Assembly (NCBI RefSeq): GCF_030815955.1
Contig: NZ_JAUSXK010000001.1
Coordinates: forward strand, 3,596,001-3,660,000
Direction of reading: 5' to 3'
From: Microbacterium murale
GTDB taxonomy: Bacteria > Actinomycetota > Actinomycetes > Actinomycetales > Microbacteriaceae
Length of the DNA: 64,000 nucleotides
Made by a program: the position numbers and the translations under genes
The notes under the pieces: model-generated
Databases searched by the model: none
Seen by the model: only the letters and a program-made list of their open reading frames with translations
Told to the model about the DNA's origin: nothing
Part shown: positions 1 to 64,000 of the stretch, piece after piece
Layout of the letters: the number at the start of each line of letters is the position of its first letter
Position numbering within the stretch: position 1 is the first letter of the stretch

Positions 1-428
1 TCGCGGGTGAGGTCATCGAACACGGTGGAGATGGCCGCGAGCGTCGGAACGGGGCCGGCTGACAGATCGACCTCGGCGCTGCGCACTTCGAGCAGAGCGC
101 CGCTGAGATCGTGCTTGCCGATGCGCGCGTGACGACCGCCGAGGTCGACCGTCAATACCGAACCGCCATCCGATGCCGGTCGCAGAACACGCGGTCGCCG
201 ACCGCCGCGCGATGTGCCGACGCCGTCTTCCTGCAGCAGCCCTGAGTCGAGGAGCGACTGCACGCGCAGGCCGACCGTCGACGCGGCGATGCCCAACTGG
301 GATGCCAGTTCGCTGCGGGACTGCGCGTGCCCGCGCGTGACGAGGTCGAGGATCTGTCGGGTGTGAGCATCGTCGGGTGTGCGGGGCTGGTGCTGCGTCA
401 CGGGGTCTCCGGTCGTCGGGGCGCGCAT
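1..428 (-). CDS. ROK-family transcriptional regulator (5' part, runs off the left edge)
   Basis: The reading frame is open from an ATG at 428 to the window edge, giving the first 142 or so residues. Residues about 20-70 form a winged helix-turn-helix (a SELASQLGIAASTVGLRVQSL-like stretch) followed by the RGGRRPR arginine-rich linker typical of NagC/XylR repressors. The ROK sugar-binding domain then begins (LTVDLGGRHARIG). A GTG ten codons in is an alternative start. It is divergent from the ABC sugar operon beginning at 597 and is its likely repressor, with the sugar or sugar phosphate as inducer (inference from family and position). The C-terminal ROK domain lies outside the window, so its zinc and sugar ligands cannot be checked. 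Confidence 0.9.
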   Translation of the reverse strand, partial: MRAPTTGDPVTQHQPRTPDDAHTRQILDLVTRGHAQSRSELASQLGIAASTVGLRVQSLLDSGLLQEDGVGTSRGGRRPRVLRPASDGGSVLTVDLGGRHARIGKHDLSGALLEVRSAEVDLSAGPVPTLAAISTVFDDLTR

Positions 429-546
429 TGAATTCCGAGTGAAGTTTCACCCATGTTACGAAGTATCACCGATCCATAAACATCCGATGTCCAGCTTGCG
501 GCGGACGCTGGATCGTGACACGGTGACTTTATACGAAATCCTACTA

Positions 547-571
547 GGTTGCTTCGATGATCGAAAGAACC
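547..571. promoter_or_regulatory. 25-bp operator-like palindrome before the sugar operon
   Basis: The core TTCGAT-G-ATCGAA (553-565) is a perfect 13-bp dyad, extended by GGTT (547-550) and AACC (568-571) arms; only the two-base steps between arms are mismatched. It lies just upstream of the ribosome binding site AAGGAG of the binding-protein gene and just downstream of a possible -10 (TATACG, 530-535), a natural place for a repressor. The divergent ROK regulator is the obvious candidate. A second short dyad, GTGAA-GT-TTCAC, lies near 440. Function is inferred. Confidence 0.6.
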
Positions 572-596
572 TATCTGAGTCCCAAGGAGACATTCA

Positions 597-1856
597 ATGA
601 AGAAGATGCGCGTTGGCGCCGTGGCTGCGGTCGCGGGTTTCGCCGTTGCGATGACGGGATGTGCCGGCACCGATGGTGGAGCAGGCGGTGGAGAAGGTGA
701 CGCGATCGTCGTCGACATGTGGTCCGGCAGCGAATCGGACACCGAGGCGCTCGAGGCGCAGATCGCTTTCGCCCAGGAGCAGAACCCCGACGTCGAGATC
801 AAGCTGCAGACGGCACCGTGGAGCGACTTCTTCACGAAGCTCACCACGAACATGGCTTCAGGCAACATGGCCTGCGTGACCGGGATGAGCGGCGCGCAGC
901 TCGGCGGCTACACCGCAGGATTCCGCGAGCTCTCCGACGAGGACTTGGAGACAGCGGGACTCGACAAGGCCGACTTCACCGCCGGCTCGGACGGCATCCT
1001 CAGCTTCGGCGGCAAGCTCTACGGCATGCCGTTCGACGTCTCCGCGATGCTCGTCTTCTACAACCAGGACATGTTGGACGCCGCCGGTGCCGCGACTCCT
1101 GAGATCGGCTGGACCGTCGAGGACTTCGAGAAGATCGCTGCCGACGCGACCGTCGACGGCAAGTACGGGTTCGCCATGGGGATGGGCGGTTACCAGTGGA
1201 TGTCGATGCCGATGACCTATTCCGGTGCGCAGCCGGCCACTGAGAAGGGCGAGCTCGAGATCGACTCGTCCGACTTCGTCGAGGCGGCGGACTGGTACGC
1301 CGGCCTCGTCAACGACCAGAAGGTCGCGGCTCCTGTCGCATCGGCGTCCGACACCGGATGGGGCGAGGGCCAGTACTCCGGCGGAAACGCGGCGATGGCG
1401 GTCGACGGCACCTGGAACGCGGTCACCTATCTGAACAACGACGCCGGCTTCACCGCCGGTATGGTGCCGCTGCCCGCAGGCGCGAACGGCAGCAGCAGCC
1501 CGGTGCTCGGTTCGGGATTCGGAATCTCGAAGGACTGCGAGAACCCGGAGGCCGCGCTGAAGGTCATGGGCTCATTGCTCGGCACCGATGCGCAGGACTA
1601 CATCGCATCGTCCGGCCGGTCGTACCCGGCGCGCATCTCCTCGCAGCCGCTGTACTTCGAGTCGATCGATGAGCAGTATCGCGATCAGGTGCAGGCCGTC
1701 TTCGAGGACGCGTTCTCGAACACCGTGCCGCTGTACATGACCGACAACTGGGCGAAGCTCGACAGTTACATCCAGCCGAACCTCGTCAGCGTCTACAACG
1801 GCGACCTCGAGATGGAGCAGCTCCTGGGCGACGCGCAGTCCCAGTTCGGCAAGTGA
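597..1856 (+). CDS. ABC transporter sugar-binding lipoprotein
   Basis: A 419-residue extracellular solute-binding protein of the carbohydrate family 1 type. The N-terminus is a lipoprotein signal (KK, a hydrophobic Ala/Val stretch, then MTGC with Cys22 as the lipidation site) followed by a Gly/Asp-rich linker, so it should be anchored outside the membrane and deliver sugar to the permeases encoded next. Motifs such as [20 protein letters not shown] (about residues 140-160) are typical of the family. The start has an AAGGAG site eight bases upstream. It is the first gene of an operon running to about 8355. The ligand cannot be read from sequence; the fucosidase downstream hints at a fucosylated saccharide. 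Confidence 0.95.
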
Positions 1857-1873
1857 GTCCGTTCATCGGACTC
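1855..1873 (+). other. Intercistronic stem-loop after the binding-protein gene
   Basis: A perfect 7-bp stem (GAGTCCG / CGGACTC) with a five-base loop begins at the stop codon of the binding-protein gene. No T-tract follows, so it is more likely an mRNA-stabilising or partial-termination structure than a full terminator. Such hairpins are known to raise binding-protein expression over permease expression in sugar operons. Confidence 0.55.
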
Positions 1874-1903
1874 TGACCACGCAGTGAGCATGAAAGAAGA
1901 ACG

Positions 1904-2809
1904 ATGACGAGCACGACACGACGTCGGAGTTCGCTCGCGAAGGTGGAGTCTCGCCAGGCGCTGGGGTTCGCAACCCCGGCCCTGGTGGGACTCGCCCTGT
2001 TCACGATCGTCCCGGTGGGACTCTCGATCGTGATGAGCGTCTTCAACTGGCCGGCATTCGGCGACCGCACATTCAACGGAGTGGACAACTACGTCAAGCT
2101 GTTCACCGACAGCCCCGACTTCTGGCCGGCGTTGCGCAACTCCGCGGTGTACACCCTGCTGTACGTCCCGCTGAGCATCGTGCTCTCGCTCGCCCTCGCG
2201 ATCGGACTCGGCCCTCGCATCCGGGGCCGCGGTGCGCTGCGCGTGCTGTTCTTCATCCCCGTCGTGACCCCGATGGTCGCCAACGTGCTGGTCTGGAAGA
2301 TGATCCTGCAGCCGCAGGGACTCGTTAACGGTCTCTCGACCAGCTGGTTCGGGATCACGCTGCCGAACTTCCTCGCCGATCCCTCGTGGGCGATGATCAT
2401 GGTCGTCGCGATGAGCGTGTGGCAGGGCCTCGGCTACAACATGCTGATCTTCTCGGCAGCCCTCGAGCAACTGCCGGACAGCGTGCTCGAGGCCGCCAGC
2501 ATCGACGGAGCCCACGGCTTCCGCCGTGTCTGGAGCGTCATCATCCCGATGATCTCGCCGGCGATCTTCTTCGCCACGATCATGACGATGATCACGTCCC
2601 TGCAGGTCTTCGTGCAACCCCAGATGCTGACCGGCGGAGGGCCGGGCAACGCGACGAAGCCGCTCGTGATGTACATCTGGGAGCAGGGGTTCACCTTCGG
2701 CGATCTCGGTCTCGCCGCCGCCGCCGCATGGGTCCTGTTCGCGATCATCATCGCGATCACCGGCCTCCAGTTCGCCGCACAGAAGAAGTGGGTGCACTAT
2801 GAGCACTGA
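1904..2809 (+). CDS. ABC sugar permease, MalF/UgpA type
   Basis: A 301-residue inner-membrane permease with about six hydrophobic segments, starting after a short basic N-terminus. The cytoplasmic EAA loop, which docks on the ATPase, is visible around residue 196 (EAASIDGA...). It forms the transport pore with the next gene. The first hydrophobic segment begins near residue 20 (LGFATPALVGLALFTIVPVG). No ATPase gene is present in the operon, so the system probably borrows a shared MsiK-like ATPase encoded elsewhere, as is common in actinobacterial CUT1 transporters (established knowledge; not testable here). Confidence 0.95.
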   Translation: MTSTTRRRSSLAKVESRQALGFATPALVGLALFTIVPVGLSIVMSVFNWPAFGDRTFNGVDNYVKLFTDSPDFWPALRNSAVYTLLYVPLSIVLSLALAIGLGPRIRGRGALRVLFFIPVVTPMVANVLVWKMILQPQGLVNGLSTSWFGITLPNFLADPSWAMIMVVAMSVWQGLGYNMLIFSAALEQLPDSVLEAASIDGAHGFRRVWSVIIPMISPAIFFATIMTMITSLQVFVQPQMLTGGGPGNATKPLVMYIWEQGFTFGDLGLAAAAAWVLFAIIIAITGLQFAAQKKWVHYEH

Positions 2810-3713
2810 GACGCTGATCCGCCCTCTCGACACGAAGGGCACCCCCGTCGCCGGCGCGCCGCGCACGCGCGGAGTCGAGACGACGACCGGTGCGAAGGTG
2901 CGTCTGGTCATCGCGCACATCTGCATCTACATCGTCGCGCTCATCTTCATGGCGCCCCTCATCTACGCGTTCTTCTCGGCTCTCAAACCGAACTCCGAGA
3001 TGTTCTCCATGCCTCCGACGCTGATCGGCTCGGAGATCAAGTGGAGCAACTTCGTCGACGTCTTCACGTACGGCCCATTCGCCACGTACATCGCGAACTC
3101 GTTCATCGTCGCGATCCTCGGCACGCTCGTCACGATCATCGTCTCGACGACCGCCGGCTATGCGTTCGGACGCCTGCGGTGGAAGGGACGCGACACTGTC
3201 TTCGTGCTCTTCCTCGCCACGCTGATGGTCCCCGCCGAGGTCCTGGTCATCCCGATGTTCCAGGTCATGCAGTGGTTCGACTGGGTGGACACCTATCAGG
3301 CACTGGTGCTGCCGTTCGCGTTCGGAGCGTTCGGCACGTTCCTGATGCGTCAGTTCTTCCGCGGCATCCCGTACGAGTTGGAGGAGGCGGCCCGAATCGA
3401 CGGCGCCGGCCCGATCCGCACCTTCCTCAAGATCATCCTTCCGCTGTCGAAGTCCGCGGTCGCCGTGCTCACCGTCTTCACATTCCTGTCCTTCTGGAAC
3501 AGCTACCTGTGGCCTCTCATCGTGACTGTCGACTATGACGCGCTCGGCACACTGCCGGTGGGCCTCGCAAGTTTCGCCGGTCTCACCGGAACGCGCTGGG
3601 ACCTGCAGATGGCGGCCGCGATCATCTCGATGATCCCGACCACGGTCCTCGTGATCGTGCTGCAGAAGCACTTGGTCAAGGGCATCGCCATGGCCGGCCT
3701 CGGGGGGCGCTGA
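2799..3713 (+). CDS. ABC sugar permease, MalG/UgpE type
   Basis: A 304-residue permease overlapping the preceding permease gene by 11 bases, which implies translational coupling. The N-terminal 25-30 residues are polar. Six membrane spans follow, with the EAA loop EEAARIDGAGPIRTF around residues 195-210 and the usual KHLVKGIAMAGLGG ending of the family. It pairs with the MalF-type permease to import the ligand of the upstream lipoprotein. Family and pairing are clear; the substrate is not. Confidence 0.95.
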   Translation: MSTETLIRPLDTKGTPVAGAPRTRGVETTTGAKVRLVIAHICIYIVALIFMAPLIYAFFSALKPNSEMFSMPPTLIGSEIKWSNFVDVFTYGPFATYIANSFIVAILGTLVTIIVSTTAGYAFGRLRWKGRDTVFVLFLATLMVPAEVLVIPMFQVMQWFDWVDTYQALVLPFAFGAFGTFLMRQFFRGIPYELEEAARIDGAGPIRTFLKIILPLSKSAVAVLTVFTFLSFWNSYLWPLIVTVDYDALGTLPVGLASFAGLTGTRWDLQMAAAIISMIPTTVLVIVLQKHLVKGIAMAGLGGR

Positions 3714-3744
3714 GAAGGTCATGGCCCAGGTACAGGGGAGAACC

Positions 3745-4722
3745 ATGCCCGAAATCGCTCATCACATGCCAGCTGCCGTCGTCGGCATCGACATCGGAGG
3801 CACGAAGATCGCAGCGCTTCTGGTCGACGGGCAGGGCGAGATCCTCGCCAGAGGCGTCGTCGATGCGCCGGCTCGGGAGGGCGGCCGCGCCATGGCTGAC
3901 GCTGCGGCGGCGCTCGCACGCGAGCTGGCGGCGGATGCCGGGCGCACACTGTCAGCAGTCGGCGTCGGTGCGGCAGGAGTCGTCGACCACGAGACCGGGA
4001 TCATCCGCGCCGCGTCCGAGACCTTCGCCGATTGGGCGGGGTTTCCGCTCGGAGACGAGCTCTCGGCCAGGCTGGGCGCTCCGGTACGCGTCGAGAACGA
4101 CGTCAACGCCTTCCTGCTCGGCGAACTCGATCACGACGACTCCGGCGATGACGTCCTCGGCGTGATGCTCGGCACCGGCGTCGGCGGAGCCGTCGTGCTC
4201 GACGGCCAGCTTCGGCACGGCCCGCACGGTGCGGCGGGTGAGATCGGGCACACTCCGGGGTACAGCGACATCCGCTGCACGTGCGGGCAGATCGGCCACC
4301 TCGAGACGCTCGCATCAGGCACGTCGATAGGGCTGCGGTACGCGGAGCGTTCCGGCGAGACCGGACTCACCGCACGGGAGGTCGCCGATCGTGCCAGAGC
4401 CGGTGATGCGGTCGCCGCGGATGTGTTCGCCGCTGCCGGACGCGCCGTCGCTCTCGCCTGTGCGAGCGCTGCTGGCATCCTGGATCTCGACCGCGCCGTC
4501 ATCGGCGGCGGCGTGGTGAACGCCTGGGATCTGCTGCTGCCTGCGATCGAGGCGGCGCTCGTCACGGATTCTCCGGTGTCCGGCGTGCGACTCGAGATCA
4601 TGCCCGCGACGCGGGGATCGGACGCCGTGGCGCTGGGCGCTGCCGCTGCCGCCCGTCGCGCATTCTCCGGTCTCGGAGCCGGTGCACATGACCCCAGCGA
4701 ACTCGAAGGAGCGACCCTGTGA
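3745..4722 (+). CDS. ROK-family sugar kinase
   Basis: A 325-residue cytoplasmic ROK kinase that should phosphorylate the incoming hexose or amino-hexose with ATP. The ATP-binding GIDIGGTK loop is at residues 14-21, and the catalytic Asp of the END-VN motif is about residue 119. The zinc site is represented by EIGH (His169) and CTCGQIGH (Cys178, Cys180). The usual third Cys of CxCGxxGC is His here (about residue 185), which is unusual but could still bind zinc. The start at 3745 is preferred because GGGGAG stands just upstream; an in-frame ATG at 3721 is possible. Its stop overlaps the GTG of the next gene. Glucose, GlcNAc or another sugar may be the substrate. Confidence 0.9.
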   Translation: MPEIAHHMPAAVVGIDIGGTKIAALLVDGQGEILARGVVDAPAREGGRAMADAAAALARELAADAGRTLSAVGVGAAGVVDHETGIIRAASETFADWAGFPLGDELSARLGAPVRVENDVNAFLLGELDHDDSGDDVLGVMLGTGVGGAVVLDGQLRHGPHGAAGEIGHTPGYSDIRCTCGQIGHLETLASGTSIGLRYAERSGETGLTAREVADRARAGDAVAADVFAAAGRAVALACASAAGILDLDRAVIGGGVVNAWDLLLPAIEAALVTDSPVSGVRLEIMPATRGSDAVALGAAAAARRAFSGLGAGAHDPSELEGATL

Positions 4723-6281
4723 ATGCACTACCAGAAGCCAGCGAGATCTGGATGGGACCTCTGGCACCGCTCGCCCCTGGAGGGCTCTCCAGGCCGCGGA
4801 TCGGCATCGGCGGCATCTCGATCGAATCCAGCACCTTCTCCCCGCATGTCTCGGGGGACGAGGCGTTCACCATCCGCACCGGCGCCGATCTGCGTGCCTA
4901 CTATCCGTTCCTCGACGCGGGGCGCGAGCTCGCCGACGCTGCGGATTGGGTGCCGCTCGTGCACGGTCGCTCGTTGCCCGGTGGCGCGGTCGACCCCGCC
5001 ACATACCGGCGGATGAAGGATGCCATCATCGACGGCATCCGCGAACAGGGACCGTTCGACGGCTTCTTCTTCGACATCCACGGCGCTATGAGCGTGTTCG
5101 GAATGGTGGACGCCGAAGGCGACCTCTCGCGGGCGGTCCGAGAGGCGCTGGGGCCTGACACCCTGATCTCGACTTCGATGGACCTGCATGGCAACGTCTC
5201 GGAGACGCTGCGCGATCACGTCGATCTGCTCACCTGCTATCGGATGGCACCGCACGAGGACTGGCTCAACACCAAGGAGCGTGCCGTCCACAATCTGCTG
5301 GAGCGCCTGCGAGGCGTGCACGGTGGCGATCCGCTGCATCGTCGCCCGCTGAAGGCGTGGGTGCCGGTTCCAGTGCTCCTGCCCGGTGAGAAGACCAGTA
5401 CGCGGCTGGAGCCGGCGCGCGGCATCTACGCGCAGCTGCCCGAGATCGAGAAGCTGGACGGCGTCGTGGATGCGTCGGTGTGGATCGGCTATGCCTGGGC
5501 GGATGAGCCGCGATGCCAGGCATACGTCGTCGTCACCGGCGATGATCGGGAGGTCATCACCCGTGAATCCGAGCGTGTGGCGCGGATGTTCTGGGATGCG
5601 CGAGAGGACTTCGTGTTCGTCGCCGAGACCGCGACGCTGGACGGCGCGCTGGCCAAGGCTCTCGCTGTCGACGCTGCGCGTCCGTATGTGATCTCGGACT
5701 CCGGCGACAACCCGACAGCCGGTGGAGCGGGTGATGTGACCTGGACGCTCGGAGAACTGCTCGAGCGGAGCGACCTCACCGATGGCACGCGCACGACGCT
5801 CGTCGCGTCCATCTTCGATCGTGGGGCCGTCGCGGTTGCTGTCGAGGCCGGTGTCGGTGCATCGATCACGCTCACCGCGGGCGCTCGCGTGGACGACGGC
5901 CCGCGCGGACCCGTGCAGATCACCGGGGAGGTGTTCTCGATCACGCCGGGAGATCCCGATGCCGGCACACAGGTCGTCATCGCCGTCGGTGGTCTTCACG
6001 CGATCATCACGGAACGACGCAAGCCCTTCCACCACCTCGACGACTTCCGAATGCTCGGGCTCGATCCCGAGCACGCCGACATCGTGGTAGTCAAGATCGG
6101 CTACCTCGAGCCGGAGCTCTACGACCTCGCGGCGGATTGGACGCTGGCGCTCACGCCCGGCGGTGTCGACCAGGACCTGCTGCGTCTCGGGCACCACCAT
6201 CTCGCCGCCGGCGTATACCCGTTCGACACCGCCGGAGCCCCGGCACTCACTGCGGTCGTCGGCCGTCGTGGAGAGGACTGA
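4719..6281 (+). CDS. M81-family (MlrC/microcystinase C-like) metallohydrolase
   Basis: A 520-residue protein of the DUF1485/MlrC type, a family named for a cyanotoxin peptidase but mostly found in metabolic operons of unknown role. Signature segments are GGISIESSTFSP near the start, DGFFFDIHGAMSVFG (about 110-125), SMDLHGNVSE (about 150) and MAPHEDWLNTKERA (about 170). The conserved Asp, His and Glu in these are probable metal ligands. The GTG start overlaps the kinase stop by four bases, so the two are coupled. Its place between a sugar kinase and a fucosidase suggests a role in handling a sugar-linked substrate rather than a peptide toxin (inference). Confidence 0.85.
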   Translation: MNALPEASEIWMGPLAPLAPGGLSRPRIGIGGISIESSTFSPHVSGDEAFTIRTGADLRAYYPFLDAGRELADAADWVPLVHGRSLPGGAVDPATYRRMKDAIIDGIREQGPFDGFFFDIHGAMSVFGMVDAEGDLSRAVREALGPDTLISTSMDLHGNVSETLRDHVDLLTCYRMAPHEDWLNTKERAVHNLLERLRGVHGGDPLHRRPLKAWVPVPVLLPGEKTSTRLEPARGIYAQLPEIEKLDGVVDASVWIGYAWADEPRCQAYVVVTGDDREVITRESERVARMFWDAREDFVFVAETATLDGALAKALAVDAARPYVISDSGDNPTAGGAGDVTWTLGELLERSDLTDGTRTTLVASIFDRGAVAVAVEAGVGASITLTAGARVDDGPRGPVQITGEVFSITPGDPDAGTQVVIAVGGLHAIITERRKPFHHLDDFRMLGLDPEHADIVVVKIGYLEPELYDLAADWTLALTPGGVDQDLLRLGHHHLAAGVYPFDTAGAPALTAVVGRRGED

Positions 6282-6286
6282 GACAC

Positions 6287-7639
6287 ATGCTGAACTTCGA
6301 GAAGCGCACCGGACCCGACTTCGGCTCCGCAGCGCCGACGTACCCGACCAACGCCGTGCCCGAGTGGTTCCGAGATGCGAAGCTCGGCTTCTTCGTGCAC
6401 TGGGGTCTCTACTCCGTGCCCGCCTGGGCCGTGGCCCACCCCGAGGGCGGTGTCCCCACCGAGGACTCCTACGCGTGGCACCAGTACGCGGAGTGGTATG
6501 GCAACACCGTACGGATCGCCGGCAGTCCGACGTGGAATCGTCACCAGGAGCTCTACGGCCCCGGCCGCTCGTACGAGGATCTTGCCGATCTCTGGGACGC
6601 GTCGGCCTTCGATGCCGACGCGTTCGTCGGTGAGTTGGTCGGAGCGGGGGCGAGGTACATCATCCCCACGACCAAGCACCACGAGGGGTTCTGCCTCTGG
6701 GACACCCGGACCACAGCGTTCAATGCGGTGAGGCGCGGCCCTCGACGCGACCTCATCTCGGAGTTCCACGACGCCACCAGACGCGCCGGCGCCCGATTCG
6801 GCGTGTACTACTCCGGTGCGCTGGACTGGCACGTCAGCGACTTCCCTGCGATCGAGTCCGACACGGACCTGTTCCGATTCCGGCGCAACGACGACGCGTT
6901 CGCCCGGTACTCGGCGGCGCAGCTGGAGGAGCTCATCCAGCGCTTCTCGCCCGACGTGCTCTGGAACGACATCGAGTGGCCGGACGGCGGCAAGGGGCAG
7001 GAGGATCACGCTGTCGCAGCGCTGTTGTCGCGATACTTCGACGGGCACCCCGACGGCGTCGTCAACGACCGCTGGGGTGTGCCGTATCACGGCTATCTCA
7101 CCCGTGAGTACACGAACGTGGATGAGATCCTGCCTGAGCCGTGGGAGTCGACCAGGGGACTGGGCTACTCGTTCGGGTTCAATCAGGCCGAGGATGACAG
7201 CCACACCCTTTCCGGCCCCGATCTCATCCGGATGCTGGTCGATGTCGTCTCGAAGAATGGAAACCTGCTGATCAACGTCGGCCCCGCGGCCGACGGCTCG
7301 ATCCCTGAACTGCAGCGTGCCACGATGCGCGAACTCGGCGCGTGGCTGAGCGTCAATGGCGAAGCCGTCTACGGCACCCGTCCGTGGATCCGATTCGGAG
7401 AGGAGGTCGGTGCTCCCCGTCGCTACACGCAGTCGGATGCGGGTGTGCATGTGCACGCGCTCGATCCGAGCATCGGCGAGCTGGAACTGCCTGCTGAACT
7501 GGCCAGCTCTCACGGCGCGCGCTGGGCTGATGGTTCTGCGGTCGAGATGACCGCTCGTCAGGACAGCACCGCGATCGTGGTGATTCCCGAAGCGCTTCGC
7601 GGACAGCCTGTGGCGGTGTTCACGGTCCCGGTCCGATGA
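6287..7639 (+). CDS. GH29 alpha-L-fucosidase
   Basis: A 450-residue glycoside hydrolase family 29 enzyme, expected to remove alpha-L-fucose by a retaining mechanism. The family opening PEWFRDAKLGFFVHWGLYSVPAWA is near residues 25-48, TTKHHEGFCLWDT is near residue 130, and the nucleophile is probably Asp228 in the LWNDIEWP segment. A GNLLINVGPAADGSIP block marks the end of the catalytic barrel, and a small beta domain follows. No signal peptide is seen, so it should act in the cytoplasm on imported oligosaccharide. The start was placed at 6287, six bases after the preceding stop; the upstream in-frame extension lies inside the M81 gene. It overlaps cutC by four bases. Confidence 0.9.
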   Translation: MLNFEKRTGPDFGSAAPTYPTNAVPEWFRDAKLGFFVHWGLYSVPAWAVAHPEGGVPTEDSYAWHQYAEWYGNTVRIAGSPTWNRHQELYGPGRSYEDLADLWDASAFDADAFVGELVGAGARYIIPTTKHHEGFCLWDTRTTAFNAVRRGPRRDLISEFHDATRRAGARFGVYYSGALDWHVSDFPAIESDTDLFRFRRNDDAFARYSAAQLEELIQRFSPDVLWNDIEWPDGGKGQEDHAVAALLSRYFDGHPDGVVNDRWGVPYHGYLTREYTNVDEILPEPWESTRGLGYSFGFNQAEDDSHTLSGPDLIRMLVDVVSKNGNLLINVGPAADGSIPELQRATMRELGAWLSVNGEAVYGTRPWIRFGEEVGAPRRYTQSDAGVHVHALDPSIGELELPAELASSHGARWADGSAVEMTARQDSTAIVVIPEALRGQPVAVFTVPVR

Positions 7640-8355
7640 TCGCCGTCGAGATCGCCGTTCAGGATGCTGCCGGCGCACGCACGGCCTTCGAACACGGTGC
7701 CGATCGCGTTGAGCTGTGTCAGGCGCTGGCCGAGACCGGCGGATTGACCCCGTCCGCCGGCACGATCGACGCCGTATGCGAGGCGGCGGGCGGCGGGCGT
7801 GTCGCCGTACTGGTGCGCCCTCGTCCGGGTGGATTCGTGTACGACGCGGAGGAGATCGCTCTCGTCGCCGCTGACCTCCGCGATTGCGTGCGTCGTGGTG
7901 CAGGCGGAGTGGTCGTCGGGGCGCTCCGCCCGGACGGCGGGATCGATCGCGATGCGATGCGCCGGTGGAAGGAAGCGGCCGGCGACGCGGAGTTCGTGTT
8001 CCACCGCGCGATCGACGCGCTGGCCGATCCCGCGTCGGTCATCGACGAACTTGCCGAACTCGGTACGGATCGCGTGCTCACCTCAGGAGGGGCCGCGCGC
8101 AGCATCGACGGCATCGAAGTGCTCGCCGCGCTTGCACGTCAGGCCGCAGGGCGATTGCAGATCATGTCAGGCGGCGGGGTGCGCGTGGAAGACATCCCTG
8201 ACCTTGTCAGTGCCGGCATCGACGCCGTGCATCTGTCCGCGAGGGTCCGCTCGGCCGACGAAGCGCCGAGCGGACCAGGCGGCGGTGTCATGGGGTTCGA
8301 CGTCACCGAACCCGCGATCGTCGCCGCCGCAGTGCGTGCTGTCAGGGGCGTGTGA
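7636..8355 (+). CDS. cutC: CutC-family TIM-barrel protein
   Basis: A 239-residue CutC homologue. Family motifs are visible: GADRVELC near residue 22, VLVRPRPGGFVY near 55-70, FHRAID near 120, LTSGG near 145 and MSGGG near 175. CutC was named for copper homeostasis in E. coli, but that role is disputed. Here it is translationally coupled (ATGA overlap) to a fucosidase at the end of a sugar operon, which favours a carbohydrate-related function (inference). Its 3' end overlaps the convergent dehydrogenase gene by 14 bases, and no terminator is evident between them. Confidence 0.9.
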   Translation: MIAVEIAVQDAAGARTAFEHGADRVELCQALAETGGLTPSAGTIDAVCEAAGGGRVAVLVRPRPGGFVYDAEEIALVAADLRDCVRRGAGGVVVGALRPDGGIDRDAMRRWKEAAGDAEFVFHRAIDALADPASVIDELAELGTDRVLTSGGAARSIDGIEVLAALARQAAGRLQIMSGGGVRVEDIPDLVSAGIDAVHLSARVRSADEAPSGPGGGVMGFDVTEPAIVAAAVRAVRGV

Positions 8356-11191
8356 GCTCTTCCAGCACTTCGATCACGTGGCGGTACGGCTTGCCGGTGG
8401 CACGGGTCATCCCGATCTCGCACGTGCGGTTCGCCGAGACGAACGCATCGAAGCCGTCGCGTTCCGCATCCGCTACTGACACCTCGGCGGACTCGACGGC
8501 CGTCGCGCTCTCGGTGAGTTCGGGGTGCAGCATCCCGCGGTCGCCGGCGAATGCGCAGCAACCCCAGCCATCCGGAATGTAGACCTCGTGGGCGACAGCG
8601 CCGGCGAGGGCGGTGAGCGCGCCCGTCGCACCGAGCGCAGTCGTCGAGCACGTCGGATGCACGGCGATCGACTCCAGCTTCTGCGCGACTGCGAGCTTGG
8701 GGAGCACCTCGCGGGCGACATAAGTCGTGGCGTCTTCGATGCGCAGACCGGCGTATTCCGGGTATTCGGCCAGCGATTTCGCCAGCATGACGTGCAGGCC
8801 CTCGGTGCAGGATGCCGCATCGCACACGACGGGCAGTTCGCCGTGGCGACTGGCCTCCCAGAGCGAGGCGAGCACACGACTCGTCATCCGGTCATAACCA
8901 GACAGATGCCCCTTCGACTTCCACGGCGTTCCGCAGCACAGCCCGCCGGCATCATCGGGAATCACCACGGGGATGCCGGCACGCTCGAGCAGAGCGCTGA
9001 GGGCGTCGCGTGAGCCGCTGCCATCTTCCTCCGGGCCGAATATCGTGCCGATGCACGCGCCGAAGAACACGGCCTGCGCATCGGCAGGAGCATTCGGCCT
9101 CGGCGGCGCCGAACCACCACGGGGGAGACCCGCGTCGTAGAGCGGCATCGTCTCAGCGCCGAGCACGGCGCGGCCGAGCTGCGTGACGCCCTTCACCAGT
9201 GGTGCAGGCAGGGCATCGGCGACGGTCAGCGCCACTGCGCCGATCCTGGTCACAGCTCCCCATCCCTTCGCCGCGACATCCCAGACACCGTCCTCGATCT
9301 TCGAAGCCTCTTCGGCACGCAGCCGTCGCACCAGATCGCCGGTGTTGATGTCGACGGGGCAGGCGACACCGCACATGCCGTCGACGGCGCAGGTCTGCAC
9401 GCCCTCGTAGTCGTAGTCGGAGCGCAGTTCTTTCAGCAGCTCCACGTCGCCCTGCTCCTCGGCCCAGGCCATATCGCGCCGCAGCACGATGCGCTGTCGC
9501 GGAGTCAGGGTGATGCTCTTGCTCGGGCACGACGGCTCGCAGTATCCGCATTCGACGCAGCGGTCGACCTCGCTCTCGACGGTCGGTACGCGCTTGAGAT
9601 CGTGCAGATACGATTCGGCATCGTCGGAGAGCACGACGCCGGGATTCAGAATGCCGTCCGGATCGATCAGACGCTTGATGTCCCACATGATGTCCGTGAG
9701 GAAGTCGCCGTACTGACGACGCACGAACGGCGCCATGATGCGCCCGGTGCCGTGCTCGGCTTTCAGCGATCCGCCCTGGCCCAGCACGAGGTCGACGAGG
9801 TCAGCTGTGAAGCGCTGGTATCGGGCGACGCTCGCGGCATCGTCGAAACGCTCGTTGAGCAGGAAGTGGACATTGCCGTCCTTGGCATGGCCGAAGATCA
9901 CCGAGCCTTCGTACTCGTGCTTCGTGAACAACACGATCAGCTGCTCGCACGTCGTGAGCAGTCGATCGACGGGAACGACGATGTCCTCCAGCAGTGCTGT
10001 GGTCCCGGAGGGACGCGCGCCGGCCACGGCCGTGTAGAGGCCCTTGCGCACCGTCCAGAGAGACGCCCGCTCGGCAGCATCCGTCGTGAGCGTCGGCAGG
10101 ACGGCCAGGGGGAGCGCGGCGAACTCCTGCAGTGCCGCGTCGCTCGCCTCGGCGAGGTCGTCGACGCTTGATGCATGCACTTCCACGAGCAGGGCGGCAT
10201 GGTCGTGCACATCGATCCCTGCGATCGCTGCGGGAACATCGCTGAGTCCCTGCGCGACGCGGAGGGAGGCGGCATCCATCAGTTCGATGGTCGCGAGGCC
10301 CTGCCCGGCGAAATGCGGCTCGGCGAGAGCCGGCAGAGCGGCCATGGCGTCGGCGAGCGTCTCGAACACAAGCAACCCGGTCGCGACCTGAGGGCGGATC
10401 TCGATCGTCCTGAACCGGGCCTCGGCGACGAAGGCCAGCGTGCCCTCTGAGCCGATCACGAGATGTTCGAGGATCCGTACTGGATCGTCGAAATCGAGGA
10501 GTGCGTTGAGCCCGTACCCCATGGTGTTCTTCATCGAGAACTGCTGCCTGACGAACGCGACATCGGCTGCGGAGCCGAGCATGCGCTCGCGGAGGGCGAT
10601 CAGTCCGTCGGCGATCTCCGGTTCCGCGGCACGCAGCCGGTCGAGTGCGTCCGGTGCGCCGGTGTCGAGGATCGTGCCGCTCGGCAGCACGAGCAGCAGG
10701 GATTCGATGGTCTGATACGAGTTCTCCGTCACCCCGCACGCCATGCCGCTGGAGTTGTTCGCGATCACGCCTCCGATCGTGCAGGCGATCTCGCTTGCGG
10801 GGTCGGGGCCGAGCTTGCGGCGGTGCCTGGCGAGTCTGGTGTTGACCTGGCGCACGGTCGCACCAGGGCCGACGCGCGCGATCCGGCCGTCGTCCTCGAG
10901 GCGGATGTCTCGGAAGTTGCTGCGGGTGTCGACGAGGATGTCGCCTGAGACAGCCTGCCCCGAAAGGCTCGTGCCGCCGGACCGGAAGGTGAGTGTGCGT
11001 CCGGCTGCGCGTACAGCGGCGAACGCGTCGGCGACGCCGGCGGCGTCCGCAGGCGTCAGCACGGCATCCGGGATGAGCAGATAGTGCGATGCGTCGTGTG
11101 CGCGCGCGAAGCGATCGATCGATCGTGAAGTGAGCACGGTCTGAGTGCCCAGCAGCGTGGTGTCCAGCGGATCCGCGAGTGTCGTGGACAC
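8342..11191 (-). CDS. FAD/Fe-S-dependent 2-hydroxyacid (D-lactate-type) dehydrogenase
   Basis: A 949-residue three-module oxidoreductase. Residues about 40-230 form an FAD-binding type 4 domain (FRSGGTSLSGQA...), followed by an FAD-oxidase C domain (residues to about 520, with FGHAKDGNVHF and EHGTGR). A ferredoxin-like domain follows with two clusters, C545-VECGYCEPSCP and CAVDGMCGVACPVD. The last third is a CCG domain pair (GLCCGTPW and GCCAFAGDRGM). This layout matches YdiJ/Dld-II enzymes that oxidise D-lactate or D-2-hydroxyglutarate and pass electrons to the respiratory chain. The GTG start has a good GAGGGAG site. A palindrome lies over its probable transcription start. The exact substrate is unresolved. 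Confidence 0.9.
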   Translation of the reverse strand: MSTTLADPLDTTLLGTQTVLTSRSIDRFARAHDASHYLLIPDAVLTPADAAGVADAFAAVRAAGRTLTFRSGGTSLSGQAVSGDILVDTRSNFRDIRLEDDGRIARVGPGATVRQVNTRLARHRRKLGPDPASEIACTIGGVIANNSSGMACGVTENSYQTIESLLLVLPSGTILDTGAPDALDRLRAAEPEIADGLIALRERMLGSAADVAFVRQQFSMKNTMGYGLNALLDFDDPVRILEHLVIGSEGTLAFVAEARFRTIEIRPQVATGLLVFETLADAMAALPALAEPHFAGQGLATIELMDAASLRVAQGLSDVPAAIAGIDVHDHAALLVEVHASSVDDLAEASDAALQEFAALPLAVLPTLTTDAAERASLWTVRKGLYTAVAGARPSGTTALLEDIVVPVDRLLTTCEQLIVLFTKHEYEGSVIFGHAKDGNVHFLLNERFDDAASVARYQRFTADLVDLVLGQGGSLKAEHGTGRIMAPFVRRQYGDFLTDIMWDIKRLIDPDGILNPGVVLSDDAESYLHDLKRVPTVESEVDRCVECGYCEPSCPSKSITLTPRQRIVLRRDMAWAEEQGDVELLKELRSDYDYEGVQTCAVDGMCGVACPVDINTGDLVRRLRAEEASKIEDGVWDVAAKGWGAVTRIGAVALTVADALPAPLVKGVTQLGRAVLGAETMPLYDAGLPRGGSAPPRPNAPADAQAVFFGACIGTIFGPEEDGSGSRDALSALLERAGIPVVIPDDAGGLCCGTPWKSKGHLSGYDRMTSRVLASLWEASRHGELPVVCDAASCTEGLHVMLAKSLAEYPEYAGLRIEDATTYVAREVLPKLAVAQKLESIAVHPTCSTTALGATGALTALAGAVAHEVYIPDGWGCCAFAGDRGMLHPELTESATAVESAEVSVADAERDGFDAFVSANRTCEIGMTRATGKPYRHVIEVLEELTRP

Positions 11192-11205
11192 GGAGCTCCC
11201 TCGAA

Positions 11206-11216
11206 TTGTCAGACAA
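11206..11216. promoter_or_regulatory. Palindromic operator TTGTC-A-GACAA for the GntR/dehydrogenase pair
   Basis: This is an 11-bp perfect dyad with a one-base centre in the 63-bp divergent spacer. Its GT...AC core resembles binding sites of FadR/LldR-type GntR regulators. It directly follows a TATTCT -10 box on the minus strand (11216-11221), so it covers the probable start of the dehydrogenase transcript, and it sits just upstream of the -35 region of the regulator gene. Confidence 0.65.
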
Positions 11217-11241
11217 GAATACTGAGAAGTCTAGTCTCGTT

Positions 11242-11247
11242 TAGGCT
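11242..11247 (+). promoter_or_regulatory. -10 box of a leaderless GntR transcript
   Basis: TAGGCT ends seven bases before the ATG at 11255, and there is no ribosome binding site, which is the typical actinobacterial leaderless arrangement. Confidence 0.55.
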
Positions 11248-11254
11248 GGACGCC

Positions 11255-11908
11255 ATGACCCCAGATCGCTCACTCGGTGTCGTCGGGATCGTGGATGCCG
11301 TCACACGTCAATTGCGCGCCGGTATTCTCACTGGCGAGATTCCGGCGGATGCGCCGCTCACCGAGGCGAAGGTCTCGGAGTCGTTCGGCGTGGCCAGGCC
11401 GAGCGCGAAAGCGGCGATCGAACAGCTCGTCGCCTCCGGTCTGCTCGTACGGACCGCGCACCGCAGCGCCCGTGTCGTCGCGATCGAACCGGTGATGGTC
11501 CATGACGTCTACCGCACCCGCACCAGGCTGGAGAGTGCGGCGCTGCGAGAACTGGCGGCGACGAGGACAGTGCCCGCCGCAGCAGCAGACGCCAATTCTC
11601 AGCTGCTGCGGATGCCGGCGGGGCCGAGCACTGAAACCGTCGACCCCGACCTCCGATTCCACACCGCGCTGATCGACGGCATCGGCAGCGAGCGCACGTC
11701 GCGCATGTACCGCAGCGTGCTCGACGAAGTGCGCCTGTGCATGGCCCAGGTGCAGGGCAGGCGGCTTCTCGACGCCGCGCTCATCGCGGCGCAGCACGGC
11801 GAGATCCTGGATGCGGTCGCAGCCGGCGACGGCGATCGTGCGGCCGCGCTGCTTGCCGCTCACCTCCGCTCGGCCGAAGACCGTCTTGTGGAGGCGCTGG
11901 GGGAGTAG
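11255..11908 (+). CDS. GntR-family regulator with FCD ligand domain
   Basis: A 217-residue FadR/LldR-type regulator. Residues about 10-75 are the winged helix (EIPADAPLTEAKVSESFGVARPSAKAAIEQLVASGLL). Residues 85-215 form the helical FCD domain, with the usual metal or ligand residues in DLRFHTALID, AAQHGEILDA and LLAAHLRSAEDR. Divergent from the 2-hydroxyacid dehydrogenase and next to a palindromic operator, it probably represses that gene until its substrate (D-lactate or a related acid) binds the FCD domain (inference). It ends two bases before the convergent neighbour. The mRNA appears leaderless. Confidence 0.9.
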   Translation: MTPDRSLGVVGIVDAVTRQLRAGILTGEIPADAPLTEAKVSESFGVARPSAKAAIEQLVASGLLVRTAHRSARVVAIEPVMVHDVYRTRTRLESAALRELAATRTVPAAAADANSQLLRMPAGPSTETVDPDLRFHTALIDGIGSERTSRMYRSVLDEVRLCMAQVQGRRLLDAALIAAQHGEILDAVAAGDGDRAAALLAAHLRSAEDRLVEALGE

Positions 11909-11910
11909 GG

Positions 11911-12855
11911 CTATTCGGAGTCGGACTCCGTGGCGGCATCCTCCACCTGGATCGGAGCATCGGCCGGGTCTGCCCACACCGGTGCGGGCAGAAGCGTGTC
12001 GGTGGCGCCGCCCTGGATCGCGCGCAGAGCGTCGGCGATCTCATCGGCGTTCTCCGGCACGGCCAGACCGCAGGTGTTCAACTCCGAGGCGAACTTGAGG
12101 GTGAGACGGGTCTTGCCTGCCTCGACTGCCTCGGCCGTCGTGCCGGTGCGCTTCTCGCTGCCGGTCTGGATGTCGGGCACCTCGTCGCACACGTGGTAGA
12201 CGGCTCCTCCGTCGACCCACACCACCTCGTCCTGGCCGAGAAGCTGGATGACCGTCGACTGGTCCGCGGTGTACTGCTCGACCGACGGCGGGTTGTAGTC
12301 GATACCGAGTGCGACGGCGACGACTGCCAGGACGACGCCGATGATCCCGGCCGTGGTCTTCTGGCCCTTGTCCATGTCCTTGTTAAGGAAGATGAGGATG
12401 ATCAGGGGCAGGAACGCGACGACGGCGATGATGGCGCCGAGCTGATTCTGCACGAAGAAGCGCACGGTGTCCGACTTCTTCGCCGGGTCGAGGCGATTCG
12501 CCTTCTTCCACAGGAAGGAGCCGGTGATCGCCAGCGCCGCGATGACGACCAGCGTCACGATGAGCGTGATGAACGCCCATTGGGGGAACTGCGCTGTGAC
12601 GTTCTGCTCCTCCAGAAGGCCGGTGTCGGGGTTGCGGACGAGCCCGCCGTCTTCGCCGACGAACTCGCGCTGGCGAAGAAGCCAGAAGATCGCGACAGCC
12701 TCCGCGGCGATGGCCACGAACCAGAGCACGGCAGCGATCCACCGGAGCGTCGTCGCCTTCTTCTTCGAACCGGCCGTCGGCTTCCAACCCGGTGCGGCTG
12801 TGTCGTCGGCGTCCGTCGTCGGTGATGCGACGGCCTTCTCGTTGCGCTCAGCCAC
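11911..12855 (-). CDS. Conserved membrane protein of unknown function
   Basis: A 314-residue protein with a polar N-terminus (about 35 residues), a hydrophobic span at about 40-60 (LRWIAAVLWFVAIAAEAVAIFWLL), a pair of spans around 110-165 and another near 180-200. A C-terminal extracytoplasmic-looking region of about 120 residues contains two Cys (HVCDEVP, NTCGLAV) and an acidic tail. I do not recognise the family. The GTG start at 12855 was chosen for the AGAGGGG site just upstream; an ATG twelve codons earlier lacks one. It is divergent from the two-gene membrane operon at 12926. A role in envelope or ion handling would be a guess. Confidence 0.75.
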   Translation of the reverse strand: MAERNEKAVASPTTDADDTAAPGWKPTAGSKKKATTLRWIAAVLWFVAIAAEAVAIFWLLRQREFVGEDGGLVRNPDTGLLEEQNVTAQFPQWAFITLIVTLVVIAALAITGSFLWKKANRLDPAKKSDTVRFFVQNQLGAIIAVVAFLPLIILIFLNKDMDKGQKTTAGIIGVVLAVVAVALGIDYNPPSVEQYTADQSTVIQLLGQDEVVWVDGGAVYHVCDEVPDIQTGSEKRTGTTAEAVEAGKTRLTLKFASELNTCGLAVPENADEIADALRAIQGGATDTLLPAPVWADPADAPIQVEDAATESDSE

Positions 12856-12913
12856 GGTGAGTTCCCCTCTGTCTGTGAACGCCCTGAGCATATCGGGCGG
12901 GGCGGGGCCTCGC

Positions 12914-12919
12914 TACGCT
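12914..12919 (+). promoter_or_regulatory. -10 box of a leaderless transcript (12926 gene)
   Basis: TACGCT ends six bases before the ATG at 12926. No Shine-Dalgarno sequence is present. Confidence 0.5.
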
Positions 12920-12925
12920 GGGGAC

Positions 12926-13408
12926 ATGACATCGGATGCTGACGACGCCCTCACCTGGGAGGGCGATGACGATCGGCCGACACAGAAACCTGCACCAGAG
13001 GCGGAGCAGAAGCCGTCGCTGCCGCGGGGGTGGAATGCCGTCGGCAAGCGCAGCGAGACAGTCGGCCGTATCCAAGAGGACGGTACGGTCAGTGATCCTG
13101 CCGAGCGGGCGCCGCTCAGCACGCCGATGCTTCTGCTCGTCGGGATCGTCGGTGGCATCTATCTGCTCTACACGGTCGGGTGGATCATCGGCGGGCTGAC
13201 CCTGCAGAGCAGCGCCATGTTCCTCATCCCCGACGTCATGTATCAGGTCGCGCTGTGGGCGGCCGTGCTCGCGCCGGCGCTGTGGTTCGGCGCGGTGTGG
13301 GTGTTGACCAGGCGATCGGCATCCTGGGTGCGCGTGGTCGGATTTCTCGGTGGTGTGCTGCTGCTCGTGCCGTGGCCGTTCGTGATGACCGGGGCGGTGG
13401 GAGCATGA
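12926..13408 (+). CDS. Small membrane protein, unknown function
   Basis: A 160-residue protein. The first 70 residues are polar and acidic then basic (DDRPTQKPAPEAEQKPSLPRGW), and the rest carries three hydrophobic spans (LLLVGIVGGIYLLYTVGWIIGG; VALWAAVLAPALWFGAVWVL; VVGFLGGVLLLVPWPFVM). It resembles DNA polymerase III-unrelated small membrane proteins seen in many Microbacteriaceae, but I cannot name it. The start is set by a TACGCT -10 box six bases upstream. Its stop overlaps the ATG of the next gene (ATGA), so the two proteins are probably made together and may form a complex. Confidence 0.75.
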   Translation: MTSDADDALTWEGDDDRPTQKPAPEAEQKPSLPRGWNAVGKRSETVGRIQEDGTVSDPAERAPLSTPMLLLVGIVGGIYLLYTVGWIIGGLTLQSSAMFLIPDVMYQVALWAAVLAPALWFGAVWVLTRRSASWVRVVGFLGGVLLLVPWPFVMTGAVGA

Positions 13409-13740
13409 CCGAGGAAGTCGTTCCTGCAAAGCAGTCGCTCGGTATCTGGAAGAGCGTCATCGTCGGTCTTGCCGGATTGTTCTACGCATACGCAGTCTGG
13501 AATGCCGTCTCGTACTTGATCACCGTCGCACCCGCGGGGATCAACGCGTACGGGTGGTTCGTGCTGATCTTCTCCGTGCTGTTCCCGATCCTCGTCTTCG
13601 TCGTCGCATATGCCCTTGGTCGGCGCCGCAGCGCAGGCGAACTGACGATCGCGATTGTCGCCGGCCTGGCGCTCGTCGCGGTGTTCTGGATGAACGTCGC
13701 GGCGCTCAGCATGCTGACCACATCGTTCCTCTCCCGTTGA
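13405..13740 (+). CDS. Small membrane protein, unknown function
   Basis: A 111-residue protein with three predicted spans: residues about 15-40 (SVIVGLAGLFYAYAVWNAVSYLI), 45-70 (YGWFVLIFSVLFPILVFVVAYALG) and 80-105 (IAIVAGLALVAVFWMNVAALSML). The loops are short and there are no recognisable catalytic motifs. It overlaps the upstream membrane-protein gene by four bases, so the two are coupled. It precedes serA but is separated from it by a hairpin and a new promoter, so a link to serine synthesis is not implied. Confidence 0.7.
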   Translation: MTEEVVPAKQSLGIWKSVIVGLAGLFYAYAVWNAVSYLITVAPAGINAYGWFVLIFSVLFPILVFVVAYALGRRRSAGELTIAIVAGLALVAVFWMNVAALSMLTTSFLSR

Positions 13741-13775
13741 CGAGGGTGGCGTCGCGTCCCGACGTCACACGGCAC

Positions 13776-13794
13776 GGAGCGGTATGCCCGCTCC
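13776..13794 (+). terminator. Stem-loop between the membrane-protein operon and serA
   Basis: A perfect 7-bp stem (GGAGCGG / CCGCTCC) with a five-base loop. It lacks a T-tract, so termination strength is uncertain. A TAGGGT -10-like box (13797-13802) follows at once and is probably the serA promoter. Confidence 0.5.
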
Positions 13795-13880
13795 GGTAGG
13801 GTGGAGACGATCGCGCCCCGACGGTGTGCGGCGCATCGATCCCATCCGCGCGTTGCCACGCTCACCCCGAAGGATCCGCT

Positions 13881-15485
13881 GTGCCGAAGCCCGTCGTGCT
13901 CATTGCCGAAGTTCTCTCGCCCGCCACGATCGAGGCCCTCGGGCCCGACTTCGACGTCCGTCAGGTGGACGGTACGGACCGCGAGGCACTCTTCTCCTCG
14001 CTCGCAGAGGCAGACGCAGTGCTCGTCCGCTCGGCAACGAAGATCGACGCAGAGGCTTTGAGCCACGCACCGAAGCTGAAGGTCATCGCGCGCGCCGGCG
14101 TCGGCCTCGACAACGTCGACATCCAGGCATCCACCAAGGCCGGTGTGATGGTCGTGAACGCACCGACCTCGAACATCATCTCGGCCGCCGAGCTCACTTG
14201 CGGTCACATCCTCAGCCTCGCTCGCCACGTGCCGGCGGCGCACGCCTCGCTGGCTGCCGGCCAGTGGAAGCGCAGCGCCTACACCGGCACCGAGCTGTTC
14301 GAGAAGACGCTCGGCATCGTCGGACTCGGCCGAATCGGCGCGCTGGTGGCCGCCCGTATGCAGGGCTTCGGCATGAAGATCGTCGCTTTCGATCCCTACA
14401 TCACCAGTGCACGCGCACAGCAGCTCGGCGTCGAACTGCGTACTCTCGATGAGCTCGTCGCCGAGGTGGACTTCCTCACCATCCACATGCCCAAGACGCC
14501 GGAGACGACGGGCATGATCGGCGCCGATCAGTTCAAGGCCATGAAGAAGTCGGCGTACGTCGTCAACGTCGCGCGCGGCGGCCTGATCGACGAATCCGCG
14601 CTGCGCGAGGCGCTGGTAGCCGGCGAGATCGCCGGAGCCGGTCTCGACGTCTTCACCTCCGAGCCGCCGGTCGAGGGCGGTTCGGCGCGCGAGCTGCTCG
14701 AGCTGCCCAACGTCGTCGTCACCCCGCATCTGGGGGCCTCGACCGAGGAAGCCCAGGAGAAGGCAGGCGTGTCGGTCGCTCGCTCGGTCAAGCTCGCGCT
14801 CGAGGGCGATCTGGTTCCGGATGCGGTGAACGTCGCCGGCGGTGTGATCGATCCGTTCGTCCGCCCCGGCATCGCGCTGGTCGAGAAGCTGGGTCAGATC
14901 TTCAGTGGGCTGACGACTTCGGCGCTCACGAGCCTCGACATCGAGGTCCGAGGAGAACTCGCCGAGTACGACGTCAGCGTGTACCGGCTGGCGGCGCTCA
15001 AGGGAGTGCTCTCCAACGTGGTCAGCGAGAACGTCTCGTACGTGAACGCACCGCTTTTCGCCGAGCAGCGCGGCATCGACGCGCGCCTGATCGTCGAGAA
15101 GGAGAGCCCCGAGTATCGCAACCTGACGACTCTTCGCGGCGCCCTCGCCGACGGCACTGTGCTCACGGTCGCGGGCACGCTCGCAGGCACTCGCATGGTG
15201 CAGAAGATAGTCGGGATCAACGGGCACGACATCGAAGTTCCGATCGAGACCCATCACATCGTGATGCAGTACACCGACCGCCCCGGCATCGTCGCGATCT
15301 ACGGCCAGAAGTTCGGTGCGGCGGGCATCAACATCGCCGGCATGCAGGTCGCGCGGCGCGAAGCCGGTGGCCAGGCGCTCACGGTGCTCACGGTCGACTC
15401 CCGCGTGCCGGAGGAGCTCCTGGCGGAGGTCGGCGAAGCCATCGATGCCAAGGTGATCCGCTCGATCGAGATCACCGAGGTCTGA
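13881..15485 (+). CDS. serA: D-3-phosphoglycerate dehydrogenase
   Basis: A 534-residue long-form PGDH that oxidises 3-phosphoglycerate with NAD, the first step of serine synthesis. The substrate-binding half starts at once (PKPVVLIAEVLSPATIEALG). The NAD fold has GLGRIGALVA near residue 150, the catalytic Arg and Glu are in NVARGGLIDE and DVFTSEPP, and His is in VTPHLGAST (about 280). After residue 310 come the allosteric-substrate-binding domain and a C-terminal ACT domain (TDRPGIVAIYGQKFGAAGINIAGMQV), the form subject to serine feedback. The GTG start at 13881 has GAAGG seven bases upstream. A leader of roughly 75 nt follows the TAGGGT box. Confidence 0.97.
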   Translation: MPKPVVLIAEVLSPATIEALGPDFDVRQVDGTDREALFSSLAEADAVLVRSATKIDAEALSHAPKLKVIARAGVGLDNVDIQASTKAGVMVVNAPTSNIISAAELTCGHILSLARHVPAAHASLAAGQWKRSAYTGTELFEKTLGIVGLGRIGALVAARMQGFGMKIVAFDPYITSARAQQLGVELRTLDELVAEVDFLTIHMPKTPETTGMIGADQFKAMKKSAYVVNVARGGLIDESALREALVAGEIAGAGLDVFTSEPPVEGGSARELLELPNVVVTPHLGASTEEAQEKAGVSVARSVKLALEGDLVPDAVNVAGGVIDPFVRPGIALVEKLGQIFSGLTTSALTSLDIEVRGELAEYDVSVYRLAALKGVLSNVVSENVSYVNAPLFAEQRGIDARLIVEKESPEYRNLTTLRGALADGTVLTVAGTLAGTRMVQKIVGINGHDIEVPIETHHIVMQYTDRPGIVAIYGQKFGAAGINIAGMQVARREAGGQALTVLTVDSRVPEELLAEVGEAIDAKVIRSIEITEV

Positions 15486-15563
15486 TCGGCTGAGGCGGGT
15501 GCCTGGATGATCAGGCTCCTTCTCCAGTCTTGCGTCTCTCGATGAGCGCCTAGATCCCGGCGA

Positions 15564-16106
15564 CTAGGAAGTCGCTCGAACTACGAGCTCGACGAGTGCG
15601 CGCAGCTCGTGACCCCGTGGGACGAGTCGATCGGGCCCGTTCACATCCAGCGAGTTGTTGAAATACAACCCGTCGCCGACGAGCAGCACGAGATCCAGCG
15701 ATGCCTGATCGCGAACCCGCGGCCGGATCGCGTCAGCCCAGCTGCTGCGTGTCTCGCGCAGCGCGTCGCCGGCTGCGCTCGAGCCGCCCTGCGCGAGTCG
15801 TGAGACCGCGATGAGTGCGCGGTCGAGCGGTGCGTTCTCCATGACGGAGGTGCGCACGTAATACGCCACTGGTCCGTCCGGTGCGCGGCTCATATCTGCG
15901 AGGTCCTCTTCGACGAGGACCTTCAGTCGCCTGATCATCCCGGCCGCGAGGTCGTCCTTCGAAGCGAAATGGTAGAGCAGGCCGCCCTTCGACACGTCGG
16001 CCGCCTTCGCTGTGGCATCCAGGGTCGCGGTGCGCTCACCAGCGGAGATGAGGATCTCCTCGAAGGCGTCGAGCACGCGTTCGCGAGCGAGGGGAGGTCT
16101 GGACAT
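15564..16106 (-). CDS. TetR-family repressor of the adjacent efflux gene
   Basis: A 180-residue TetR protein. The helix-turn-helix is at residues about 10-50 (ARERVLDAFEEILISAGERTATLDATAKAADVSKGGLLYHFASKDDL), a form typical of repressors with TetR_C_37-like ligand domains. It is divergent from a DHA2 multidrug carrier and shares a 49-bp spacer with a dyad operator, the standard self-regulated efflux arrangement. The ATG at 16106 lies seven bases after a TATAGT -10 box, so the transcript is probably leaderless. The same reading frame stays open far upstream over the efflux gene, but that part is not coding. Confidence 0.9.
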   Translation of the reverse strand: MSRPPLARERVLDAFEEILISAGERTATLDATAKAADVSKGGLLYHFASKDDLAAGMIRRLKVLVEEDLADMSRAPDGPVAYYVRTSVMENAPLDRALIAVSRLAQGGSSAAGDALRETRSSWADAIRPRVRDQASLDLVLLVGDGLYFNNSLDVNGPDRLVPRGHELRALVELVVRATS

Positions 16107-16113
16107 ATCTGTT

Positions 16114-16119
16114 ACTATA
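16114..16119 (-). promoter_or_regulatory. -10 box (TATAGT) of the leaderless tetR transcript
   Basis: On the minus strand TATAGT is followed by seven bases and then the ATG at 16106. It overlaps the dyad at 16116-16135, so repressor binding would block it. Confidence 0.6.
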
Positions 16120-16135
16120 CCATCTGGTCGGTTTA
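16116..16135. promoter_or_regulatory. Dyad operator between tetR and the DHA2 efflux gene
   Basis: The 20-bp site has TATACC on the left and GGTCGGTTTA on the right, close to the TATACCGAC-GTCGGTATA consensus-like dyads used by many TetR regulators. Twelve of 20 positions are self-complementary. It overlaps the tetR -10 box and lies 20 bp before the efflux start. Confidence 0.6.
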
Positions 16136-16154
16136 CTATCGAAAGAGGAATGCG

Positions 16155-17687
16155 ATGGCCCAGATCGGGGTCGAGACGAGCGGGATCAACGCACCACGGG
16201 CGGGAGCGCGGGCGTGGTTGGCGCTCGTCGTGCTCATGCTCCCCGTGCTGCTGGTGTCGGTCGATAACACTGTGCTGAGCTTCGCGCTCCCCGAGATCGC
16301 GATCGCGCTGGCGCCGTCCGGTGCCGAGCAGCTGTGGATCATCGACGCGTACCCGCTCGTGCTGGCCGGCCTCCTCGTCACCATGGGGACTCTGGGCGAC
16401 AGGTTCGGCCGACGGCGGATGCTGCTGATCGGATCCACCGGGTTCGCCGCGGTCTCCGTGCTCGCCGCGTTCGCGCCCACTGCAGCTCTTCTGATCGCCG
16501 CACGTGCACTGCTCGGGTTCTTCGGCGCGATGCTGATGCCCTCGACCCTGTCGTTGCTGCGGTCGATCTTCCAGAACCGTGACCAGCGGCGGATGGCGAT
16601 CGCCGTCTGGGCGTCGGCCTTCTCCGCCGGTTCGGCGCTCGGCCCGATAGTCGGCGGGTTCCTGCTCGAGCACTTCGCATGGGGTTCTGTGTTCCTCATC
16701 GCCGTGCCGGTGCTGATCCCACTGCTGGTCGGGGCACCGCTGCTGGTTCCGGAGAGCCGCGATCCCGCCCCGGGCAGGATCGATCCGATCAGCATCGCGC
16801 TGTCGATGGCGACGATGATCCCCGTGGTCTACGCCATCAAGGCCGTGGCCGTCGACGGCATCACGGTGGCCGCCGTGCTCTGGGCGCTGCTGGGCGTCGC
16901 AATGGGCTGGCTGTTCGTGCGCCGTCAATTGCGCGCGAAGACGCCGATGCTCGACATGGCGCTGTTCCGTCGAGGGTCGTTCTCCGGCGCGATCCTGGTG
17001 AACCTGCTCAGCGTGGTCGCGCTCGTCGGGTTCCTGTACTTCGTGCCGCAGCATCTGCAGTTGATTCTGGGTCTGTCACCGATGATGGCCGGTATCGCCC
17101 TTGTACCGGGAATGCTCGCTGTGATCGTCGCGGGACTGAGCGTCGTCCCGGTCTCGCGCCGGGTTCCGCCGCACATCCTGGTTCCTTCGGCCCTCGCCTT
17201 CTCGGTCGTCGGATACCTGCTCGTCGCATTCACGACTGCGGGGCACGGCGCGCTCCCGCTGATCCTCGCCTTCGTCGTGCTCGGGATCGGCATCGGCGCC
17301 GCCGAGACCATCTCGAACGAGCTGATCCTCTCCAGCGCACCCGCGGCGAAGGCGGGCGCCGCGAGCGCCGTCTCCGAGACCGCGTACGAACTGGGCGCTG
17401 TGCTGGGCACCGCGGTGCTCGGCGGCATCATCACTGCGTTCTACCGCTCGGCTCTCGTAGTTCCGGAGGGTGTTCCGTCCGGTGTCGCCGAGGCCGCGCG
17501 TGAGACCCTCGCCGGAGCGTACACGGCGGCCCAGGATCTGCCGGATCCGCTGGGATCGGCACTGTGGGAGGCCGCGGCATCCGCCTTCGATTCCGGTGTG
17601 CTGGTGACATCCCTCATCGGCGCCGTCCTCGTCGTGGGGGCTGGGACGATCGCGGCCGTCACACTGCGCACGAGCCGCTCACGCTGA
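16155..17687 (+). CDS. MFS multidrug efflux carrier, DHA2 (14-span) type
   Basis: A 510-residue integral membrane protein with about fourteen hydrophobic spans. Motif A is [12 protein letters not shown] (about residues 82-93), and the family C-type motif [18 protein letters not shown] is near 160-178. This is the EmrB/QacA group of proton-driven drug exporters. Its N-terminus is short and polar. The start was placed at 16155 behind a GAAAGAGG site. The divergent TetR gene and shared operator suggest induction by an exported compound (inference). The substrate cannot be predicted. Confidence 0.93.
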
Positions 17688-17755
17688 CCAGTACGCTGGA
17701 GGACACGCGCCCTGGCGAAGTCGCGCCACGGGCGATCCCGGTGCAAGGAGTGTCA

Positions 17756-18805
17756 ATGTCGCGTGTCGTGAAGCTGGCCGTCATCCCCGGTGACGGCATC
17801 GGTCCCGAGGTCGTCGCGGAGGCGGAGAAGATGCTCGAGGCGGTCACCGCCGACAGTGACGTCACCTTCGAGAAGACGCACTTCGCCCTGGGAGCTGCAC
17901 GATATCTCGAAACCGGCGACACCCTGACCGACGACGATCTCGCAGCGATCAGCGCGAACGATGCGATCATCCTCGGCGCGGTGGGTGGCACACCAGGCGA
18001 ACCGCGTCTGAAGGATGCGAACATCGAGCGGGGACTGCTGCTGAAGCTGCGCTTCACTCTCGATCACTACGTGAACCTGCGGCCGTCCAAGCTCTACGCA
18101 GGCGCACCCGGCCCGCTCGCCGAACCCGGCGAGATCGACTTCGTCGTCGTCCGTGAGGGCACGGAGGGGCCGTACGTCGGCAACGGCGGCGCCATCCGCA
18201 CCGGTACGCCTCACGAGATCGCCAACGAGACGAGCGTGAACACCGCGTTCGGCGTCGAGCGGGTCGTGCGCTACGCGTTCGACCTCGCCGAGCGTCGCCG
18301 GCAGAAGCTGACCCTGGTGCACAAGACCAACGTGCTGGTGCATTCCGGCGGCATGTGGCAGCGCATCGTCAACGAGGTGGCGCAGGAGCACCCGGACGTG
18401 GCCGTAGACTATCTCCACGTCGATGCGGCAACGATCTTCCTGGTCACGAACCCTTCGCGCTTCGACGTGATCGTCACCGACAACCTCTTCGGCGACATCC
18501 TCACGGATCTGGCAGGCGCCGTCACCGGTGGCATCGGCCTCGCCGCTTCGGGCAACATCAACCCCGACGGCACGTTCCCCTCGATGTTCGAGCCTGTTCA
18601 TGGTTCAGCGCCCGACATCGCAGGCCAGCAGAAAGCCGACCCCACGGCGGCGATTCTGTCCGTCGCCCTCCTGCTCGATCACCTCGGGCTCCGCGAGGAA
18701 TCCCTCCGCGTCACCCGCGCGGTAGAAGCGGACATCGCCGAACGTGACGGTTCTCGAACCACCAGCCAGACGGGCGACGCCATCATCGCGCGGCTCCAGG
18801 CGTAG
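17756..18805 (+). CDS. leuB: 3-isopropylmalate dehydrogenase
   Basis: A 349-residue NAD-dependent enzyme of leucine synthesis that oxidises and decarboxylates 3-isopropylmalate. The start [13 protein letters not shown] is typical. The substrate-binding Arg cluster is at [21 protein letters not shown] (about 90-110), [12 protein letters not shown] (about 135) and the Lys/Asp-metal site in [20 protein letters not shown] (about 240-260). The terminal [13 protein letters not shown] block is present. The ATG has AAGGAG seven bases upstream. A TACGCT box about 60 bases upstream may be its promoter. ilvE follows with a short gap, so two steps of branched-chain synthesis are adjacent, while leuCD lie 29 kb away. 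Confidence 0.97.
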
Positions 18806-18850
18806 TCTGGGACCACGCGAGCGCCGCCCGCATCGAACGCAGGATGTGAC

Positions 18851-19945
18851 ATGACAACGACCGAGACCGAACTCGCTCCTCTCGAGTTCTCCGTGACCAA
18901 GAACCTCGCTGCGCGCTCTGCAGCACAGCGCGACGAGGCCCTCGCGAACCCCGGCTTCGGCACGGTGTTCACCGACCACATGGTCGACATCTGCTGGTCT
19001 GCTCGCGGTGGATGGCACCGACCGCGCGTGCAGCCGTACGGCCCGATCTCTCTCGACCCGGCGGCCGCCGTGCTGCACTACGGCCAGGAGATCTTCGAGG
19101 GCATCAAGGCCTACCGCCACGCCGACGGCTCGATCCACACTTTCCGGCCGGACCAGAATGCGGCGCGTCTGCAGCGCAGCGCGCGGCGAATGGCACTGCC
19201 TGAACTTCCCGCCGACTACTTCATCCAGTCGCTTCGTGAGCTCATCGCAGTCGACGGAGCATGGGTTCCGTCTGGTGAGGACCAGAGCCTCTACCTGCGC
19301 CCGTTCATGTTCGCGAAAGAGGCGTTCCTCGGCGTGCGTCCGGCCCAGAAGGTCGCGTACTACGTGATCGCGAGCCCCGCGGGGTCGTACTTCAAGGGCG
19401 GCGTGAAGCCAGTGCGCATCTGGCTCTCCGAGACGCATGCGCGCGCGGGCCGCGGTGGTACCGGAGCCGCGAAGACCGGAGGCAACTACGCGTCCAGCCT
19501 GCTGCCGCAGGCCGAGGCCTACGAGAAGGGCTGCGACCAGGTCGTGTTCCTCGACCAGGACGGCAATGTCGAAGAGCTCGGCGGAATGAACGTCGTGTTC
19601 GTCTTCAAGGACGGACGCATCGTCACTCCGGAGTCGGACAGCATCCTCGAGGGCATCACCCGCAACTCGCTGCTGCAGCTCGCCGAGGATCGCGGTCACA
19701 CGGTCGAGCGTCGTGCCGTGTCGCTGCAGGAGTGGCGTGACGGCGTCGCCTCGGGAGACATCGTCGAGGTGTTCGCCTGCGGCACGGCCGCGGTCGTGAC
19801 ACCCATCGGTGCGCTGGTCACGGCGAACTTCGAAGACGTTCAGCCCACGGGCGACCTGGCACTGTCGCTGCGCGAGGAGCTCACCGACATCCAGTACGGA
19901 CGTCGCGAGGACAAGCACGACTGGCTCCTGCGTCTCGACGCCTGA
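18851..19945 (+). CDS. ilvE: Branched-chain amino-acid aminotransferase
   Basis: A 364-residue fold-type IV PLP enzyme of the BCAT II group, making leucine, isoleucine and valine from their keto acids. Seen motifs are DHMVDICWSARGGWHRPRVQPYGPI (about 40-65), YGQEIFEGIKAYRH (about 75-90) and the PLP lysine region GAAKTGGNYASSLLPQ with Lys208. EELGGMNVVFVF and GTAAVVTPIG bind the phosphate and substrate. A TAGTCT box overlaps the stop codon of leuB, so ilvE may have its own promoter besides read-through. The first 80-bp quasi-palindromic element lies 22 bp downstream and may end its transcript. Confidence 0.97.
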   Translation: MTTTETELAPLEFSVTKNLAARSAAQRDEALANPGFGTVFTDHMVDICWSARGGWHRPRVQPYGPISLDPAAAVLHYGQEIFEGIKAYRHADGSIHTFRPDQNAARLQRSARRMALPELPADYFIQSLRELIAVDGAWVPSGEDQSLYLRPFMFAKEAFLGVRPAQKVAYYVIASPAGSYFKGGVKPVRIWLSETHARAGRGGTGAAKTGGNYASSLLPQAEAYEKGCDQVVFLDQDGNVEELGGMNVVFVFKDGRIVTPESDSILEGITRNSLLQLAEDRGHTVERRAVSLQEWRDGVASGDIVEVFACGTAAVVTPIGALVTANFEDVQPTGDLALSLREELTDIQYGRREDKHDWLLRLDA

Positions 19946-19967
19946 ACACCGTTCCTGCCCGATTCCG

Positions 19968-20047
19968 CCGAGACCCCAGTTTCGTACCGAGACCCCGCCG
20001 CATTCACGCGAACACGGCGGGGTCTCGGCAGTAATCGGGGGTTTCAG
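19968..20047. repeat. 80-bp quasi-palindromic element, copy A
   Basis: Ten-base arms CCGAGACCCC start at 19968 and 19987. The inverted arm GGGGTCTCGG starts at 20019, and a degenerate fourth arm (two mismatches) starts at 20038. The two inner arms extend to a perfect 14-bp hairpin (19987-20000 with 20015-20028) around a 14-base loop. The centre ACGCGAACA (20006-20014) is shared with copy B at the same offset. It lies 22 bp after ilvE and 100 bp before the AbiEi-like gene. Confidence 0.85.
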
Positions 20048-20147
20048 CGTCGGTCGGAGGGCTGCGACTCGTCCTGCACAAGCACGCGGGGCGCACGTGA
20101 GCTGAGGATCGAAGGCACAGGACGGCGGCAGCGGGCATGATCGCTGG

Positions 20148-21128
20148 ATGCCGAGACGGATCAACTTCGAACAGGCCGACGCGATGCTCAGGTCGCGCGA
20201 CTCCCTCGTCGCCACGGGGATCACCGACAGGCAGCTGCGCGCCCTCGTCGCCTCGGAAACCCTCATCCGCGTGCACCGAGGGTTCTACGTCGACGGCGAC
20301 TCGTGGCGTGAACTGTGGGCGGAGGGGCGGCATCTGCTGCGGGTCATCTCCCACGCCCGATCCAGTCCGGGAGAGTCTCCGGCGTTCATGCAGATGTCTG
20401 CGGGCGTGCTCTGGGGCCTGCCGCTGTACCGCGTGCCCGACGGGGTCGTTCACGCCCTCATCCAGGGGACCCGTCATACGCGCACGGTCGCCGGCATCGC
20501 GCGCCATGACATCGACGTCGCCGAGAACGACATCGTGGAGCGGCACGGTCTGCGCTGCACGTCGCTGGCGAGAACGGTCTTCGACATGGTCCGGACCGTG
20601 TCCCCGGAAGCGGCGATCTCCGCAGCGGACGCGGCGCTCAGAATGATCGCTGTGTCCGGTCAGGCTCAGGATGCCGTGGTTGCGGAGCAGTGGCGGGACG
20701 ACGTGCTGCGATTGGCGGCTCCTGGCCTGCGCAGCGTTCGCAAGGTGCGCTGGGCGGTGGGCTTCGCAGACGGTCGAGCGCAGCTTCCCGGCGAGAGCGT
20801 GAGCCGGCTGCAATTGTCGCGGCTGGGGTTCAGCGACATCGACCTGCAGGTGCACGTGGTCGGGGCGGAGGGCGACAACTACTTCATGGATTTCGGATTC
20901 CCCCGGTCGCGGATGTTCGGGGAGTTCGACGGCGAGGGCAAGTATCTTGAACCGGAGCTGCGCGCGACGCCGACGCCGGCCGATGCCGTACTGGCGGAGA
21001 AGCGTCGCGAGGACGATGTGCGCGGCGTCACGGGGTGGGGAGTTCGTCGCTGGGGCGGCATTCACATCAGGAGTGCCGACGCACTCGGCGCACGGCTGAC
21101 CGCATTCGGCATCCACCCACCCGGATGA
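20148..21128 (+). CDS. AbiEi-like antitoxin/nuclease-like two-domain protein
   Basis: A 326-residue protein. Residues 1-60 (ADAMLRSRDSLVATGITDRQLRALVASETLIRVHRGFYV) match the winged-helix N-terminus of AbiEi-type (type IV toxin-antitoxin) proteins. The middle (about 75-170) fits the AbiEi C domain (GVLWGLPLYRVPDGVVHALIQG... TSLARTVFDMVRT). The last 110 residues look like a DUF559/Vsr-type nuclease fold: Asp in YFMDFGFP, then GEFDGEGKY and a basic EKRREDDVRGVTGW helix, a possible D...ExK site. No separate AbiEii toxin gene is adjacent. Copies A and B of an 80-bp repeat flank the gene on both sides. CATGAT six bases before the ATG may be its -10 box. Function is unknown; a solo defence or regulatory role is possible. 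Confidence 0.75.
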   Translation: MPRRINFEQADAMLRSRDSLVATGITDRQLRALVASETLIRVHRGFYVDGDSWRELWAEGRHLLRVISHARSSPGESPAFMQMSAGVLWGLPLYRVPDGVVHALIQGTRHTRTVAGIARHDIDVAENDIVERHGLRCTSLARTVFDMVRTVSPEAAISAADAALRMIAVSGQAQDAVVAEQWRDDVLRLAAPGLRSVRKVRWAVGFADGRAQLPGESVSRLQLSRLGFSDIDLQVHVVGAEGDNYFMDFGFPRSRMFGEFDGEGKYLEPELRATPTPADAVLAEKRREDDVRGVTGWGVRRWGGIHIRSADALGARLTAFGIHPPG

Positions 21129-21135
21129 TTCTTCG

Positions 21136-21215
21136 CCGAGACCCCGTCTTGTTGCCGAGACCCCAGGGCCCCGACGCGAACAGCCAGGGGTCTCGACACG
21201 AAGCCGGGGTCTCGG
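21136..21215. repeat. 80-bp quasi-palindromic element, copy B
   Basis: Arms CCGAGACCCC start at 21136 and 21155, and inverted arms GGGGTCTCG(A) and GGGGTCTCGG start at 21187 and 21206. The offsets 0, 19, 51 and 70 equal those of copy A exactly, and the central ACGCGAACA is identical. By eye 56 of 80 positions match copy A without gaps. It begins seven bases after the stop of the AbiEi-like gene. Confidence 0.85.
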
Positions 21216-21256
21216 CGCATTCAGTCGCGAGCAGTGAGCGTGAGCGACGGGGTCGC

Positions 21257-21262
21257 TAGGCT
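21257..21262 (+). promoter_or_regulatory. -10 box (TAGGCT) of a leaderless FAH-hydrolase transcript
   Basis: TAGGCT ends six bases before the GTG at 21269, and no ribosome binding site is visible. Confidence 0.5.
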
Positions 21263-21268
21263 GGAGCG

Positions 21269-22045
21269 GTGAAGATCGCTCGGTTCAGCCACAATGACGC
21301 CATCCGCTACGGCATCGTCGACGAGCAGGAGCTCGTCGTCCTCGCCGGTGACCCGATGTTCGCGGGTTACGACACGACCGGTGAGCGGGTGCCACTCTCG
21401 GATGCCGCGTTGCTCGCGCCGGTGATCCCGCGGTCGAAGGTGGTCTGCGTGGGCAAGAACTATCACGATCACGCCGCCGAGATGGGGGGAGTGGCGCCGG
21501 AAGAGCCGCTGCTGTTCCTGAAGCCGAACACCTCGGTGATCGGCCCCGGCGACACGATCGTGCGTCCGGCGATCTCCGAGCGCACAGAGCATGAGGGCGA
21601 GCTCGCCGTGGTCATCGGCCGCATCGCGAAGAACGTCAAGGCCGAGAATGCTCTCGACTACGTGTTCGGATACACGGTCGGCAACGACGTCACAGCGCGC
21701 GACCTTCAGAAGAGGGACGGCCAGTGGACGCGCGGCAAGGGCTTCGACACGTTCTGTCCGCTGGGGCCGGTCATCGAGACCGATTTCGACGCGAAGGATG
21801 CCACGATCGAAACCCGTGTGAACGGTGAGGTGCGCCAGCATGCACCGCTGAGCGACATGATCCACTCGGTCCCGGCGATCATCGAGTACGCATCCGCCGT
21901 CTTCACGTTGCTGCCCGGCGATGTCATCCTCACCGGAACTCCCGCCGGTGTGGGACCCTTCGCCGCAGGTGACACGGTCGAGGTCGAGGTCACAGGGCTG
22001 GGCATTCTGCGCAACTCCGTGCGCGACGCACTCCCTGTGGCATGA
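21269..22045 (+). CDS. Fumarylacetoacetate hydrolase (FAH) family protein
   Basis: A 258-residue cytoplasmic enzyme with the FAH catalytic domain from about residue 55 ([17 protein letters not shown]). Metal ligands are the Glu residues in [15 protein letters not shown] and the Asp in [25 protein letters not shown] closes the domain. Short FAH proteins of this kind hydrolyse or decarboxylate 2-oxo acids such as acylpyruvates or oxaloacetate. The GTG start with a TAGGCT box six bases upstream suggests a leaderless mRNA. Its stop overlaps the ATG of the MFS gene by four bases, followed by a methyltransferase with a similar overlap. The reason for that grouping is not clear. Confidence 0.9.
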
Positions 22046-23298
22046 CGACTCTCACGGGCGTCGATCAGGCGGCCGTGCAGCGGCGCACGGTTCTCGTGCT
22101 GTCGCTCGGCCAGGTACTCGGCGGTATCGCCTTCGGCGCCACTGTGTCGCTCGGCGCCCTGTTGGCGGCTGATCTGTCGGGCGATGATGCACTGTCGGGG
22201 TTGGCCACCGCGTCGGTGACGCTCGGCGCAGCACTGTGCGCCATTCCGCTCGCGCGGCTCGCGAGCCGAGTCGGACGCCGACGCGCGTTGACCCTCGGCA
22301 ACCTGTTCGCGCTCGTCGGTATCGGTGTCGTCATCCTGGCTGCCGCCCTGCGCGTCTTCCCCCTGCTGCTGGTCGGGATCCTTATGATCGGCGCGGGCAA
22401 TGCGGGCAATCTGCAGTCCCGGTTCGCTGCGACCGACCTCGCTGCGCCGAAGCACCGAGGCCGCGACCTTTCGGTGGTGGTCTGGGCGACGACGATCGGC
22501 GGCGTCGCGGGTCCGTTGCTGCTGGGGCCGGGGGAGATCGTCGGTCAGGCGATCGGCATGCCGGCGCAGACCGGTTCTTACCTGTTCTCATTGATCGCGC
22601 AGACGGCGGCGTTCATCCTCTACGTCGTCGCGTTGCGTCCGGATCCGCTGCTCACCGCGCAGCGGCTCGCGAAGGATGCCGCGGCGTCGCTGTCCGCGCC
22701 GTTGGTCGTGCCGGATCGCCCGACGGTCGCCCGCTACGCGATCTTCGCGATCGCGGGTTCGCATGTCGTCATGGCGTCGGTGATGGCGATGACGCCCGTG
22801 CATCTGTCGCACATGGCGCACGGGATGCACGCGGGGCACGCGTCGAGCGCCGACGTCTCGCTTCTCGTCGGCTTCACGATCGCTCTGCATGTCGCGGGGA
22901 TGTACGGTCTGTCGCCGATATTCGGCATCCTCGCCGACAGGTGGGGACGACTGCGCGTCGTGCTGCTCGGCCAGGTGCTTTTCGCCGGAGCTCTCGCCTT
23001 CGCCGTCTTCGTGAACGACCAGGCATGGGGCGTGATGGTCGCGTTGATCCTGCTCGGCCTCGGCTGGAGCGCCGCCACTGTCGCAGGTGCCGCCCTGCTC
23101 ACCGAGGCGAGTGCGCCGGAATTGCGAACGCGACGCCAGGGACGCAGCGACTCGCTGATGAGCCTGTCCGCTGCGGCCGGTGCCGTGCTGGCGGGCGTCG
23201 TGCTCTCGAACTTCCAGTACTCGGGGCTGGGGATCGCGGCATCCGTCCTCGTCGTCGTCATCGTGGTGCTCTCGCCCCTCGGGCGGACTCGGACGTGA
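22042..23298 (+). CDS. MFS transporter
   Basis: A 418-residue carrier with twelve predicted spans. A motif-A-like loop ([17 protein letters not shown]) is near residues 70-90 and a second ([15 protein letters not shown]) is near 300. The central loop is His/Met-rich ([18 protein letters not shown], about 255-272), a feature seen in metal-associated or unusual MFS proteins but not diagnostic. It is coupled by four-base overlaps to the FAH hydrolase upstream and the methyltransferase downstream. Substrate and direction of transport are unknown. Confidence 0.88.
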
Positions 23299-24065
23299 AA
23301 TCGTGGGAAGGTGTCGGCGAGGCGTATGCCGCGTCGTACGCGTCGCTCTGTGCCGGAACGCATGACGATCTCGTCCGCCGACTCGGACCTGCTCATGGTC
23401 GTCGGCTGCTGGATGTCGGATCTGGCACCGGCGCGCTTGCCGCGCAGCTGGCGGATGTCGGGTGGTCTGTGACCGGTTGCGAACCGGAGCCGACGATGCG
23501 TGCCGTGGCCGCACGAGAGCATCCGCTGCTGGCAGTCATCGACGGAGCGCTGCCTGTGCTGCCGTTCGCCGGGGCTCAATTCGACGCTGTGACTGCGAAC
23601 TTCGTCCTCAACCATGTGCCGGATCCGCGAGCTGCGGCACGCGAGATCACTCGCGTAGTGCAGCCGAGCGGCGTGATGATCGCGACGATATGGGTCGTCT
23701 CGCCTTCCTGGTTCTGGCAGGGCGTCGCGGAGCGTGCTGGACTCGCCGCGCCGGCCGGCACCGGACTGCCGCCGGATAAGGACTTCGAGCGCACCTCGGC
23801 TGGTTTCGGGCGGATGCTGTCAGAAGGCGGGTGGCACGCGGTCGATGTCTCCGAACTCGGCTGGACCTGGTGGGCCACCGCCGACGAGCTCTGGCGATCC
23901 GCTGAGGGCGGGGTGGCTTCGGCGGGTGCGTTGTATCTGTCACTCGATGCGAGTGAGCGCGCGAGGTATGCGCGTGCGTTCGACCGGCTGTGCGAAGAGC
24001 ACTCTCTCGACGGCAGAGTGGCGCTCGATCACCGGGCGGCAGTGGCAGTCGGCACCGCTCGCTGA
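23295..24065 (+). CDS. Class I SAM-dependent methyltransferase
   Basis: A 256-residue protein with the Rossmann-type methyltransferase core. Motif I is LLDVGSGTGALAAQLA (about residues 39-54), an acidic residue at the end of strand 2 follows (GCEPEPTM), and FDAVTANFVLNHVPDP (about 95-112) is motif post-II/III of the methyltransferase 11/25 group. The C-terminal half is Trp-rich (WTWWATADELW). The GTG start overlaps the MFS stop by four bases. The reading frame is open upstream through the MFS gene, but that part is an out-of-frame shadow. The methyl acceptor is unknown. Confidence 0.88.
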   Translation: MKSWEGVGEAYAASYASLCAGTHDDLVRRLGPAHGRRLLDVGSGTGALAAQLADVGWSVTGCEPEPTMRAVAAREHPLLAVIDGALPVLPFAGAQFDAVTANFVLNHVPDPRAAAREITRVVQPSGVMIATIWVVSPSWFWQGVAERAGLAAPAGTGLPPDKDFERTSAGFGRMLSEGGWHAVDVSELGWTWWATADELWRSAEGGVASAGALYLSLDASERARYARAFDRLCEEHSLDGRVALDHRAAVAVGTAR

Positions 24066-24093
24066 GCAGGCGGGCGCGCGTCGGCTGCACGCG

Positions 24094-24099
24094 TAGGAT
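24094..24099 (+). promoter_or_regulatory. -10 box (TAGGAT) upstream of gltX
   Basis: TAGGAT ends nine bases before the gltX ATG, giving a leaderless or very short-leadered mRNA. Confidence 0.5.
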
Positions 24100-24108
24100 T
24101 GAGGGGCT

Positions 24109-25615
24109 ATGGCTACCCCTCACCCCCTCACCACGACCGCTTCAGGTGCCGACGTCCGCGTCCGCTTCTGCCCCTCGCCGACAGGCCTGCCGCACGTGGG
24201 GATGGTGCGCACGGCTCTCTACAACTGGGCGTACGCGCGCCACAACGGCGGCAAGCTCATCTTCCGTATCGAAGACACCGATGCCGCCCGCGACAGCGAG
24301 GAGAGCTTCCAGCAGCTCGTCGACGCGCTCACGTGGCTGAAGATCGACTGGGATGAGGGCGTGCAGGTCGGTGGGCCGCATGAGCCGTACCGCCAGTCGC
24401 AGCGGCACGAGATCTACCGTGGAGTGATCGACAAGCTCCTCGCCTCGGGCGCCCTGTACGAGAGCTTCTCGAACGCCGAGGAGATTGACGCGCGCAACGA
24501 GGCGAACGGACGCGCGAAGCAACTCGGCTACGACAACTTCGACCGCGACCTGAGCGATGAGCAGAAGGCCGCCTTCCGCGAGGAGGGTCGCCAGCCCGCT
24601 CTGCGCCTGCGAGTGCCTGATGAGGATCTGACGTATGTCGACCTGATTCGTGGCGAGGTGACGTTCCCGGCAGGATCCTTCCCTGACTTCGTCGTCGTAC
24701 GTCCGAACGGGGTCCCGCTGTACACATTCGTGAACCCCGTCGACGATGCCCTCATGGGCATCACCCACGTGCTGCGCGGCGAGGATCTGATGCCGTCTAC
24801 GGCGCGCCAGCTCGCGCTGTATGCAGCGCTGATCGATGCGGGCGTCACGACCTTCGTCCCGCGCTTCGCGCACATGCCGCTGGTGCTGGGGGAGACCGGC
24901 AACAAGAAGCTCTCCAAGCGCGACCCGCAGGCCGACCTGTTCCTGCACCGCGAACGCGGCTTCATCCCCGAGGGATTGCTCAACTACCTGGCACTCCTCG
25001 GATGGTCGATCGGTCCAGACCGCGACATCTTCTCGCTGGCCGAGTTCATCGCCGCGTTCGACATCGAGAACGTGAATCCGAACCCGGCACGCTTCGACCA
25101 GAAGAAGGCCGAGTCGATCAACGGCGACCATATCCGGATGCTGGAGGTGAAGGACTTCGCCGAACGCACGATCCCGTATCTGGCTGCTGCCGGACTGTTC
25201 GATGAGCCGACTCACGAGCAGCTCGTTCTCGCCTTCCGCGCGGCACCGCTCGTGCAGGAACGCGTACAGCTGCTGGGCGATGTGCCGGGCATGCTGGGCT
25301 TCCTGTTCACGGATGAGATCTCATACGATGCGGATGCGCTGAAAGGCCTCCCCGCGAACGCAGCGGAGGTGCTCGAGGCATGCATCTCAGCTCTTGAGCC
25401 TGTTTCCGAGTTCACGCCGGAGACCATCCAGGATGCTCTCGCAAGTGCCCTCGTCGAAGGTCTGGAGCTGAAGCCACGTGTGGCGTACGGCCCCCCCACG
25501 CGTCGCGATCACGGGGCGACGCATCTCGCCGCCGCTGTTCGAGTCGATGGAGTTGATCGGCAAGGATGCCACGCTGCAGCGCCTCGCTGCACTGGTAGAG
25601 GTTCTTCGCGGCTAG
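24109..25615 (+). CDS. gltX: Glutamyl-tRNA synthetase, interrupted by an apparent +1 frameshift
   Basis: Class I GluRS that activates glutamate and charges tRNA-Glu. The HIGH-like motif is in [23 protein letters not shown] (about residues 20-42), [11 protein letters not shown] (about 265) is the KMSKS motif, and the anticodon-binding domain follows. The frame from the ATG stays correct to about residue 461 (PRVAYGPP). A run of seven Cs at 25491-25497 then shifts it. With six Cs the next residues read [21 protein letters not shown], the normal GluRS ending, stopping at TAG 25613-25615 (501 residues). Uncorrected, the frame runs on to 25698 with an alien tail of about 65 residues. A G+C-rich hairpin starts right after the TAG. 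A sequencing error in the C-run is the simplest explanation. Confidence 0.9.
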
Positions 25616-25645
25616 CGCCGCCGCACGGAACCAAGGCCGGCGGCG
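25616..25645 (+). terminator. Hairpin after gltX
   Basis: An 8-bp stem (CGCCGCCG / CGGCGGCG) with a 14-base loop starts directly after the restored TAG stop of gltX. It has no T-tract. It supports 25615 as the natural end of gltX. Confidence 0.45.
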
Positions 25646-25733
25646 AAGACGCGCCGAGCGGGGACAGGCGTTTTGGCCGCTCCGTGAATATCGGGTAGAG
25701 TTGTCTCTCGGTGCGAGGCTCTGGTTTCGCCCT

Positions 25734-25808
25734 TGGGGTATGGTGTAATTGGCAACACGGCGGTTTCTGGTACCGTTGTTCTTGGTTCGAGTCCAGGTAC
25801 CCCAGCCA
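25734..25808 (+). tRNA. tRNA-Gln (anticodon CTG), CCA encoded
   Basis: The acceptor stem TGGGGTA / TACCCCA pairs perfectly. The anticodon stem is GCGGT / ACCGT with loop TTCTGGT (anticodon CTG), the T-arm contains GGTTCGAGTCC, the discriminator is G, and CCA is encoded (25806-25808). It lies about 120 bases after gltX and is followed by a strong terminator. Confidence 0.97.
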
Positions 25809-25812
25809 CAGA

Positions 25813-25838
25813 AAAACCCCCGCTCCTGCGGGGGTTTT
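25813..25838 (+). terminator. Rho-independent terminator after tRNA-Gln
   Basis: An 11-bp perfect stem (AAAACCCCCGC / GCGGGGGTTTT) with a TCCT loop, ending in a T-run. Confidence 0.9.
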
Positions 25839-25899
25839 CTTGGTTTACCGACGTCGACGCGAGAGTATCCGAAGCGGCGTTCATCGACGGGAGGATCCC

Positions 25900-26880
25900 A
25901 TGTCACGACTGTCGATCACGCGTGAGCAGGATGGCGGCGGCATCGTCTACCGCAGCGCGGGCCGGCGCATCACCAGCGCCCGTGAGATCGCAAGAATAGA
26001 CGCACTCGCCATCCCTCCGGCATGGACTGACGTGGAGATCGCGCGCTCTTCGTCCGCCAAGGTATTGGCTCGGGGAGTCGATGACGCAGGTCGACGCCAG
26101 GCGATCTACAGTCCCGCGTATCGACGCCGGCAGGAGAGGAAGAAGTATGCCCGCATTCTGCGGTTCGCCGAGCGTCTGCCGCGTCTGCGCAAGCAGGTCG
26201 ATCACGATCTGCGCAGACGCCGTCTCAGCGAAGACAAGGTCATCGCGTGCATCGTAAAGCTCATCGACCAGGAGTTCTTCCGTGTCGGCAATGCGGAGTA
26301 CGCCCGGAAGCACAGTCACTACGGGGTCACCACGCTGCGCCGCAAGCACGCCGATGTCTCCTCCACCAAGGTCACCTTCGACTTCGTCGGCAAGAGCGGG
26401 AAGCGACACGTCAAGACGGTTCGTGATCCGCAGATCGTCCGCATCATCCGTCAGCTGAACGAGATGCCCGGATACGAGATCTTCCGCTTCTTCGACGAAG
26501 ACGGCATCATCCGCGACATCGACAGCACGCGCGTGAATGCGTACGTGAAGAAGCACATGGGCAAAGAGTTCTCCGCGAAGGACTTCCGCACGTGGGGCGG
26601 CACATTGCTCGCGACCTCCGCGTTGCTCGCCGTCGAGAGCGAGCCCGGCGCCGCGGACGAGGACGCTGCGGTGATTCGGGACATCGTCGCGCAGGTCGCA
26701 GACCGCCTGGGCAATACCCCGGCGATCACCAAGGACTCCTACATCGATCCGCGCGTGTTCAGCGCGTTCGAGGATGGCGTGACCATCCCGGACGTGCGAC
26801 GAGCGATGGCGGGGATGCGACCGCGGAAGTACCTCACAGTCGAGGAGCAGTGCGTACTCAAGGTGCTGCGTTCGCGATGA
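25900..26880 (+). CDS. DNA topoisomerase IB (poxvirus/bacterial type)
   Basis: A 326-residue type IB topoisomerase that relaxes supercoils through a 3'-phosphotyrosyl intermediate. The N-terminal domain has RITSAREIARIDALAIPPAWTDVEI. The catalytic domain has RKHSHYGVTTLRRKHADV (about 145-165), KDFRTWGGT (about 227-235) and the nucleophile Tyr281 in TKDSYIDPRVF. Many actinobacteria carry one such gene as an accessory to topoisomerase I. The start at 25900 is set by GGGAGGATCCC just upstream. A hairpin follows the stop and separates it from the convergent peptidase gene. Confidence 0.95.
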   Translation: MSRLSITREQDGGGIVYRSAGRRITSAREIARIDALAIPPAWTDVEIARSSSAKVLARGVDDAGRRQAIYSPAYRRRQERKKYARILRFAERLPRLRKQVDHDLRRRRLSEDKVIACIVKLIDQEFFRVGNAEYARKHSHYGVTTLRRKHADVSSTKVTFDFVGKSGKRHVKTVRDPQIVRIIRQLNEMPGYEIFRFFDEDGIIRDIDSTRVNAYVKKHMGKEFSAKDFRTWGGTLLATSALLAVESEPGAADEDAAVIRDIVAQVADRLGNTPAITKDSYIDPRVFSAFEDGVTIPDVRRAMAGMRPRKYLTVEEQCVLKVLRSR

Positions 26881-26892
26881 TCACCATCGCGA
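26872..26892. terminator. Hairpin between convergent topoisomerase and M23 peptidase genes
   Basis: An 8-bp perfect stem (TCGCGATG / CATCGCGA) with a five-base loop overlaps the topoisomerase stop codon. It could serve both strands. Confidence 0.5.
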
Positions 26893-26907
26893 GTCAGATC
26901 GGCTGTG

Positions 26908-27936
26908 TCAGCCGACGTGCTCGGTGAGCCATGACATGGGGTCCACGGGGACACTGTCGATGTGCACCTCGAAGTGCAGGCAGGAACCGAACACGTACCC
27001 CGTCGAGCCGACGTCGCCGATGTATTGGCCCGCCGTGACGCAGTCGCCGACCTCCACTGCCCGCGTGCCGTAGTTCATGTGCGAGTACGCGGTGCTGACG
27101 GCCTCACCGTCGATGACGCTCTCGATCTGGATCGTCACGCCGTATCCCTCGAAGCTCTCGGTGGAACGCGAGACGCAGCCGTCCATCGCCGCGTTGATCG
27201 GTGAGCCGACGGGCGCGGCGAAGTCCTGTCCGAGGTGGGATCGTCCTGGTCGTGAAGCGCCGAAACCATCAGTGAACGAATATGCGCCGGCGGCCATCGG
27301 CATCACGACCTGGTGGGCGATGGGGATCTCGACGGCGCTGCCGAGCGGCATTCCGGCGGCCAGCGCAGCGGCAACGGTCCGGGAACGCGTCTCGTCGATC
27401 TCAGTCGGTGTCGTTGCGGAGAAGTTGCCGCGCGGGGCGATCTCAGCACGGATCTCGTCGGTGGAGCTGTATGACTGTGCGGCTTCCTCAAGCGCTGCCG
27501 AGGTGCTGGCGGCGGTGGTGGCGGCGACGGAGTCGGCGCTAGGGCCGAGTGAGGGAAGCGCCACACCCGTGATCATCGCGCCGACGGCCAGAGCGGCTCC
27601 CAGCGCTTTCGTCTTCGCCCACGGGCGATGCGTGGGCTGGATCGGGCGGCGGGGCGTCGTCGCGGCCGGGGTCGCACGGCGACGCGGCTTTGTCGATTCG
27701 CGCGGCTTTGTCGAATCGCGCGGCGGCTCCATCGAATCGCGCGGCCTTGTCGAATCGCGCGACGGAACAGTCGAATCGCGAAGAGGCTCGGCCGGTTCGC
27801 GCGGCGAGGCAGTCGACTCACGCGGTGCGACGGGCGGGGTCGCAGACCGGCGCAGTTCGCGTCGCGTTTGCGGTCGAGATGCGTTGAGGGTGTCTGAGGG
27901 TGCCGAGGCGGAGTCGGGCGCGCGCTCGGGTCGCAC
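26908..27936 (-). CDS. Membrane-anchored M23 peptidoglycan peptidase
   Basis: About 342 residues if the GTG at 27936 is the start. The promoter at 28020-28049 rules out starts further upstream, although the frame is open to 28089. Order: a basic, cytoplasmic N-terminus with six- to eight-residue repeats of the RDSTxP type (DNA about 27680-27825), a transmembrane anchor (TKALGAALAVGAMITGVALPSLG), a linker, then the LytM/M23 domain in the last 130 residues. The zinc site is visible as SHLGQDFAAPVGSP (His, Asp), AYSHMNYG and LHFEVHIDS. It should cut peptidoglycan cross-bridges outside the membrane in growth or division. The Ser/Thr-rich repeats might be phosphorylated by a PknB-type kinase (inference). 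Confidence 0.85.
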   Translation of the reverse strand: MRPERAPDSASAPSDTLNASRPQTRRELRRSATPPVAPRESTASPREPAEPLRDSTVPSRDSTRPRDSMEPPRDSTKPRESTKPRRRATPAATTPRRPIQPTHRPWAKTKALGAALAVGAMITGVALPSLGPSADSVAATTAASTSAALEEAAQSYSSTDEIRAEIAPRGNFSATTPTEIDETRSRTVAAALAAGMPLGSAVEIPIAHQVVMPMAAGAYSFTDGFGASRPGRSHLGQDFAAPVGSPINAAMDGCVSRSTESFEGYGVTIQIESVIDGEAVSTAYSHMNYGTRAVEVGDCVTAGQYIGDVGSTGYVFGSCLHFEVHIDSVPVDPMSWLTEHVG

Positions 27937-27962
27937 TGAAGTCGTGACGGATCCTTCCGATG

Positions 27963-28018
27963 CAGAACGGCTCGCTCTGCTCCTGTCGGTCCCTTCGGGT
28001 GGGACCGTTACCGTTCTG
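27963..28018 (-). promoter_or_regulatory. Structured 5' leader of the M23 peptidase mRNA
   Basis: An outer 8-bp stem (CAGAACGG / CCGTTCTG, 28011-28018 with 27963-27970) begins at the predicted transcript start and encloses a second perfect 6-bp hairpin (GGTCCC / GGGACC, 28001-28006 with 27988-27993). The purine-rich GGAAGG lies just after the outer stem. Such a nested leader could be regulatory; I cannot assign it to a known riboswitch class. Confidence 0.5.
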
Positions 28019-28019
28019 T

Positions 28020-28049
28020 AATTTACGCGGCAAGTGGTCGCGTCGTCAA
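28020..28049 (-). promoter_or_regulatory. Promoter of the M23 peptidase gene
   Basis: On the minus strand TTGACG (28044-28049) and TAAATT (28020-28025) are separated by 18 bases, a good vegetative-type promoter. The transcript should begin near 28013. Confidence 0.6.
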
Positions 28050-28087
28050 ATCGGGTGCCGCGCCCGGACGGGGGCGCGGACGACGGC

Positions 28088-28126
28088 AAAAGGCCCGATC
28101 CTCGCGTAATGCGGGAATCGGGCCTT
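28088..28126 (-). terminator. Terminator of the cold-shock gene
   Basis: On the minus strand AAGGCCCGAT pairs with ATCGGGCCTT (10 bp, 17-base loop) and is followed by a TTTT run. It lies just after csp. Confidence 0.8.
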
Positions 28127-28139
28127 CGCGTGTTCTAGT

Positions 28140-28343
28140 TCAGAGCGCGGTGATGTTCGTCGCCTGGGGACCCTTGGGGCCCTGCTCCGTGTCGAACTCG
28201 ACCTTCTGTGCTTCCTCGAGGTTGCGGTGTCCGCTGCCCTGGATCGCGCTGAAGTGCGCGAAGACATCGGCGGATCCGTCATCGGGAGCAATGAAGCCGT
28301 AGCCCTTGTCGGAGTTGAACCATTTGACAGTGCCAGTGGCCAT
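28140..28343 (-). CDS. Cold-shock protein, CspA family
   Basis: A 67-residue single OB-fold RNA/DNA chaperone. RNP1 (KGYGFIAPD) and RNP2 (VFAHFSAI) are intact, and [14 protein letters not shown] opens the protein as in all Csp proteins. It is the normal family length. AAGGAAA stands about eight bases upstream of the ATG. The spacer to the divergent pepN (28344-28637, 294 bases) leaves room for the long 5' leader often found on csp genes, but I could not define a conserved cold-box in it. It has its own terminator. Confidence 0.97.
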
Positions 28344-28637
28344 GCTGTGTTTCCTTTGTGTTCGTGGGCCGAGCTTCGACCCGTAATGCCTCGACGATGT
28401 TCGGCTCGGCAGTTTGTGGGGCTCTCAGTGTGACGGCGGAGATTCGCTGCGTCTCTTGGCTGGGAGCGTGAGGTAGGTGAAGGACGATGATCGAGTGGCC
28501 ACCATGCATGTGAGGCAGTCGGGCCGATGAACAGCCGGAGATTCCGGAAGTCAACGTGAATGTGTCGCTCTAGCTTAGCTCATTCCCGGGCCATCTTGTT
28601 GACAGTGGTGGAGTCTTCCCGTGAAACGATGGACGAC

Positions 28638-31115
28638 ATGAGTTCTGCGAACCTGACCAGACGCGAGACCGCCGCTCGATCGGCGACGTTCAATGTGCAC
28701 CAGATCCGAGTCGAGCTCGACCTGCGAGACGCAACGAATCCGCAGCAGCGCGGGTTCGGCACGACGACCACGCTGAAGTTCGAGGCATCAGCGACCGACT
28801 CATGGATCGACTTCATCGGCGAGTCGGTGAACCGGGTCACCGTGAACGGGGTCGATGTCCCCGTCGACTACGACGGCGCGCGCATCGCAGTCACTGGGCT
28901 CGTGGCATCCAACACCGTCGTCGTCGAGGCGACGGGCCGCTACAGCAGGTCCGGAGAAGGGCTGCACCGTTTCGTCGACCCCGTCGATGGCGAGACCTAC
29001 CTCTACACGCAGTACGAGCCCGCCGACTCGCGGCGCGTGATGGCGTGCTTCGAGCAGCCGGACATGAAGGCGGCGTACACGTTCATCGTCCATGCGCCGC
29101 ACGACTGGCAGGTGCTGTCGAATCAGAGCGTCGTGACCACCCGGGTCACGAACAGCGGGCAGACCGTCGAGTTCGCGCCGACATTGCCGCTGTCGAGCTA
29201 CATCACTGCTGTGGCCGCAGGCCCCTATCATCGCGTCGACAGCACCTGGACCCGTGGTGAGCAGGAGGTCGCGCTCGGAGTGTTCTGCCGTGCGTCGCTG
29301 GCGCGACACCTCGAAGCGGACGAGATCATCGAGGTCACCCGTCAGGGCCTGGACTTCTTCACCGATGCCTTCGCGTTCGCATATCCCTGGGGCAAGTACG
29401 ACCAGATCTTCGTGCCGGAGTACAACCTCGGCGCGATGGAGAACCCCGGGCTCGTCACATTCACCGAGGCCTACATCCCGCGCGGTGCAGCCACGGACGC
29501 CCAGCGCGGGGGGCGCGCGAACACGATCCTGCATGAGATGGCGCACATGTGGTTCGGCGACCTCGTCACCATGCGCTGGTGGGACGACCTATGGCTGAAA
29601 GAATCGTTCGCCGACTACATGGGTTCGCACGCATCGGCGGCGGCGACCAGATTCACCGACGCATGGGTGCGCTTCGCCGCGAACCGCAAGGCCTGGGCGT
29701 ACCAGCAGGATCAACTTCCGACGACGCACCCCATCGTCGCCGACATCCCCGATCTCGAGGCGGCGAAGCTCAATTTCGATGGCATCACTTATGCCAAGGG
29801 TGCGTCGGTGTTGAAGCAACTCGTCGCGTTCGTCGGCGAGGAGCCGTTCTTCGAAGGTGCGCGGCGCTACTTCGCCGCCCATGCGTACGGCAACACGACC
29901 CTCGACGACCTGCTCGTTCAGCTCGAGGACGTCTCCGGCCGCGACGTGCGGGCATGGTCGAAGTCGTGGCTCGAGACCAGCGGTGTCACGACGCTCTGGC
30001 TGGAGACGGATGCCGCCGGCGAGCGGGTCCTGATGCAGAGCGATCCACGACCGCATCGGCTGCGCGTTGGTCTGTATGACCTGATCGAGGGGCGGCTCGT
30101 ACTGCGCGAGCAGATCGAACTCGACATCATGGCAGAGCGGACCCCCGTTTCGTTGCCCGCTGCTGACCTCATCGTGCTGAACGACGACGACATGAGTTAT
30201 GTCAAGGCCCGGCTCGACGAGGCGTCGGTTGCCGCTGCCGCCACGGCGCTCTCCACGCTCGCGCCGCTGCCGCGCGCGCTGGTCTGGTCGTCGCTGTGGA
30301 ATGCAACCCGAGACGGTGAGATGCCTGCGGCGACCTACCTGGACATCGTGCGGCACCACGCACCCGCGGAGGAGAACATCGGACTCCTTTCGGGCGTGCT
30401 CGCGAACACCGCCTACACGATCGGGCACTTCGTTCCCGTGGCACGGCGCGAGGCGGAGCGCACAGCATGGCTTGCGGCTGCAGAGGCCGCCCTGGATGCC
30501 GCGCTGCCGGGCAGCGATGCCCAACTGGCCTGGGCACGTGCATTCGCCGCGGCATCCGCTGTGAGCGACGCCAGTGCCGATCGGGTACGAGCGATCCTGG
30601 GAGGGAACGGCCCGGCCGGCCTTCCGATCGATCCCGAACTGCGTTGGTCGCTGATCACCGCATTGGCGACGACGGGGAATTCGTCCGAAGACGACATCGC
30701 AGACGAATTGAGACACGACGACACGGCCGATGGACGCACGGCGGCCCTACGTGCACTGGCCTCACGCCCTGCTGCCGACGTCCGGGCGGCGGCGTGGGAT
30801 CGTGCCTGGAACGATGAGAGCCTGAGCAACGATCACCTCGACGCGATCATCGCCGGGGTGCGTGCCGGCGCCCGCCGAGATCTCATCGCTCGATTCGATG
30901 ACGAGTACTTCGAACGCATTGCCGAGGTGTGGAGCGTGCGCAGCATCGAACTTGCCAGGCGTCTCGTGATCGGCTTGTTCCCTGGGACGGACACGACGGA
31001 TGCTGTCGACGCATGGCTCGCGGAGAACCAGATCGCACCGGCGGCTCTGCGTCGCCTGGTGATCGAACAGCGTGACCACCTCGCACGAGGAATCAGGGTG
31101 CGCGCGGCGCAGTGA
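28638..31115 (+). CDS. pepN: Aminopeptidase N (M1 family)
   Basis: An 825-residue zinc aminopeptidase of the actinobacterial PepN group. The exopeptidase motif GAMEN is near residue 267, the zinc site HEMAH is at residues 299-303 with the third ligand Glu322 (WLKESFADY), and the C-terminal half is the ERAP1-like helical domain. It is cytoplasmic, with no signal, and recycles peptides. The start was put at the ATG 28638; in-frame ATGs at 28629 and 28560 are possible. A TTGACA at 28599-28604 may be a -35 element, but the matching -10 is weak. Its 3' end overlaps the convergent gene by 23 bases. Confidence 0.95.
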   Translation: MSSANLTRRETAARSATFNVHQIRVELDLRDATNPQQRGFGTTTTLKFEASATDSWIDFIGESVNRVTVNGVDVPVDYDGARIAVTGLVASNTVVVEATGRYSRSGEGLHRFVDPVDGETYLYTQYEPADSRRVMACFEQPDMKAAYTFIVHAPHDWQVLSNQSVVTTRVTNSGQTVEFAPTLPLSSYITAVAAGPYHRVDSTWTRGEQEVALGVFCRASLARHLEADEIIEVTRQGLDFFTDAFAFAYPWGKYDQIFVPEYNLGAMENPGLVTFTEAYIPRGAATDAQRGGRANTILHEMAHMWFGDLVTMRWWDDLWLKESFADYMGSHASAAATRFTDAWVRFAANRKAWAYQQDQLPTTHPIVADIPDLEAAKLNFDGITYAKGASVLKQLVAFVGEEPFFEGARRYFAAHAYGNTTLDDLLVQLEDVSGRDVRAWSKSWLETSGVTTLWLETDAAGERVLMQSDPRPHRLRVGLYDLIEGRLVLREQIELDIMAERTPVSLPAADLIVLNDDDMSYVKARLDEASVAAAATALSTLAPLPRALVWSSLWNATRDGEMPAATYLDIVRHHAPAEENIGLLSGVLANTAYTIGHFVPVARREAERTAWLAAAEAALDAALPGSDAQLAWARAFAAASAVSDASADRVRAILGGNGPAGLPIDPELRWSLITALATTGNSSEDDIADELRHDDTADGRTAALRALASRPAADVRAAAWDRAWNDESLSNDHLDAIIAGVRAGARRDLIARFDDEYFERIAEVWSVRSIELARRLVIGLFPGTDTTDAVDAWLAENQIAPAALRRLVIEQRDHLARGIRVRAAQ

Positions 31116-32001
31116 CGTCCCTGGCGAGAAGCTCCGCGGCCGTGCTCCGGCCGAGCGCCCGGTAGCCGTCGCGATCGTCGCTCTGGACGAGAAGGATCGC
31201 GGCGACCGACGCAGCCCATGCGCGCGCTCGCACCCACGTCGCGTCGTCGTAGCGACCTGCTGTCGCGTGGCGGAACGCTGCTCGCCCCTTCGCATCGAAC
31301 GCCATCCAAGCGATCGCGAGATCGTAAGAGGGGTCGCCGGCAGTGACATCCCCGAAGTCGATGAGAGCCGAGAGCCGATCCCCGGCGATCACGATGTTGC
31401 CGGGGTGCAAGTCGCCGTGGATCCACACCCGTTCGGTGCTGACGGGAGCCGCAAGGCCGGCGGACCACGCGCTGTCGATGCTCAACCGGAGAGCATTGGG
31501 GACGAGAGCAAGCAGTTCGCGCAGTCGTTCGTCGCGCTGGGCGAGGGGGATTCCTCGGACCGGATTGTGCGGCGCATCCGCAGGCGCGGTCCGGTGGAGC
31601 GCGCGTAGCGCGTTCGCGAGCTCGGGGGCCCAGGCGGCGTTGCGTGCGCGGGGCCTCTCAAGGGCATGCGTGCCGGGGATCCACGGCACGATCGACCATG
31701 GCCATGGGAATTCGGATGTCGCTCTGCCGTCGACCACGGGGATCGGGGTGCGAACGCCGACGGCGTCAAGCATCGGACCGATGATGGGGAGCGCCTGCTG
31801 CTCGTGTTCGATCAACGGTGCGGCGAGGCCACGACGTGGAATCCGCACCGCGAGATCGTCACCGAGTCGCCAGGTGGCGTTGTCCCATCCTTCGTCGACG
31901 AGCTGCAACGTCCGACGTGCCAGATGCGGCGCGCCCTGCACGAGCAGCATCCGTACCTCCGCCTCATCGAGGCGTCGTTCCGCCGCGGGGGATAGAGCCA
32001 C
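31093..32001 (-). CDS. Aminoglycoside-phosphotransferase-family kinase
   Basis: A 302-residue APH/choline-kinase-fold protein. The ATP-binding N-lobe has DEGWDNATWRLGDDLAVRIPRR (about residues 37-58), the catalytic loop is VWIHGDLHPGNIV (about 190-203), and the metal Asp is in ALIDFGDVTAGDPSYDLA. This matches the group often labelled streptomycin/hygromycin phosphotransferase-like, most of which act on small metabolites rather than drugs. The GTG start lies two bases after the stop of the upstream MBL gene, so the two are probably co-transcribed and coupled. The substrate is unknown. Confidence 0.88.
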   Translation of the reverse strand: MALSPAAERRLDEAEVRMLLVQGAPHLARRTLQLVDEGWDNATWRLGDDLAVRIPRRGLAAPLIEHEQQALPIIGPMLDAVGVRTPIPVVDGRATSEFPWPWSIVPWIPGTHALERPRARNAAWAPELANALRALHRTAPADAPHNPVRGIPLAQRDERLRELLALVPNALRLSIDSAWSAGLAAPVSTERVWIHGDLHPGNIVIAGDRLSALIDFGDVTAGDPSYDLAIAWMAFDAKGRAAFRHATAGRYDDATWVRARAWAASVAAILLVQSDDRDGYRALGRSTAAELLARDVTAPRAP

Positions 32002-32003
32002 GA

Positions 32004-32642
32004 TCAGAGGTCGAGGGAGGCGCCGGGGTCCAGCTCGAAGAACTCGCCGCCATGCTGCTCGGTCGCCCACTTCAGGCGCGCGCGGTGCATATCGCGGCCG
32101 ATGACTGACAGCGTCATGTCGTGCACGCCGAAGGCGCGTCGCGGAGCAACGGCCAACACGAAGTCCATCGCCTCTCCGATCTTCAGCCAGGGGGCGCCGA
32201 GAGGTGCCGCGAGGGTGCCGACCTCGACTCCCTCCGGGACGGCGTACGAATCGCCGGGGTAGTAGAGCTCGTCATTGATGAGTACTCCGAGATTCTGCAC
32301 CCTCGGCAGCGACGAGTGGATGATCTCGTGATCGCCGCCGAAGAAGCGCACCGTGAACGGGCCGGCGCTCACGGTGTCGCCCGGCTCGACCACCGTGATG
32401 TCATAGTCCGCGGCGGCGGTGGCGACGCCTGCAGGCGCGAAGATCGGGATGCCGGGCGCATCACGAAGAATGCGATCAAGGTGATCGGCCGTCCAGTGAT
32501 CCGGGTGCTCGTGCGTGATCACGACGCCGACCAGGCCGGACAGATCGTCGAGCGGGCTTGTGAACGACCCCGGATCGATGATCAGAGTGTCGCCGCCCAG
32601 GTCGACGCGGAGGGAGGCATGTTCGAACTTCGTGACGCGCAT
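32004..32642 (-). CDS. MBL-fold metal-dependent hydrolase (UlaG/YtnP-like)
   Basis: A 212-residue metallo-beta-lactamase-fold protein. The core motif is ITHEHPDHW (residues about 42-50, HxHxDH type). GGDHEIIH (about 105) and YYPGDSYAVPEG (about 127) supply further ligands, and VHDMT near 170 supplies the last His. Strand one begins at ATG 32642 (RVTKFEHASLRVDLGG). An upstream TTG at 32654 is less likely because AAGGAG would touch it. It is followed at once by the APH-fold kinase. Such small MBL proteins hydrolyse lactones, phosphodiesters or thioesters; the sequence does not decide which. Confidence 0.88.
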   Translation of the reverse strand: MRVTKFEHASLRVDLGGDTLIIDPGSFTSPLDDLSGLVGVVITHEHPDHWTADHLDRILRDAPGIPIFAPAGVATAAADYDITVVEPGDTVSAGPFTVRFFGGDHEIIHSSLPRVQNLGVLINDELYYPGDSYAVPEGVEVGTLAAPLGAPWLKIGEAMDFVLAVAPRRAFGVHDMTLSVIGRDMHRARLKWATEQHGGEFFELDPGASLDL

Positions 32643-32794
32643 GAGGAGAGTCAACTCCTTCTTCGTCCGTGCGGCAAACGCCGCTCCAAGGATGACGCGC
32701 CCGGGATCTTCTCGTGCTCGGGCCGATTTTGCGGAGCGTGAAAACCCATGGCATACTTGAACGGTTGTCGCGGGGCTGGAAAGCTCCGCAAGAC

Positions 32795-32867
32795 GGCCCC
32801 ATCGTATAGCGGCCTAGTACGCTGCCCTCTCACGGCGGTAACGCGGGTTCGAATCCCGCTGGGGTCA
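32795..32867 (+). tRNA. tRNA-Glu (anticodon CTC)
   Basis: The acceptor is GGCCCCA / TGGGGTC with discriminator A, the anticodon stem is CTGCC / GGCGG, and the loop CTCTCAC gives anticodon CTC. The T-arm is GCGGGTTCGAATCCCGC. CCA is not encoded (CAC follows). Confidence 0.97.
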
Positions 32868-32875
32868 CACGACAC

Positions 32876-32907
32876 CAGAGAACCCCCGGAATTCCGGGGG
32901 TTCTCTG
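32876..32907 (+). terminator. Terminator after tRNA-Glu
   Basis: A 14-bp perfect stem (CAGAGAACCCCCGG / CCGGGGGTTCTCTG) with an AATT loop. The short T-rich flank makes it a likely terminator, also usable by the convergent aldo/keto reductase gene. Confidence 0.8.
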
Positions 32908-32936
32908 CATTTCATATGGATTGCGGACGGATTCGC

Positions 32937-33956
32937 CTACGCCGCCGATCTCTCCCCGACGGGCCTGCGCCGCAGCGCTGCGGACTCGATGGGCGGAGTG
33001 TTGTACTCCTGGTCCATCCTGCCGACGCCCGTGCCCGGCGGAACGATCTCATCTATCCGGTCGAGCAGCTCGTCCGAGAGTCGTACGTCGGTGGAGGCAA
33101 GGAGGTCGTCGAGCTGCTCCATGGTCCGCGGCCCGATGAGGGCCGCCGTCACGCCGGGGTGCGCGATCACGAAGGCGAGTGCCAGATGCGTGAGCGGCAG
33201 GCCCGCTTCCGCCGCAAGCGGGATGAGCTGCTCGACGGCCTCGATGCGGCGTTCGTCGCGAAGCGCGGCGAACAGACGAGTGCGGCGCAGGTCTGTGTCC
33301 TGTCCGCGACGGACGCGCCCTGTGAGCATTCCGCTGGCCAGCGGACTCCAGATGACCGTGCCCATGCCAAAGCGCTGTGCGACGGGCAGCACCTCTCGCT
33401 CGATCGAGCGGTCCAGCAACGAGTAGTGCGGCTGCTCAGTCCGAAATCGCTCGAGGCCCCGTCGCTCTGCGACCCATTGGGCCTCGACCATGTCGGAGGC
33501 GGGCATGTCAGAGGAGCCGATCGCGCGGACCTTTCCGCTGCGCACCAGATCGGTGAGAGCTGACAGGGTCTCCTCTATATCCGTCTGCGGATCTGGACGA
33601 TGCATCTGGTAGAGATCGAGGTGGTCGGTGTTCAATCGACGAAGCGAGTTCTCGACCGCGGTGATGATCCAGCGACGTGAGGCACCCTGGTGATTCGGGT
33701 CGTCACCGATGGGGCGAGCGAACTTCGAAGCGAGCACGACGTCGTCTCGGCGTCCGAGCAACGCCTTGCCCAGCATGTCCTCGGATTCTCCGTAGGCATC
33801 GGCGGTGTCGATGAAATTGATGCCGGCGTCCAGGGCGCGGGCCACCATCTGGTCCACTTCCTTCTGGTCGGCGTTTCCGAATGAACTGAACATCATCGCC
33901 CCGAGGGCGAGAGGTGAGACCTGGATGCCGGTACGGCCGAGTGGTCGGTAGTGCAT
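32937..33956 (-). CDS. Aldo/keto reductase
   Basis: A 339-residue NADPH-dependent oxidoreductase of the AKR superfamily (TIM barrel). The catalytic tetrad is visible: Asp and Tyr in DTADAYGESE (about 50-59), Lys in VLASKFARP (about 80) and His in YQMHRPDP (about 118). The C-terminal NADP-binding stretch AALIGPRTMEQLDDLL is near 285. It is divergent from a TetR-type gene with two operator-like palindromes between them, so it is probably under that regulator's control. The physiological carbonyl substrate is unknown. Confidence 0.93.
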   Translation of the reverse strand: MHYRPLGRTGIQVSPLALGAMMFSSFGNADQKEVDQMVARALDAGINFIDTADAYGESEDMLGKALLGRRDDVVLASKFARPIGDDPNHQGASRRWIITAVENSLRRLNTDHLDLYQMHRPDPQTDIEETLSALTDLVRSGKVRAIGSSDMPASDMVEAQWVAERRGLERFRTEQPHYSLLDRSIEREVLPVAQRFGMGTVIWSPLASGMLTGRVRRGQDTDLRRTRLFAALRDERRIEAVEQLIPLAAEAGLPLTHLALAFVIAHPGVTAALIGPRTMEQLDDLLASTDVRLSDELLDRIDEIVPPGTGVGRMDQEYNTPPIESAALRRRPVGERSAA

Positions 33957-34012
33957 GATTCTCCTTCAAGGATCAGTGGGAGCCGAGCGCCGCGCGCGGT
34001 AAGCTTGAATAA

Positions 34013-34029
34013 GCGGAACACTCGTCCGC
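34013..34029. promoter_or_regulatory. Operator-like palindrome 1 (AKR/tetR spacer)
   Basis: GCGGA and TCCGC arms enclose a 7-base centre (17 bp in all). The sequence parallels the perfect site at 34036-34052, with centres 23 bp apart. Confidence 0.55.
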
Positions 34030-34035
34030 AACTAT

Positions 34036-34052
34036 ACGGAACAACGTTCCGT
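34036..34052. promoter_or_regulatory. Operator-like palindrome 2 (AKR/tetR spacer)
   Basis: ACGGAAC and GTTCCGT form perfect 7-bp arms around a three-base centre. It lies about 20 bp before the TetR start, a typical autoregulation site. Confidence 0.65.
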
Positions 34053-34071
34053 TTGTCACGCGAGGATGAAG

Positions 34072-34674
34072 ATGATGAGCACCCCGGCGCAGGATTCCGC
34101 CCCTCGGCGCAAGCGCGCGGATGCGGTACGCAATACGGAGTCAGTGCTCGAAGCAGCCAAAGCGGCATTCGCCGAGTCCGGAGTCGATGCGCCGATGCGC
34201 GACATCGCTGCTCGCGCGGGTGTCGGAGTCGGCACGATCTACCGCAACTATCCACTTCGTTCGGACCTGATCATCGCGGTCTTCCGTCGAGAGGTCGATG
34301 CGACGGCGGCCGAAGCCGGTCGTCTCGCAGGGGAGTACCCGCCACCGGAGGCGTTGCGCCGGTGGACCGCGCGATTCGCCGGCTTCGTCGCCACCAAGCG
34401 CGGCTTCGCGAGCGCGCTGCACTCGGGTGACCCGGCATATCAATCGCTTCCCAAGTACTTCGTCGGGACGCTCGCGCCGAAGGTTCAGAGCATCCTGGAT
34501 GCCGGCGCGCGAGACAGCAGCATCCGCGACGATGTCCGCGCGGAGGAGCTCATCCATGCCCTGAGCAGACTCGCGCAGGATCGCTCGGTCGACACCGGCG
34601 AGCAGACGACACGCATGACCGACGTGCTGCTCGACGGGTTGTTCCTGTGCGCACCCGGGGAATCACGGAACTAA
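34072..34674 (+). CDS. TetR-family regulator
   Basis: A 200-residue TetR protein. Residues about 12-60 are the DNA-binding domain (RADAVRNTESVLEAAKAAFAESGVDAPMRDIAARAGVGVGTIYRNYPLRSDL), and the rest is a ligand domain with a family ending VTDVLLDGLF-like. ATGs at 34066, 34072 and 34075 are in frame; GAGGA at 34062-34066 favours the second or third. It is divergent from an aldo/keto reductase with two palindromes in the spacer, and it overlaps the convergent AraC-type gene by four bases. It probably represses itself and the reductase (inference). Confidence 0.9.
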   Translation: MMSTPAQDSAPRRKRADAVRNTESVLEAAKAAFAESGVDAPMRDIAARAGVGVGTIYRNYPLRSDLIIAVFRREVDATAAEAGRLAGEYPPPEALRRWTARFAGFVATKRGFASALHSGDPAYQSLPKYFVGTLAPKVQSILDAGARDSSIRDDVRAEELIHALSRLAQDRSVDTGEQTTRMTDVLLDGLFLCAPGESRN

Positions 34675-35591
34675 ACCACCGGCCGTACGGTCGAGAGCGA
34701 GTGCCGGCGCCGATACTCCCGGGGAGTGGTTCCGGAGTGTTTTCGGAACACGCGGCCGAAGTGGGAGAGGTCGCGAAAGCCGCTCGACACCGCGATGTCC
34801 GAGATCGGGCGGTCGCCGCCGCGAAGCTGGGTCATCGCGTACTGCACGCGCAACTGCGCGACATAGTCGGTGACGGTCGACCCGGTGTAGCGCGCGAACA
34901 TCCGCGAGAAGTACGTCCGCTCCAGGTGCGCCATCGACGCGAGGGACTCGAGCGTGTGCGTGTCGACGTAGTTGCGATCGAGGTAGACCCGCACCGTCTC
35001 GATCGCAGAATGCGCTCGACCCAGTGACGCGGTGTCAGGGATGAAACCACGATCGGCGATCAGTCGGGCACAGGTGACGAGTATGAGCTTCTTGAGTGCG
35101 TCCATGGCCTCGCCTGTCCCATCGTGAGGACGGTTCGTCTCGGCGACGATCATCCGGAGAAGCGCCCTGGTGTCATCGACATCGTCGAGCGACACCTGTG
35201 GCAGCCGAATACGTGATGCCGTCGACGCCCCGAGCGGAATCAAGGTGGCGAGCGCGAGATCGAGAGGCGGCCGCAGCGATGGCAGCGGATGATCGTCGAC
35301 ATCCAGATACACGTTGACCACGTCGAGAGGGCGATCGCCCGTGATGAGCCCGTGCTTCTCGCCGGTGCGGGTGATCGCGAACGACGGACCGGTGATCAGG
35401 TGGTCGATTCCATCCATCACGTGGTGTCCTTCGCCGGCGAGCACGAACGTGAGGAGAACGACGTCGAGCTCGTGGTGATCGAGCACCGGATTCACGTATC
35501 CGGGAAATGGTTCAGCAGCGATTCCGTAACGGGAGAGTGTCTCGTGGCGCCCGCGTATCCGTTCTTGCGGAGAGACAAGATCAGCACACAT
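34671..35591 (-). CDS. AraC-family regulator with cupin sensor domain
   Basis: A 306-residue regulator. The N-terminal cupin (about residues 25-110, LDHHELDVVLLTFVLAGEGHHVMDGIDHLITGPSFAI) is of the sugar-sensing AraC/RhaS type. The C-terminal double helix-turn-helix runs from about 205 to 300 (IETVRVYLDRNYVDTHTLESLASMAHLERTYFSRMFARYTG ... ISDIAVSSGFRDLSHFGRVFRKHSGTTPREYRRR). It is divergent from the sugar-binding lipoprotein at 35681 and so probably activates or represses the lipoprotein-P450 operon in response to a sugar. ATG 35591 was taken; GTG 35597 is possible. Confidence 0.9.
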   Translation of the reverse strand: MCADLVSPQERIRGRHETLSRYGIAAEPFPGYVNPVLDHHELDVVLLTFVLAGEGHHVMDGIDHLITGPSFAITRTGEKHGLITGDRPLDVVNVYLDVDDHPLPSLRPPLDLALATLIPLGASTASRIRLPQVSLDDVDDTRALLRMIVAETNRPHDGTGEAMDALKKLILVTCARLIADRGFIPDTASLGRAHSAIETVRVYLDRNYVDTHTLESLASMAHLERTYFSRMFARYTGSTVTDYVAQLRVQYAMTQLRGGDRPISDIAVSSGFRDLSHFGRVFRKHSGTTPREYRRRHSLSTVRPVV

Positions 35592-35680
35592 GTACACAAT
35601 TTTGCCCTAGAACGAGGCTGAATACCTGTCGAATATTGAGTTGACGCAACCGAGCGAACTGTTTCACAGAGAGGTAAAGC

Positions 35681-36994
35681 ATGTTCACACTGAGAACGCG
35701 CGCCAGCCTGGCCGCGCTGTCGGGAGCCGCTGTAGTGGCGGCCGCAGCGGGGTGCAGCGCCGGCACCGCGACCGACGGCAAGACGACCATCAGCTATCTG
35801 GTCCAGACGGACAAGCTGACGACAGAGACCGCGACCGCCATGATCGAGGCATTCGAGAAGGCGAATCCCGACATCGCCGTCGAACTGGACACACAACCTG
35901 CGGGAACCGAGGGCGACAACCTCACCAAGACGAAGCTGTCGACGGGCGAGATGTCTGATGTGTTCTTCTACAACACCGGCTCGCTTCTGCAGGCGCTCAA
36001 TCCGGATGATCAACTCGTCGACCTTTCCGGCGAATCCTGGGTCGAGAAGGTGAATGACGACTTCCTGAGCACTGTGAGCACGGATGACGGGATCTACGGC
36101 GCACCGAACGGCTCCTCGCTCGCAGGTGGAGTGCTCTACAACAAGAAGGTCTACGCCTCGCTCGGATTGGAAGTGCCCACGTCGTGGGCCGAGTTCCTGG
36201 CGAACGGTGAGGAGATCAAGAGATCAGCGCCGGATGTCGCGCCGATCCTCCAGGCGTACGGTGACGACTGGACTGCTCAGCTGTTCGTCCTCGCGGACTT
36301 CGCGAACGTACTGCATCAGGATCCGGAATGGGCGACGAAATACACCGACAACGAGGCCAAATATTCGGACCAGCCCGCGTTCTCCGGCTTCCTGCATCAG
36401 CAGGAGGCGTTCGAGGCCGGACTGTTCAACGAGGACTTCGCGTCGCTCTTGAACGATGAGGCGATCGCAATGCTCGCCGAGGGCAGCGGCGCGCACTATC
36501 CGATCCTCACGAGCGCCGTCTCGGCCATCTCGCAGAACCACCCGGACAGCCTCGACGACGTGGGGTTCTTCGCACTGCCGGCTGACGACGCCACCGACAC
36601 CCAGGCCACGGTCTGGCAGCCGAACGCGCTGTACATCCCCAGATCGACGGAGGGAGCGCAATTGGAGGCGGCCAAGAAACTCGTCGAGTTCATCGCCTCG
36701 AGTCAGGAAGCCTGCGAGATCCTTCAGGCCACGGGGGTGCCGAGCGGCCCGTACGTCATCTCCACCTGCGAACTCCCCGCAGATGCTCCCGCAGCGATTC
36801 AGGATCTGAACGCCTACTTCGAAGCGGAGGCGACGGCTCCTGCACTCGAGTTCCTCTCACCGGTCAAGGGACCGTCCCTGCCGAACATCACGATCGAGGT
36901 CGGCTCGGGGATTCGGTCAGCAGAGGACGCAGCGGCCCTCTACGACGAGGACGTGAAGAAGCAGGCGCAGCAGTTGGGCCTCGAGGGCTGGTAG
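35681..36994 (+). CDS. Orphan ABC sugar-binding lipoprotein
   Basis: A 437-residue family 1 extracellular solute-binding protein. The signal ends in AAAAGC with lipidated Cys25, followed by SAGTATDGK. The body shows VFFYNTGSLLQALNPDDQLVDLSGESWV and YGAPNGSSLAGGVLYNKKVYASLGL, typical of CUT1 binding proteins. Unlike the first operon, no permease genes follow; the next genes encode ferredoxin, ferredoxin reductase and cytochrome P450. It therefore either works with permeases encoded elsewhere or senses a ligand for the divergent AraC-type regulator. AGAGAGG lies upstream of the ATG. A 13-base gap links it to the ferredoxin gene. Confidence 0.92.
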   Translation: MFTLRTRASLAALSGAAVVAAAAGCSAGTATDGKTTISYLVQTDKLTTETATAMIEAFEKANPDIAVELDTQPAGTEGDNLTKTKLSTGEMSDVFFYNTGSLLQALNPDDQLVDLSGESWVEKVNDDFLSTVSTDDGIYGAPNGSSLAGGVLYNKKVYASLGLEVPTSWAEFLANGEEIKRSAPDVAPILQAYGDDWTAQLFVLADFANVLHQDPEWATKYTDNEAKYSDQPAFSGFLHQQEAFEAGLFNEDFASLLNDEAIAMLAEGSGAHYPILTSAVSAISQNHPDSLDDVGFFALPADDATDTQATVWQPNALYIPRSTEGAQLEAAKKLVEFIASSQEACEILQATGVPSGPYVISTCELPADAPAAIQDLNAYFEAEATAPALEFLSPVKGPSLPNITIEVGSGIRSAEDAAALYDEDVKKQAQQLGLEGW

Positions 36995-37007
36995 CCCGTT
37001 GAAGCTC

Positions 37008-37202
37008 ATGAGGATCACAGTCAATACCGATGCGTGCGTCGGGGCAGGCCAGTGCGCACTCGTCGCCGGGGGGCTCTTCGATCAGGATGACGACGGCATC
37101 GTGATCCTGTTGGAGGAGCATCCTGGCGATGCGGACCTGCCCAGCGCTCAGCGCGCAGCATCGTTGTGCCCTGCCCGCGCGATCACGGTGAATCCACGAT
37201 GA
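37008..37202 (+). CDS. P450-type [3Fe-4S] ferredoxin
   Basis: A 64-residue ferredoxin. Cys10 and Cys16 lie in ACVGAGQC, where the position that would be the second Cys of a 4Fe cluster is Ala; the last Cys is in SLCPARAI. This C-x2-A-x2-C...CP pattern marks the [3Fe-4S] ferredoxins that feed electrons to actinobacterial P450s. The acidic middle (FDQDDDGIVILLEEHPGD) is the docking face. ATG 37008 was chosen over TTG 36999. The stop overlaps the reductase ATG (ATGA). With the next two genes it forms a complete electron chain. Confidence 0.92.
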   Translation: MRITVNTDACVGAGQCALVAGGLFDQDDDGIVILLEEHPGDADLPSAQRAASLCPARAITVNPR

Positions 37203-38419
37203 CAGCGCATATCCAGCACTTCCAGGTGATCATCGTCGGTGCCTCTCTCGCAGGGCTGACGGCAGCCGAATCGCTTCGCGACGAAGGCTTCTCGGGGTCG
37301 ATCGCGGTGATCGGGGAAGAGATGCATGCGCCGTACCTGCGGCCGTCGCTGTCGAAGCAGGTACTGAAGGGAGTATGGGGGCCGACCCAGGCCGCTATCC
37401 GCGAACCGTCTCAGCTCGCCGACCTCGACATCGCACTCATGCTCGGGCGAGGAGCCAGGCGACTCGACATCGCGGGACGGACGATCGAAGTGGGCGAGCG
37501 TGTGCTCGGGTACGAGGATCTCATCATCGCGACCGGGGCAGTCGCTCGTGGGCTGGAGACGGAATCTGTGTCCGCGTCTGATCCAGTGCACGCTCTGCGC
37601 ACCTTGGATGACGCGATCGCACTTCGTGGCGCGATGTCCTCAGCAGATCGCATCGCGATCGTCGGAGCCGGCGTGCTGGGCTGCGAGATCGCATCGGTAG
37701 CGCGCGGCGCGGGGGTCGACACGGTGATGATCGGCCGAGCGCCGACTCTGAGCTTCGGTGGTCTCGGTACTGCGCTGTCGCCGCGCATCGTGTCTCTGCT
37801 CGCGGAGAACGGTGTGGAACTGCGGCTGGGGTCTGCAGTCTCCGCTGCGCGGGCGAGGGCGCAGGGCGGGGGAGTACGCCTCGCCGACGGATCGCTCATC
37901 GAGGCAGATCTCGTCGTCGCGGCCGTCGGATGCAGGCCGGCCGTCGACTGGCTGCGTGGCAGTGGGCTCGAAATCGCAGACGGTGTCGTCTGCGACGCGC
38001 ACGGACGAGCAGCCCCGCATGTGTTCGCCGTCGGCGATGTGGCCGCATGGTTCGATGCATCATCTGGCACTCACCAGCGAGTCGAGCATCAGCAGAACGC
38101 CATCGAACAGGCGCAGGCCGTGGCGCGTTCTCTTGTGCACGGCATTCCTTCGGCGCCGATCATCCCGTTCTTCTGGTCCGAGCTCTTCGGCACCCGGATC
38201 CTCTCGTGCGGGCGCGTATCGCATGACGCGACGATCTCGACGCTCCATGGTGATCCTCAACGAGATCGCTTCGTGCTCGCCGCGACGTACCGCGGTGCTG
38301 TCGAGGGGCTGATCGGCTGGAACATGCCGCGTGAGTTCCGGCTCGCGCGCGCCGACCTGCTCGCCTCATCCGGCGAGAGACATCTGATCTCCGCCGGGAG
38401 AGGAACGGAATACCCATGA
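37199..38419 (+). CDS. NAD(P)H-dependent ferredoxin reductase
   Basis: A 406-residue FAD flavoprotein. The FAD-binding GASLAGLTAAESLR is near residues 13-27, the NAD(P)-binding GAGVLGCEIASVARGAG is near 157-173, and the second FAD motif VFAVGDVAAW is near 277-287. A C-terminal reductase domain completes the rubredoxin/ferredoxin-reductase type. It should move electrons from NAD(P)H to the neighbouring [3Fe-4S] ferredoxin. Four-base overlaps on both sides tie it to ferredoxin and P450, a strong sign of stoichiometric expression. Confidence 0.94.
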   Translation: MTAHIQHFQVIIVGASLAGLTAAESLRDEGFSGSIAVIGEEMHAPYLRPSLSKQVLKGVWGPTQAAIREPSQLADLDIALMLGRGARRLDIAGRTIEVGERVLGYEDLIIATGAVARGLETESVSASDPVHALRTLDDAIALRGAMSSADRIAIVGAGVLGCEIASVARGAGVDTVMIGRAPTLSFGGLGTALSPRIVSLLAENGVELRLGSAVSAARARAQGGGVRLADGSLIEADLVVAAVGCRPAVDWLRGSGLEIADGVVCDAHGRAAPHVFAVGDVAAWFDASSGTHQRVEHQQNAIEQAQAVARSLVHGIPSAPIIPFFWSELFGTRILSCGRVSHDATISTLHGDPQRDRFVLAATYRGAVEGLIGWNMPREFRLARADLLASSGERHLISAGRGTEYP

Positions 38420-39621
38420 CAACCTCGCACTCGCTCCCTCCGGCGACCTGCCCCTTCCACGAGATTCGGACGCTCCCCACGGACGGGACACCCCTGCACC
38501 CGTCACCCACGCTCGCGCAATGGCGAGACGAAGGTGCGGCGACTCCGCTGCGATACGCCGATGGGCATGACGGGCTTATCGTCACTCGCCATGACCTCGC
38601 GCGCGATGTGCTCGCTGATCCGCGTTTCAGTCAATTGCCACAGCGCTTTCCGCATCGCAGCGGAGAAGCGCACGCCGACGAGATCGACGACAGAGCCGTC
38701 GAAGCGCTGGCCGCTGCCGGGTTGCTCGGTCTGGATGCGCCCCAGCACGGTCGCATCCGCAGAGCGGTGACCAGTCGGTTCTCCGTGCGTGCGGCCCGTG
38801 CGAAGCAGGAGAAAGTGGGTGAGATCGTCCGTGCCCAGCTGGATGCGCTCCAAAAATCTGGAGCGCCGGCAGATCTCACCGAGCACTTCTCCATACCGAT
38901 CGCGACGCTCGTGCACTGCGATGTGCTCGGTGTTCCCGAGCATCTCGTCGAGGGCTTCTGGGATCACTTCGTGTCCAGTTCGACCACCCAGCAGAAGTTC
39001 GATTATCTCCGTGAGGTCATCGCCGCGAGGAAGGCTGATCCGGGCGAGGACGTCGTGAGCGACCTTCTTCGCTCTGAGCTGTCGGCGACGGAAGTCGAGG
39101 GTGCTCTGTTCGTGCTGATGAGCTCGGGGCGCGACTCTGTCGCCTACATCATCTCGACGAGCATGGTCGCGCTGCTGACGAACCCCGATCAGCTGGATGC
39201 GCTCCGCGAAGAGCCGCTGCTCATCTCGACGGCGATCGAGGAGTTCATGCGCGTCGGTGCGATGTTCATCACTCTGTTCCCACGTACGGCCACGGAGGAG
39301 ATCGAGATCGACGGGGTCGCATTCCACAAAGGTCAGACTGTCTCGGTCTCGCCCGTCGCCGCCAACCGCGATGAACGTCACTTCGCGGAGCCCGAGTCGT
39401 TCGATATCCGAAGGGATGCATTCGGGCATCTCGGTTTCGGCCACGGGCCGCACGGATGCGTGGGTCAGCAGCTTGCCCGAATCGAGATCCGTGAGGCGGT
39501 GACGCAGCTCATCGAAGCGCTGCCCGAGCTGAGGCTCGTGCACGCAGAGCAGATGACACCGATGCCGTTCGCGCACGACGTCGCCACCTACGAGGCGGGG
39601 TCAGTCATCGTCGCGTGGTGA
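38416..39621 (+). CDS. Cytochrome P450
   Basis: A 401-residue soluble class I P450. The heme-binding loop FGHGPHGCVGQQLA has the thiolate Cys348. The ExxR motif is EFMR near 280, and the N-terminal CPFHEIRTLP is usual for bacterial P450s. The I-helix, normally A-G-x-D-T, reads SSGRDSVAY (about 235-243), so the oxygen-activating Thr is Ser and the first Ala/Gly is Ser. This could change proton delivery or mark an uncommon reaction. It is the last gene of the lipoprotein-ferredoxin-reductase-P450 operon. The substrate is unknown; a glycoside or terpenoid are open possibilities. Confidence 0.94.
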   Translation: MTTSHSLPPATCPFHEIRTLPTDGTPLHPSPTLAQWRDEGAATPLRYADGHDGLIVTRHDLARDVLADPRFSQLPQRFPHRSGEAHADEIDDRAVEALAAAGLLGLDAPQHGRIRRAVTSRFSVRAARAKQEKVGEIVRAQLDALQKSGAPADLTEHFSIPIATLVHCDVLGVPEHLVEGFWDHFVSSSTTQQKFDYLREVIAARKADPGEDVVSDLLRSELSATEVEGALFVLMSSGRDSVAYIISTSMVALLTNPDQLDALREEPLLISTAIEEFMRVGAMFITLFPRTATEEIEIDGVAFHKGQTVSVSPVAANRDERHFAEPESFDIRRDAFGHLGFGHGPHGCVGQQLARIEIREAVTQLIEALPELRLVHAEQMTPMPFAHDVATYEAGSVIVAW

Positions 39622-39643
39622 TGATCGAGCCGATGGGTCGCTA

Positions 39644-40894
39644 TCACCCCTGAGAACTGACGTGATCGCGCAGCGCCATCTGCCGGAGTTGCCCGTTGCG
39701 CAGCGGGAACCACATCATGAGCATGAGTGCGCCTCCGAACACGGTGAAGGGCACCCACGTCGCAGTGACGGATGCCAGTGCACCGAAGGCCGCCATCGCC
39801 AACGGCATCAGGACATCGTCGCCCAGTCGTGTGATCGAGCTCATCCGTCCCAGGTACGCCGTATCGATGGTCGCGGCGAACGTGGCGCCGAGCAAAACGG
39901 AGGCGAAGCCGGCGGTCAGACCTATGACGAAGCATCCGATCGCGGCTGACCACGCCGGCCCCACACCGATCAAGATGATCCCGGCGCCCTGCACGACGAG
40001 CGCCCAGAAGCCACCACGAGCCTCGTGTCTCGGGCGCCATCGGGCGACCGAGATCGCACCGAGCGCTGCGCCGAGGCCGATCAGCGCCTCGAAGAGTCCC
40101 ACCGCCTGCGCGCCCCACCCTTCGTCGTGTGCACGCAGCGCGATGCCGATCCCCGTCGCCGGCCCGACCGCGAGATTCAGCCCGGACAGAGCGATGACGA
40201 GCGTGCGCGTGGTCGGGGCATCCCGCAGGTGAGCGAATCCGTGCTGGATGCCGCGCAGCGCAGACTCGCGTGCCGCTCGGGCCAGAGCGAAGCGTGGTCG
40301 CAGGAAGATCGCTATGAAAGCGATCACCAGGGTGAACGTGAGCGCATTGAGTGACGCGCTTCCGCCGAGCCCGGTGTAGGCGACGAGGAATCCGCCGATC
40401 GCCGAACCACCCATGGTGCCGAGTCGTGTCGCGGTCTGCATCACGGCGCTGTACGCAGGCAGATCCGACGTGTGCACCAGCTGTCGGCCGATCGTCGCTG
40501 CCGATGGCTCGTAGAACGCATCGCAGACGCCGAATGCGATGGCGGCGAGCAGCAGAACCAGCACAGAGGGAGGGGTCGCCAGAACCCACAGCGCGACGAA
40601 CACCAGCACCGCAACTCGCAGTGCGTTGAACACGATCATGACGTGGCGGGCATTGGCGCGATCGGCGAGCACTCCGCCGAAGAGCAGTATCGCTGCGCGG
40701 GGTATCGTTCCCGCGGCGACGATCACTCCCGCGATCGCCGGAGATGTGATCTGCACTGCGGTCCACGCGAGCGCGATCGTCCAGATCGCGTCACCAGCAT
40801 CCGACAGCGCCTTGACGACGATCCACGCGTGGACCGAGATGTCCCGCGAGAAGCGGGGCGGCTCCCTCAGTAGCGTGGGTTCTGCCATGCTCAT
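39644..40894 (-). CDS. MFS transporter (enterobactin-exporter/MFS_3 type)
   Basis: A 416-residue carrier with eleven to twelve spans. GGVLADRANARHVMIVFNALR (about 62-82) is the motif-A loop of the MFS_3/EntS-like group, with ISVARWRPRHEARGG in the central loop. The ATG at 40894 overlaps the stop of the ArsR-type gene upstream (ATGA), so it is co-expressed with its likely regulator. The C-terminal tail is polar. It probably exports a drug or metabolite; nothing in the sequence identifies it. Confidence 0.9.
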   Translation of the reverse strand: MSMAEPTLLREPPRFSRDISVHAWIVVKALSDAGDAIWTIALAWTAVQITSPAIAGVIVAAGTIPRAAILLFGGVLADRANARHVMIVFNALRVAVLVFVALWVLATPPSVLVLLLAAIAFGVCDAFYEPSAATIGRQLVHTSDLPAYSAVMQTATRLGTMGGSAIGGFLVAYTGLGGSASLNALTFTLVIAFIAIFLRPRFALARAARESALRGIQHGFAHLRDAPTTRTLVIALSGLNLAVGPATGIGIALRAHDEGWGAQAVGLFEALIGLGAALGAISVARWRPRHEARGGFWALVVQGAGIILIGVGPAWSAAIGCFVIGLTAGFASVLLGATFAATIDTAYLGRMSSITRLGDDVLMPLAMAAFGALASVTATWVPFTVFGGALMLMMWFPLRNGQLRQMALRDHVSSQG

Positions 40895-41445
40895 GGCGTC
40901 GTCGGGAATCCGTGCGCGAACACGAACACCGGGCGACGCTCGACACCGTCGTCCAGATCGATCCCGGTGCGCCAGGCGTCGATCGTCTCGCGCAGGGCGT
41001 TCGAGAGCTGGGCGAGCTCTTCCGCGCTCGCCCAGGTGAACGTGTCCGTGCTGAACGCGGCGCGTGACCACTCGGCCTCTGCGCGCTGCGGCTTGCCGAC
41101 GTGCCACGCTTTCAGCCGCTGCAGCTGCGTGGAGATGTTCGTTCGCTCGGCCTCGCGCGCCAGAAGAGCGTTCGACGGCGAGTCCTCGAAATCGTCGGTC
41201 GACCACGTCAAACTGCGCCGCGCGGGTTTCCACCAGCTCGTCCGCTTGTCGTCGTCCGGTGCGTCCGCGCGCTCCACGATGCCGGCACGCTCGAGCATCC
41301 GCAGATGATGGCTGATGCTGCCGACCTGCTGCTCGAGTGCGCGAGCCAGGGTGGTGACCTGGCTCGCGCCGTAAAGACCGAGGTAGTCGACGATTCGCCG
41401 GCGCACCGGGTGGTGCACGGCGGTGATGGCCTGGATCTCTTCCAT
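40891..41445 (-). CDS. ArsR-type winged-helix regulator
   Basis: A 184-residue regulator. The winged helix occupies residues 1-80 (ITAVHHPVRRRIVDYLGLYGASQVTTLARALEQQVGSISHHLRMLERAGIVER), and a C-terminal helical region (about 95-170) is of the DUF/HTH_20 form with an FxW-rich segment. There are no metal-binding Cys, so it is a drug- or metabolite-type regulator rather than arsenic-sensing. It is coupled to the MFS gene. A palindrome overlaps its own -35 box, so it probably represses the pair. The mRNA looks leaderless: TAGCGT, seven bases, then ATG. Confidence 0.9.
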   Translation of the reverse strand: MEEIQAITAVHHPVRRRIVDYLGLYGASQVTTLARALEQQVGSISHHLRMLERAGIVERADAPDDDKRTSWWKPARRSLTWSTDDFEDSPSNALLAREAERTNISTQLQRLKAWHVGKPQRAEAEWSRAAFSTDTFTWASAEELAQLSNALRETIDAWRTGIDLDDGVERRPVFVFAHGFPTTP

Positions 41446-41452
41446 GCCGTCA

Positions 41453-41481
41453 ACGCTACGAGTGGTCGCCGATCTTCACAA
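41453..41481 (-). promoter_or_regulatory. Promoter of the ArsR-MFS pair
   Basis: On the minus strand TTGTGA (41476-41481) and TAGCGT (41453-41458) are 17 bases apart. The -10 ends seven bases before the ATG at 41445, so the transcript should start at the start codon. Confidence 0.6.
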
Positions 41482-41491
41482 GACTTCTTGT
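41478..41491. promoter_or_regulatory. ArsR-type operator
   Basis: ACAAGA-CT-TCTTGT is a perfect 12-of-14 dyad that overlaps the -35 element, well placed for repression by the ArsR-type protein. Confidence 0.65.
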
Positions 41492-41504
41492 ATACCGCGG
41501 AAAA

Positions 41505-42575
41505 TCAGGGATTCTGGCGAGGAGCGCGGTCGCGACGGCGGCGCCGGACCAACCAGATCACGACGAAGACCGCGCCGGCGATGACGAGCCAGGGGAGCAG
41601 GAAGCCGACCGTGATCACGAGCGCGTTCAGCGACACGATCAGCCCGTTCCATCCGGCGAGAAGCCCTGCGCCGAATCCATCGGGCTCCGGTGTCGTCGCT
41701 GCTGCCTCCGGGATGAGCTGCACCTGCAGCGAAGACATCGCGACCTGGTCTTCGAGCGCGGCGAGCTGCTGCTCATACGATTCGAGCTGTGCCTGCCGAT
41801 CCGTCAGTGCGATCTCGGCTTCGATCAGCTCGGAGACGCTGCCGGACTGCGACATCAGCTCGGTGAGGCGTGCGACTGAGGCGCTGGTCGCCTCCACCCG
41901 GGCCCGCAGATCGATCGCGGTCGAAGTGACGTCCTGCTTGGACAGCGACGACGACACCACCGCTCCGGTGTCGGCGAGCTCGTCGATGACGCCGGTGAGG
42001 TCGGCGGACGGCACCCGGATGCTGATCCAGCCGTAGCCACCGGCCGGCTGCTCCGGGAGGCTCATATCCGTGGTCATCGGCTCGGCGGAGACGTCTGTGC
42101 TCTCGACGAATCCGCCGTGCGACTCCGCGAGCTCGGCGATCGCATCGACGGCCGCCTCGACATCGTCCACTCGCACTGTGGCCTGTGCGGTCGCGATGAT
42201 CTCGCGATCTGCGCTGTCGGCCTCCGCGCCCGCGATCATCGATGAAGATGCGTCAGCGCTCTCCGGTACAGCCATGTCGCTGCCCGAGCGGTCTGCCAGG
42301 CCGACGACGCTTCCGCCGCCCTCCGCGGTCGACACTCCGACAGTGTTGAGCAGCGGCGGTGTGATGAGGACTCCGGCGACGAATGCGGCGGCGATCCCTA
42401 CGCCCGTCAGCCATCCGCGACGCCTGCTCTTCTTGCGTACCGGAACGTGCTCGGGAGACCGTTCGCGCGCGATATCCGCGAACACGTCGTGCTCGATGCG
42501 GTCGATGGTCGCCTGAGACAGCTCAGGGAGTTCGGGCAGCTCCTCGGATGAGCCCGTGGGGGTCTGATCGTTCAT
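41505..42575 (-). CDS. DUF4349 membrane protein, probable anti-sigma partner
   Basis: A 356-residue protein. The first 50 residues are cytoplasmic and acidic (LPELPELSQATIDRIEHDVFADIARE), followed by RKKSRRRGW and a transmembrane segment (LTGVGIAAAFVAGVLITPPLL). The extracytoplasmic DUF4349 region has a coiled coil (about 215-275). A second span (about 310-340) and a very basic tail (RRRRRDRAPRQNP) end it. Its start overlaps the stop of the ECF sigma gene (ATGA). That coupling, and the short cytoplasmic helix before a span, suggest it controls the sigma factor (inference). DUF4349 itself has no settled function. Confidence 0.85.
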   Translation of the reverse strand: MNDQTPTGSSEELPELPELSQATIDRIEHDVFADIARERSPEHVPVRKKSRRRGWLTGVGIAAAFVAGVLITPPLLNTVGVSTAEGGGSVVGLADRSGSDMAVPESADASSSMIAGAEADSADREIIATAQATVRVDDVEAAVDAIAELAESHGGFVESTDVSAEPMTTDMSLPEQPAGGYGWISIRVPSADLTGVIDELADTGAVVSSSLSKQDVTSTAIDLRARVEATSASVARLTELMSQSGSVSELIEAEIALTDRQAQLESYEQQLAALEDQVAMSSLQVQLIPEAAATTPEPDGFGAGLLAGWNGLIVSLNALVITVGFLLPWLVIAGAVFVVIWLVRRRRRDRAPRQNP

Positions 42576-43150
42576 GCGTCTCTCGCTTCTTCCTCGACAG
42601 CGCTCCGCAACTGCGTGCGCACCCTTGAGAGACGGTTCCGAACGACACCATGGCTGATCCCGAGCTCATCCGCCGCGGCCTGATACGCATAGCCTTCTGT
42701 CGCGCACAGCCGGAAGACCTCCTGATCGAGCACGCTCAGCGTGCCGATCTCGGCGGCGATCCGCTCCGCGAGCGCGGTGGAGATGATCTGCTCCTCGACG
42801 CTCACCGTGTCGGCGAGGCTCTCGTCCGCGGCATCCGTCGTGTGCGCCTGATCACGCCGTCGCTGGCGAAGACGATTCGCCGCTTGGAAACGGCAGATCG
42901 TCGCCAGCCATGGCACGATCGACGAGCCGACGAGCTGCAGACCAGGGAGCTTTCGCCAGGCGACGACGAACGTCTCCTGGGTCACGTCCTCCGCATCGAC
43001 CGCAGATCGGAGGATGCCATGGGCGATCCAGTAGACCGGGCGAACGTGTGCACGATAGAGCGCGCGGAACGCGCTCTCGTCACCTGATGCGGCGCGCGCC
43101 ACCCAGGCCTGGTCCTCGGATTGCGCGTGGTCTTCGACTAGCTCGGACAT
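42572..43150 (-). CDS. ECF-type RNA polymerase sigma factor
   Basis: A 192-residue sigma-70 family protein. Region 2 spans about residues 20-90 (FRALYRAHVRPVYWIAHGILRSAVDAEDVTQETFVVAWRKLPGL), and region 4 spans about 130-185 (LSVLDQEVFRLCATEGYAYQAAADELGISHGVVRNRLSRVRTQLR). It would redirect RNA polymerase to a stress-type regulon. ATG 43150 follows a GGAG site; an earlier start at 43174 is less likely. It is translationally coupled to the DUF4349 membrane protein, the usual sigma/anti-sigma arrangement. Confidence 0.93.
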   Translation of the reverse strand: MSELVEDHAQSEDQAWVARAASGDESAFRALYRAHVRPVYWIAHGILRSAVDAEDVTQETFVVAWRKLPGLQLVGSSIVPWLATICRFQAANRLRQRRRDQAHTTDAADESLADTVSVEEQIISTALAERIAAEIGTLSVLDQEVFRLCATEGYAYQAAADELGISHGVVRNRLSRVRTQLRSAVEEEARDA

Positions 43151-43259
43151 CCTGCTCCGTTCGGTGTCTCTCACCAGAGAAGTGTCAGGAGATGTCCCAT
43201 CGTCTCAGATGTCATTCGCTCTCGCGTCCGAGTTCCTCAACTGACCGGTCGGTGAGCGT

Positions 43260-45401
43260 TCACGCGGGCAGGCTCGCCATTCTTTCCCACACGCGGTGGC
43301 CAGGGAGCAACCCGAGCAGGGCATCCGCAAGGACAGGCGCGCTGCCCGTCGATACACCTTCGTCCTCTGCACCGAAGGAGACGGAGCCGAAGATGCTCAC
43401 AGCGTCGTCCTCGACCCCTATTCCCTTGCCGTGCCGGAATGCCTCGTCGAGCAGGGCGAGCGCACGTCGGTCGTCCGTCGCTGCGAGAACGATGACGCCG
43501 TCGAGCTCGACACTCGTCGCCGTGTCGAAGCTGCGCTGGACCGGAACGCCCCCGATCATGCCGCCCGTCGGAGCGATCACGAAAGGCAGTACGCCGGCGT
43601 CATGCAGCCTCGTCCGGACTGCGACGAGGTCCGCTTCGTCTGAGTCGGGACTCGCGACGATTCCGACCACACGGCCATCGATGGGCCATTCTCCGCCCAC
43701 CATCCGTAGCGCGGGACTCGGTTCGACATCGGGGAGCTCGATCGACGCGGCGGGCGCCGGCAGTCCGAGGCGTGCAGCCACACCGGCGCACAGGGTCTCG
43801 TCGATGTCTGCAAGATGCTGCAGCTGACGTTCTTTGATCGCCTGCTCGTAGCATTTGCCGAGCTCGAACGCGTAGGCATCGATGATGTGCTGCTGCTCGA
43901 CGCCGGTGAGGCTGCGGAAGAACAGCCTCACCTGCGAGAAGTGGTCGTCGAAGCTGGCGGGCGCTGCGCGCTGAACGCGGCTCTCACCGACGGGAACGGG
44001 AATATCGATGAATGCGTCCTCGCCGGCACCCGCGAGGAATGGACATCCGCCATCCAACGAGTTCGGGTGATACGGCGCGACGCCCCCGTGCACGGCCGAT
44101 TGATGCACGCCGTCGCGCAGCATGTCATTCACGGCAGCGTGCGGTCGATTGATCGGCAGCTGGGCGAAGTTCGGCCCGCCCAGACGCGTGATCTGCGTGT
44201 CGATGTACGAGAACAACCGACCTTGCAGAAGGGGGTCGTTCGTCACATCGACGCCGGGAACGAGGTGTCCGGGGTGAAACGCCACCTGCTCGGTCTCCGC
44301 GAAGTAGTTCATCGGGTTGCGGTCGAGCGTCATCGTGCCGAGCACCTGCAGCGGGGCGAGTTCCTCGGGGACGATCTTGGTGGGATCGAGCAGGTCGATC
44401 CCCTCGAACATCTGATCCTCGTCGTCTGGGAAGACCTGCACGGCGAGGTCCCACTGCGGGAACGCACCGGACTCGATGGCGTCGGCGAGATCGCGGCGGT
44501 GGAAGTCCGGGTCCTTGCCCGCGAGCAGCTGCGCCTCCTCCCAGGTGAGGCCGTGGGTGCCCAGTCGCGGACGCCAGTGGAACTTCACGAGCACCGTTCC
44601 ATCCGCATCGTCGATCATCCGGAAGGTGTGGATTCCGAATCCCTGCATCATGCGGTAGGAGCGAGGAATCCCACGATCGGACATGTTCCAGATCGTGTGG
44701 TGCTGCGCCTCCGTGTGCAGCGAGACGAAGTCCCAGAACGTGTCGTGCGCGGATTGCGCCTGGGGGATCTCGCGATCGGGATGGGGCTTCCCGGCATGGA
44801 TCACGTCCGGGAACTTGATCGCGTCCTGGATGAAGAAGACCGGGATGTTGTTTCCGACGAGATCGTAGACGCCTTCCTCGGTGTAGAACTTCGTCGCGAA
44901 GCCACGGGTGTCGCGTACGGTGTCGGCCGAGCCGCGCGAGCCGAGTACGGTCGAGAAGCGCACGAACACCGGCGTCACGACACCGGGGCGCAGGAAACCA
45001 GCTCGGCTGATCGACGATCCTCGGCCGTTCGACTCGAAGCGGCCGTGGGCGGCAGCGCCGCGCGCGTGGACGGCGCGTTCCGGGATCCGCTCGTGGTCGA
45101 AGTGCGTGATCTTCTCGCGGAGGTGGTGATCCTGGAGGAGGACCGGGCCCCGCGGGCCCGCGGTGAGCGAATGGTCGGTCTCGCGCAACCGCGTACCCTG
45201 CGCCGTCGTGAGTCGGTCGCCCTGCTGGGCGACGGCCTCCTGAGGGTCGGCACTGGGTGCACCCGTCGGCGTACGCACCTCCGGTCCGGTTTGATCGGGC
45301 TTCGGCGGGAGCACCTGGCCGTCGCGCGGTTCGTCCTGCCGTGGTGCGTGCGATGCAGGGCTGCCGGGGAGGGGGATCTCGTGCTCATCGTGCGTGGACA
45401 T
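43260..45401 (-). CDS. katE: Large-subunit (clade 2) heme catalase
   Basis: A 713-residue catalase of the HPII type, well above the roughly 480 residues of small catalases. The catalytic His112 is in [13 protein letters not shown], the Asn is in [14 protein letters not shown] (about 180), and the proximal heme Tyr399 is in [10 protein letters not shown]. The extra C-terminal 150 residues form the flavodoxin/class I amidotransferase-like domain ([20 protein letters not shown]... [27 protein letters not shown]). The N-terminal 60 residues are a loose, Pro-rich arm. It removes hydrogen peroxide in the cytoplasm. AAGGAG lies eight bases before the ATG. It sits alone between an ECF system and a membrane-protein gene. 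Confidence 0.95.
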
Positions 45402-45590
45402 TCGTCTTCTCCTTCGTCATCGGGATGATGACGCCAGCGTGCGTGGAGATCGTTGCCGCAGAGGAGGGGATTGACACATGCGCGGATCGAGGTCTCGGCA
45501 CGAGCTCAGGTGTCGCTCGACGAGCAGGGGAGCACGCGGGAGCGGTGCGCTACGAGCCGCGGTGGGGCTTCGGCGCAGTCGTCGCCCCGA

Positions 45591-46277
45591 TCAGCTCTTC
45601 TCCGCGTGCGCCGCGGCGAGTGTCTGCTGCGACATCCGGTCGATCCACGCCAGCGCCAGCGCGGAGACGATGAACACCATGTGGATCACCACCTGCCAGA
45701 ACACTCCGGTCGGGGTGTAGCTGGCGCCCACCGCGTCCGACCGGACACCGTCCTCGTCCATGTTCCCGACGGCGATGAACGTCTTGAGCAGGTGGATCGA
45801 GGAGATGCCGATGATCGCCATCGCGAGTTTGACCTTGAGCACGTTCGCGTTGACGTGCGAGAGCCACTCCGGTTGATCCGGGTGACCGTCGGTGTTGATG
45901 CGGGAGACGAAGGTCTCGTAGCCGCCAATGATCACCATGATCAGCAGGTTGGCGATCATGACGACATCGATCAGCCCCAGCACGCTGAGCATGATCGTCG
46001 CCTCGTTGATATGGGTGATTCCGCCGATCACGTCATCGACGATGAGGTGATACAGCTCCACCATGAAGACGATGACGTACACGAGCTGCGCGACGATGAG
46101 CCCGATGTACAGCGGCGCCTGCAGCCAGCGGCTGACGAAGATCAGTGAGCCGATCGAACGCGCCCACGGATTACGGGGGGCGGTCTCGAGCGGTGCAGTG
46201 CCGGGCGTGGTCAGTTCTGGCTGAGAAGGCGGAGTCACGTCGACTATTTCACCACGTCTCAAAAGCTCCGCTAACAT
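45591..46277 (-). CDS. YqhA/UPF0114-family membrane protein
   Basis: About 228 residues from the ATG at 46277; a GTG at 46238 is an equal candidate, since no clear ribosome site exists. The conserved core starts with RSIGSLIFVSRWLQAPLYIGLIVAQLVYVIVFMVELYHLI and continues through VMIANLLIMVIIGGYETFVSRIN and LKVKLAMAIIGISSIHLLKTFI, giving four spans, the typical YqhA pattern. The function of this family is unsettled. It is divergent from terC. The segment 45402-45590 between it and catalase shows no gene or clear signal. Confidence 0.85.
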   Translation of the reverse strand: MLAELLRRGEIVDVTPPSQPELTTPGTAPLETAPRNPWARSIGSLIFVSRWLQAPLYIGLIVAQLVYVIVFMVELYHLIVDDVIGGITHINEATIMLSVLGLIDVVMIANLLIMVIIGGYETFVSRINTDGHPDQPEWLSHVNANVLKVKLAMAIIGISSIHLLKTFIAVGNMDEDGVRSDAVGASYTPTGVFWQVVIHMVFIVSALALAWIDRMSQQTLAAAHAEKS

Positions 46278-46422
46278 TGAGTTCGCGAGAGGGAGTATCC
46301 CGAATTTCACGCGATCGTCATCACGAGCATCAAGAATGCTGCTCCGGGCGCGTGACGCACGTCAGTGCGGGGGAGAGACTTTCGGCCTATTCCCGACCTC
46401 TCTCGAAAGGTGCTGTGCACCG

Positions 46423-47412
46423 TTGAACATCCCCGTGTGGTTCGAGATCACCTCGCTGGTGGTCCTGACCGTCATCCTCATCGCTGACCTGCTTCTCATC
46501 CTGAAGCGCCCGCACATCCCATCCACGAAGGAATCCAGCCTCTGGGTCGCGTTCTATGTGACGCTCGCCTTGATCTTCGCTGTGGTGCTGTTCTTCATCG
46601 GCGACGCGAAGACCTCGCTGGACTTCCTCACCGGCTGGGCGATGGAGTACAGCCTCTCCATCGACAACCTGTTCGTGTTCGTGTTGATCATGACTCAGTT
46701 CTCGGTGCCGCGCCGCTATCAGCAGGAAGCGCTGATGGTGGGCATCATCATCGCGCTGATCCTCCGCGCGGTCTTCATCCTCATCGTCGGAGCCGCAGTC
46801 GAGCATCTGAGTCCGATCTTCTACCTGTTCGGTGCGTTCCTCGTCTTCACCGCGATCCGTCAGGCGATGCCAGACAAGCACGAAGAGGACGAGCAGACCG
46901 AGAACTTCATCATCCGGATGCTCCGTCGTGGCATCGACATCAGCGACGATTACGACGGATCGAAGATCCGCACCGTCGTCAACGGCAAGAAGATCTGGAC
47001 GCCGATGCTCATCGTGTTCGTCTCGCTCGGCGTGACGGACCTGATGTTCGCGGTCGACTCGATCCCTGCCATCTTCGGCGTCACCCAGGATCCGTTCATC
47101 GTCTTCACCGCGAACCTGTTCGCCCTGATGGGACTACGTCAGCTCTACTTCCTGCTCGGCGACCTGCTCGAGAAGCTCAAGTACCTGCACTACGGCGTCG
47201 CGTTCATCCTCGGCTTCATCGGAGTGAAGCTCATCCTGCACGCCATGCACGAGAACGAACTGCCGTTCATCAACGGCGGACACCCGATCGAGTGGGCGCC
47301 GGACATCAACAACTGGGTGTCGCTCGGTGTGATCTTCGCGTCCATGGCCGTCGCGACCATCGCCAGCCTCATCTCGTCGTCGCGGGAGAAGCGGGCGGCT
47401 CTGAGCGAGTGA
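46423..47412 (+). CDS. TerC-family integral membrane protein
   Basis: A 329-residue protein with about nine spans. The signature Asp residues lie inside spans in EYSLSIDNLFVFVLIM (about 72-87) and DLMFAVDSIPAIFGVT (about 205-220), the paired motifs typical of TerC/Alx proteins involved in manganese export or metalation of secreted proteins. The most likely start is TTG 46423 (NIPVWFEITSLVV), with AAAGG twelve bases upstream; the frame is open back to 46336, but that part is polar and atypical. It is transcribed alone. leuC follows from its own promoter. Confidence 0.9.
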   Translation: MNIPVWFEITSLVVLTVILIADLLLILKRPHIPSTKESSLWVAFYVTLALIFAVVLFFIGDAKTSLDFLTGWAMEYSLSIDNLFVFVLIMTQFSVPRRYQQEALMVGIIIALILRAVFILIVGAAVEHLSPIFYLFGAFLVFTAIRQAMPDKHEEDEQTENFIIRMLRRGIDISDDYDGSKIRTVVNGKKIWTPMLIVFVSLGVTDLMFAVDSIPAIFGVTQDPFIVFTANLFALMGLRQLYFLLGDLLEKLKYLHYGVAFILGFIGVKLILHAMHENELPFINGGHPIEWAPDINNWVSLGVIFASMAVATIASLISSSREKRAALSE

Positions 47413-47467
47413 GGATCGTCGGCGTCGCTTCGTGACGTCGACGCGCGGACCACCCGTCGCTGCGGTG

Positions 47468-47473
47468 TAAACT
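47468..47473 (+). promoter_or_regulatory. -10 box of the leuC leader transcript
   Basis: TAAACT ends seven bases before the ATG of the leader peptide, so the mRNA should start at or next to that ATG. Confidence 0.6.
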
Positions 47474-47480
47474 GACCGGC

Positions 47481-47531
47481 ATGCGGCGGGTGTTCCTTCT
47501 CCTTAGTGGCCGCGACGAGAGCTCGAACTAG
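47481..47531 (+). CDS. Leucine-rich leader peptide of the leuCD operon
   Basis: A 16-codon open frame ([16 protein letters not shown], stop TAG 47529-47531) ends 56 bases before leuC. Three consecutive leucine codons (CTT CTC CTT, 47496-47504) precede the left arm of a hairpin, the hallmark of attenuation by ribosome stalling on scarce leucyl-tRNA. It appears to be translated from a leaderless mRNA whose -10 is TAAACT. Leader peptides of this kind are known before leucine and other amino-acid operons in actinobacteria. That this copy is functional is inference. Confidence 0.75.
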
Positions 47532-47547
47532 GCCTTCCTCGTCGCGG
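47510..47547 (+). promoter_or_regulatory. Attenuator hairpin in the leuC leader
   Basis: CCGCGACGAG (47510-47519) pairs perfectly over 10 bp with CTCGTCGCGG (47538-47547). It overlaps the last third of the leader peptide. A further weak stem (TCCAG 47550-47554 with CTGGA 47574-47578), or pairing of the leucine-codon region (TCTCC) with GGAGA (47576-47580), could hide the leuC ribosome binding site. Confidence 0.7.
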
Positions 47548-47587
47548 AGTCCAGTGTGGCCGACCACCGACTTCTGGAGAGTACAAC

Positions 47588-49045
47588 ATGATCTCAGCTG
47601 CCCCCACCGCCTCTTCGACTCCTCGCACACTCGCCGAGAAGGTCTGGGATGACCATCTCGTCGTGAAGGGCGAGAACGGCGAACCCGACCTGATCTACAT
47701 CGATCTGCACCTGGTGCACGAGGTGACGAGCCCGCAGGCGTTCGACGGACTTCGCACCGAAGGACGACCGCTGCGCAGAGTCGATCTGACGATCGCCACC
47801 GAAGACCACAACACGCCGACGCTCGAGATCGACAAGCCGATCGCCGACCTCACCAGCCGTACCCAGATCGAGACGCTGCGGCGCAATGCCGAGGAGTTCG
47901 GTGTGCGCATCCACTCCCTGGGTGACGCGGAACAGGGCATCGTGCACGTCGTCGGGCCCCAACTGGGTCTCACCATGCCCGGCATCACCGTCGTGTGCGG
48001 TGACTCGCACACCTCGACGCACGGCGCGTTCGGAGCGATGGCATTCGGCATCGGCACCAGCGAGGTCGAGCACGTCATGGCGACCCAGACGCTGCCGCTC
48101 AAGCCGTTCAAGACCATGGCGATCACCGTCGAGGGCGAGCTCAAGCCCGGCGTGAGCGCGAAGGACATCATCCTCGCCGTGATCGCGAAGATCGGCACCG
48201 GCGGCGGACAGGGCTATGTGCTCGAGTTCCGCGGCAGCGCCATCCGTGCCCTCTCGATGGAGGGGCGCATGACGATCTGCAACATGTCGATCGAGGCGGG
48301 CGCCCGCGCGGGGATGGTCGCGCCCGACGACACGACCTTCGCCTACCTCAAGGGGCGTGCGCATGCACCAGAGGGACAGGACTGGGAGGATGCCGTCGCC
48401 TACTGGCGCACACTGCCCACCGACGAGGGCGCGACGTTCGACGCCGAGGTCCTGATCGATGCGAATGAGCTCGAACCGTTCGTGACGTGGGGCACCAACC
48501 CGGGACAGGGCACCTCGCTCTCCTCTTCGGTGCCGGATCCGGCCGACATCGCGGACCCGAACGAGCGCGTCGCCGCAGAGCGTGCGCTGCAGTACATGGA
48601 TCTCGCACCGGGAACGCCTCTCAAGGAGGTGCCGGTGGATGCCGTTTTCATGGGATCGTGCACGAACAGCCGCATCGAGGACCTGCGCGCGTTCGCATCG
48701 GTCATCAAGGGGCGCAAGAAGGCCGAAGGCGTGCGTGTCATGGTTGTCCCGGGGTCTGCTCGGGTGCGGCTCGAGGCAGAGGCCGAGGGCATCGACCAGA
48801 TCGTCAAGGACTTCGGCGCGGAGTGGCGCTTCGCCGGCTGCTCGATGTGCCTGGGTATGAATCCGGATCAGTTGGCACCGGGGGAGCGCTGCGCATCCAC
48901 GTCGAACCGCAACTTCGAAGGGCGCCAGGGCAAGGGCGGTCGAACCCACCTCGTCTCGCCGCTGGTCGCGGCGGCGACCGCCGTGCGCGGCACGCTGTCG
49001 AGCCCGAGCGACCTGGAATCCGCCCGCGAACTGGTAGGAGCCTGA
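47588..49045 (+). CDS. leuC: 3-isopropylmalate dehydratase, large subunit
   Basis: A 485-residue aconitase-family subunit that, with LeuD, isomerises 2- to 3-isopropylmalate. Typical features are [31 protein letters not shown] at the start, [16 protein letters not shown] (about 135-150) and the [4Fe-4S] cysteines in [14 protein letters not shown] (about 355) and [11 protein letters not shown] (about 417-427). TGGAGAG lies seven bases before the ATG. A leucine-rich leader peptide and hairpins precede it. leuD follows after two bases. leuB is 29 kb upstream and leuA is not in the window. Confidence 0.98.
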
Positions 49046-49047
49046 TC

Positions 49048-49644
49048 ATGGAGAAGTTCACCACTCACACCGGCATCGCCGCCCCGATGAAGCGCTCGAA
49101 CGTCGACACGGATCAGATCATCCCCGCGGTCTTCCTGAAGCGGGTCACGAAGACCGGCTTCGAGGACGCGCTGTTCCACGCGTGGCGGCAGGACCCGGAG
49201 TTCGTGCTGAACCAGCCTGCTTTCCACGGCGCATCCGTGCTCGTCGCCGGACCGGATTTCGGTACCGGGTCCAGTCGGGAGCACGCGGTCTGGGCGTTGC
49301 GCGATTTCGGCTTCAAGGTCGTCCTGAGCACGCGATTCGGTGACATCTTCCGCGGCAACTCGGGCAAGCAGGGCCTGCTCGCCGCGACCATCTCCGAAGC
49401 CGATCTCGACGGAATCTGGGCGGAGATCGACGCGAATCCAGGGGCGGAGATCACAGTCGACCTCGAGGCGCGCACCGCCGCTATCGGCGATCTCCGAGCC
49501 GCCATCGAGATCGACGATTACACTAGATGGCGGCTCCTTGAAGGGCTCGATGACATCGGGCTCACGCTGCGCAACGAAGACAAGATCGCGCAGTTCGAGG
49601 CCCGCCGCGAGTCGTGGCGGCCACGTACGCTCCCTGTCCGCTGA
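49048..49644 (+). CDS. leuD: 3-isopropylmalate dehydratase, small subunit
   Basis: A 198-residue small subunit (swivelling domain) of isopropylmalate isomerase. [32 protein letters not shown] is the usual opening, and the substrate-contact loop [17 protein letters not shown] is near residues 66-82. TAGGAG precedes the ATG by eight bases. It lies two bases after leuC and is certainly co-transcribed. A stem-loop in the spacer to murA may mark the operon end. Confidence 0.98.
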
Positions 49645-49663
49645 CACCGAGCACATCGTGAGC

Positions 49664-49681
49664 CTGGAGCATCCGCTCCAG
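49664..49681 (+). terminator. Stem-loop between leuD and murA
   Basis: A 7-bp perfect stem (CTGGAGC / GCTCCAG) with a four-base loop 20 bp after leuD. Without a T-run its strength is uncertain. Confidence 0.4.
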
Positions 49682-49723
49682 CGGCAGATGCCGCGTCCAT
49701 GACCATGAAGTGAGGCTCCTCGA

Positions 49724-51091
49724 ATGACGACAACCGTGCGCGCTGAGCTTCCAGAGGGAGTTCCTGCTTTGACCGGAGATGTGCTGGCAATCCGAGGTGG
49801 ACGGCCGCTGCGCGGCCGCGTCGATGTGAAGGGTGCGAAGAACCTCGCCACGAAGGCGATGGTCGCTTCTCTCCTCGGCGAGGACACCAGCATCCTGCGA
49901 GACGTGCCCGGCATCAGCGATGTCGCCGTCGTGCGCTCACTGCTCGAAGTGCACGGCGTTCGTGTCAGCGAAGGCGATGAGGTCGGCTCGCTGGTCCTCG
50001 ACCCCAGCGATGTGGAATCAGCGCACATGGAGGAGATCGACGCGCACGCTGGTGCGTCGCGCATCCCGATCCTGTTCTGCGGCCCGCTGCTGCACCGCCT
50101 GGGTCAGGCATTCATCCCGGACCTCGGCGGCTGCCGCATCGGCGACCGACCGATCGACTTCCACCTCGATGCACTTCGCAAGTTCGGCGCCATCGTGGAG
50201 AAGCTTCCCAGTGGCATCAGGCTGTCGACGCAGGGCGGACGCCTGCACGGCGCGAACATCCACCTTCCGTACCCGAGCGTGGGCGCCACCGAGCAGGTGC
50301 TGCTGACCGCCGTGCGTGCCGAGGGCACCACCGAGCTGCGCAACGCGGCCATCGAGCCCGAGATCATGGATCTCATCGCGGTGCTGCAGAAGATGGGCGC
50401 GATCATCTCGTACGAGCCCAACCGCGTGATCCTCATCGAGGGCGTGGAGACGCTGCGCGGCTACGATCACCGTTCGATCTTCGATCGCAACGAGGCGGCG
50501 TCCTGGGCTTCTGCTGCGCTCGCGACCGACGGCGAGATCTTCGTCGGCGGCGCCAAGCAGCAGGAGATGCTGACCTTCCTCAACGTCTTCCGCAAGGCAG
50601 GCGGCTGGTTCGACGTGAAGGAGGACGGCATCCTCTTCCGTCGCGGTGGTGAGCTGCAGCCCGTGGTCGTGGAGACCGACGTGCACCCCGGATTCATGAC
50701 TGACTGGCAGCAGCCGCTCGTCGTCGCTCTCACGCAGGCGAAGGGACGCTCGGTCGTGCACGAGACGGTGTACGAGAACCGGATGGGCTTCACCGATGCA
50801 CTCGTGAAGATGGGCGCCGACATCGTGGTGCACCCGCACGGACTTCAGGACGGCCCGCGCCGTGTGCCGCGCCGCGAACTGGAGCAGGCAGCGGTCATCA
50901 CCGGCCCGACGCCACTGCACGCCGCTGACATCGTCGTACCGGACCTGCGTGGCGGCTACAGCCACGTCATCGCCGCGCTCACGGCGGAGGGCGAATCGCA
51001 GGTGTCCGGCGTTGACATCCTCAGCCGCGGTTACGAGAAGTTCCTCGCGAAGCTCGACGCCCTCGGCGCCGACTTCGACGTCGTCCGGTGA
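49724..51091 (+). CDS. murA: UDP-N-acetylglucosamine 1-carboxyvinyltransferase
   Basis: A 455-residue EPSP-synthase-fold enzyme that transfers enolpyruvate to UDP-GlcNAc, the first committed step of peptidoglycan synthesis. RGGRPLRGRVDVKGAKNLATKAMVASLL opens the first domain (the KN motif). The catalytic loop LGGCRIGDRPIDFH contains the PEP-binding Cys, so fosfomycin sensitivity is expected in principle. VETDVHPGFMTDWQQPLVVALTQAKG and DGPRRVPRRE near 385 belong to domain two. The long N-terminal stretch (25 residues before RGG) is typical of actinobacteria. Its stop overlaps the GTG of plsC. Confidence 0.95.
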   Translation: MTTTVRAELPEGVPALTGDVLAIRGGRPLRGRVDVKGAKNLATKAMVASLLGEDTSILRDVPGISDVAVVRSLLEVHGVRVSEGDEVGSLVLDPSDVESAHMEEIDAHAGASRIPILFCGPLLHRLGQAFIPDLGGCRIGDRPIDFHLDALRKFGAIVEKLPSGIRLSTQGGRLHGANIHLPYPSVGATEQVLLTAVRAEGTTELRNAAIEPEIMDLIAVLQKMGAIISYEPNRVILIEGVETLRGYDHRSIFDRNEAASWASAALATDGEIFVGGAKQQEMLTFLNVFRKAGGWFDVKEDGILFRRGGELQPVVVETDVHPGFMTDWQQPLVVALTQAKGRSVVHETVYENRMGFTDALVKMGADIVVHPHGLQDGPRRVPRRELEQAAVITGPTPLHAADIVVPDLRGGYSHVIAALTAEGESQVSGVDILSRGYEKFLAKLDALGADFDVVR

Positions 51092-51852
51092 CAGCGATGG
51101 GCTCCCGGTCACCCGAGAAGTCCCGCCCGAGTCCGTTCTGGCCGCTCGCGGCGATCGTCGTGCCGGCGGTCGGCTATCTGGCGAAGATCGAGATCCGGAA
51201 CAAGGAGAAGCTGCCGGCCAAGGGCGCGTTCGTGCTCGCGCCGAACCATTACTCGGAGTTCGACCCGCTCATCGTCGCAGCGGCCGTGTGGCGGCTCGGG
51301 CGTGCGCCGCGTTTCATGGCGAAGGAGAGCCTGTTCCGCGTGCCGGTCTTCGGCTGGCTGATGCGCAAGATGGGGATGGTGCCGGTTGCAAGGGCGACCT
51401 CTGCGGCGGCGGCGAAGCAGACCATCGAGCAATCGCGAGCTCTTGTGGCGAACGAGCGCGGCGTGATCGTCTACCCGGAAGGCACGCTCACCCGGGATCC
51501 CGACCTGTGGCCGATGCGCGGGAAGTCCGGTGCAGTGCGGCTCGCCCTGGCCGGCGGCATCCCGCTCATCCCGGTGGCGCAGTGGGGCACTCAGCACATC
51601 ATGGGCAGGTACGAGAAGGGGCTGAGCCTCTGGCCACCGCGCAAGCGTGTTCAGGTGCTCTTCGGCGACCCTGTCGACATCTCTGATCTGAGCGGCCGTG
51701 CGGGGGAGCAGGCGGCGCTGAACGAGGCCACCAATCGGCTGATGAACGCGATCACCGCTTTGCTCGAAGAGCTGCGCGGGGAGAAGGCACCTGCGACGCG
51801 CTGGAATCCGGCCGAGCACGGCCAGAAGGAGACCGGACGCCTTGACTCGTAA
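51088..51852 (+). CDS. plsC: 1-acyl-glycerol-3-phosphate acyltransferase (PlsC family)
   Basis: A 254-residue acyltransferase of phospholipid synthesis. The catalytic HX4D box is NHYSEFD (about residues 53-59), the second box is FRVPVFGWLMRKMGMVPVAR, and the phosphate-binding motif is YPEGTLTRD (about 132-140). A hydrophobic N-terminal segment (FWPLAAIVVPAVGYL) can anchor it to the membrane. The GTG start overlaps the murA stop by four bases, and its own end overlaps gpsA by eleven bases, linking cell-wall and lipid precursor genes. The next gene supplies its glycerol-phosphate precursor. Confidence 0.92.
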   Translation: MTAMGSRSPEKSRPSPFWPLAAIVVPAVGYLAKIEIRNKEKLPAKGAFVLAPNHYSEFDPLIVAAAVWRLGRAPRFMAKESLFRVPVFGWLMRKMGMVPVARATSAAAAKQTIEQSRALVANERGVIVYPEGTLTRDPDLWPMRGKSGAVRLALAGGIPLIPVAQWGTQHIMGRYEKGLSLWPPRKRVQVLFGDPVDISDLSGRAGEQAALNEATNRLMNAITALLEELRGEKAPATRWNPAEHGQKETGRLDS

Positions 51853-52975
51853 AAACTCAGCGCCGGTCGGACCCCGCGTCACCGTCATCGGAGCCGGGAG
51901 CTGGGGAACGACCTTCGGGAAGATCCTCGCCGACGGTGGTGCCCACGTGACCATGTGGGCTCGCAGGCCGGAACAGGCACTCGAGATCGCAGAGGGCAAA
52001 CGCAACTCGAAGTACCTTCCCGGCATCAATCTGCCGCGTACGATCACGGCCACGCACGAGCTGTCCACAGCGCTCGACGGTGCGGATCAGGTCTATCTGT
52101 CGGTTCCGAGCCAGTCGCTGCGTGAGAACCTCAAGGCGGTTCGTCCGCTGCTCTCCGACCGTGAGGTGCCCATCATCAGTCTGATGAAGGGCGTCGAACG
52201 ATCCAGCGGCCTGCGCATGAGCCAGGTGATCGAGCAGGAGCTTCGTTGCGACCCGATGCGGATCGCGGTGGCATCCGGGCCGAACCTCGCGCTCGAGATC
52301 GCGCGAGAGCAGCCGACGGCGGCGGTGATCGCTTCTCTCAACCAGGAGACGGCCGAGACGGTCGCCCGGGCGGCCCGCAACACCTACTTCCGCACGTTCG
52401 TGAACACCGACGTGATCGGCACCGAGTTCGGCGGCGTGCTGAAGAACCTCATCGCCGTCGCGATCGGCATCGTCGACGGCGTCGGCTATGGCGAGAACAC
52501 GAAGGCCTCGATCATCACGCGCGGTCTTGTCGAGATGACGGACTTCGCAGTGGCGAACGGCGCACAGTCCGAGACCCTGCAGGGCCTTGCTGGCCTCGGC
52601 GACCTGATCGCCACCTGCCAGTCGCCGCTCAGTCGGAATAACACGGCGGGTCGACTGCTCGGCCAGGGATACAGCTATCAGGATGTCGTGAAGCAGATGA
52701 ACCAGACCGCAGAGGGGCTGGCGTCCGTGGCGCCGATCCTGCAACTGGCCCGAGAGTCCGATGTGCACATGCCCATCGTCGAGCAGGTGAAGATGGTGCT
52801 GGACGGGACGATGAATCCCCGTGACATCGCACCGCACCTGACAACCGACGACGACACTCCCCAGGAGGAGAGAACCAATCATGGACAAGCAGACGGTGGT
52901 GGTGCTCTTCGGAGGGCGTTCCAGCGAGCATTCCATCAGCTCCGCGACGGCGGGCGGGGTGCTGCACGCGATTGA
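51842..52975 (+). CDS. gpsA: NAD(P)-dependent glycerol-3-phosphate dehydrogenase
   Basis: A 377-residue enzyme making sn-glycerol-3-phosphate for phospholipids. The dinucleotide fold opens with VTVIGAGSWGTTFGKILADGG (about 13-33), SLMKGVE is near 115, and the catalytic Lys region is FGGVLKNLIAVAIGIVDGVGYGENTKA (about 195-220). GpsA is normally about 330-345 residues. Here the frame continues 31 residues into the ddl gene in another frame (GQADGGGALRRAFQRAF...), giving a 95-base overlap. The core ends near MNPRDIAPHL. The tail may be real but non-essential, or its natural stop may be lost. Confidence 0.92.
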   Translation: MTRKNSAPVGPRVTVIGAGSWGTTFGKILADGGAHVTMWARRPEQALEIAEGKRNSKYLPGINLPRTITATHELSTALDGADQVYLSVPSQSLRENLKAVRPLLSDREVPIISLMKGVERSSGLRMSQVIEQELRCDPMRIAVASGPNLALEIAREQPTAAVIASLNQETAETVARAARNTYFRTFVNTDVIGTEFGGVLKNLIAVAIGIVDGVGYGENTKASIITRGLVEMTDFAVANGAQSETLQGLAGLGDLIATCQSPLSRNNTAGRLLGQGYSYQDVVKQMNQTAEGLASVAPILQLARESDVHMPIVEQVKMVLDGTMNPRDIAPHLTTDDDTPQEERTNHGQADGGGALRRAFQRAFHQLRDGGRGAARD

Positions 52976-53969
52976 CCGCGACCGCTACGACGTGATCCCG
53001 ATCGGGATCACACGTGAGGGTGCGTTCGTCCTCGAAGAGGATCGTCCGGACAAGTTCGCTCTGGATGCCGAGAACCTCCCCACTGTCGTGGACAACGGCA
53101 CCCGCGTGCTGTGGCCCGAGCCCGGTGGCGATCGGACTCTGCGGGTGACCCAGACCGATGGATCCGTGACAGGTCTCGGCGCGATCGATGTCGTGCTTCC
53201 GCTCCTGCACGGGCTGCACGGCGAAGACGGCGCCATCCAGGGCTTCTTCGACGTGCTCGACGTGCCGTACGCGGGATGCGGCATCCTCGACTCGGCGATC
53301 TGCCTCGACAAGCACTACACGAAGCTCGCGCTCTCCGCGGCCGGTATCGCCGTGTCACCTGGCATCACGATCCGTCGTGCGCAGTGGGAGGCCGACGCGG
53401 CTCGGTTCCGTGCGGACATCGCGGCTCTGGGATCCGTGGTGTTCGTCAAGCCGGCGAGCGCAGGATCGAGCGTCGGCGTGTCGTGTGTCGTCGACGGCGA
53501 TGGCCTGGATGAGGCGATGCGCATCGCCTTCGCTGAAGACGAGAAGGTGCTCGTCGAATCGAAGGTCGACGGTCGTGAGATCGAGGTCGGCGTGCTCGCC
53601 GGTCGTGCCGGCGAGGCAGCACGGGCGTCGCTTCCCGGCGAAGTCGTCCTCACGTCTCGCAGCTTCTACGATTTCGAGGGCAAGTACCTCGGCGGCGACG
53701 GCGTGGAAATCGTGTGCCCGGCGGATGTCGATGACGCGCTCATCGAGCGGCTGCGCGATGCCGCTGTACGCGCGTTCGAGGCTGTCGACGGCCGAGGGCT
53801 GGCACGGGTGGACTTCTTCGTCACCCGTGACGGCGACCTCGTCGTCAACGAGCTCAACACGATGCCGGGCTTCACGCCGATCTCCATGTTCCCGAAGTGC
53901 TGGGTCGCCTCGGGTCTGAGCTACCGCGACCTCATCACCGAGCTCGTAGAGGTCGGCCTGCAACGCTGA
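52881..53969 (+). CDS. ddl: D-alanine--D-alanine ligase
   Basis: A 362-residue ATP-grasp ligase that makes D-Ala-D-Ala for peptidoglycan. VVLFGGRSSEHSISSATAGGVL (about residues 6-27), LHGLHGEDGAIQGFFDVLDVPYAGCG (about 112-137), VFVKPASAGSSVGVS (about 188-202) and NELNTMPGFTPISMFPKCW (about 325-343) are the family blocks. AGGAGAG precedes the ATG, which supports the start even though it lies inside the gpsA frame. Neighbours murA, plsC and gpsA make this an envelope-precursor cluster. Confidence 0.97.
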   Translation: MDKQTVVVLFGGRSSEHSISSATAGGVLHAIDRDRYDVIPIGITREGAFVLEEDRPDKFALDAENLPTVVDNGTRVLWPEPGGDRTLRVTQTDGSVTGLGAIDVVLPLLHGLHGEDGAIQGFFDVLDVPYAGCGILDSAICLDKHYTKLALSAAGIAVSPGITIRRAQWEADAARFRADIAALGSVVFVKPASAGSSVGVSCVVDGDGLDEAMRIAFAEDEKVLVESKVDGREIEVGVLAGRAGEAARASLPGEVVLTSRSFYDFEGKYLGGDGVEIVCPADVDDALIERLRDAAVRAFEAVDGRGLARVDFFVTRDGDLVVNELNTMPGFTPISMFPKCWVASGLSYRDLITELVEVGLQR

Positions 53970-53979
53970 CGCCTGTCTT

Positions 53980-54008
53980 GAGCTGCTGGGCATTCAGCCC
54001 AGCAGCTC
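53980..54008. terminator. Bidirectional terminator between ddl and the DUF3515 gene
   Basis: A 12-bp perfect stem (GAGCTGCTGGGC / GCCCAGCAGCTC) with an ATTCA loop sits between the two convergent genes. It overlaps the last codons of the DUF3515 gene. Confidence 0.75.
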
Positions 54009-54506
54009 CTGCGCGTCCTCATCGAGCTCATCCGGCGCCGTGCACTTGCCATCGGAGGGAATCGCGGTGACGGCCCCGACAAGTGTGCGGGTGCTGATCA
54101 CATCATTCGAACTGACCGCACCCGTGTCGATGTAGAGCTGGACGGCCGGATCACGACCGTAGGTCGTCAGTCGAAGGAACGGAGTGTCAGACGCGTCCAC
54201 GAGCCAATCGACGCCCTCGAGCGTGACGCACTGCAGCTCGCTCGTGGGAGCCGGTACGGCGACGCCGCAGCGAAGAATGATCGCCGAGGGCTCCCCGGGG
54301 TCACCCCATGCGCCGGTCGCCTGCGCGTCGGTCCACCGACGATCCTTGTCGGCGATGCTCGCGACGTTCTGCAGGCCGACTGAGACTTCGGCGCACAGCG
54401 GGTTGTTCGCGTCGTCTGCCGGCTCGAGGTGCACCGTGGTGGAGCAGCCGCCCAGCAGGGCCGTTCCGAGCAGGAGGAGGGCGGCTGCGGCAAGACGGCG
54501 GGTCAT
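53994..54506 (-). CDS. DUF3515 lipoprotein
   Basis: A 170-residue secreted lipoprotein. The signal peptide RRLAAAALLLLGTALLGGC has lipidated Cys21. The mature part contains a DUF3515 domain with Cys in NPLCAEV, LRCGVAV, QCVTL and GKC, which could form two disulphides. This family is restricted to actinobacteria and has no known role. It is commonly found between ddl and thiL, as here, so a link to the envelope is plausible but unproven. It is convergent with ddl and divergent from thiL. Confidence 0.9.
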   Translation of the reverse strand: MTRRLAAAALLLLGTALLGGCSTTVHLEPADDANNPLCAEVSVGLQNVASIADKDRRWTDAQATGAWGDPGEPSAIILRCGVAVPAPTSELQCVTLEGVDWLVDASDTPFLRLTTYGRDPAVQLYIDTGAVSSNDVISTRTLVGAVTAIPSDGKCTAPDELDEDAQELLG

Positions 54507-54516
54507 GATTCCAGGC

Positions 54517-54522
54517 TACCTT
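54517..54522 (+). promoter_or_regulatory. -10 box (TACCTT) of leaderless thiL
   Basis: The box ends seven bases before the thiL ATG, and there is no Shine-Dalgarno sequence. Confidence 0.5.
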
Positions 54523-54529
54523 TGACACC

Positions 54530-55525
54530 ATGCCCTCCCGTTCAGCAGACGATGACCCGCGCCTGGGAGACGTGTCAGAAGGCACGATCCTGCGTGCCAT
54601 CCTCAGTCGTACCGCCCCCGCGTCGCATGCGATCCTCGGCCCGGGGGATGACGCCGCCGTGATAGCCACGCCGTCGGGCTCTGTCGTCGCTACGACGGAC
54701 ACGTTGGTTCACGGGCCGGACTTCCGGCTTGCCTGGTCGACCGGCTACGACCTCGGATGGAAGTCGGCCGCCGTGAATCTGGCGGATGTCGCAGCGATGG
54801 GCGCGCGACCCACGGCGCTTCTGGTCGCACTGGCCGTGCCGCGCGATCTCCGGCTGTCGTTCGTGGAGCAGCTCGCCGACGGGTTCCGTGAGGCCTGTGA
54901 GGCGCTGGCCCCCGGGTGCGCGGTGGTCGGGGGAGATCTGACAGTATCCGACGTGCTCACCATCGCCGTCACGGCGCTGGGCGATCTTGAAGGCAGAGAG
55001 CCCGTCACGAGGGCAGGTGCACGCCCTGGTGATGTCGTGGCCGTCGCCGGCGAACTCGGACACGCTGCCCACGGCCTCGCCGTGCTGTTCGGACGGTTCC
55101 GTGATGGTGGTGTCCCGGTCCCGATCGACTCGGATCTGCTCGAGAGCGGTGAGCGCGCGGCGCTGTCAGCGCAGCTGCGCCCAGCGCCGCCGATCGGACT
55201 CGGCGTGATGGCATCCGTGGCTGCAGCGACGGCGATGATGGACATCTCCGACGGTCTCGCGTTGGATGCCGGACGTCTCGCAGCAGCATCCGACGTCACG
55301 CTGGACCTGTCGCGCGCCGCTCTCGGTGAGCACCCGGAACGCGCCCTCGCCGGCGGTGAGGATCACGCCCTGCTCGCCACGTTCCCCTCAGATGTACTCC
55401 CACCTGGCTTCCGCATCATCGGGGCAGTACGCGAGCGCGGCGCAGACGGAGTGCTGTGCGACGGTCTGCCTGTTTCCTCCGACGGCTGGGATCCCTACCG
55501 CGATTGGGATTCGACAGCCGGCTGA
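54530..55525 (+). CDS. thiL: Thiamine-monophosphate kinase
   Basis: A 331-residue PurM-like kinase forming thiamine diphosphate from the monophosphate. The N-terminus has the GPGDDAAVI motif (about residues 36-44), TTDTLVHGPDFRLAW (about 55-70) binds substrate, and NLADVAAMGARPTALLVALAVP follows. GGDLT (about 131), MMDISDGLALDAGRLA (about 235) and GGEDHALLATFP (about 275) complete the active site. It appears leaderless. Its last 31 bases overlap the convergent rsmD. Confidence 0.95.
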   Translation: MPSRSADDDPRLGDVSEGTILRAILSRTAPASHAILGPGDDAAVIATPSGSVVATTDTLVHGPDFRLAWSTGYDLGWKSAAVNLADVAAMGARPTALLVALAVPRDLRLSFVEQLADGFREACEALAPGCAVVGGDLTVSDVLTIAVTALGDLEGREPVTRAGARPGDVVAVAGELGHAAHGLAVLFGRFRDGGVPVPIDSDLLESGERAALSAQLRPAPPIGLGVMASVAAATAMMDISDGLALDAGRLAAASDVTLDLSRAALGEHPERALAGGEDHALLATFPSDVLPPGFRIIGAVRERGADGVLCDGLPVSSDGWDPYRDWDSTAG

Positions 55526-56073
55526 GCCCACCAGATCGCCGTGTCGCCGTAGGACTTCTCGCGGAACACCTCGAGTCCGGCTGCCGTGGCATCGGGGGGC
55601 GTGGATCGGCGCGCACGTTCGATCACGACCACTGCGTCGTCGGACAGCAGCGGAGCCAGCGCGATCAGATCGGCATCCATGGTCTGGTCGTCCAGGTCAT
55701 AAGGCGGATCGGTGAAGACAAGGTCGTACGGACCTGCCGCGCGTTTGAGGAACGCGCTGACCGCACTCTCATGCACGCGCGCGGTGGCGTTGCCCAAGGG
55801 GCGGGCGACCGTGGCGATGTTCCGACGCACCACGGCGGCGGCGGAACGCGAACGCTCGACGAGGTCGACGCTCGCTGCGCCCCGGCTCAGGGCTTCGAGG
55901 CCCAGCGCTCCTGACCCTGCGTACAGATCCAGCACACGGGCTCCTGCGATGACATCGAGCGACTCCAGGGCACCGAAGAGCGATTCGCGTACCCGGTCGC
56001 TGGTCGGCCGCGTGCCGCTGCCCGGTACGTCGAGGCGGAGCCCGCGGGCTCGTCCGGCGATGATCCTCGTCAC
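55495..56073 (-). CDS. rsmD: 16S rRNA (guanine966-N2)-methyltransferase
   Basis: A 192-residue SAM enzyme that methylates G966 of 16S rRNA. The opening TRIIAGRARGLRLDVPGSGTRPTSDRVRESLFGALES is characteristic. Motif I is VLDLYAGSGALGLEALSRGA (about 47-66), and the catalytic motif IV is FTDPPYDLDD (about 120-129). It is divergent from recG with a 44-base spacer, an arrangement widespread in actinobacteria. Its 3' end overlaps thiL by 31 bases. Confidence 0.95.
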   Translation of the reverse strand: MTRIIAGRARGLRLDVPGSGTRPTSDRVRESLFGALESLDVIAGARVLDLYAGSGALGLEALSRGAASVDLVERSRSAAAVVRRNIATVARPLGNATARVHESAVSAFLKRAAGPYDLVFTDPPYDLDDQTMDADLIALAPLLSDDAVVVIERARRSTPPDATAAGLEVFREKSYGDTAIWWAQPAVESQSR

Positions 56074-56105
56074 CCGAACAGCCTATGGCTGTCCGCGGCG
56101 TTCTC

Positions 56106-56111
56106 TAGACT
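56106..56111 (+). promoter_or_regulatory. -10 box (TAGACT) of leaderless recG
   Basis: TAGACT ends six bases before the recG ATG. Confidence 0.5.
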
Positions 56112-56117
56112 TCAGGC

Positions 56118-58298
56118 ATGGCCTTCTCCCTCGACACGAGTCTCGCCGAGGCGATCGGTCCGGCGTCGGCCAAGAAGGTCGAGCGGGCATTCGGCATGAC
56201 GACGGTCGGAGAGATGCTGGGCCACTATCCCCGCCGTTATGCGGATCCTGCGGAGCTCACTCCGATCCGAGACCTGCCTGTGGGGGAGACGGTGACGATC
56301 GTCGCCGAAGTGCTCTCCTCGTCTGCGCGCGCGATGCGCAATCGCAACGGCGCCATGACCGACGTCATCATCGGGGATGAGCACGGTCGGGTCTCGCTGA
56401 CGTTCTTCGCGAAGAACATCCAGCAGGCGCAGTGGCGTGCGAATGAGATGCGTCCTGGCCGGCGTGGAGTGTTCTCCGGCAAGGTCGGCATGTACAACGA
56501 GACCACCCAGTTCGCTCACCCGCAGGTCGAACTCTTCGACGACGAGGAGAGCGCACAGGCCAGGGCGGATGATCGCGCGCACAGGCCGATCCCGATCTAC
56601 CCGGCGACCTCGGCGGTCTCGAGTCAGCAGTTCCGCGAGTTGATCGAGAAGGTCCTTCCCGACGTCGGCGATGTGCCCGATCCGCTTCCGGACGAGATCC
56701 GGAAGCGCGAGGGGCTGCTGGATGCCCGCACAGCGCTGGTGCAGTTGCACCGCCCGCAAGCACGTAACGACGTCGATCCCGCCGTTCGCACCCTTCGCAT
56801 GCACGAGGCCCTTGTGCTGCAGACCGCGCTGCTGCAGCAGCGCGCAGCGGTGCGGTCACTGAACGCCACGCCGCGCCAGGCGAAGCCGGGCGGACTGCTC
56901 GAGCGCTTCGACGCATTGCTGCCGTACACCCTCACCGCTGACCAGCGGACGGTCGGAGATCAGATCGCGGACGACCTCACCGGCGCGTGGCCGATGAACC
57001 GACTGGTGCAGGGTGAGGTCGGATCCGGAAAGACCCTCGTCGCTCTGCGCGCCATGCTGCAAGTCGCCGAGTCCGGCGGGCAGGCTGCACTGATCGCTCC
57101 CACAGAGGTACTCGCATCCCAGCATCTGCGGTCCATCACGAAGATGCTCGGGCCCGATCTTGCACCGCTGCTCATGCCGACCCTGCTCACCGGCCAGATG
57201 TCTGCTCCTGCGCGCCGCAAGGCCGCGCTGAGGGTCGCTGCCGGCCAAGCGCTCATCGTCGTGGGCACGCACGCTCTGCTGGGGGAGAAGACGACATTCG
57301 CCGACCTCGGCCTCGTCGTCGTGGATGAGCAGCACCGCTTCGGCGTCGAGCAGCGAGAGGCGCTGCGCGCGAAGGGCTCCAGCCCGCACGCTCTCGTGCT
57401 CACGGCGACTCCGATTCCCCGCACTGTCGCGATGACGGTGTTCGGCGACCTGGACACTTCGGTCATCCGCACGATGCCGGCCGGGCGGGCTGGCATCGAA
57501 TCGTTCGTCGCGCCGCTGGCGGAGCATCCCGATTGGTTCCGTCGCGTGTGGGACAGAGCGGCGGAGGAGATCGCGCAGAAGCGACAGGTGTTCGCGGTGT
57601 GCGCGGCCATCGACACGACGAAGAAGTCGGCGGGTGAGGAGGATCAGGCAGCGCTGGTGCCCACGGAGGAAGGCTCGTCCGGCCCGCGCTGGGGCGTCGT
57701 GCAGCTGGACGCTGCGCTGGAGACGCATCCGACCGTCGGCAAGCTCCGGCGCGCCGTGCTCCACGGGAAGATGCCGTCGGAGACGAAGGACGCCGTGATG
57801 CAGGCCTTCGCGCGTGGGGAGATCGATCTGTTGATCGCGACGACGGTGATCGAGGTCGGTGTCGATGTTCCGAACGCCTCCACGATGATCGTGCTCGATG
57901 CCGACCGATTCGGAGTCTCGCAGCTGCACCAGTTGCGCGGACGCGTCGGCCGTGGCGATGTGCCAGGGCTGTGTTTGCTGGTCACCGAGGCAGAAGAAGG
58001 GTCATTGGCACGCGATCGCGTCGAGGCGGTGGCTGCGACCCTCGACGGCTTCGCGTTGGCGGAGGTCGATCTGGAGCTGCGGGGCGAGGGCGATGTGCTC
58101 GGGTCGACGCAGTCCGGCGTGCGGTCGTCGCTGAAACTGCTGCGCGTCGTGAAGGACTCGAAACTGATCGCGCGCGCGAGAGAGCTGGCGGAGGACATCC
58201 TCGACGTTGATCCGCAGCTGGCGTCGCACACAGGTCTCCGCGAGGTCATCGCCCGCCGCGTCACAGAGGAAGACCGAGCCGCACTCGCGAAGAACTGA
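56118..58298 (+). CDS. recG: ATP-dependent DNA helicase RecG
   Basis: A 726-residue branch-migration helicase that remodels stalled forks and Holliday junctions. The N-terminal wedge (OB) domain includes GHYPRRYADPAELTPIRDLPVGETVTIVAEV. Helicase motifs are GEVGSGKTLVALRA (motif I, about 298-311), VVDEQHRFGV (DExH, about 400), LTATPIPRT (motif III, about 428), GVDVPNASTMIVLDADRFGVSQLHQLRGRVGRG (motifs V-VI, about 580-612). The length is normal. The start at 56118 follows a TAGACT -10 box, so the mRNA is leaderless. Confidence 0.97.
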   Translation: MAFSLDTSLAEAIGPASAKKVERAFGMTTVGEMLGHYPRRYADPAELTPIRDLPVGETVTIVAEVLSSSARAMRNRNGAMTDVIIGDEHGRVSLTFFAKNIQQAQWRANEMRPGRRGVFSGKVGMYNETTQFAHPQVELFDDEESAQARADDRAHRPIPIYPATSAVSSQQFRELIEKVLPDVGDVPDPLPDEIRKREGLLDARTALVQLHRPQARNDVDPAVRTLRMHEALVLQTALLQQRAAVRSLNATPRQAKPGGLLERFDALLPYTLTADQRTVGDQIADDLTGAWPMNRLVQGEVGSGKTLVALRAMLQVAESGGQAALIAPTEVLASQHLRSITKMLGPDLAPLLMPTLLTGQMSAPARRKAALRVAAGQALIVVGTHALLGEKTTFADLGLVVVDEQHRFGVEQREALRAKGSSPHALVLTATPIPRTVAMTVFGDLDTSVIRTMPAGRAGIESFVAPLAEHPDWFRRVWDRAAEEIAQKRQVFAVCAAIDTTKKSAGEEDQAALVPTEEGSSGPRWGVVQLDAALETHPTVGKLRRAVLHGKMPSETKDAVMQAFARGEIDLLIATTVIEVGVDVPNASTMIVLDADRFGVSQLHQLRGRVGRGDVPGLCLLVTEAEEGSLARDRVEAVAATLDGFALAEVDLELRGEGDVLGSTQSGVRSSLKLLRVVKDSKLIARARELAEDILDVDPQLASHTGLREVIARRVTEEDRAALAKN

Positions 58299-58313
58299 GA
58301 TCCTGGTGTGCCA

Positions 58314-58319
58314 TAGGCT
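58314..58319 (+). promoter_or_regulatory. -10 box (TAGGCT) of leaderless coaD
   Basis: The box ends six bases before the coaD ATG. Confidence 0.5.
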
Positions 58320-58325
58320 GGTGCC

Positions 58326-58823
58326 ATGAGCAGCCGGATCGCCGTTGTCCCTGGTTCATTCGACCCGCCCACTCTGGGTCATCTCGATGTGATCCGTCGA
58401 GCGGCGAAGCTGTACGACGAGCTGCATGTGCTCGTGGTGCACAATCCTGGCAAAGAGGCGATGCTCCCGATCGCTCAGCGGCTGTCGTTGCTGGAACAGT
58501 CCATCGCGGAAGACGGCATGGGCGACAACATCATCATCGGATCGTGGAGCATGGGGCTTCTGGTCGACTACGCGCGCGATGTGGGTGCCGGCGTACTCGT
58601 GAAGGGCATCCGCTCCCAGATCGATGTCGCCTACGAGTCGCCTATGGCGATCGTGAACCGCCACCTCGCCGACATCGAGACGGTGTTCCTGCTGCCGGAT
58701 CCCTCGCACGCGATGGTGTCGAGTTCGCTCGTGCGTCAGGTGGCCGGTCTGGGCGGCGACATCACGCCGTTCGTACCGCGCGCGGTCGCCGCATTCCTCG
58801 ATACCGGAGCACGCGGCCTCTGA
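58326..58823 (+). CDS. coaD: Phosphopantetheine adenylyltransferase
   Basis: A 165-residue nucleotidyltransferase of coenzyme A synthesis. The ATP-binding TxGH motif lies in [28 protein letters not shown] (about 8-35), [27 protein letters not shown] is the central block (about 97-123), and [20 protein letters not shown] (about 132-151) carries the ISS/S-type motif. Length matches the family. It is probably transcribed from its own leaderless promoter, although only 27 bases separate it from recG. Confidence 0.97.
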
Positions 58824-58852
58824 CGTGCGGCCCCATTCCCAGCATCCGCGGG

Positions 58853-58858
58853 TAGCAT
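58853..58858 (+). promoter_or_regulatory. -10 box (TAGCAT) of the yceD-rpmF-rnc-mutM operon
   Basis: TAGCAT ends six bases before the GTG at 58865. It is a likely main promoter for the downstream operon. Confidence 0.5.
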
Positions 58859-58864
58859 GAAAGC

Positions 58865-59428
58865 GTGAAGACCCGACTCAACGGCCCATTCGTGGTGCCC
58901 GTACGCGACATCGTCCGACACCCCGGCGAGATGCGGGAGCACCAGTTCTCCGTCACCCTGAAAGAGCAGTGGGGTGAGGGCATCGTCTCGTACGAAGCAG
59001 GCTCGGAGATCGACGTCGATGTGCGTCTCGAGTCGGTTCACGAAGGCATTCTCGCCTCGGGAACCGTAGATGCTGAGTACAAGGGTGTCTGCGGAAGATG
59101 CCTGAAAGACATCGCCGAGCCTGTCGAAGTCGAGTTCCAGGAGCTTTTCGCGTATCCTGGTGATGAAGAAACTGACTTCGAGGTTCAAGACGACCACGTG
59201 GATCTTGAAACTCTTGTCAGGGAAGCGGCCGTATTGTCACTTCCATTTCAGCCGGTGTGTCAGCCGGATTGCCCGGGGCTCGACCCGAATACGGGTGAGC
59301 GGCTGGCCGAAAGCACCGGAGTGGAGCCGGACGCTCCCATCGATCCTCGGTGGAGTGCGCTCCAACAGATCACAGACCAGGGGAACGCGGCAGACCGTCG
59401 CGGTCCCGAGAACACAGAAGAGAGTTAG
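58865..59428 (+). CDS. DUF177 / YceD-family protein
   Basis: A 187-residue member of the YceD family, which is linked with ribosomal protein L32 and 23S rRNA accumulation in other organisms. Typical segments are VPVRDIVRHPGEMREHQFSV at the start, the Cys pair in VCGRCLKDIAEPVEVEFQELFAYPG (about 77-100) and CQPDCPGLDPNTGERL (about 136-151). These paired Cys may bind zinc. The GTG start has a TAGCAT -10 box six bases upstream. It is followed after two bases by rpmF, the universal neighbour of this family. Confidence 0.93.
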   Translation: MKTRLNGPFVVPVRDIVRHPGEMREHQFSVTLKEQWGEGIVSYEAGSEIDVDVRLESVHEGILASGTVDAEYKGVCGRCLKDIAEPVEVEFQELFAYPGDEETDFEVQDDHVDLETLVREAAVLSLPFQPVCQPDCPGLDPNTGERLAESTGVEPDAPIDPRWSALQQITDQGNAADRRGPENTEES

Positions 59429-59430
59429 CC

Positions 59431-59640
59431 ATGGCTGGTAACCCCCCGAAGCGCAAGGTATCCCGTTCCAACACCCGCTCGCGCCGCGCGCAGTGGAAGG
59501 CAGCGCCCATCGCGCTCGTCAAGACCGTTGAGAACGGCAAGACCGTCTACAGCCGCCCGCACCAGGCAAAGGTCGTCACCGACTCGCAGGGTACCGAGCT
59601 GTTCATGGAGTACAAGGGCCGCAAGGTCGCTGACGTCTGA
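59431..59640 (+). CDS. rpmF: 50S ribosomal protein L32
   Basis: A 69-residue ribosomal protein. [23 protein letters not shown] is the standard L32 opening. There is no CxxC pair, so this is the zinc-independent form, which stays functional when zinc is scarce. The start follows the yceD stop by two bases and precedes rnc by 17 bases. The spacing and order yceD-rpmF-rnc-mutM are conserved in actinobacteria and firmicutes. Confidence 0.97.
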
Positions 59641-59657
59641 ACCACGGTCTCACGATC

Positions 59658-60350
59658 GTGACAGGGGTCCCAGGGGGGACGGCACCTCTCGCCGAGAAGC
59701 TCAGGGTCGATATCGACCCTGAGCTGCTTGCGTTGGCGTTGACTCATCGTTCGTACGCGTACGAGCACGGGGCGATCCCGCACAACGAGAGGCTCGAATT
59801 CCTCGGCGATTCGGTGCTCGGACAGGCCGTGACGGTCATGCTGTTCACGACGCATCCCGGGCTCGATGAAGGGCAGCTCGCCAAGCGAAGGGCGAGTGTG
59901 GTCTCCACTGTCGCCCTCGCGGAGGTCGCCCGTGGCATCGGCCTGGGGGAGCACCTCCTGCTCGGGCGTGGCGAAGAGCAGACCGGTGGGCGCGACAAGG
60001 ACTCGATCCTCGCCGACACCATGGAAGCCGTGTTCGGCGCGACGTATCTCTCCGCCGGCCCTGAGGCAGCGACCGAATTGGTGCTGCGGCTGACGAAGCC
60101 GCTGCTGGCGGACCCCGAGCGCTACGGTGCGGCGATGGATCCCAAGACGAGTCTCCAAGAACTCGCAGCGCGCCTGGGCTCAACGCCACCGAGTTACTCC
60201 GTGACCTCGAGCGGGCCCGATCACGATCGTCGCTTCACCGCCACGGTGGAGGTCGGCGATGTGAGCATGACCGGCGACGGCACGAGCAAGAAGACGGCCG
60301 AGATGGCTGCCGCTCTCAGTGCATGGCGCCTCCTCAGCGAGAGTGCCTGA
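59658..60350 (+). CDS. rnc: Ribonuclease III
   Basis: A 230-residue double-strand-specific RNase for rRNA and mRNA processing. The signature [14 protein letters not shown] is at about residues 42-55, with catalytic Glu/Asp residues there and in [22 protein letters not shown] (about 113-134). The C-terminal dsRNA-binding domain ([41 protein letters not shown]...) covers residues 160-228. The GTG start is the best in frame. Its stop overlaps the GTG of mutM by eight bases. Confidence 0.96.
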
Positions 60351-61206
60351 GCTTCCCGAAGTCGAGGTCGTGCGTGCCGGCCTCGCACCTGCCGTGATCG
60401 GCGCGACGATCATCAGCGCGTCGGTGCTCGACGAGCGCGCACTCACACGGCACCCGGCGGGCGCCGCCGACTTCGTGGCGAGACTCGAAGGCGCACTCGT
60501 CGCTGGTGCGTCACGTCGGGGAAAGTTCCTGTGGCTGCCGCTCTCCGGCGGAGCGGCCGCATTGACGGCTCATCTCGGCATGAGCGGTCAGCTGCTGCTT
60601 CGGAATCCCGATGCACCATCGGAACGTCACGAGCGCATCCGTCTCGGCATCCAGCATCCTCGCCACGGTGAGCTCGCGATCGTCTTCGCCGATCAGCGCA
60701 CGTTCGGATCGCTCGCTGTCGACGCGCTCGTCGCAGACGGAGCCGACCTGGTGCCTTCGCAGGTGGAGCACATTGCAAGAGATCCGCTGGATCCCGCCTT
60801 CGACGACGTGACATTCATCGCCGCGGTGCGTCGTCGCGCGAGCGCCATCAAGCGCATCCTGCTCGATCAGACGCTGATCAGCGGCGTCGGCAACATCTAC
60901 GCGGACGAGTCGCTGTGGGCTGCTCGCATCCATCCGGAGTCCCTGGGCCGCGCCCTGTCGGCGCAGGCGGTGCGACGTCTTCTCTCCGAGGTGCGTCTGG
61001 TGTTGGAGAAGGCGCTGGCCGAAGGTGGCACGAGCTTCGATGCGCAGTACGTGAATGTCAACGGACAGGCCGGGTATTTTTCCCGGCAACTTCGTGTCTA
61101 TGGGCTTGAGGGCCGTCCGTGCGCGCGCTGCGGCAGCCCTATCGCACGCGAACGGTTCATGAACCGTTCGAGCCATTTTTGCCTGGTCTGCCAGCGAAAA
61201 CGCTAG
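60343..61206 (+). CDS. mutM: Formamidopyrimidine-DNA glycosylase
   Basis: A 287-residue base-excision repair enzyme (Fpg) that removes 8-oxoguanine. The active protein must begin [10 protein letters not shown] with Pro as the nucleophile after Met removal, which fixes the start at GTG 60343, inside the rnc end. [10 protein letters not shown] holds the conserved Lys (about 55-64), [20 protein letters not shown] is the H2TH region (about 172-191), and the C-terminal zinc finger is CARCGSP...CLVCQ. smc, which normally follows, is absent; two minus-strand genes follow instead. Confidence 0.97.
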
Positions 61207-61390
61207 GTCGACGTCGACTGAGTTCGATGCCCCTGGTGATCTGAGGACGCACGGACTCGGCTGTTGGATCGCGGGAGCCGGACCTGGTCAACTGCTCTTC
61301 CCATTGACGTTCACGTATCTGACATTGAGCGTGAGGCCTATATATGTGCGCGCTCGCGCAGGTCCTTTCACGGCTCTGCCCGGCACGGCT

Positions 61391-62266
61391 TCAGGCCACG
61401 AAATCACGGTCTGCGCTTCTCTCATCCCACTCGGCGACGAGGCGCGACACCTCCGCAACTTCCTCGTATGGCAGCAGATGTCCTCGGTCGGCGAGAATGT
61501 GGAAGGTGCCGGATCCGATGCCGGTCGCCTCGGCCGTGCACGCCCACGAGGGGCTGAGCGGGTCGCGGTCGCCGCCGATGAGCAGTGTGGGTGCTGTGAA
61601 GTGGTGTGCGAAGTCGGTGATGGTTGTTGCGGTTGAGGCGGCGAAGCTCTCGAGCACGACATCGCGGGAGGCGAAGGCTCCGGCTTGGCGTAGGTGCTCG
61701 TCGCGGATCCACCTCCGGAGTGTTGGATCGGTGGTGCTGGTCATGAGCGTGCCTCCGATGCAGGCGATGAGCTTGCTCGCGAGGAGTTGGTGCGCGAGGG
61801 GTCGTGGTAATCGCCTGGCGAGAGCGAAGTAGGCCCGCGTTGCTGCGGTCGCGAGCCGTCGCGGTCCCGCGAGCGGGGACCGCAGGATCGGGTTGACGAG
61901 CACGGCACCGTCGTGCTGAGCGCCTTGGGCGATGGCGGAAGCGACGATCACGCTGCCGAACGAGTGCCCGAGCAGGAGCCTGACTTGTGGCAGTTGGGCC
62001 GCGAGATCTCGTAGCCAGGTGCCGTACCCGACGGTGTCATGCCTGCTCAGCAGCGGGCTGGATTCTCCCGCACCAGGAAGATCGGGCACTAGCACCTGAT
62101 AGCCGAGGTGTGTGAGGGCATGAGCGACGGGTTCCAGTCCGTAGTGGGTGCCGCGGAAGCCGTGCACCGCGAGGATTGCCGGCTTGGTCGGGTCACCGTA
62201 GGCGAACACTGTCGTCCGGGAGCCTGTAGCAGTGATCCGCAGCGCGTCGGTGTGCTCAGGCCGCAT
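61391..62266 (-). CDS. Alpha/beta-fold hydrolase
   Basis: A 291-residue alpha/beta hydrolase. ILAVHGFRGTHYGLEPVAHALTHLGYQVLVPDLPGAGES is the oxyanion/cap entry (about 31-70), the nucleophile elbow is LLLGHSFGSVI (Ser near 100), and Asp and His are in IGGDRDPLSP and DRGHLLPYEE. It is cytoplasmic. The ATG 62266 overlaps the stop of the glycosyltransferase gene by eleven bases and has AGAGGTG about eight bases upstream; GTG 62275 is the alternative. The 184-base spacer to mutM carries no clear gene. With its neighbour it may act on a glycolipid or glycoconjugate (inference). Confidence 0.88.
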   Translation of the reverse strand: MRPEHTDALRITATGSRTTVFAYGDPTKPAILAVHGFRGTHYGLEPVAHALTHLGYQVLVPDLPGAGESSPLLSRHDTVGYGTWLRDLAAQLPQVRLLLGHSFGSVIVASAIAQGAQHDGAVLVNPILRSPLAGPRRLATAATRAYFALARRLPRPLAHQLLASKLIACIGGTLMTSTTDPTLRRWIRDEHLRQAGAFASRDVVLESFAASTATTITDFAHHFTAPTLLIGGDRDPLSPSWACTAEATGIGSGTFHILADRGHLLPYEEVAEVSRLVAEWDERSADRDFVA

Positions 62267-63470
62267 ACTGGGCACCTCTTGTCAGGCCGATCGCATGACG
62301 CCGTTCATGGATGACTTGTGCCTGGAGGTAGAGCGCTTCTGCCTTGAGGGTGAGGTGGCTCTGCGCGAATTCGTCCGAGGGCGCGAACCTGGGTCGTGCT
62401 CGTGGGTCGTCGTGCACGAAGGTGCGGATGGCTGCGGCGAACGCGTCGATTGACCCGTCCGCTGCGGTGTGGCGAAGCTGTGCGGGCAGGTCGAGCGCGA
62501 TTTTCCGATCACGCAGGATGACGGGGGTGCCGACGGAGACGGCTTCGTAGACGGTGAGGCCTTGGGTCTCGTAGTTGATCGAGCTCTGTACGACGGCGTC
62601 GGCGTCGCGCATGGCCCACAGCACGTTCTGGTGCGGCACGGCTCCGAAGAAGGTGACGTCGGAGCCGATGCCGAGTTCGACGGTCTTCCTGCGGGCGTGG
62701 GCGAGGTCGTTGCCCGCGCCGTAGATGTGGATGTCGGCGTTGACTTCGGCGCGGGCGAAAGCTTCGAAGAAGTCGACAATGCGTTTCTCCTGGCTGACGC
62801 GGCCGGGCCAAAGGAGCACGGGTCGGCTTCTGGGAGAGCGTGGCGTGTTACGTACGATGCTGAGTAGTGCGTCGTCGACTCCTGTGGGAAGTACGTGGAT
62901 CTCCTCGTCGATGCCGTAACTGTGCAGGCGTTCGGCGAAGTGGGTGCTGGGGGCGATGATCAGGTCGGCTCGGTCGGCGAACGCTCGGGTGTAGTCGGCG
63001 ATGCTGCGCACCGTCGGCGCGCCGAGGAAGCGCTGCTGCGCCGCGTACAGCAGCCGGAACACGGTGCGCGGAAAGGGGAGAATGGCGGGGAGTCCGGCTT
63101 CGATGTTCGTGTGCATGGTGTGCACGAGGGGCAGGTCGTGGCGGGCTGCGAACCGGTAGCCGTTCCACGCACCCCACACGTCGCCCTGGACGTGCACGCA
63201 ATCGACGGACGGCTTCCGCGCGAAGGCGAGGTCGATTGCATCGTCGAACCGGAGACCGGCGAGGCTGAACGAGTGTTCTCCGACTTGGATCGATCCCACG
63301 GAGACGTCGTCGGGCCGCGCGTACCGCGGAGAGGGCGTGCGTTTGGATTTCGGTGCGCACACTGTGACGGTGTGTCCGCGGTGTTCGAGGTGTTGGCGTT
63401 GCAAGCCGAGCGACACCTGCAGCCCCCCGAGTGTCGCGGGGTGCTGGTCACTGAAGAAGGCGATGTGCAT
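62256..63470 (-). CDS. GT4-family glycosyltransferase
   Basis: A 404-residue GT-B glycosyltransferase. The N-terminal domain starts MHIAFFSDQHPATLGGLQVSLGLQRQHLEHRGHTVTV and contains VHVQGDVWGAWNGYRFAARHDLPLVHTMHTN (about 92-122). The C-terminal donor domain has LLWPGRVSQEKRIVDFFEAF (about 217-236) and the EX7E motif in INYETQGLTVYEAVSVGTPVI (about 305-325). It is similar in layout to mannosyltransferases of the MgtA/PimB type that modify envelope glycolipids. The gene is coupled to the hydrolase and lies nine bases after the DMT gene. Confidence 0.9.
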   Translation of the reverse strand: MHIAFFSDQHPATLGGLQVSLGLQRQHLEHRGHTVTVCAPKSKRTPSPRYARPDDVSVGSIQVGEHSFSLAGLRFDDAIDLAFARKPSVDCVHVQGDVWGAWNGYRFAARHDLPLVHTMHTNIEAGLPAILPFPRTVFRLLYAAQQRFLGAPTVRSIADYTRAFADRADLIIAPSTHFAERLHSYGIDEEIHVLPTGVDDALLSIVRNTPRSPRSRPVLLWPGRVSQEKRIVDFFEAFARAEVNADIHIYGAGNDLAHARRKTVELGIGSDVTFFGAVPHQNVLWAMRDADAVVQSSINYETQGLTVYEAVSVGTPVILRDRKIALDLPAQLRHTAADGSIDAFAAAIRTFVHDDPRARPRFAPSDEFAQSHLTLKAEALYLQAQVIHERRHAIGLTRGAQYAA

Positions 63471-63478
63471 GACGGTTC

Positions 63479-64000
63479 CTAACTGTGCGAAAGTTCATCG
63501 GCTCGGACCGCGGATGGCGGATCCGTGGTTGCTGCGCGGTGGAGGCGGCTGACTCCCGCCACGCCGAGGCAGGCGAATACACCGCAGACGACGAGCCCGG
63601 CGGCGGGCAAGAGGGTGAGGGATGCCTCGCCGAGGACGGTGATCCCGACGACGGCTGCGGTGAGCGGGTCGACGATCGTGAGGGCGGCGACGACGACCGG
63701 TACCGGGAAGAAGCGGTGTGACCGCTGTAGCAGGATGTTCGCCATGATGCCGCCGGCTGCGACGATCCCGAGTCCGAGCCACGTGTTCGGGTCGGTCAGC
63801 ACGGTGGTCACCCCGTCTTCGAGGACGCCTGTGACGAGGATCTTGAAGACGGCGGTGATGCTGCCGAACACCATCGCGCCGACCACCAGACCGAACAGGC
63901 GCACACCGGAACGTGACGTGTTCCGGCCAGAGGCGATGGCCACCAGCCCGAGCACGGTGAGCGTGGCGAGGATGGCCGTCGTGACCAGGAACTGGGTGTG
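63479..64000 (-). CDS. DMT-superfamily transporter (C-terminal part, runs off the right edge)
   Basis: The frame is open from the window edge to the stop at 63479, giving 173 residues with at least five spans (FLVTTAILATLTVLGLVAIASG; LFGLVVGAMVFGSITAVFKILV; WLGLGIVAAGGIMANILL; VPVVVAALTIVDPLTAAVVGITVLGE; LTLLPAAGLVVCGVFACLGVAGV). PVVVAALTIVDPL...GITVLGE is the EamA/DMT signature near the end of the second half. The N-terminal half is outside the window. It is the upstream member of a three-gene minus-strand unit with a glycosyltransferase and a hydrolase, so it may move a lipid-linked or small precursor (inference). Confidence 0.82.
   Translation of the reverse strand, partial: HTQFLVTTAILATLTVLGLVAIASGRNTSRSGVRLFGLVVGAMVFGSITAVFKILVTGVLEDGVTTVLTDPNTWLGLGIVAAGGIMANILLQRSHRFFPVPVVVAALTIVDPLTAAVVGITVLGEASLTLLPAAGLVVCGVFACLGVAGVSRLHRAATTDPPSAVRADELSHS

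Follow-up and report, generated by a model that had tools for sequence, protein, structure and literature searches.

As described in the available sections of PMC3116915, REPINs have conserved ends and a free, hairpin-forming middle in which compensatory changes occur. Throughout the parts of the literature examined, no enzyme other than the RAYT class is linked to REP palindromes (PMC3116915, PMC3733652, PMC6006769). Within the Actinobacteridae, the available part of PMC6006769 gives only subclass 1.1 of the RAYT-type Y1 genes. The CGTC-tagged REPs, palindromes of 20–40 bp from five phyla, seem to have no dedicated transposase, and a word search of the available text describing them found no mention of actinobacteria (PMC3733652). 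A different kind of pairing between protein and palindrome is given in the available sections on AbiEi, which binds 23-bp inverted repeats and represses its own promoter (PMC3985639).

The locus considered here lies in a 64-kb window (the whole stretch of Microbacterium murale DNA that was analysed), where two copies, A and B, of a four-arm quasi-palindrome bracket a gene for a protein with an AbiEi-like half and a nuclease-fold half. The pairing of this gene family with its elements is strong by every sequence comparison run, exceptions apart. A search of the open-access literature found no description of such a gene–palindrome association, and protein and element belong to no pairing described there.

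RESULTS

Two four-arm elements flank the gene

Copy A (19968..20047, no strand) starts 22 bases past the ilvE stop codon and copy B (21136..21215, no strand) starts 7 bases past the stop codon of the enclosed gene. Both are in register where the original prediction had placed them, 1168 bp apart from start to start, and the ungapped likeness that it claimed amounts to 71% identity over 84 bp. Its arm offsets of 0, 19, 51 and 70 are right in both copies; its arms need two corrections, the fourth arm of A being CTGAAACCCC (2 mismatches) and the third arm of B TCGAGACCCC (1 mismatch). The arms of A are thus at 19968-19977 (+), 19987-19996 (+), 20019-20028 (-) and 20038-20047 (-, 2 mismatches), and those of B at 21136-21145 (+), 21155-21164 (+), 21187-21196 (-, 1 mismatch) and 21206-21215 (-). 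Between the inner arms of A, the fold gives an inner hairpin of stem extension and loop (19997..20018, no strand), which is supported by covariation of the matching columns, 30-38/43-51, over 110 family elements (see below). Folded as single-stranded DNA, A and B gave z values of -5.8 to -7.1 relative to shuffles, with 0/200 shuffles folding as well, and the RNA folds of the elements were also strong. When 46 window genes, taken from gene calls made in this analysis, were scored for similarity between their upstream and downstream flanks, the enclosed gene scored 24.0 and the next best 12.5.

The enclosed gene encodes an AbiEi-like protein with a predicted nuclease half

The gene (20148..21128, + strand, 326 aa) has its start codon 100 bp from the end of A. 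Residues 11-208 (20178..20771, +) form an AbiEi-antitoxin-like half with an AbiEi-like DNA-binding fold. For this half the label AbiEi-like was borne out by a match to PADLOC AbiEi (E = 1.8e-10, residues 22-171); the Pfam AbiEi_4 match, at 22.7 bits, fell under the cut-off of 25. Residues 213-323 (20784..21116, +) have a Vsr/I-Bth0305I-like endonuclease fold, and E216, D248, E259, D261, K265 and D289 are invariant over 57 aligned members. The second half is a predicted nuclease with conserved acidic residues. The label DUF559 for this half was dropped, as it is absent among the Pfam matches; the nuclease family MTES_1575 was matched by 1/57 members (E 0.0059), a sequence search of the PDB gave one match that is not credible (E 0.43), and no NCBIfam model matched the protein.

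Three neighbouring genes were scanned, ilvE (one upstream) and an FAA hydrolase and an MFS transporter (two downstream), and no AbiEii toxin/nucleotidyltransferase, methylase or intron was found among them. A CTGCACA motif (20074..20080, +) lies 74 bp before the start codon and keeps its position in some family members: it occurs within 150 bp upstream in 32/90 members, mostly at -73 to -90, and its reverse complement in 1/90. It is possibly a promoter or operator. The M. murale genome contains a second paralogue (688,911-689,642). Upstream of it is a four-arm element whose arms read GAGACCGAGT, with a spacing of 19 and a score of 53 in the scan described below; downstream of it two arms are visible by eye, with a scan score of only 36.

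Flanks match their own gene

The gene family was present in 121/198 Microbacterium genomes (E ≤ 1e-40). The main set, drawn from 62 Microbacterium genomes, had 90 loci: 30 initial ones and 60 more taken roughly in order of E-value with multi-copy genomes favoured, so that it is not a random sample; one locus had no downstream flank, leaving 89 for comparison. Here and below, all genome and locus counts weight related genomes equally. Flanks were scored by comparing 350 bp of upstream sequence with 350 bp of downstream sequence and taking the best match without gaps. The median score for flanks of the same gene was 24 vs 10 for flanks of mismatched genes, and 69/89 loci exceeded the mismatched 95th percentile of 15. 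At 50/89 loci the gene's own downstream flank was unbeaten by that of any other gene. Within the 23 genomes that have at least two paralogues, the own downstream flank beat that of the paralogue in 66 of the 68 comparisons. The controls stayed low, the 45 other window genes reaching at most 12.5 and 0/68 neighbouring genes passing 15. Many of the genes without CCGAGACCCC among the loci listed also have four-arm elements, whose arms are different but similar on the two sides of a gene.

The four-arm architecture is conserved and its inner stem covaries

The flanks were also scanned for sets of four related arms without reference to the arm sequence, with spacings of 16-23 allowed and a threshold of 44 that was fixed before the result and is uncalibrated. 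This score was reached by 140/179 family flanks, by 0/235 shuffled flanks (two-base block shuffles) and by 1/72 other gene ends. Both flanks were four-armed at 60/89 loci, one flank at 19 and neither at 10. Arm spacing was 19 bp in 132 of the 140 detected elements, and the distance between inner arms was mostly 31, sometimes 20-21. Greedy grouping of the 73 loci with a defined arm gave ~28 arm types, many of which contain CGAG or a close variant. Some loci have mixed arms that appear in transition, such as L191, with three arms of AGCCCC type and one AGACCCC on each side, and L200. At L010/L182, L073, L079, L068 and L050, some elements carry at least three tandem arms with a pitch of ~19 bp, which suggests growth by duplication of a unit.

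To examine the filler, 110 unique CGAGACCCC-type elements were taken whose arms have no more than one mismatch, with related elements not down-weighted. That selection partly builds arm conservation into the set, which leaves the statistics of filler and stem as the informative ones. The inner stem pairs 30-38/43-51 covary, with z from 4.9 to 13.0 relative to shuffled 3' halves, and covariation of this strength argues that pairing is selected or enforced. The outer filler is mostly without covariation, with positions 13, 14, 16 and 17 near zero and a weaker excess at 11/70 (z 5.3), 12/69 (3.3) and 18/63 (3.9); it prefers TT at positions 14-15.

Dispersed copies in the M. murale genome

As the original prediction had said, the window holds no third copy; the 4.11-Mb single-contig genome, of which the window covers 3,596,001-3,660,000, nevertheless holds 11 four-arm elements, A, B and nine others. 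A pattern for half-elements gave 22 matches at 0, 1 or 2 mismatches (19, 2 and 1, respectively), which pair into the 11 elements, and the reversed pattern gave 0 matches in this genome at 0 mismatches and 5 when up to 3 were tolerated. Every one of the 11 elements is 2-22 bases away from a stop codon in the gene calls, several of them sitting between convergent genes, and their filler sequences differ from one another.

Since nine of the 11 copies lie away from the gene, proximity is not what links gene and element, and a link through proximity alone was ruled out. The prediction had held that the specific link would be lost if the genome contained many copies with no relation to the gene. On its face this is the situation found, yet the link holds, since arm sequence tracks the gene from genome to genome and from one paralogue to another. 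Spread by a RAYT was also ruled out, as Y1_Tnp (PF01797) was found in only 1/198 genomes (G041) and had 0 matches in M. murale; as a positive control, PF01797 matched in 5/14 named genomes.

Arm types follow the gene across the genus

Three arm types were searched for in the 198 Microbacterium genomes. We call a genome predicted for a type if gene flanks among the loci examined carry that arm, and count the remainder of the 198 as others. Half-elements of the CGAGACCCC type occurred in 40/198 genomes, 8/9 predicted and 32/189 others; the predicted genome that failed, G172, has variant arms and no exact half-element, and in G146 and G110 copies elsewhere are not separated from the gene flank. 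The CGACACCCC pattern occurred in 8/198 genomes (6/6 predicted, 2/192 others), and all six predicted genomes also have copies away from the gene. The CGAGTGCACG pattern occurred in 27/198 genomes (8/8 predicted, 19/190 others); in G173 the gene's own flank holds the sole copies, and the copies in G190 are not separated from the flank. The reversed-pattern controls for the arm patterns were 0 in the rows shown.

Outside the predicted sets lie 32/40, 2/8 and 19/27 of the pattern-bearing genomes, respectively. Six of the outside-set CGAGTGCACG genomes do carry the gene (G059, G075, G132, G165, G175 and G187). A search of 22 genomes with the CGAGTGCACG gene gave nine top-scoring relatives (52-70% identity), several of them already among the 90 loci, and each has at least one exact arm and at least five arms at one mismatch or fewer; the next 21 loci have no exact arm, though the first of these is also 52% identical. 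G060, G077 and G142 hold 15, 24 and 8 CGAGTGCACG half-elements, respectively, and have no relative at E ≤ 1e-25. Several of the half-elements in G060 and G077 are within ~100 bases of a contig start, so assemblies may be broken at the repeats, with cognate genes hidden as a result. G004 has four CGAGTGCACG half-elements and a relative (L448) that matches over 134 residues only (query 188-321), possibly a decaying gene with surviving elements.

Location, gain and loss

The gene occurs in many contexts, with up to 42 neighbour signatures over the 90 loci and 30 over the 60 both-flank loci, counts that are inflated by neighbours missing at contig or locus ends. An insertion sequence or composite transposon would be expected to have inverted ends in fixed orientation; the relative orientation of the flanking elements was direct at 33 loci, inverted at 25 and tied at 2 (n = 60). 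At the slots inspected, by eye and in diverged sequences, no target duplication was recognized, nor was a clean or single-event insertion. The simple two-ended mobile cassette, one of the options originally put forward, is less likely given that element orientation is not fixed and no target duplication was recognized. A cassette with direct repeats arising by insertion into a pre-existing element was weakened likewise by the variable orientation, although at one slot (in G185, below) an element does stand alone, with no gene.

The original prediction had proposed comparing orthologous loci that lack the gene, and this was done at the ilvE-FAA slot in 30 genomes, mostly picked for lacking the gene or having elements, with states judged by eye. 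No clean insertion was seen, and G185 has a single element there without the gene. The gene itself is at this slot in three of the 30 genomes. In G034 and in G017 there is one palindrome that resembles an element but is of another arm type. The hairpins of G041 and G001 have two arms, ilvE is not adjacent in G110, and the remaining genomes have short spacers or other hairpins. The phoU-gpmA slot, again judged by eye in 30 genomes, mostly holds an ordinary terminator-like hairpin or an element; the exceptions are G110, which seems to hold both, and G042, where the slot is interrupted by N.

Of 15 element regions in G148, nine have an element in the G029 counterpart, one of them by eye only, at ~84-92% identity, and four others have an orthologous G029 flank but no element by the arm rule. 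For six G148 sites the G029 counterpart was looked for where synteny was guessed to put it: an orthologous flank was obtained with L397, L399, L401 and L402, L400 could be aligned only outside the element, and L391 gave no counterpart. At three of the four element-less sites, G029 has 469-845 bp of other DNA vs about 90-200 in G148. The differences between G148 and G029 show gain or loss, in one direction or the other. The differing fillers, taken together with the nine of 15 sites common to both genomes, point to slow turnover, and selection at the level of the host could keep the arms. The L402 element of G148 (1595-1672) lies in an apparently divergent upstream region, not at a gene end.

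Range beyond the genus

A homologue at E ≤ 1e-15 was present in 164/248 genomes of the order (61/85 genera). Among the 28 loci analysed in the order, 21 beat the mismatched-flank 95th percentile: all five that are Microbacterium, and 16/23 in other genera, some of these through short matches. The four-arm scan reached 44 in 25/56 order-level flanks (the five Microbacterium loci included), with a spacing of 19 in 23. In Frigoribacterium, inspection by eye places a distant homologue (30% identity) between two elements whose arms resemble CGAGACCCC. Among the matches listed in the contig scan, the few from Streptomyces may be chance, and the Akkermansiaceae match (L050) was set aside as a pure 19-bp tandem array. 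Viral contigs gave 5 pattern matches and no relative.

DISCUSSION

The arms beside a gene are particular to it, change with it from species to species and from paralogue to paralogue, keep their 19-bp spacing and recur at other places in the genomes. Binding sites for the enclosed protein and a REP/BIME-like family had been put forward as separate options; as judged from sequence, they appear to merge into one REP-like dispersed family with arms that match the flanked gene. Our main reading, to which we give a probability of a little under 60%, is a REPIN/RAYT-like system whose enzyme is an unrelated nuclease, with the cognate gene between hairpin elements and with binding, cutting and copying as its presumed activities. 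The association of gene and element is well supported; cleavage, mobility and the direction of cause are what we infer from it. The AbiEi-like half would bind pairs of arms 19 bp apart, and the nuclease domain would nick or cut the hairpin or a target. Repair could then place copies of the element between other genes, in many cases at terminators, with the arms staying matched to the protein during copying.

The main rival is a terminator kept by the host with a dedicated binding protein, in which the elements would be selected bidirectional terminators or 3'-end structures and the protein an immobile, domesticated binding factor, either a regulator or a processing nuclease. The placement of all 11 M. 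murale elements just past stop codons, several between convergent genes, is as this reading would have it, as are the prevalence of terminator-like hairpins or elements at the phoU-gpmA slot, the G148 sites common to G029 and the strong RNA folds. However, it leaves unexplained why arms match the gene and each paralogue has its own, as well as the varied gene contexts and the invariant nuclease residues, and it does not account for the G148 element in an apparently divergent upstream region. We judge it unlikely. Elements at gene ends probably do act as transcription terminators also, and REPIN-like spread and a host-kept terminator may both be true in turn.

Far less probable is autoregulation only, with A and B as operators of the AbiEi-like protein. 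The position of A upstream of the start codon would suit it, and AbiEi is reported in the available sections of PMC3985639 to bind inverted repeats at its own promoter, but the downstream element and the nine dispersed copies would be unexplained and the three scanned neighbours include no AbiEii toxin. We give slightly less credence still to defence or self-recognition, i.e. a solitary nuclease that cuts by arm status, with the genomic elements as protected marks. While the AbiEi models matched by the first half belong to the PADLOC defence library, the methylase or toxin partner is absent among the three scanned neighbours, and we know of no such defence system with gene-matched flanks as a feature. 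Chance or base composition could be invoked because the sequence is GC-rich and has many short inverted repeats; it is already refuted by the shuffle, gene-end and reversed-pattern controls, and we assign it a negligible probability.

Returning to the REPIN/RAYT-like reading, a fuller version would make this an independent actinobacterial REP-type system, in which a Vsr/homing-like nuclease with an AbiEi-derived half for reading DNA would recognise arm pairs at a 19-bp pitch in the hairpin, with spread into gene ends by cutting or nicking and repair, and arms forced genome-wide to follow the specificity of the protein. This version we propose tentatively. A second, unrelated nuclease family with palindromes of its own would mean that the arrangement has evolved repeatedly, and would suggest a role for actinobacterial proteins that match AbiEi models. 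As many paralogues come with arms of their own, the family already provides a collection of protein–DNA specificity pairs. It also offers a handle on how arms stay uniform in repeats while many positions stay fixed.

The resemblance to described systems is partial in each case. With AbiE type IV toxin-antitoxin systems the locus shares the AbiEi-like DNA-binding fold, but here a nuclease fold is fused to it, the sites are dispersed and AbiEii is absent among the scanned neighbours. With the EDxHD/Vsr-like endonucleases it shares the Vsr-like fold; unlike I-Bth0305I and Vsr, the gene lies between two palindromes, with no intron or methylase partner among the scanned neighbours. Uptake-sequence pairs in the terminators of Neisseria and Pasteurellaceae are short fixed words that occur as inverted pairs after genes. 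The elements are likewise short fixed words inverted after genes, but they are present in far fewer copies, have four arms and have an arm type specific to the gene. Like the CGTC-tagged REPs, they are dispersed palindromes with no RAYT to go with them, and differ from them in architecture and in the presence of a flanked gene. Compared with REPIN/RAYT systems, the enzyme combines a Vsr/I-Bth0305I-like fold with an AbiEi-like half rather than being an HUH Y1 transposase, the element has four arms at a 19-bp pitch rather than two REPs, and the GTAG tetranucleotide is absent from the consensus of the 110 elements with 12-base flanks. In common with REPIN/RAYT systems, it has dispersed extragenic palindromes that match those beside the gene, a hairpin-forming middle with compensatory changes, as in the available sections of PMC3116915, and several families per genome, each with its own gene.
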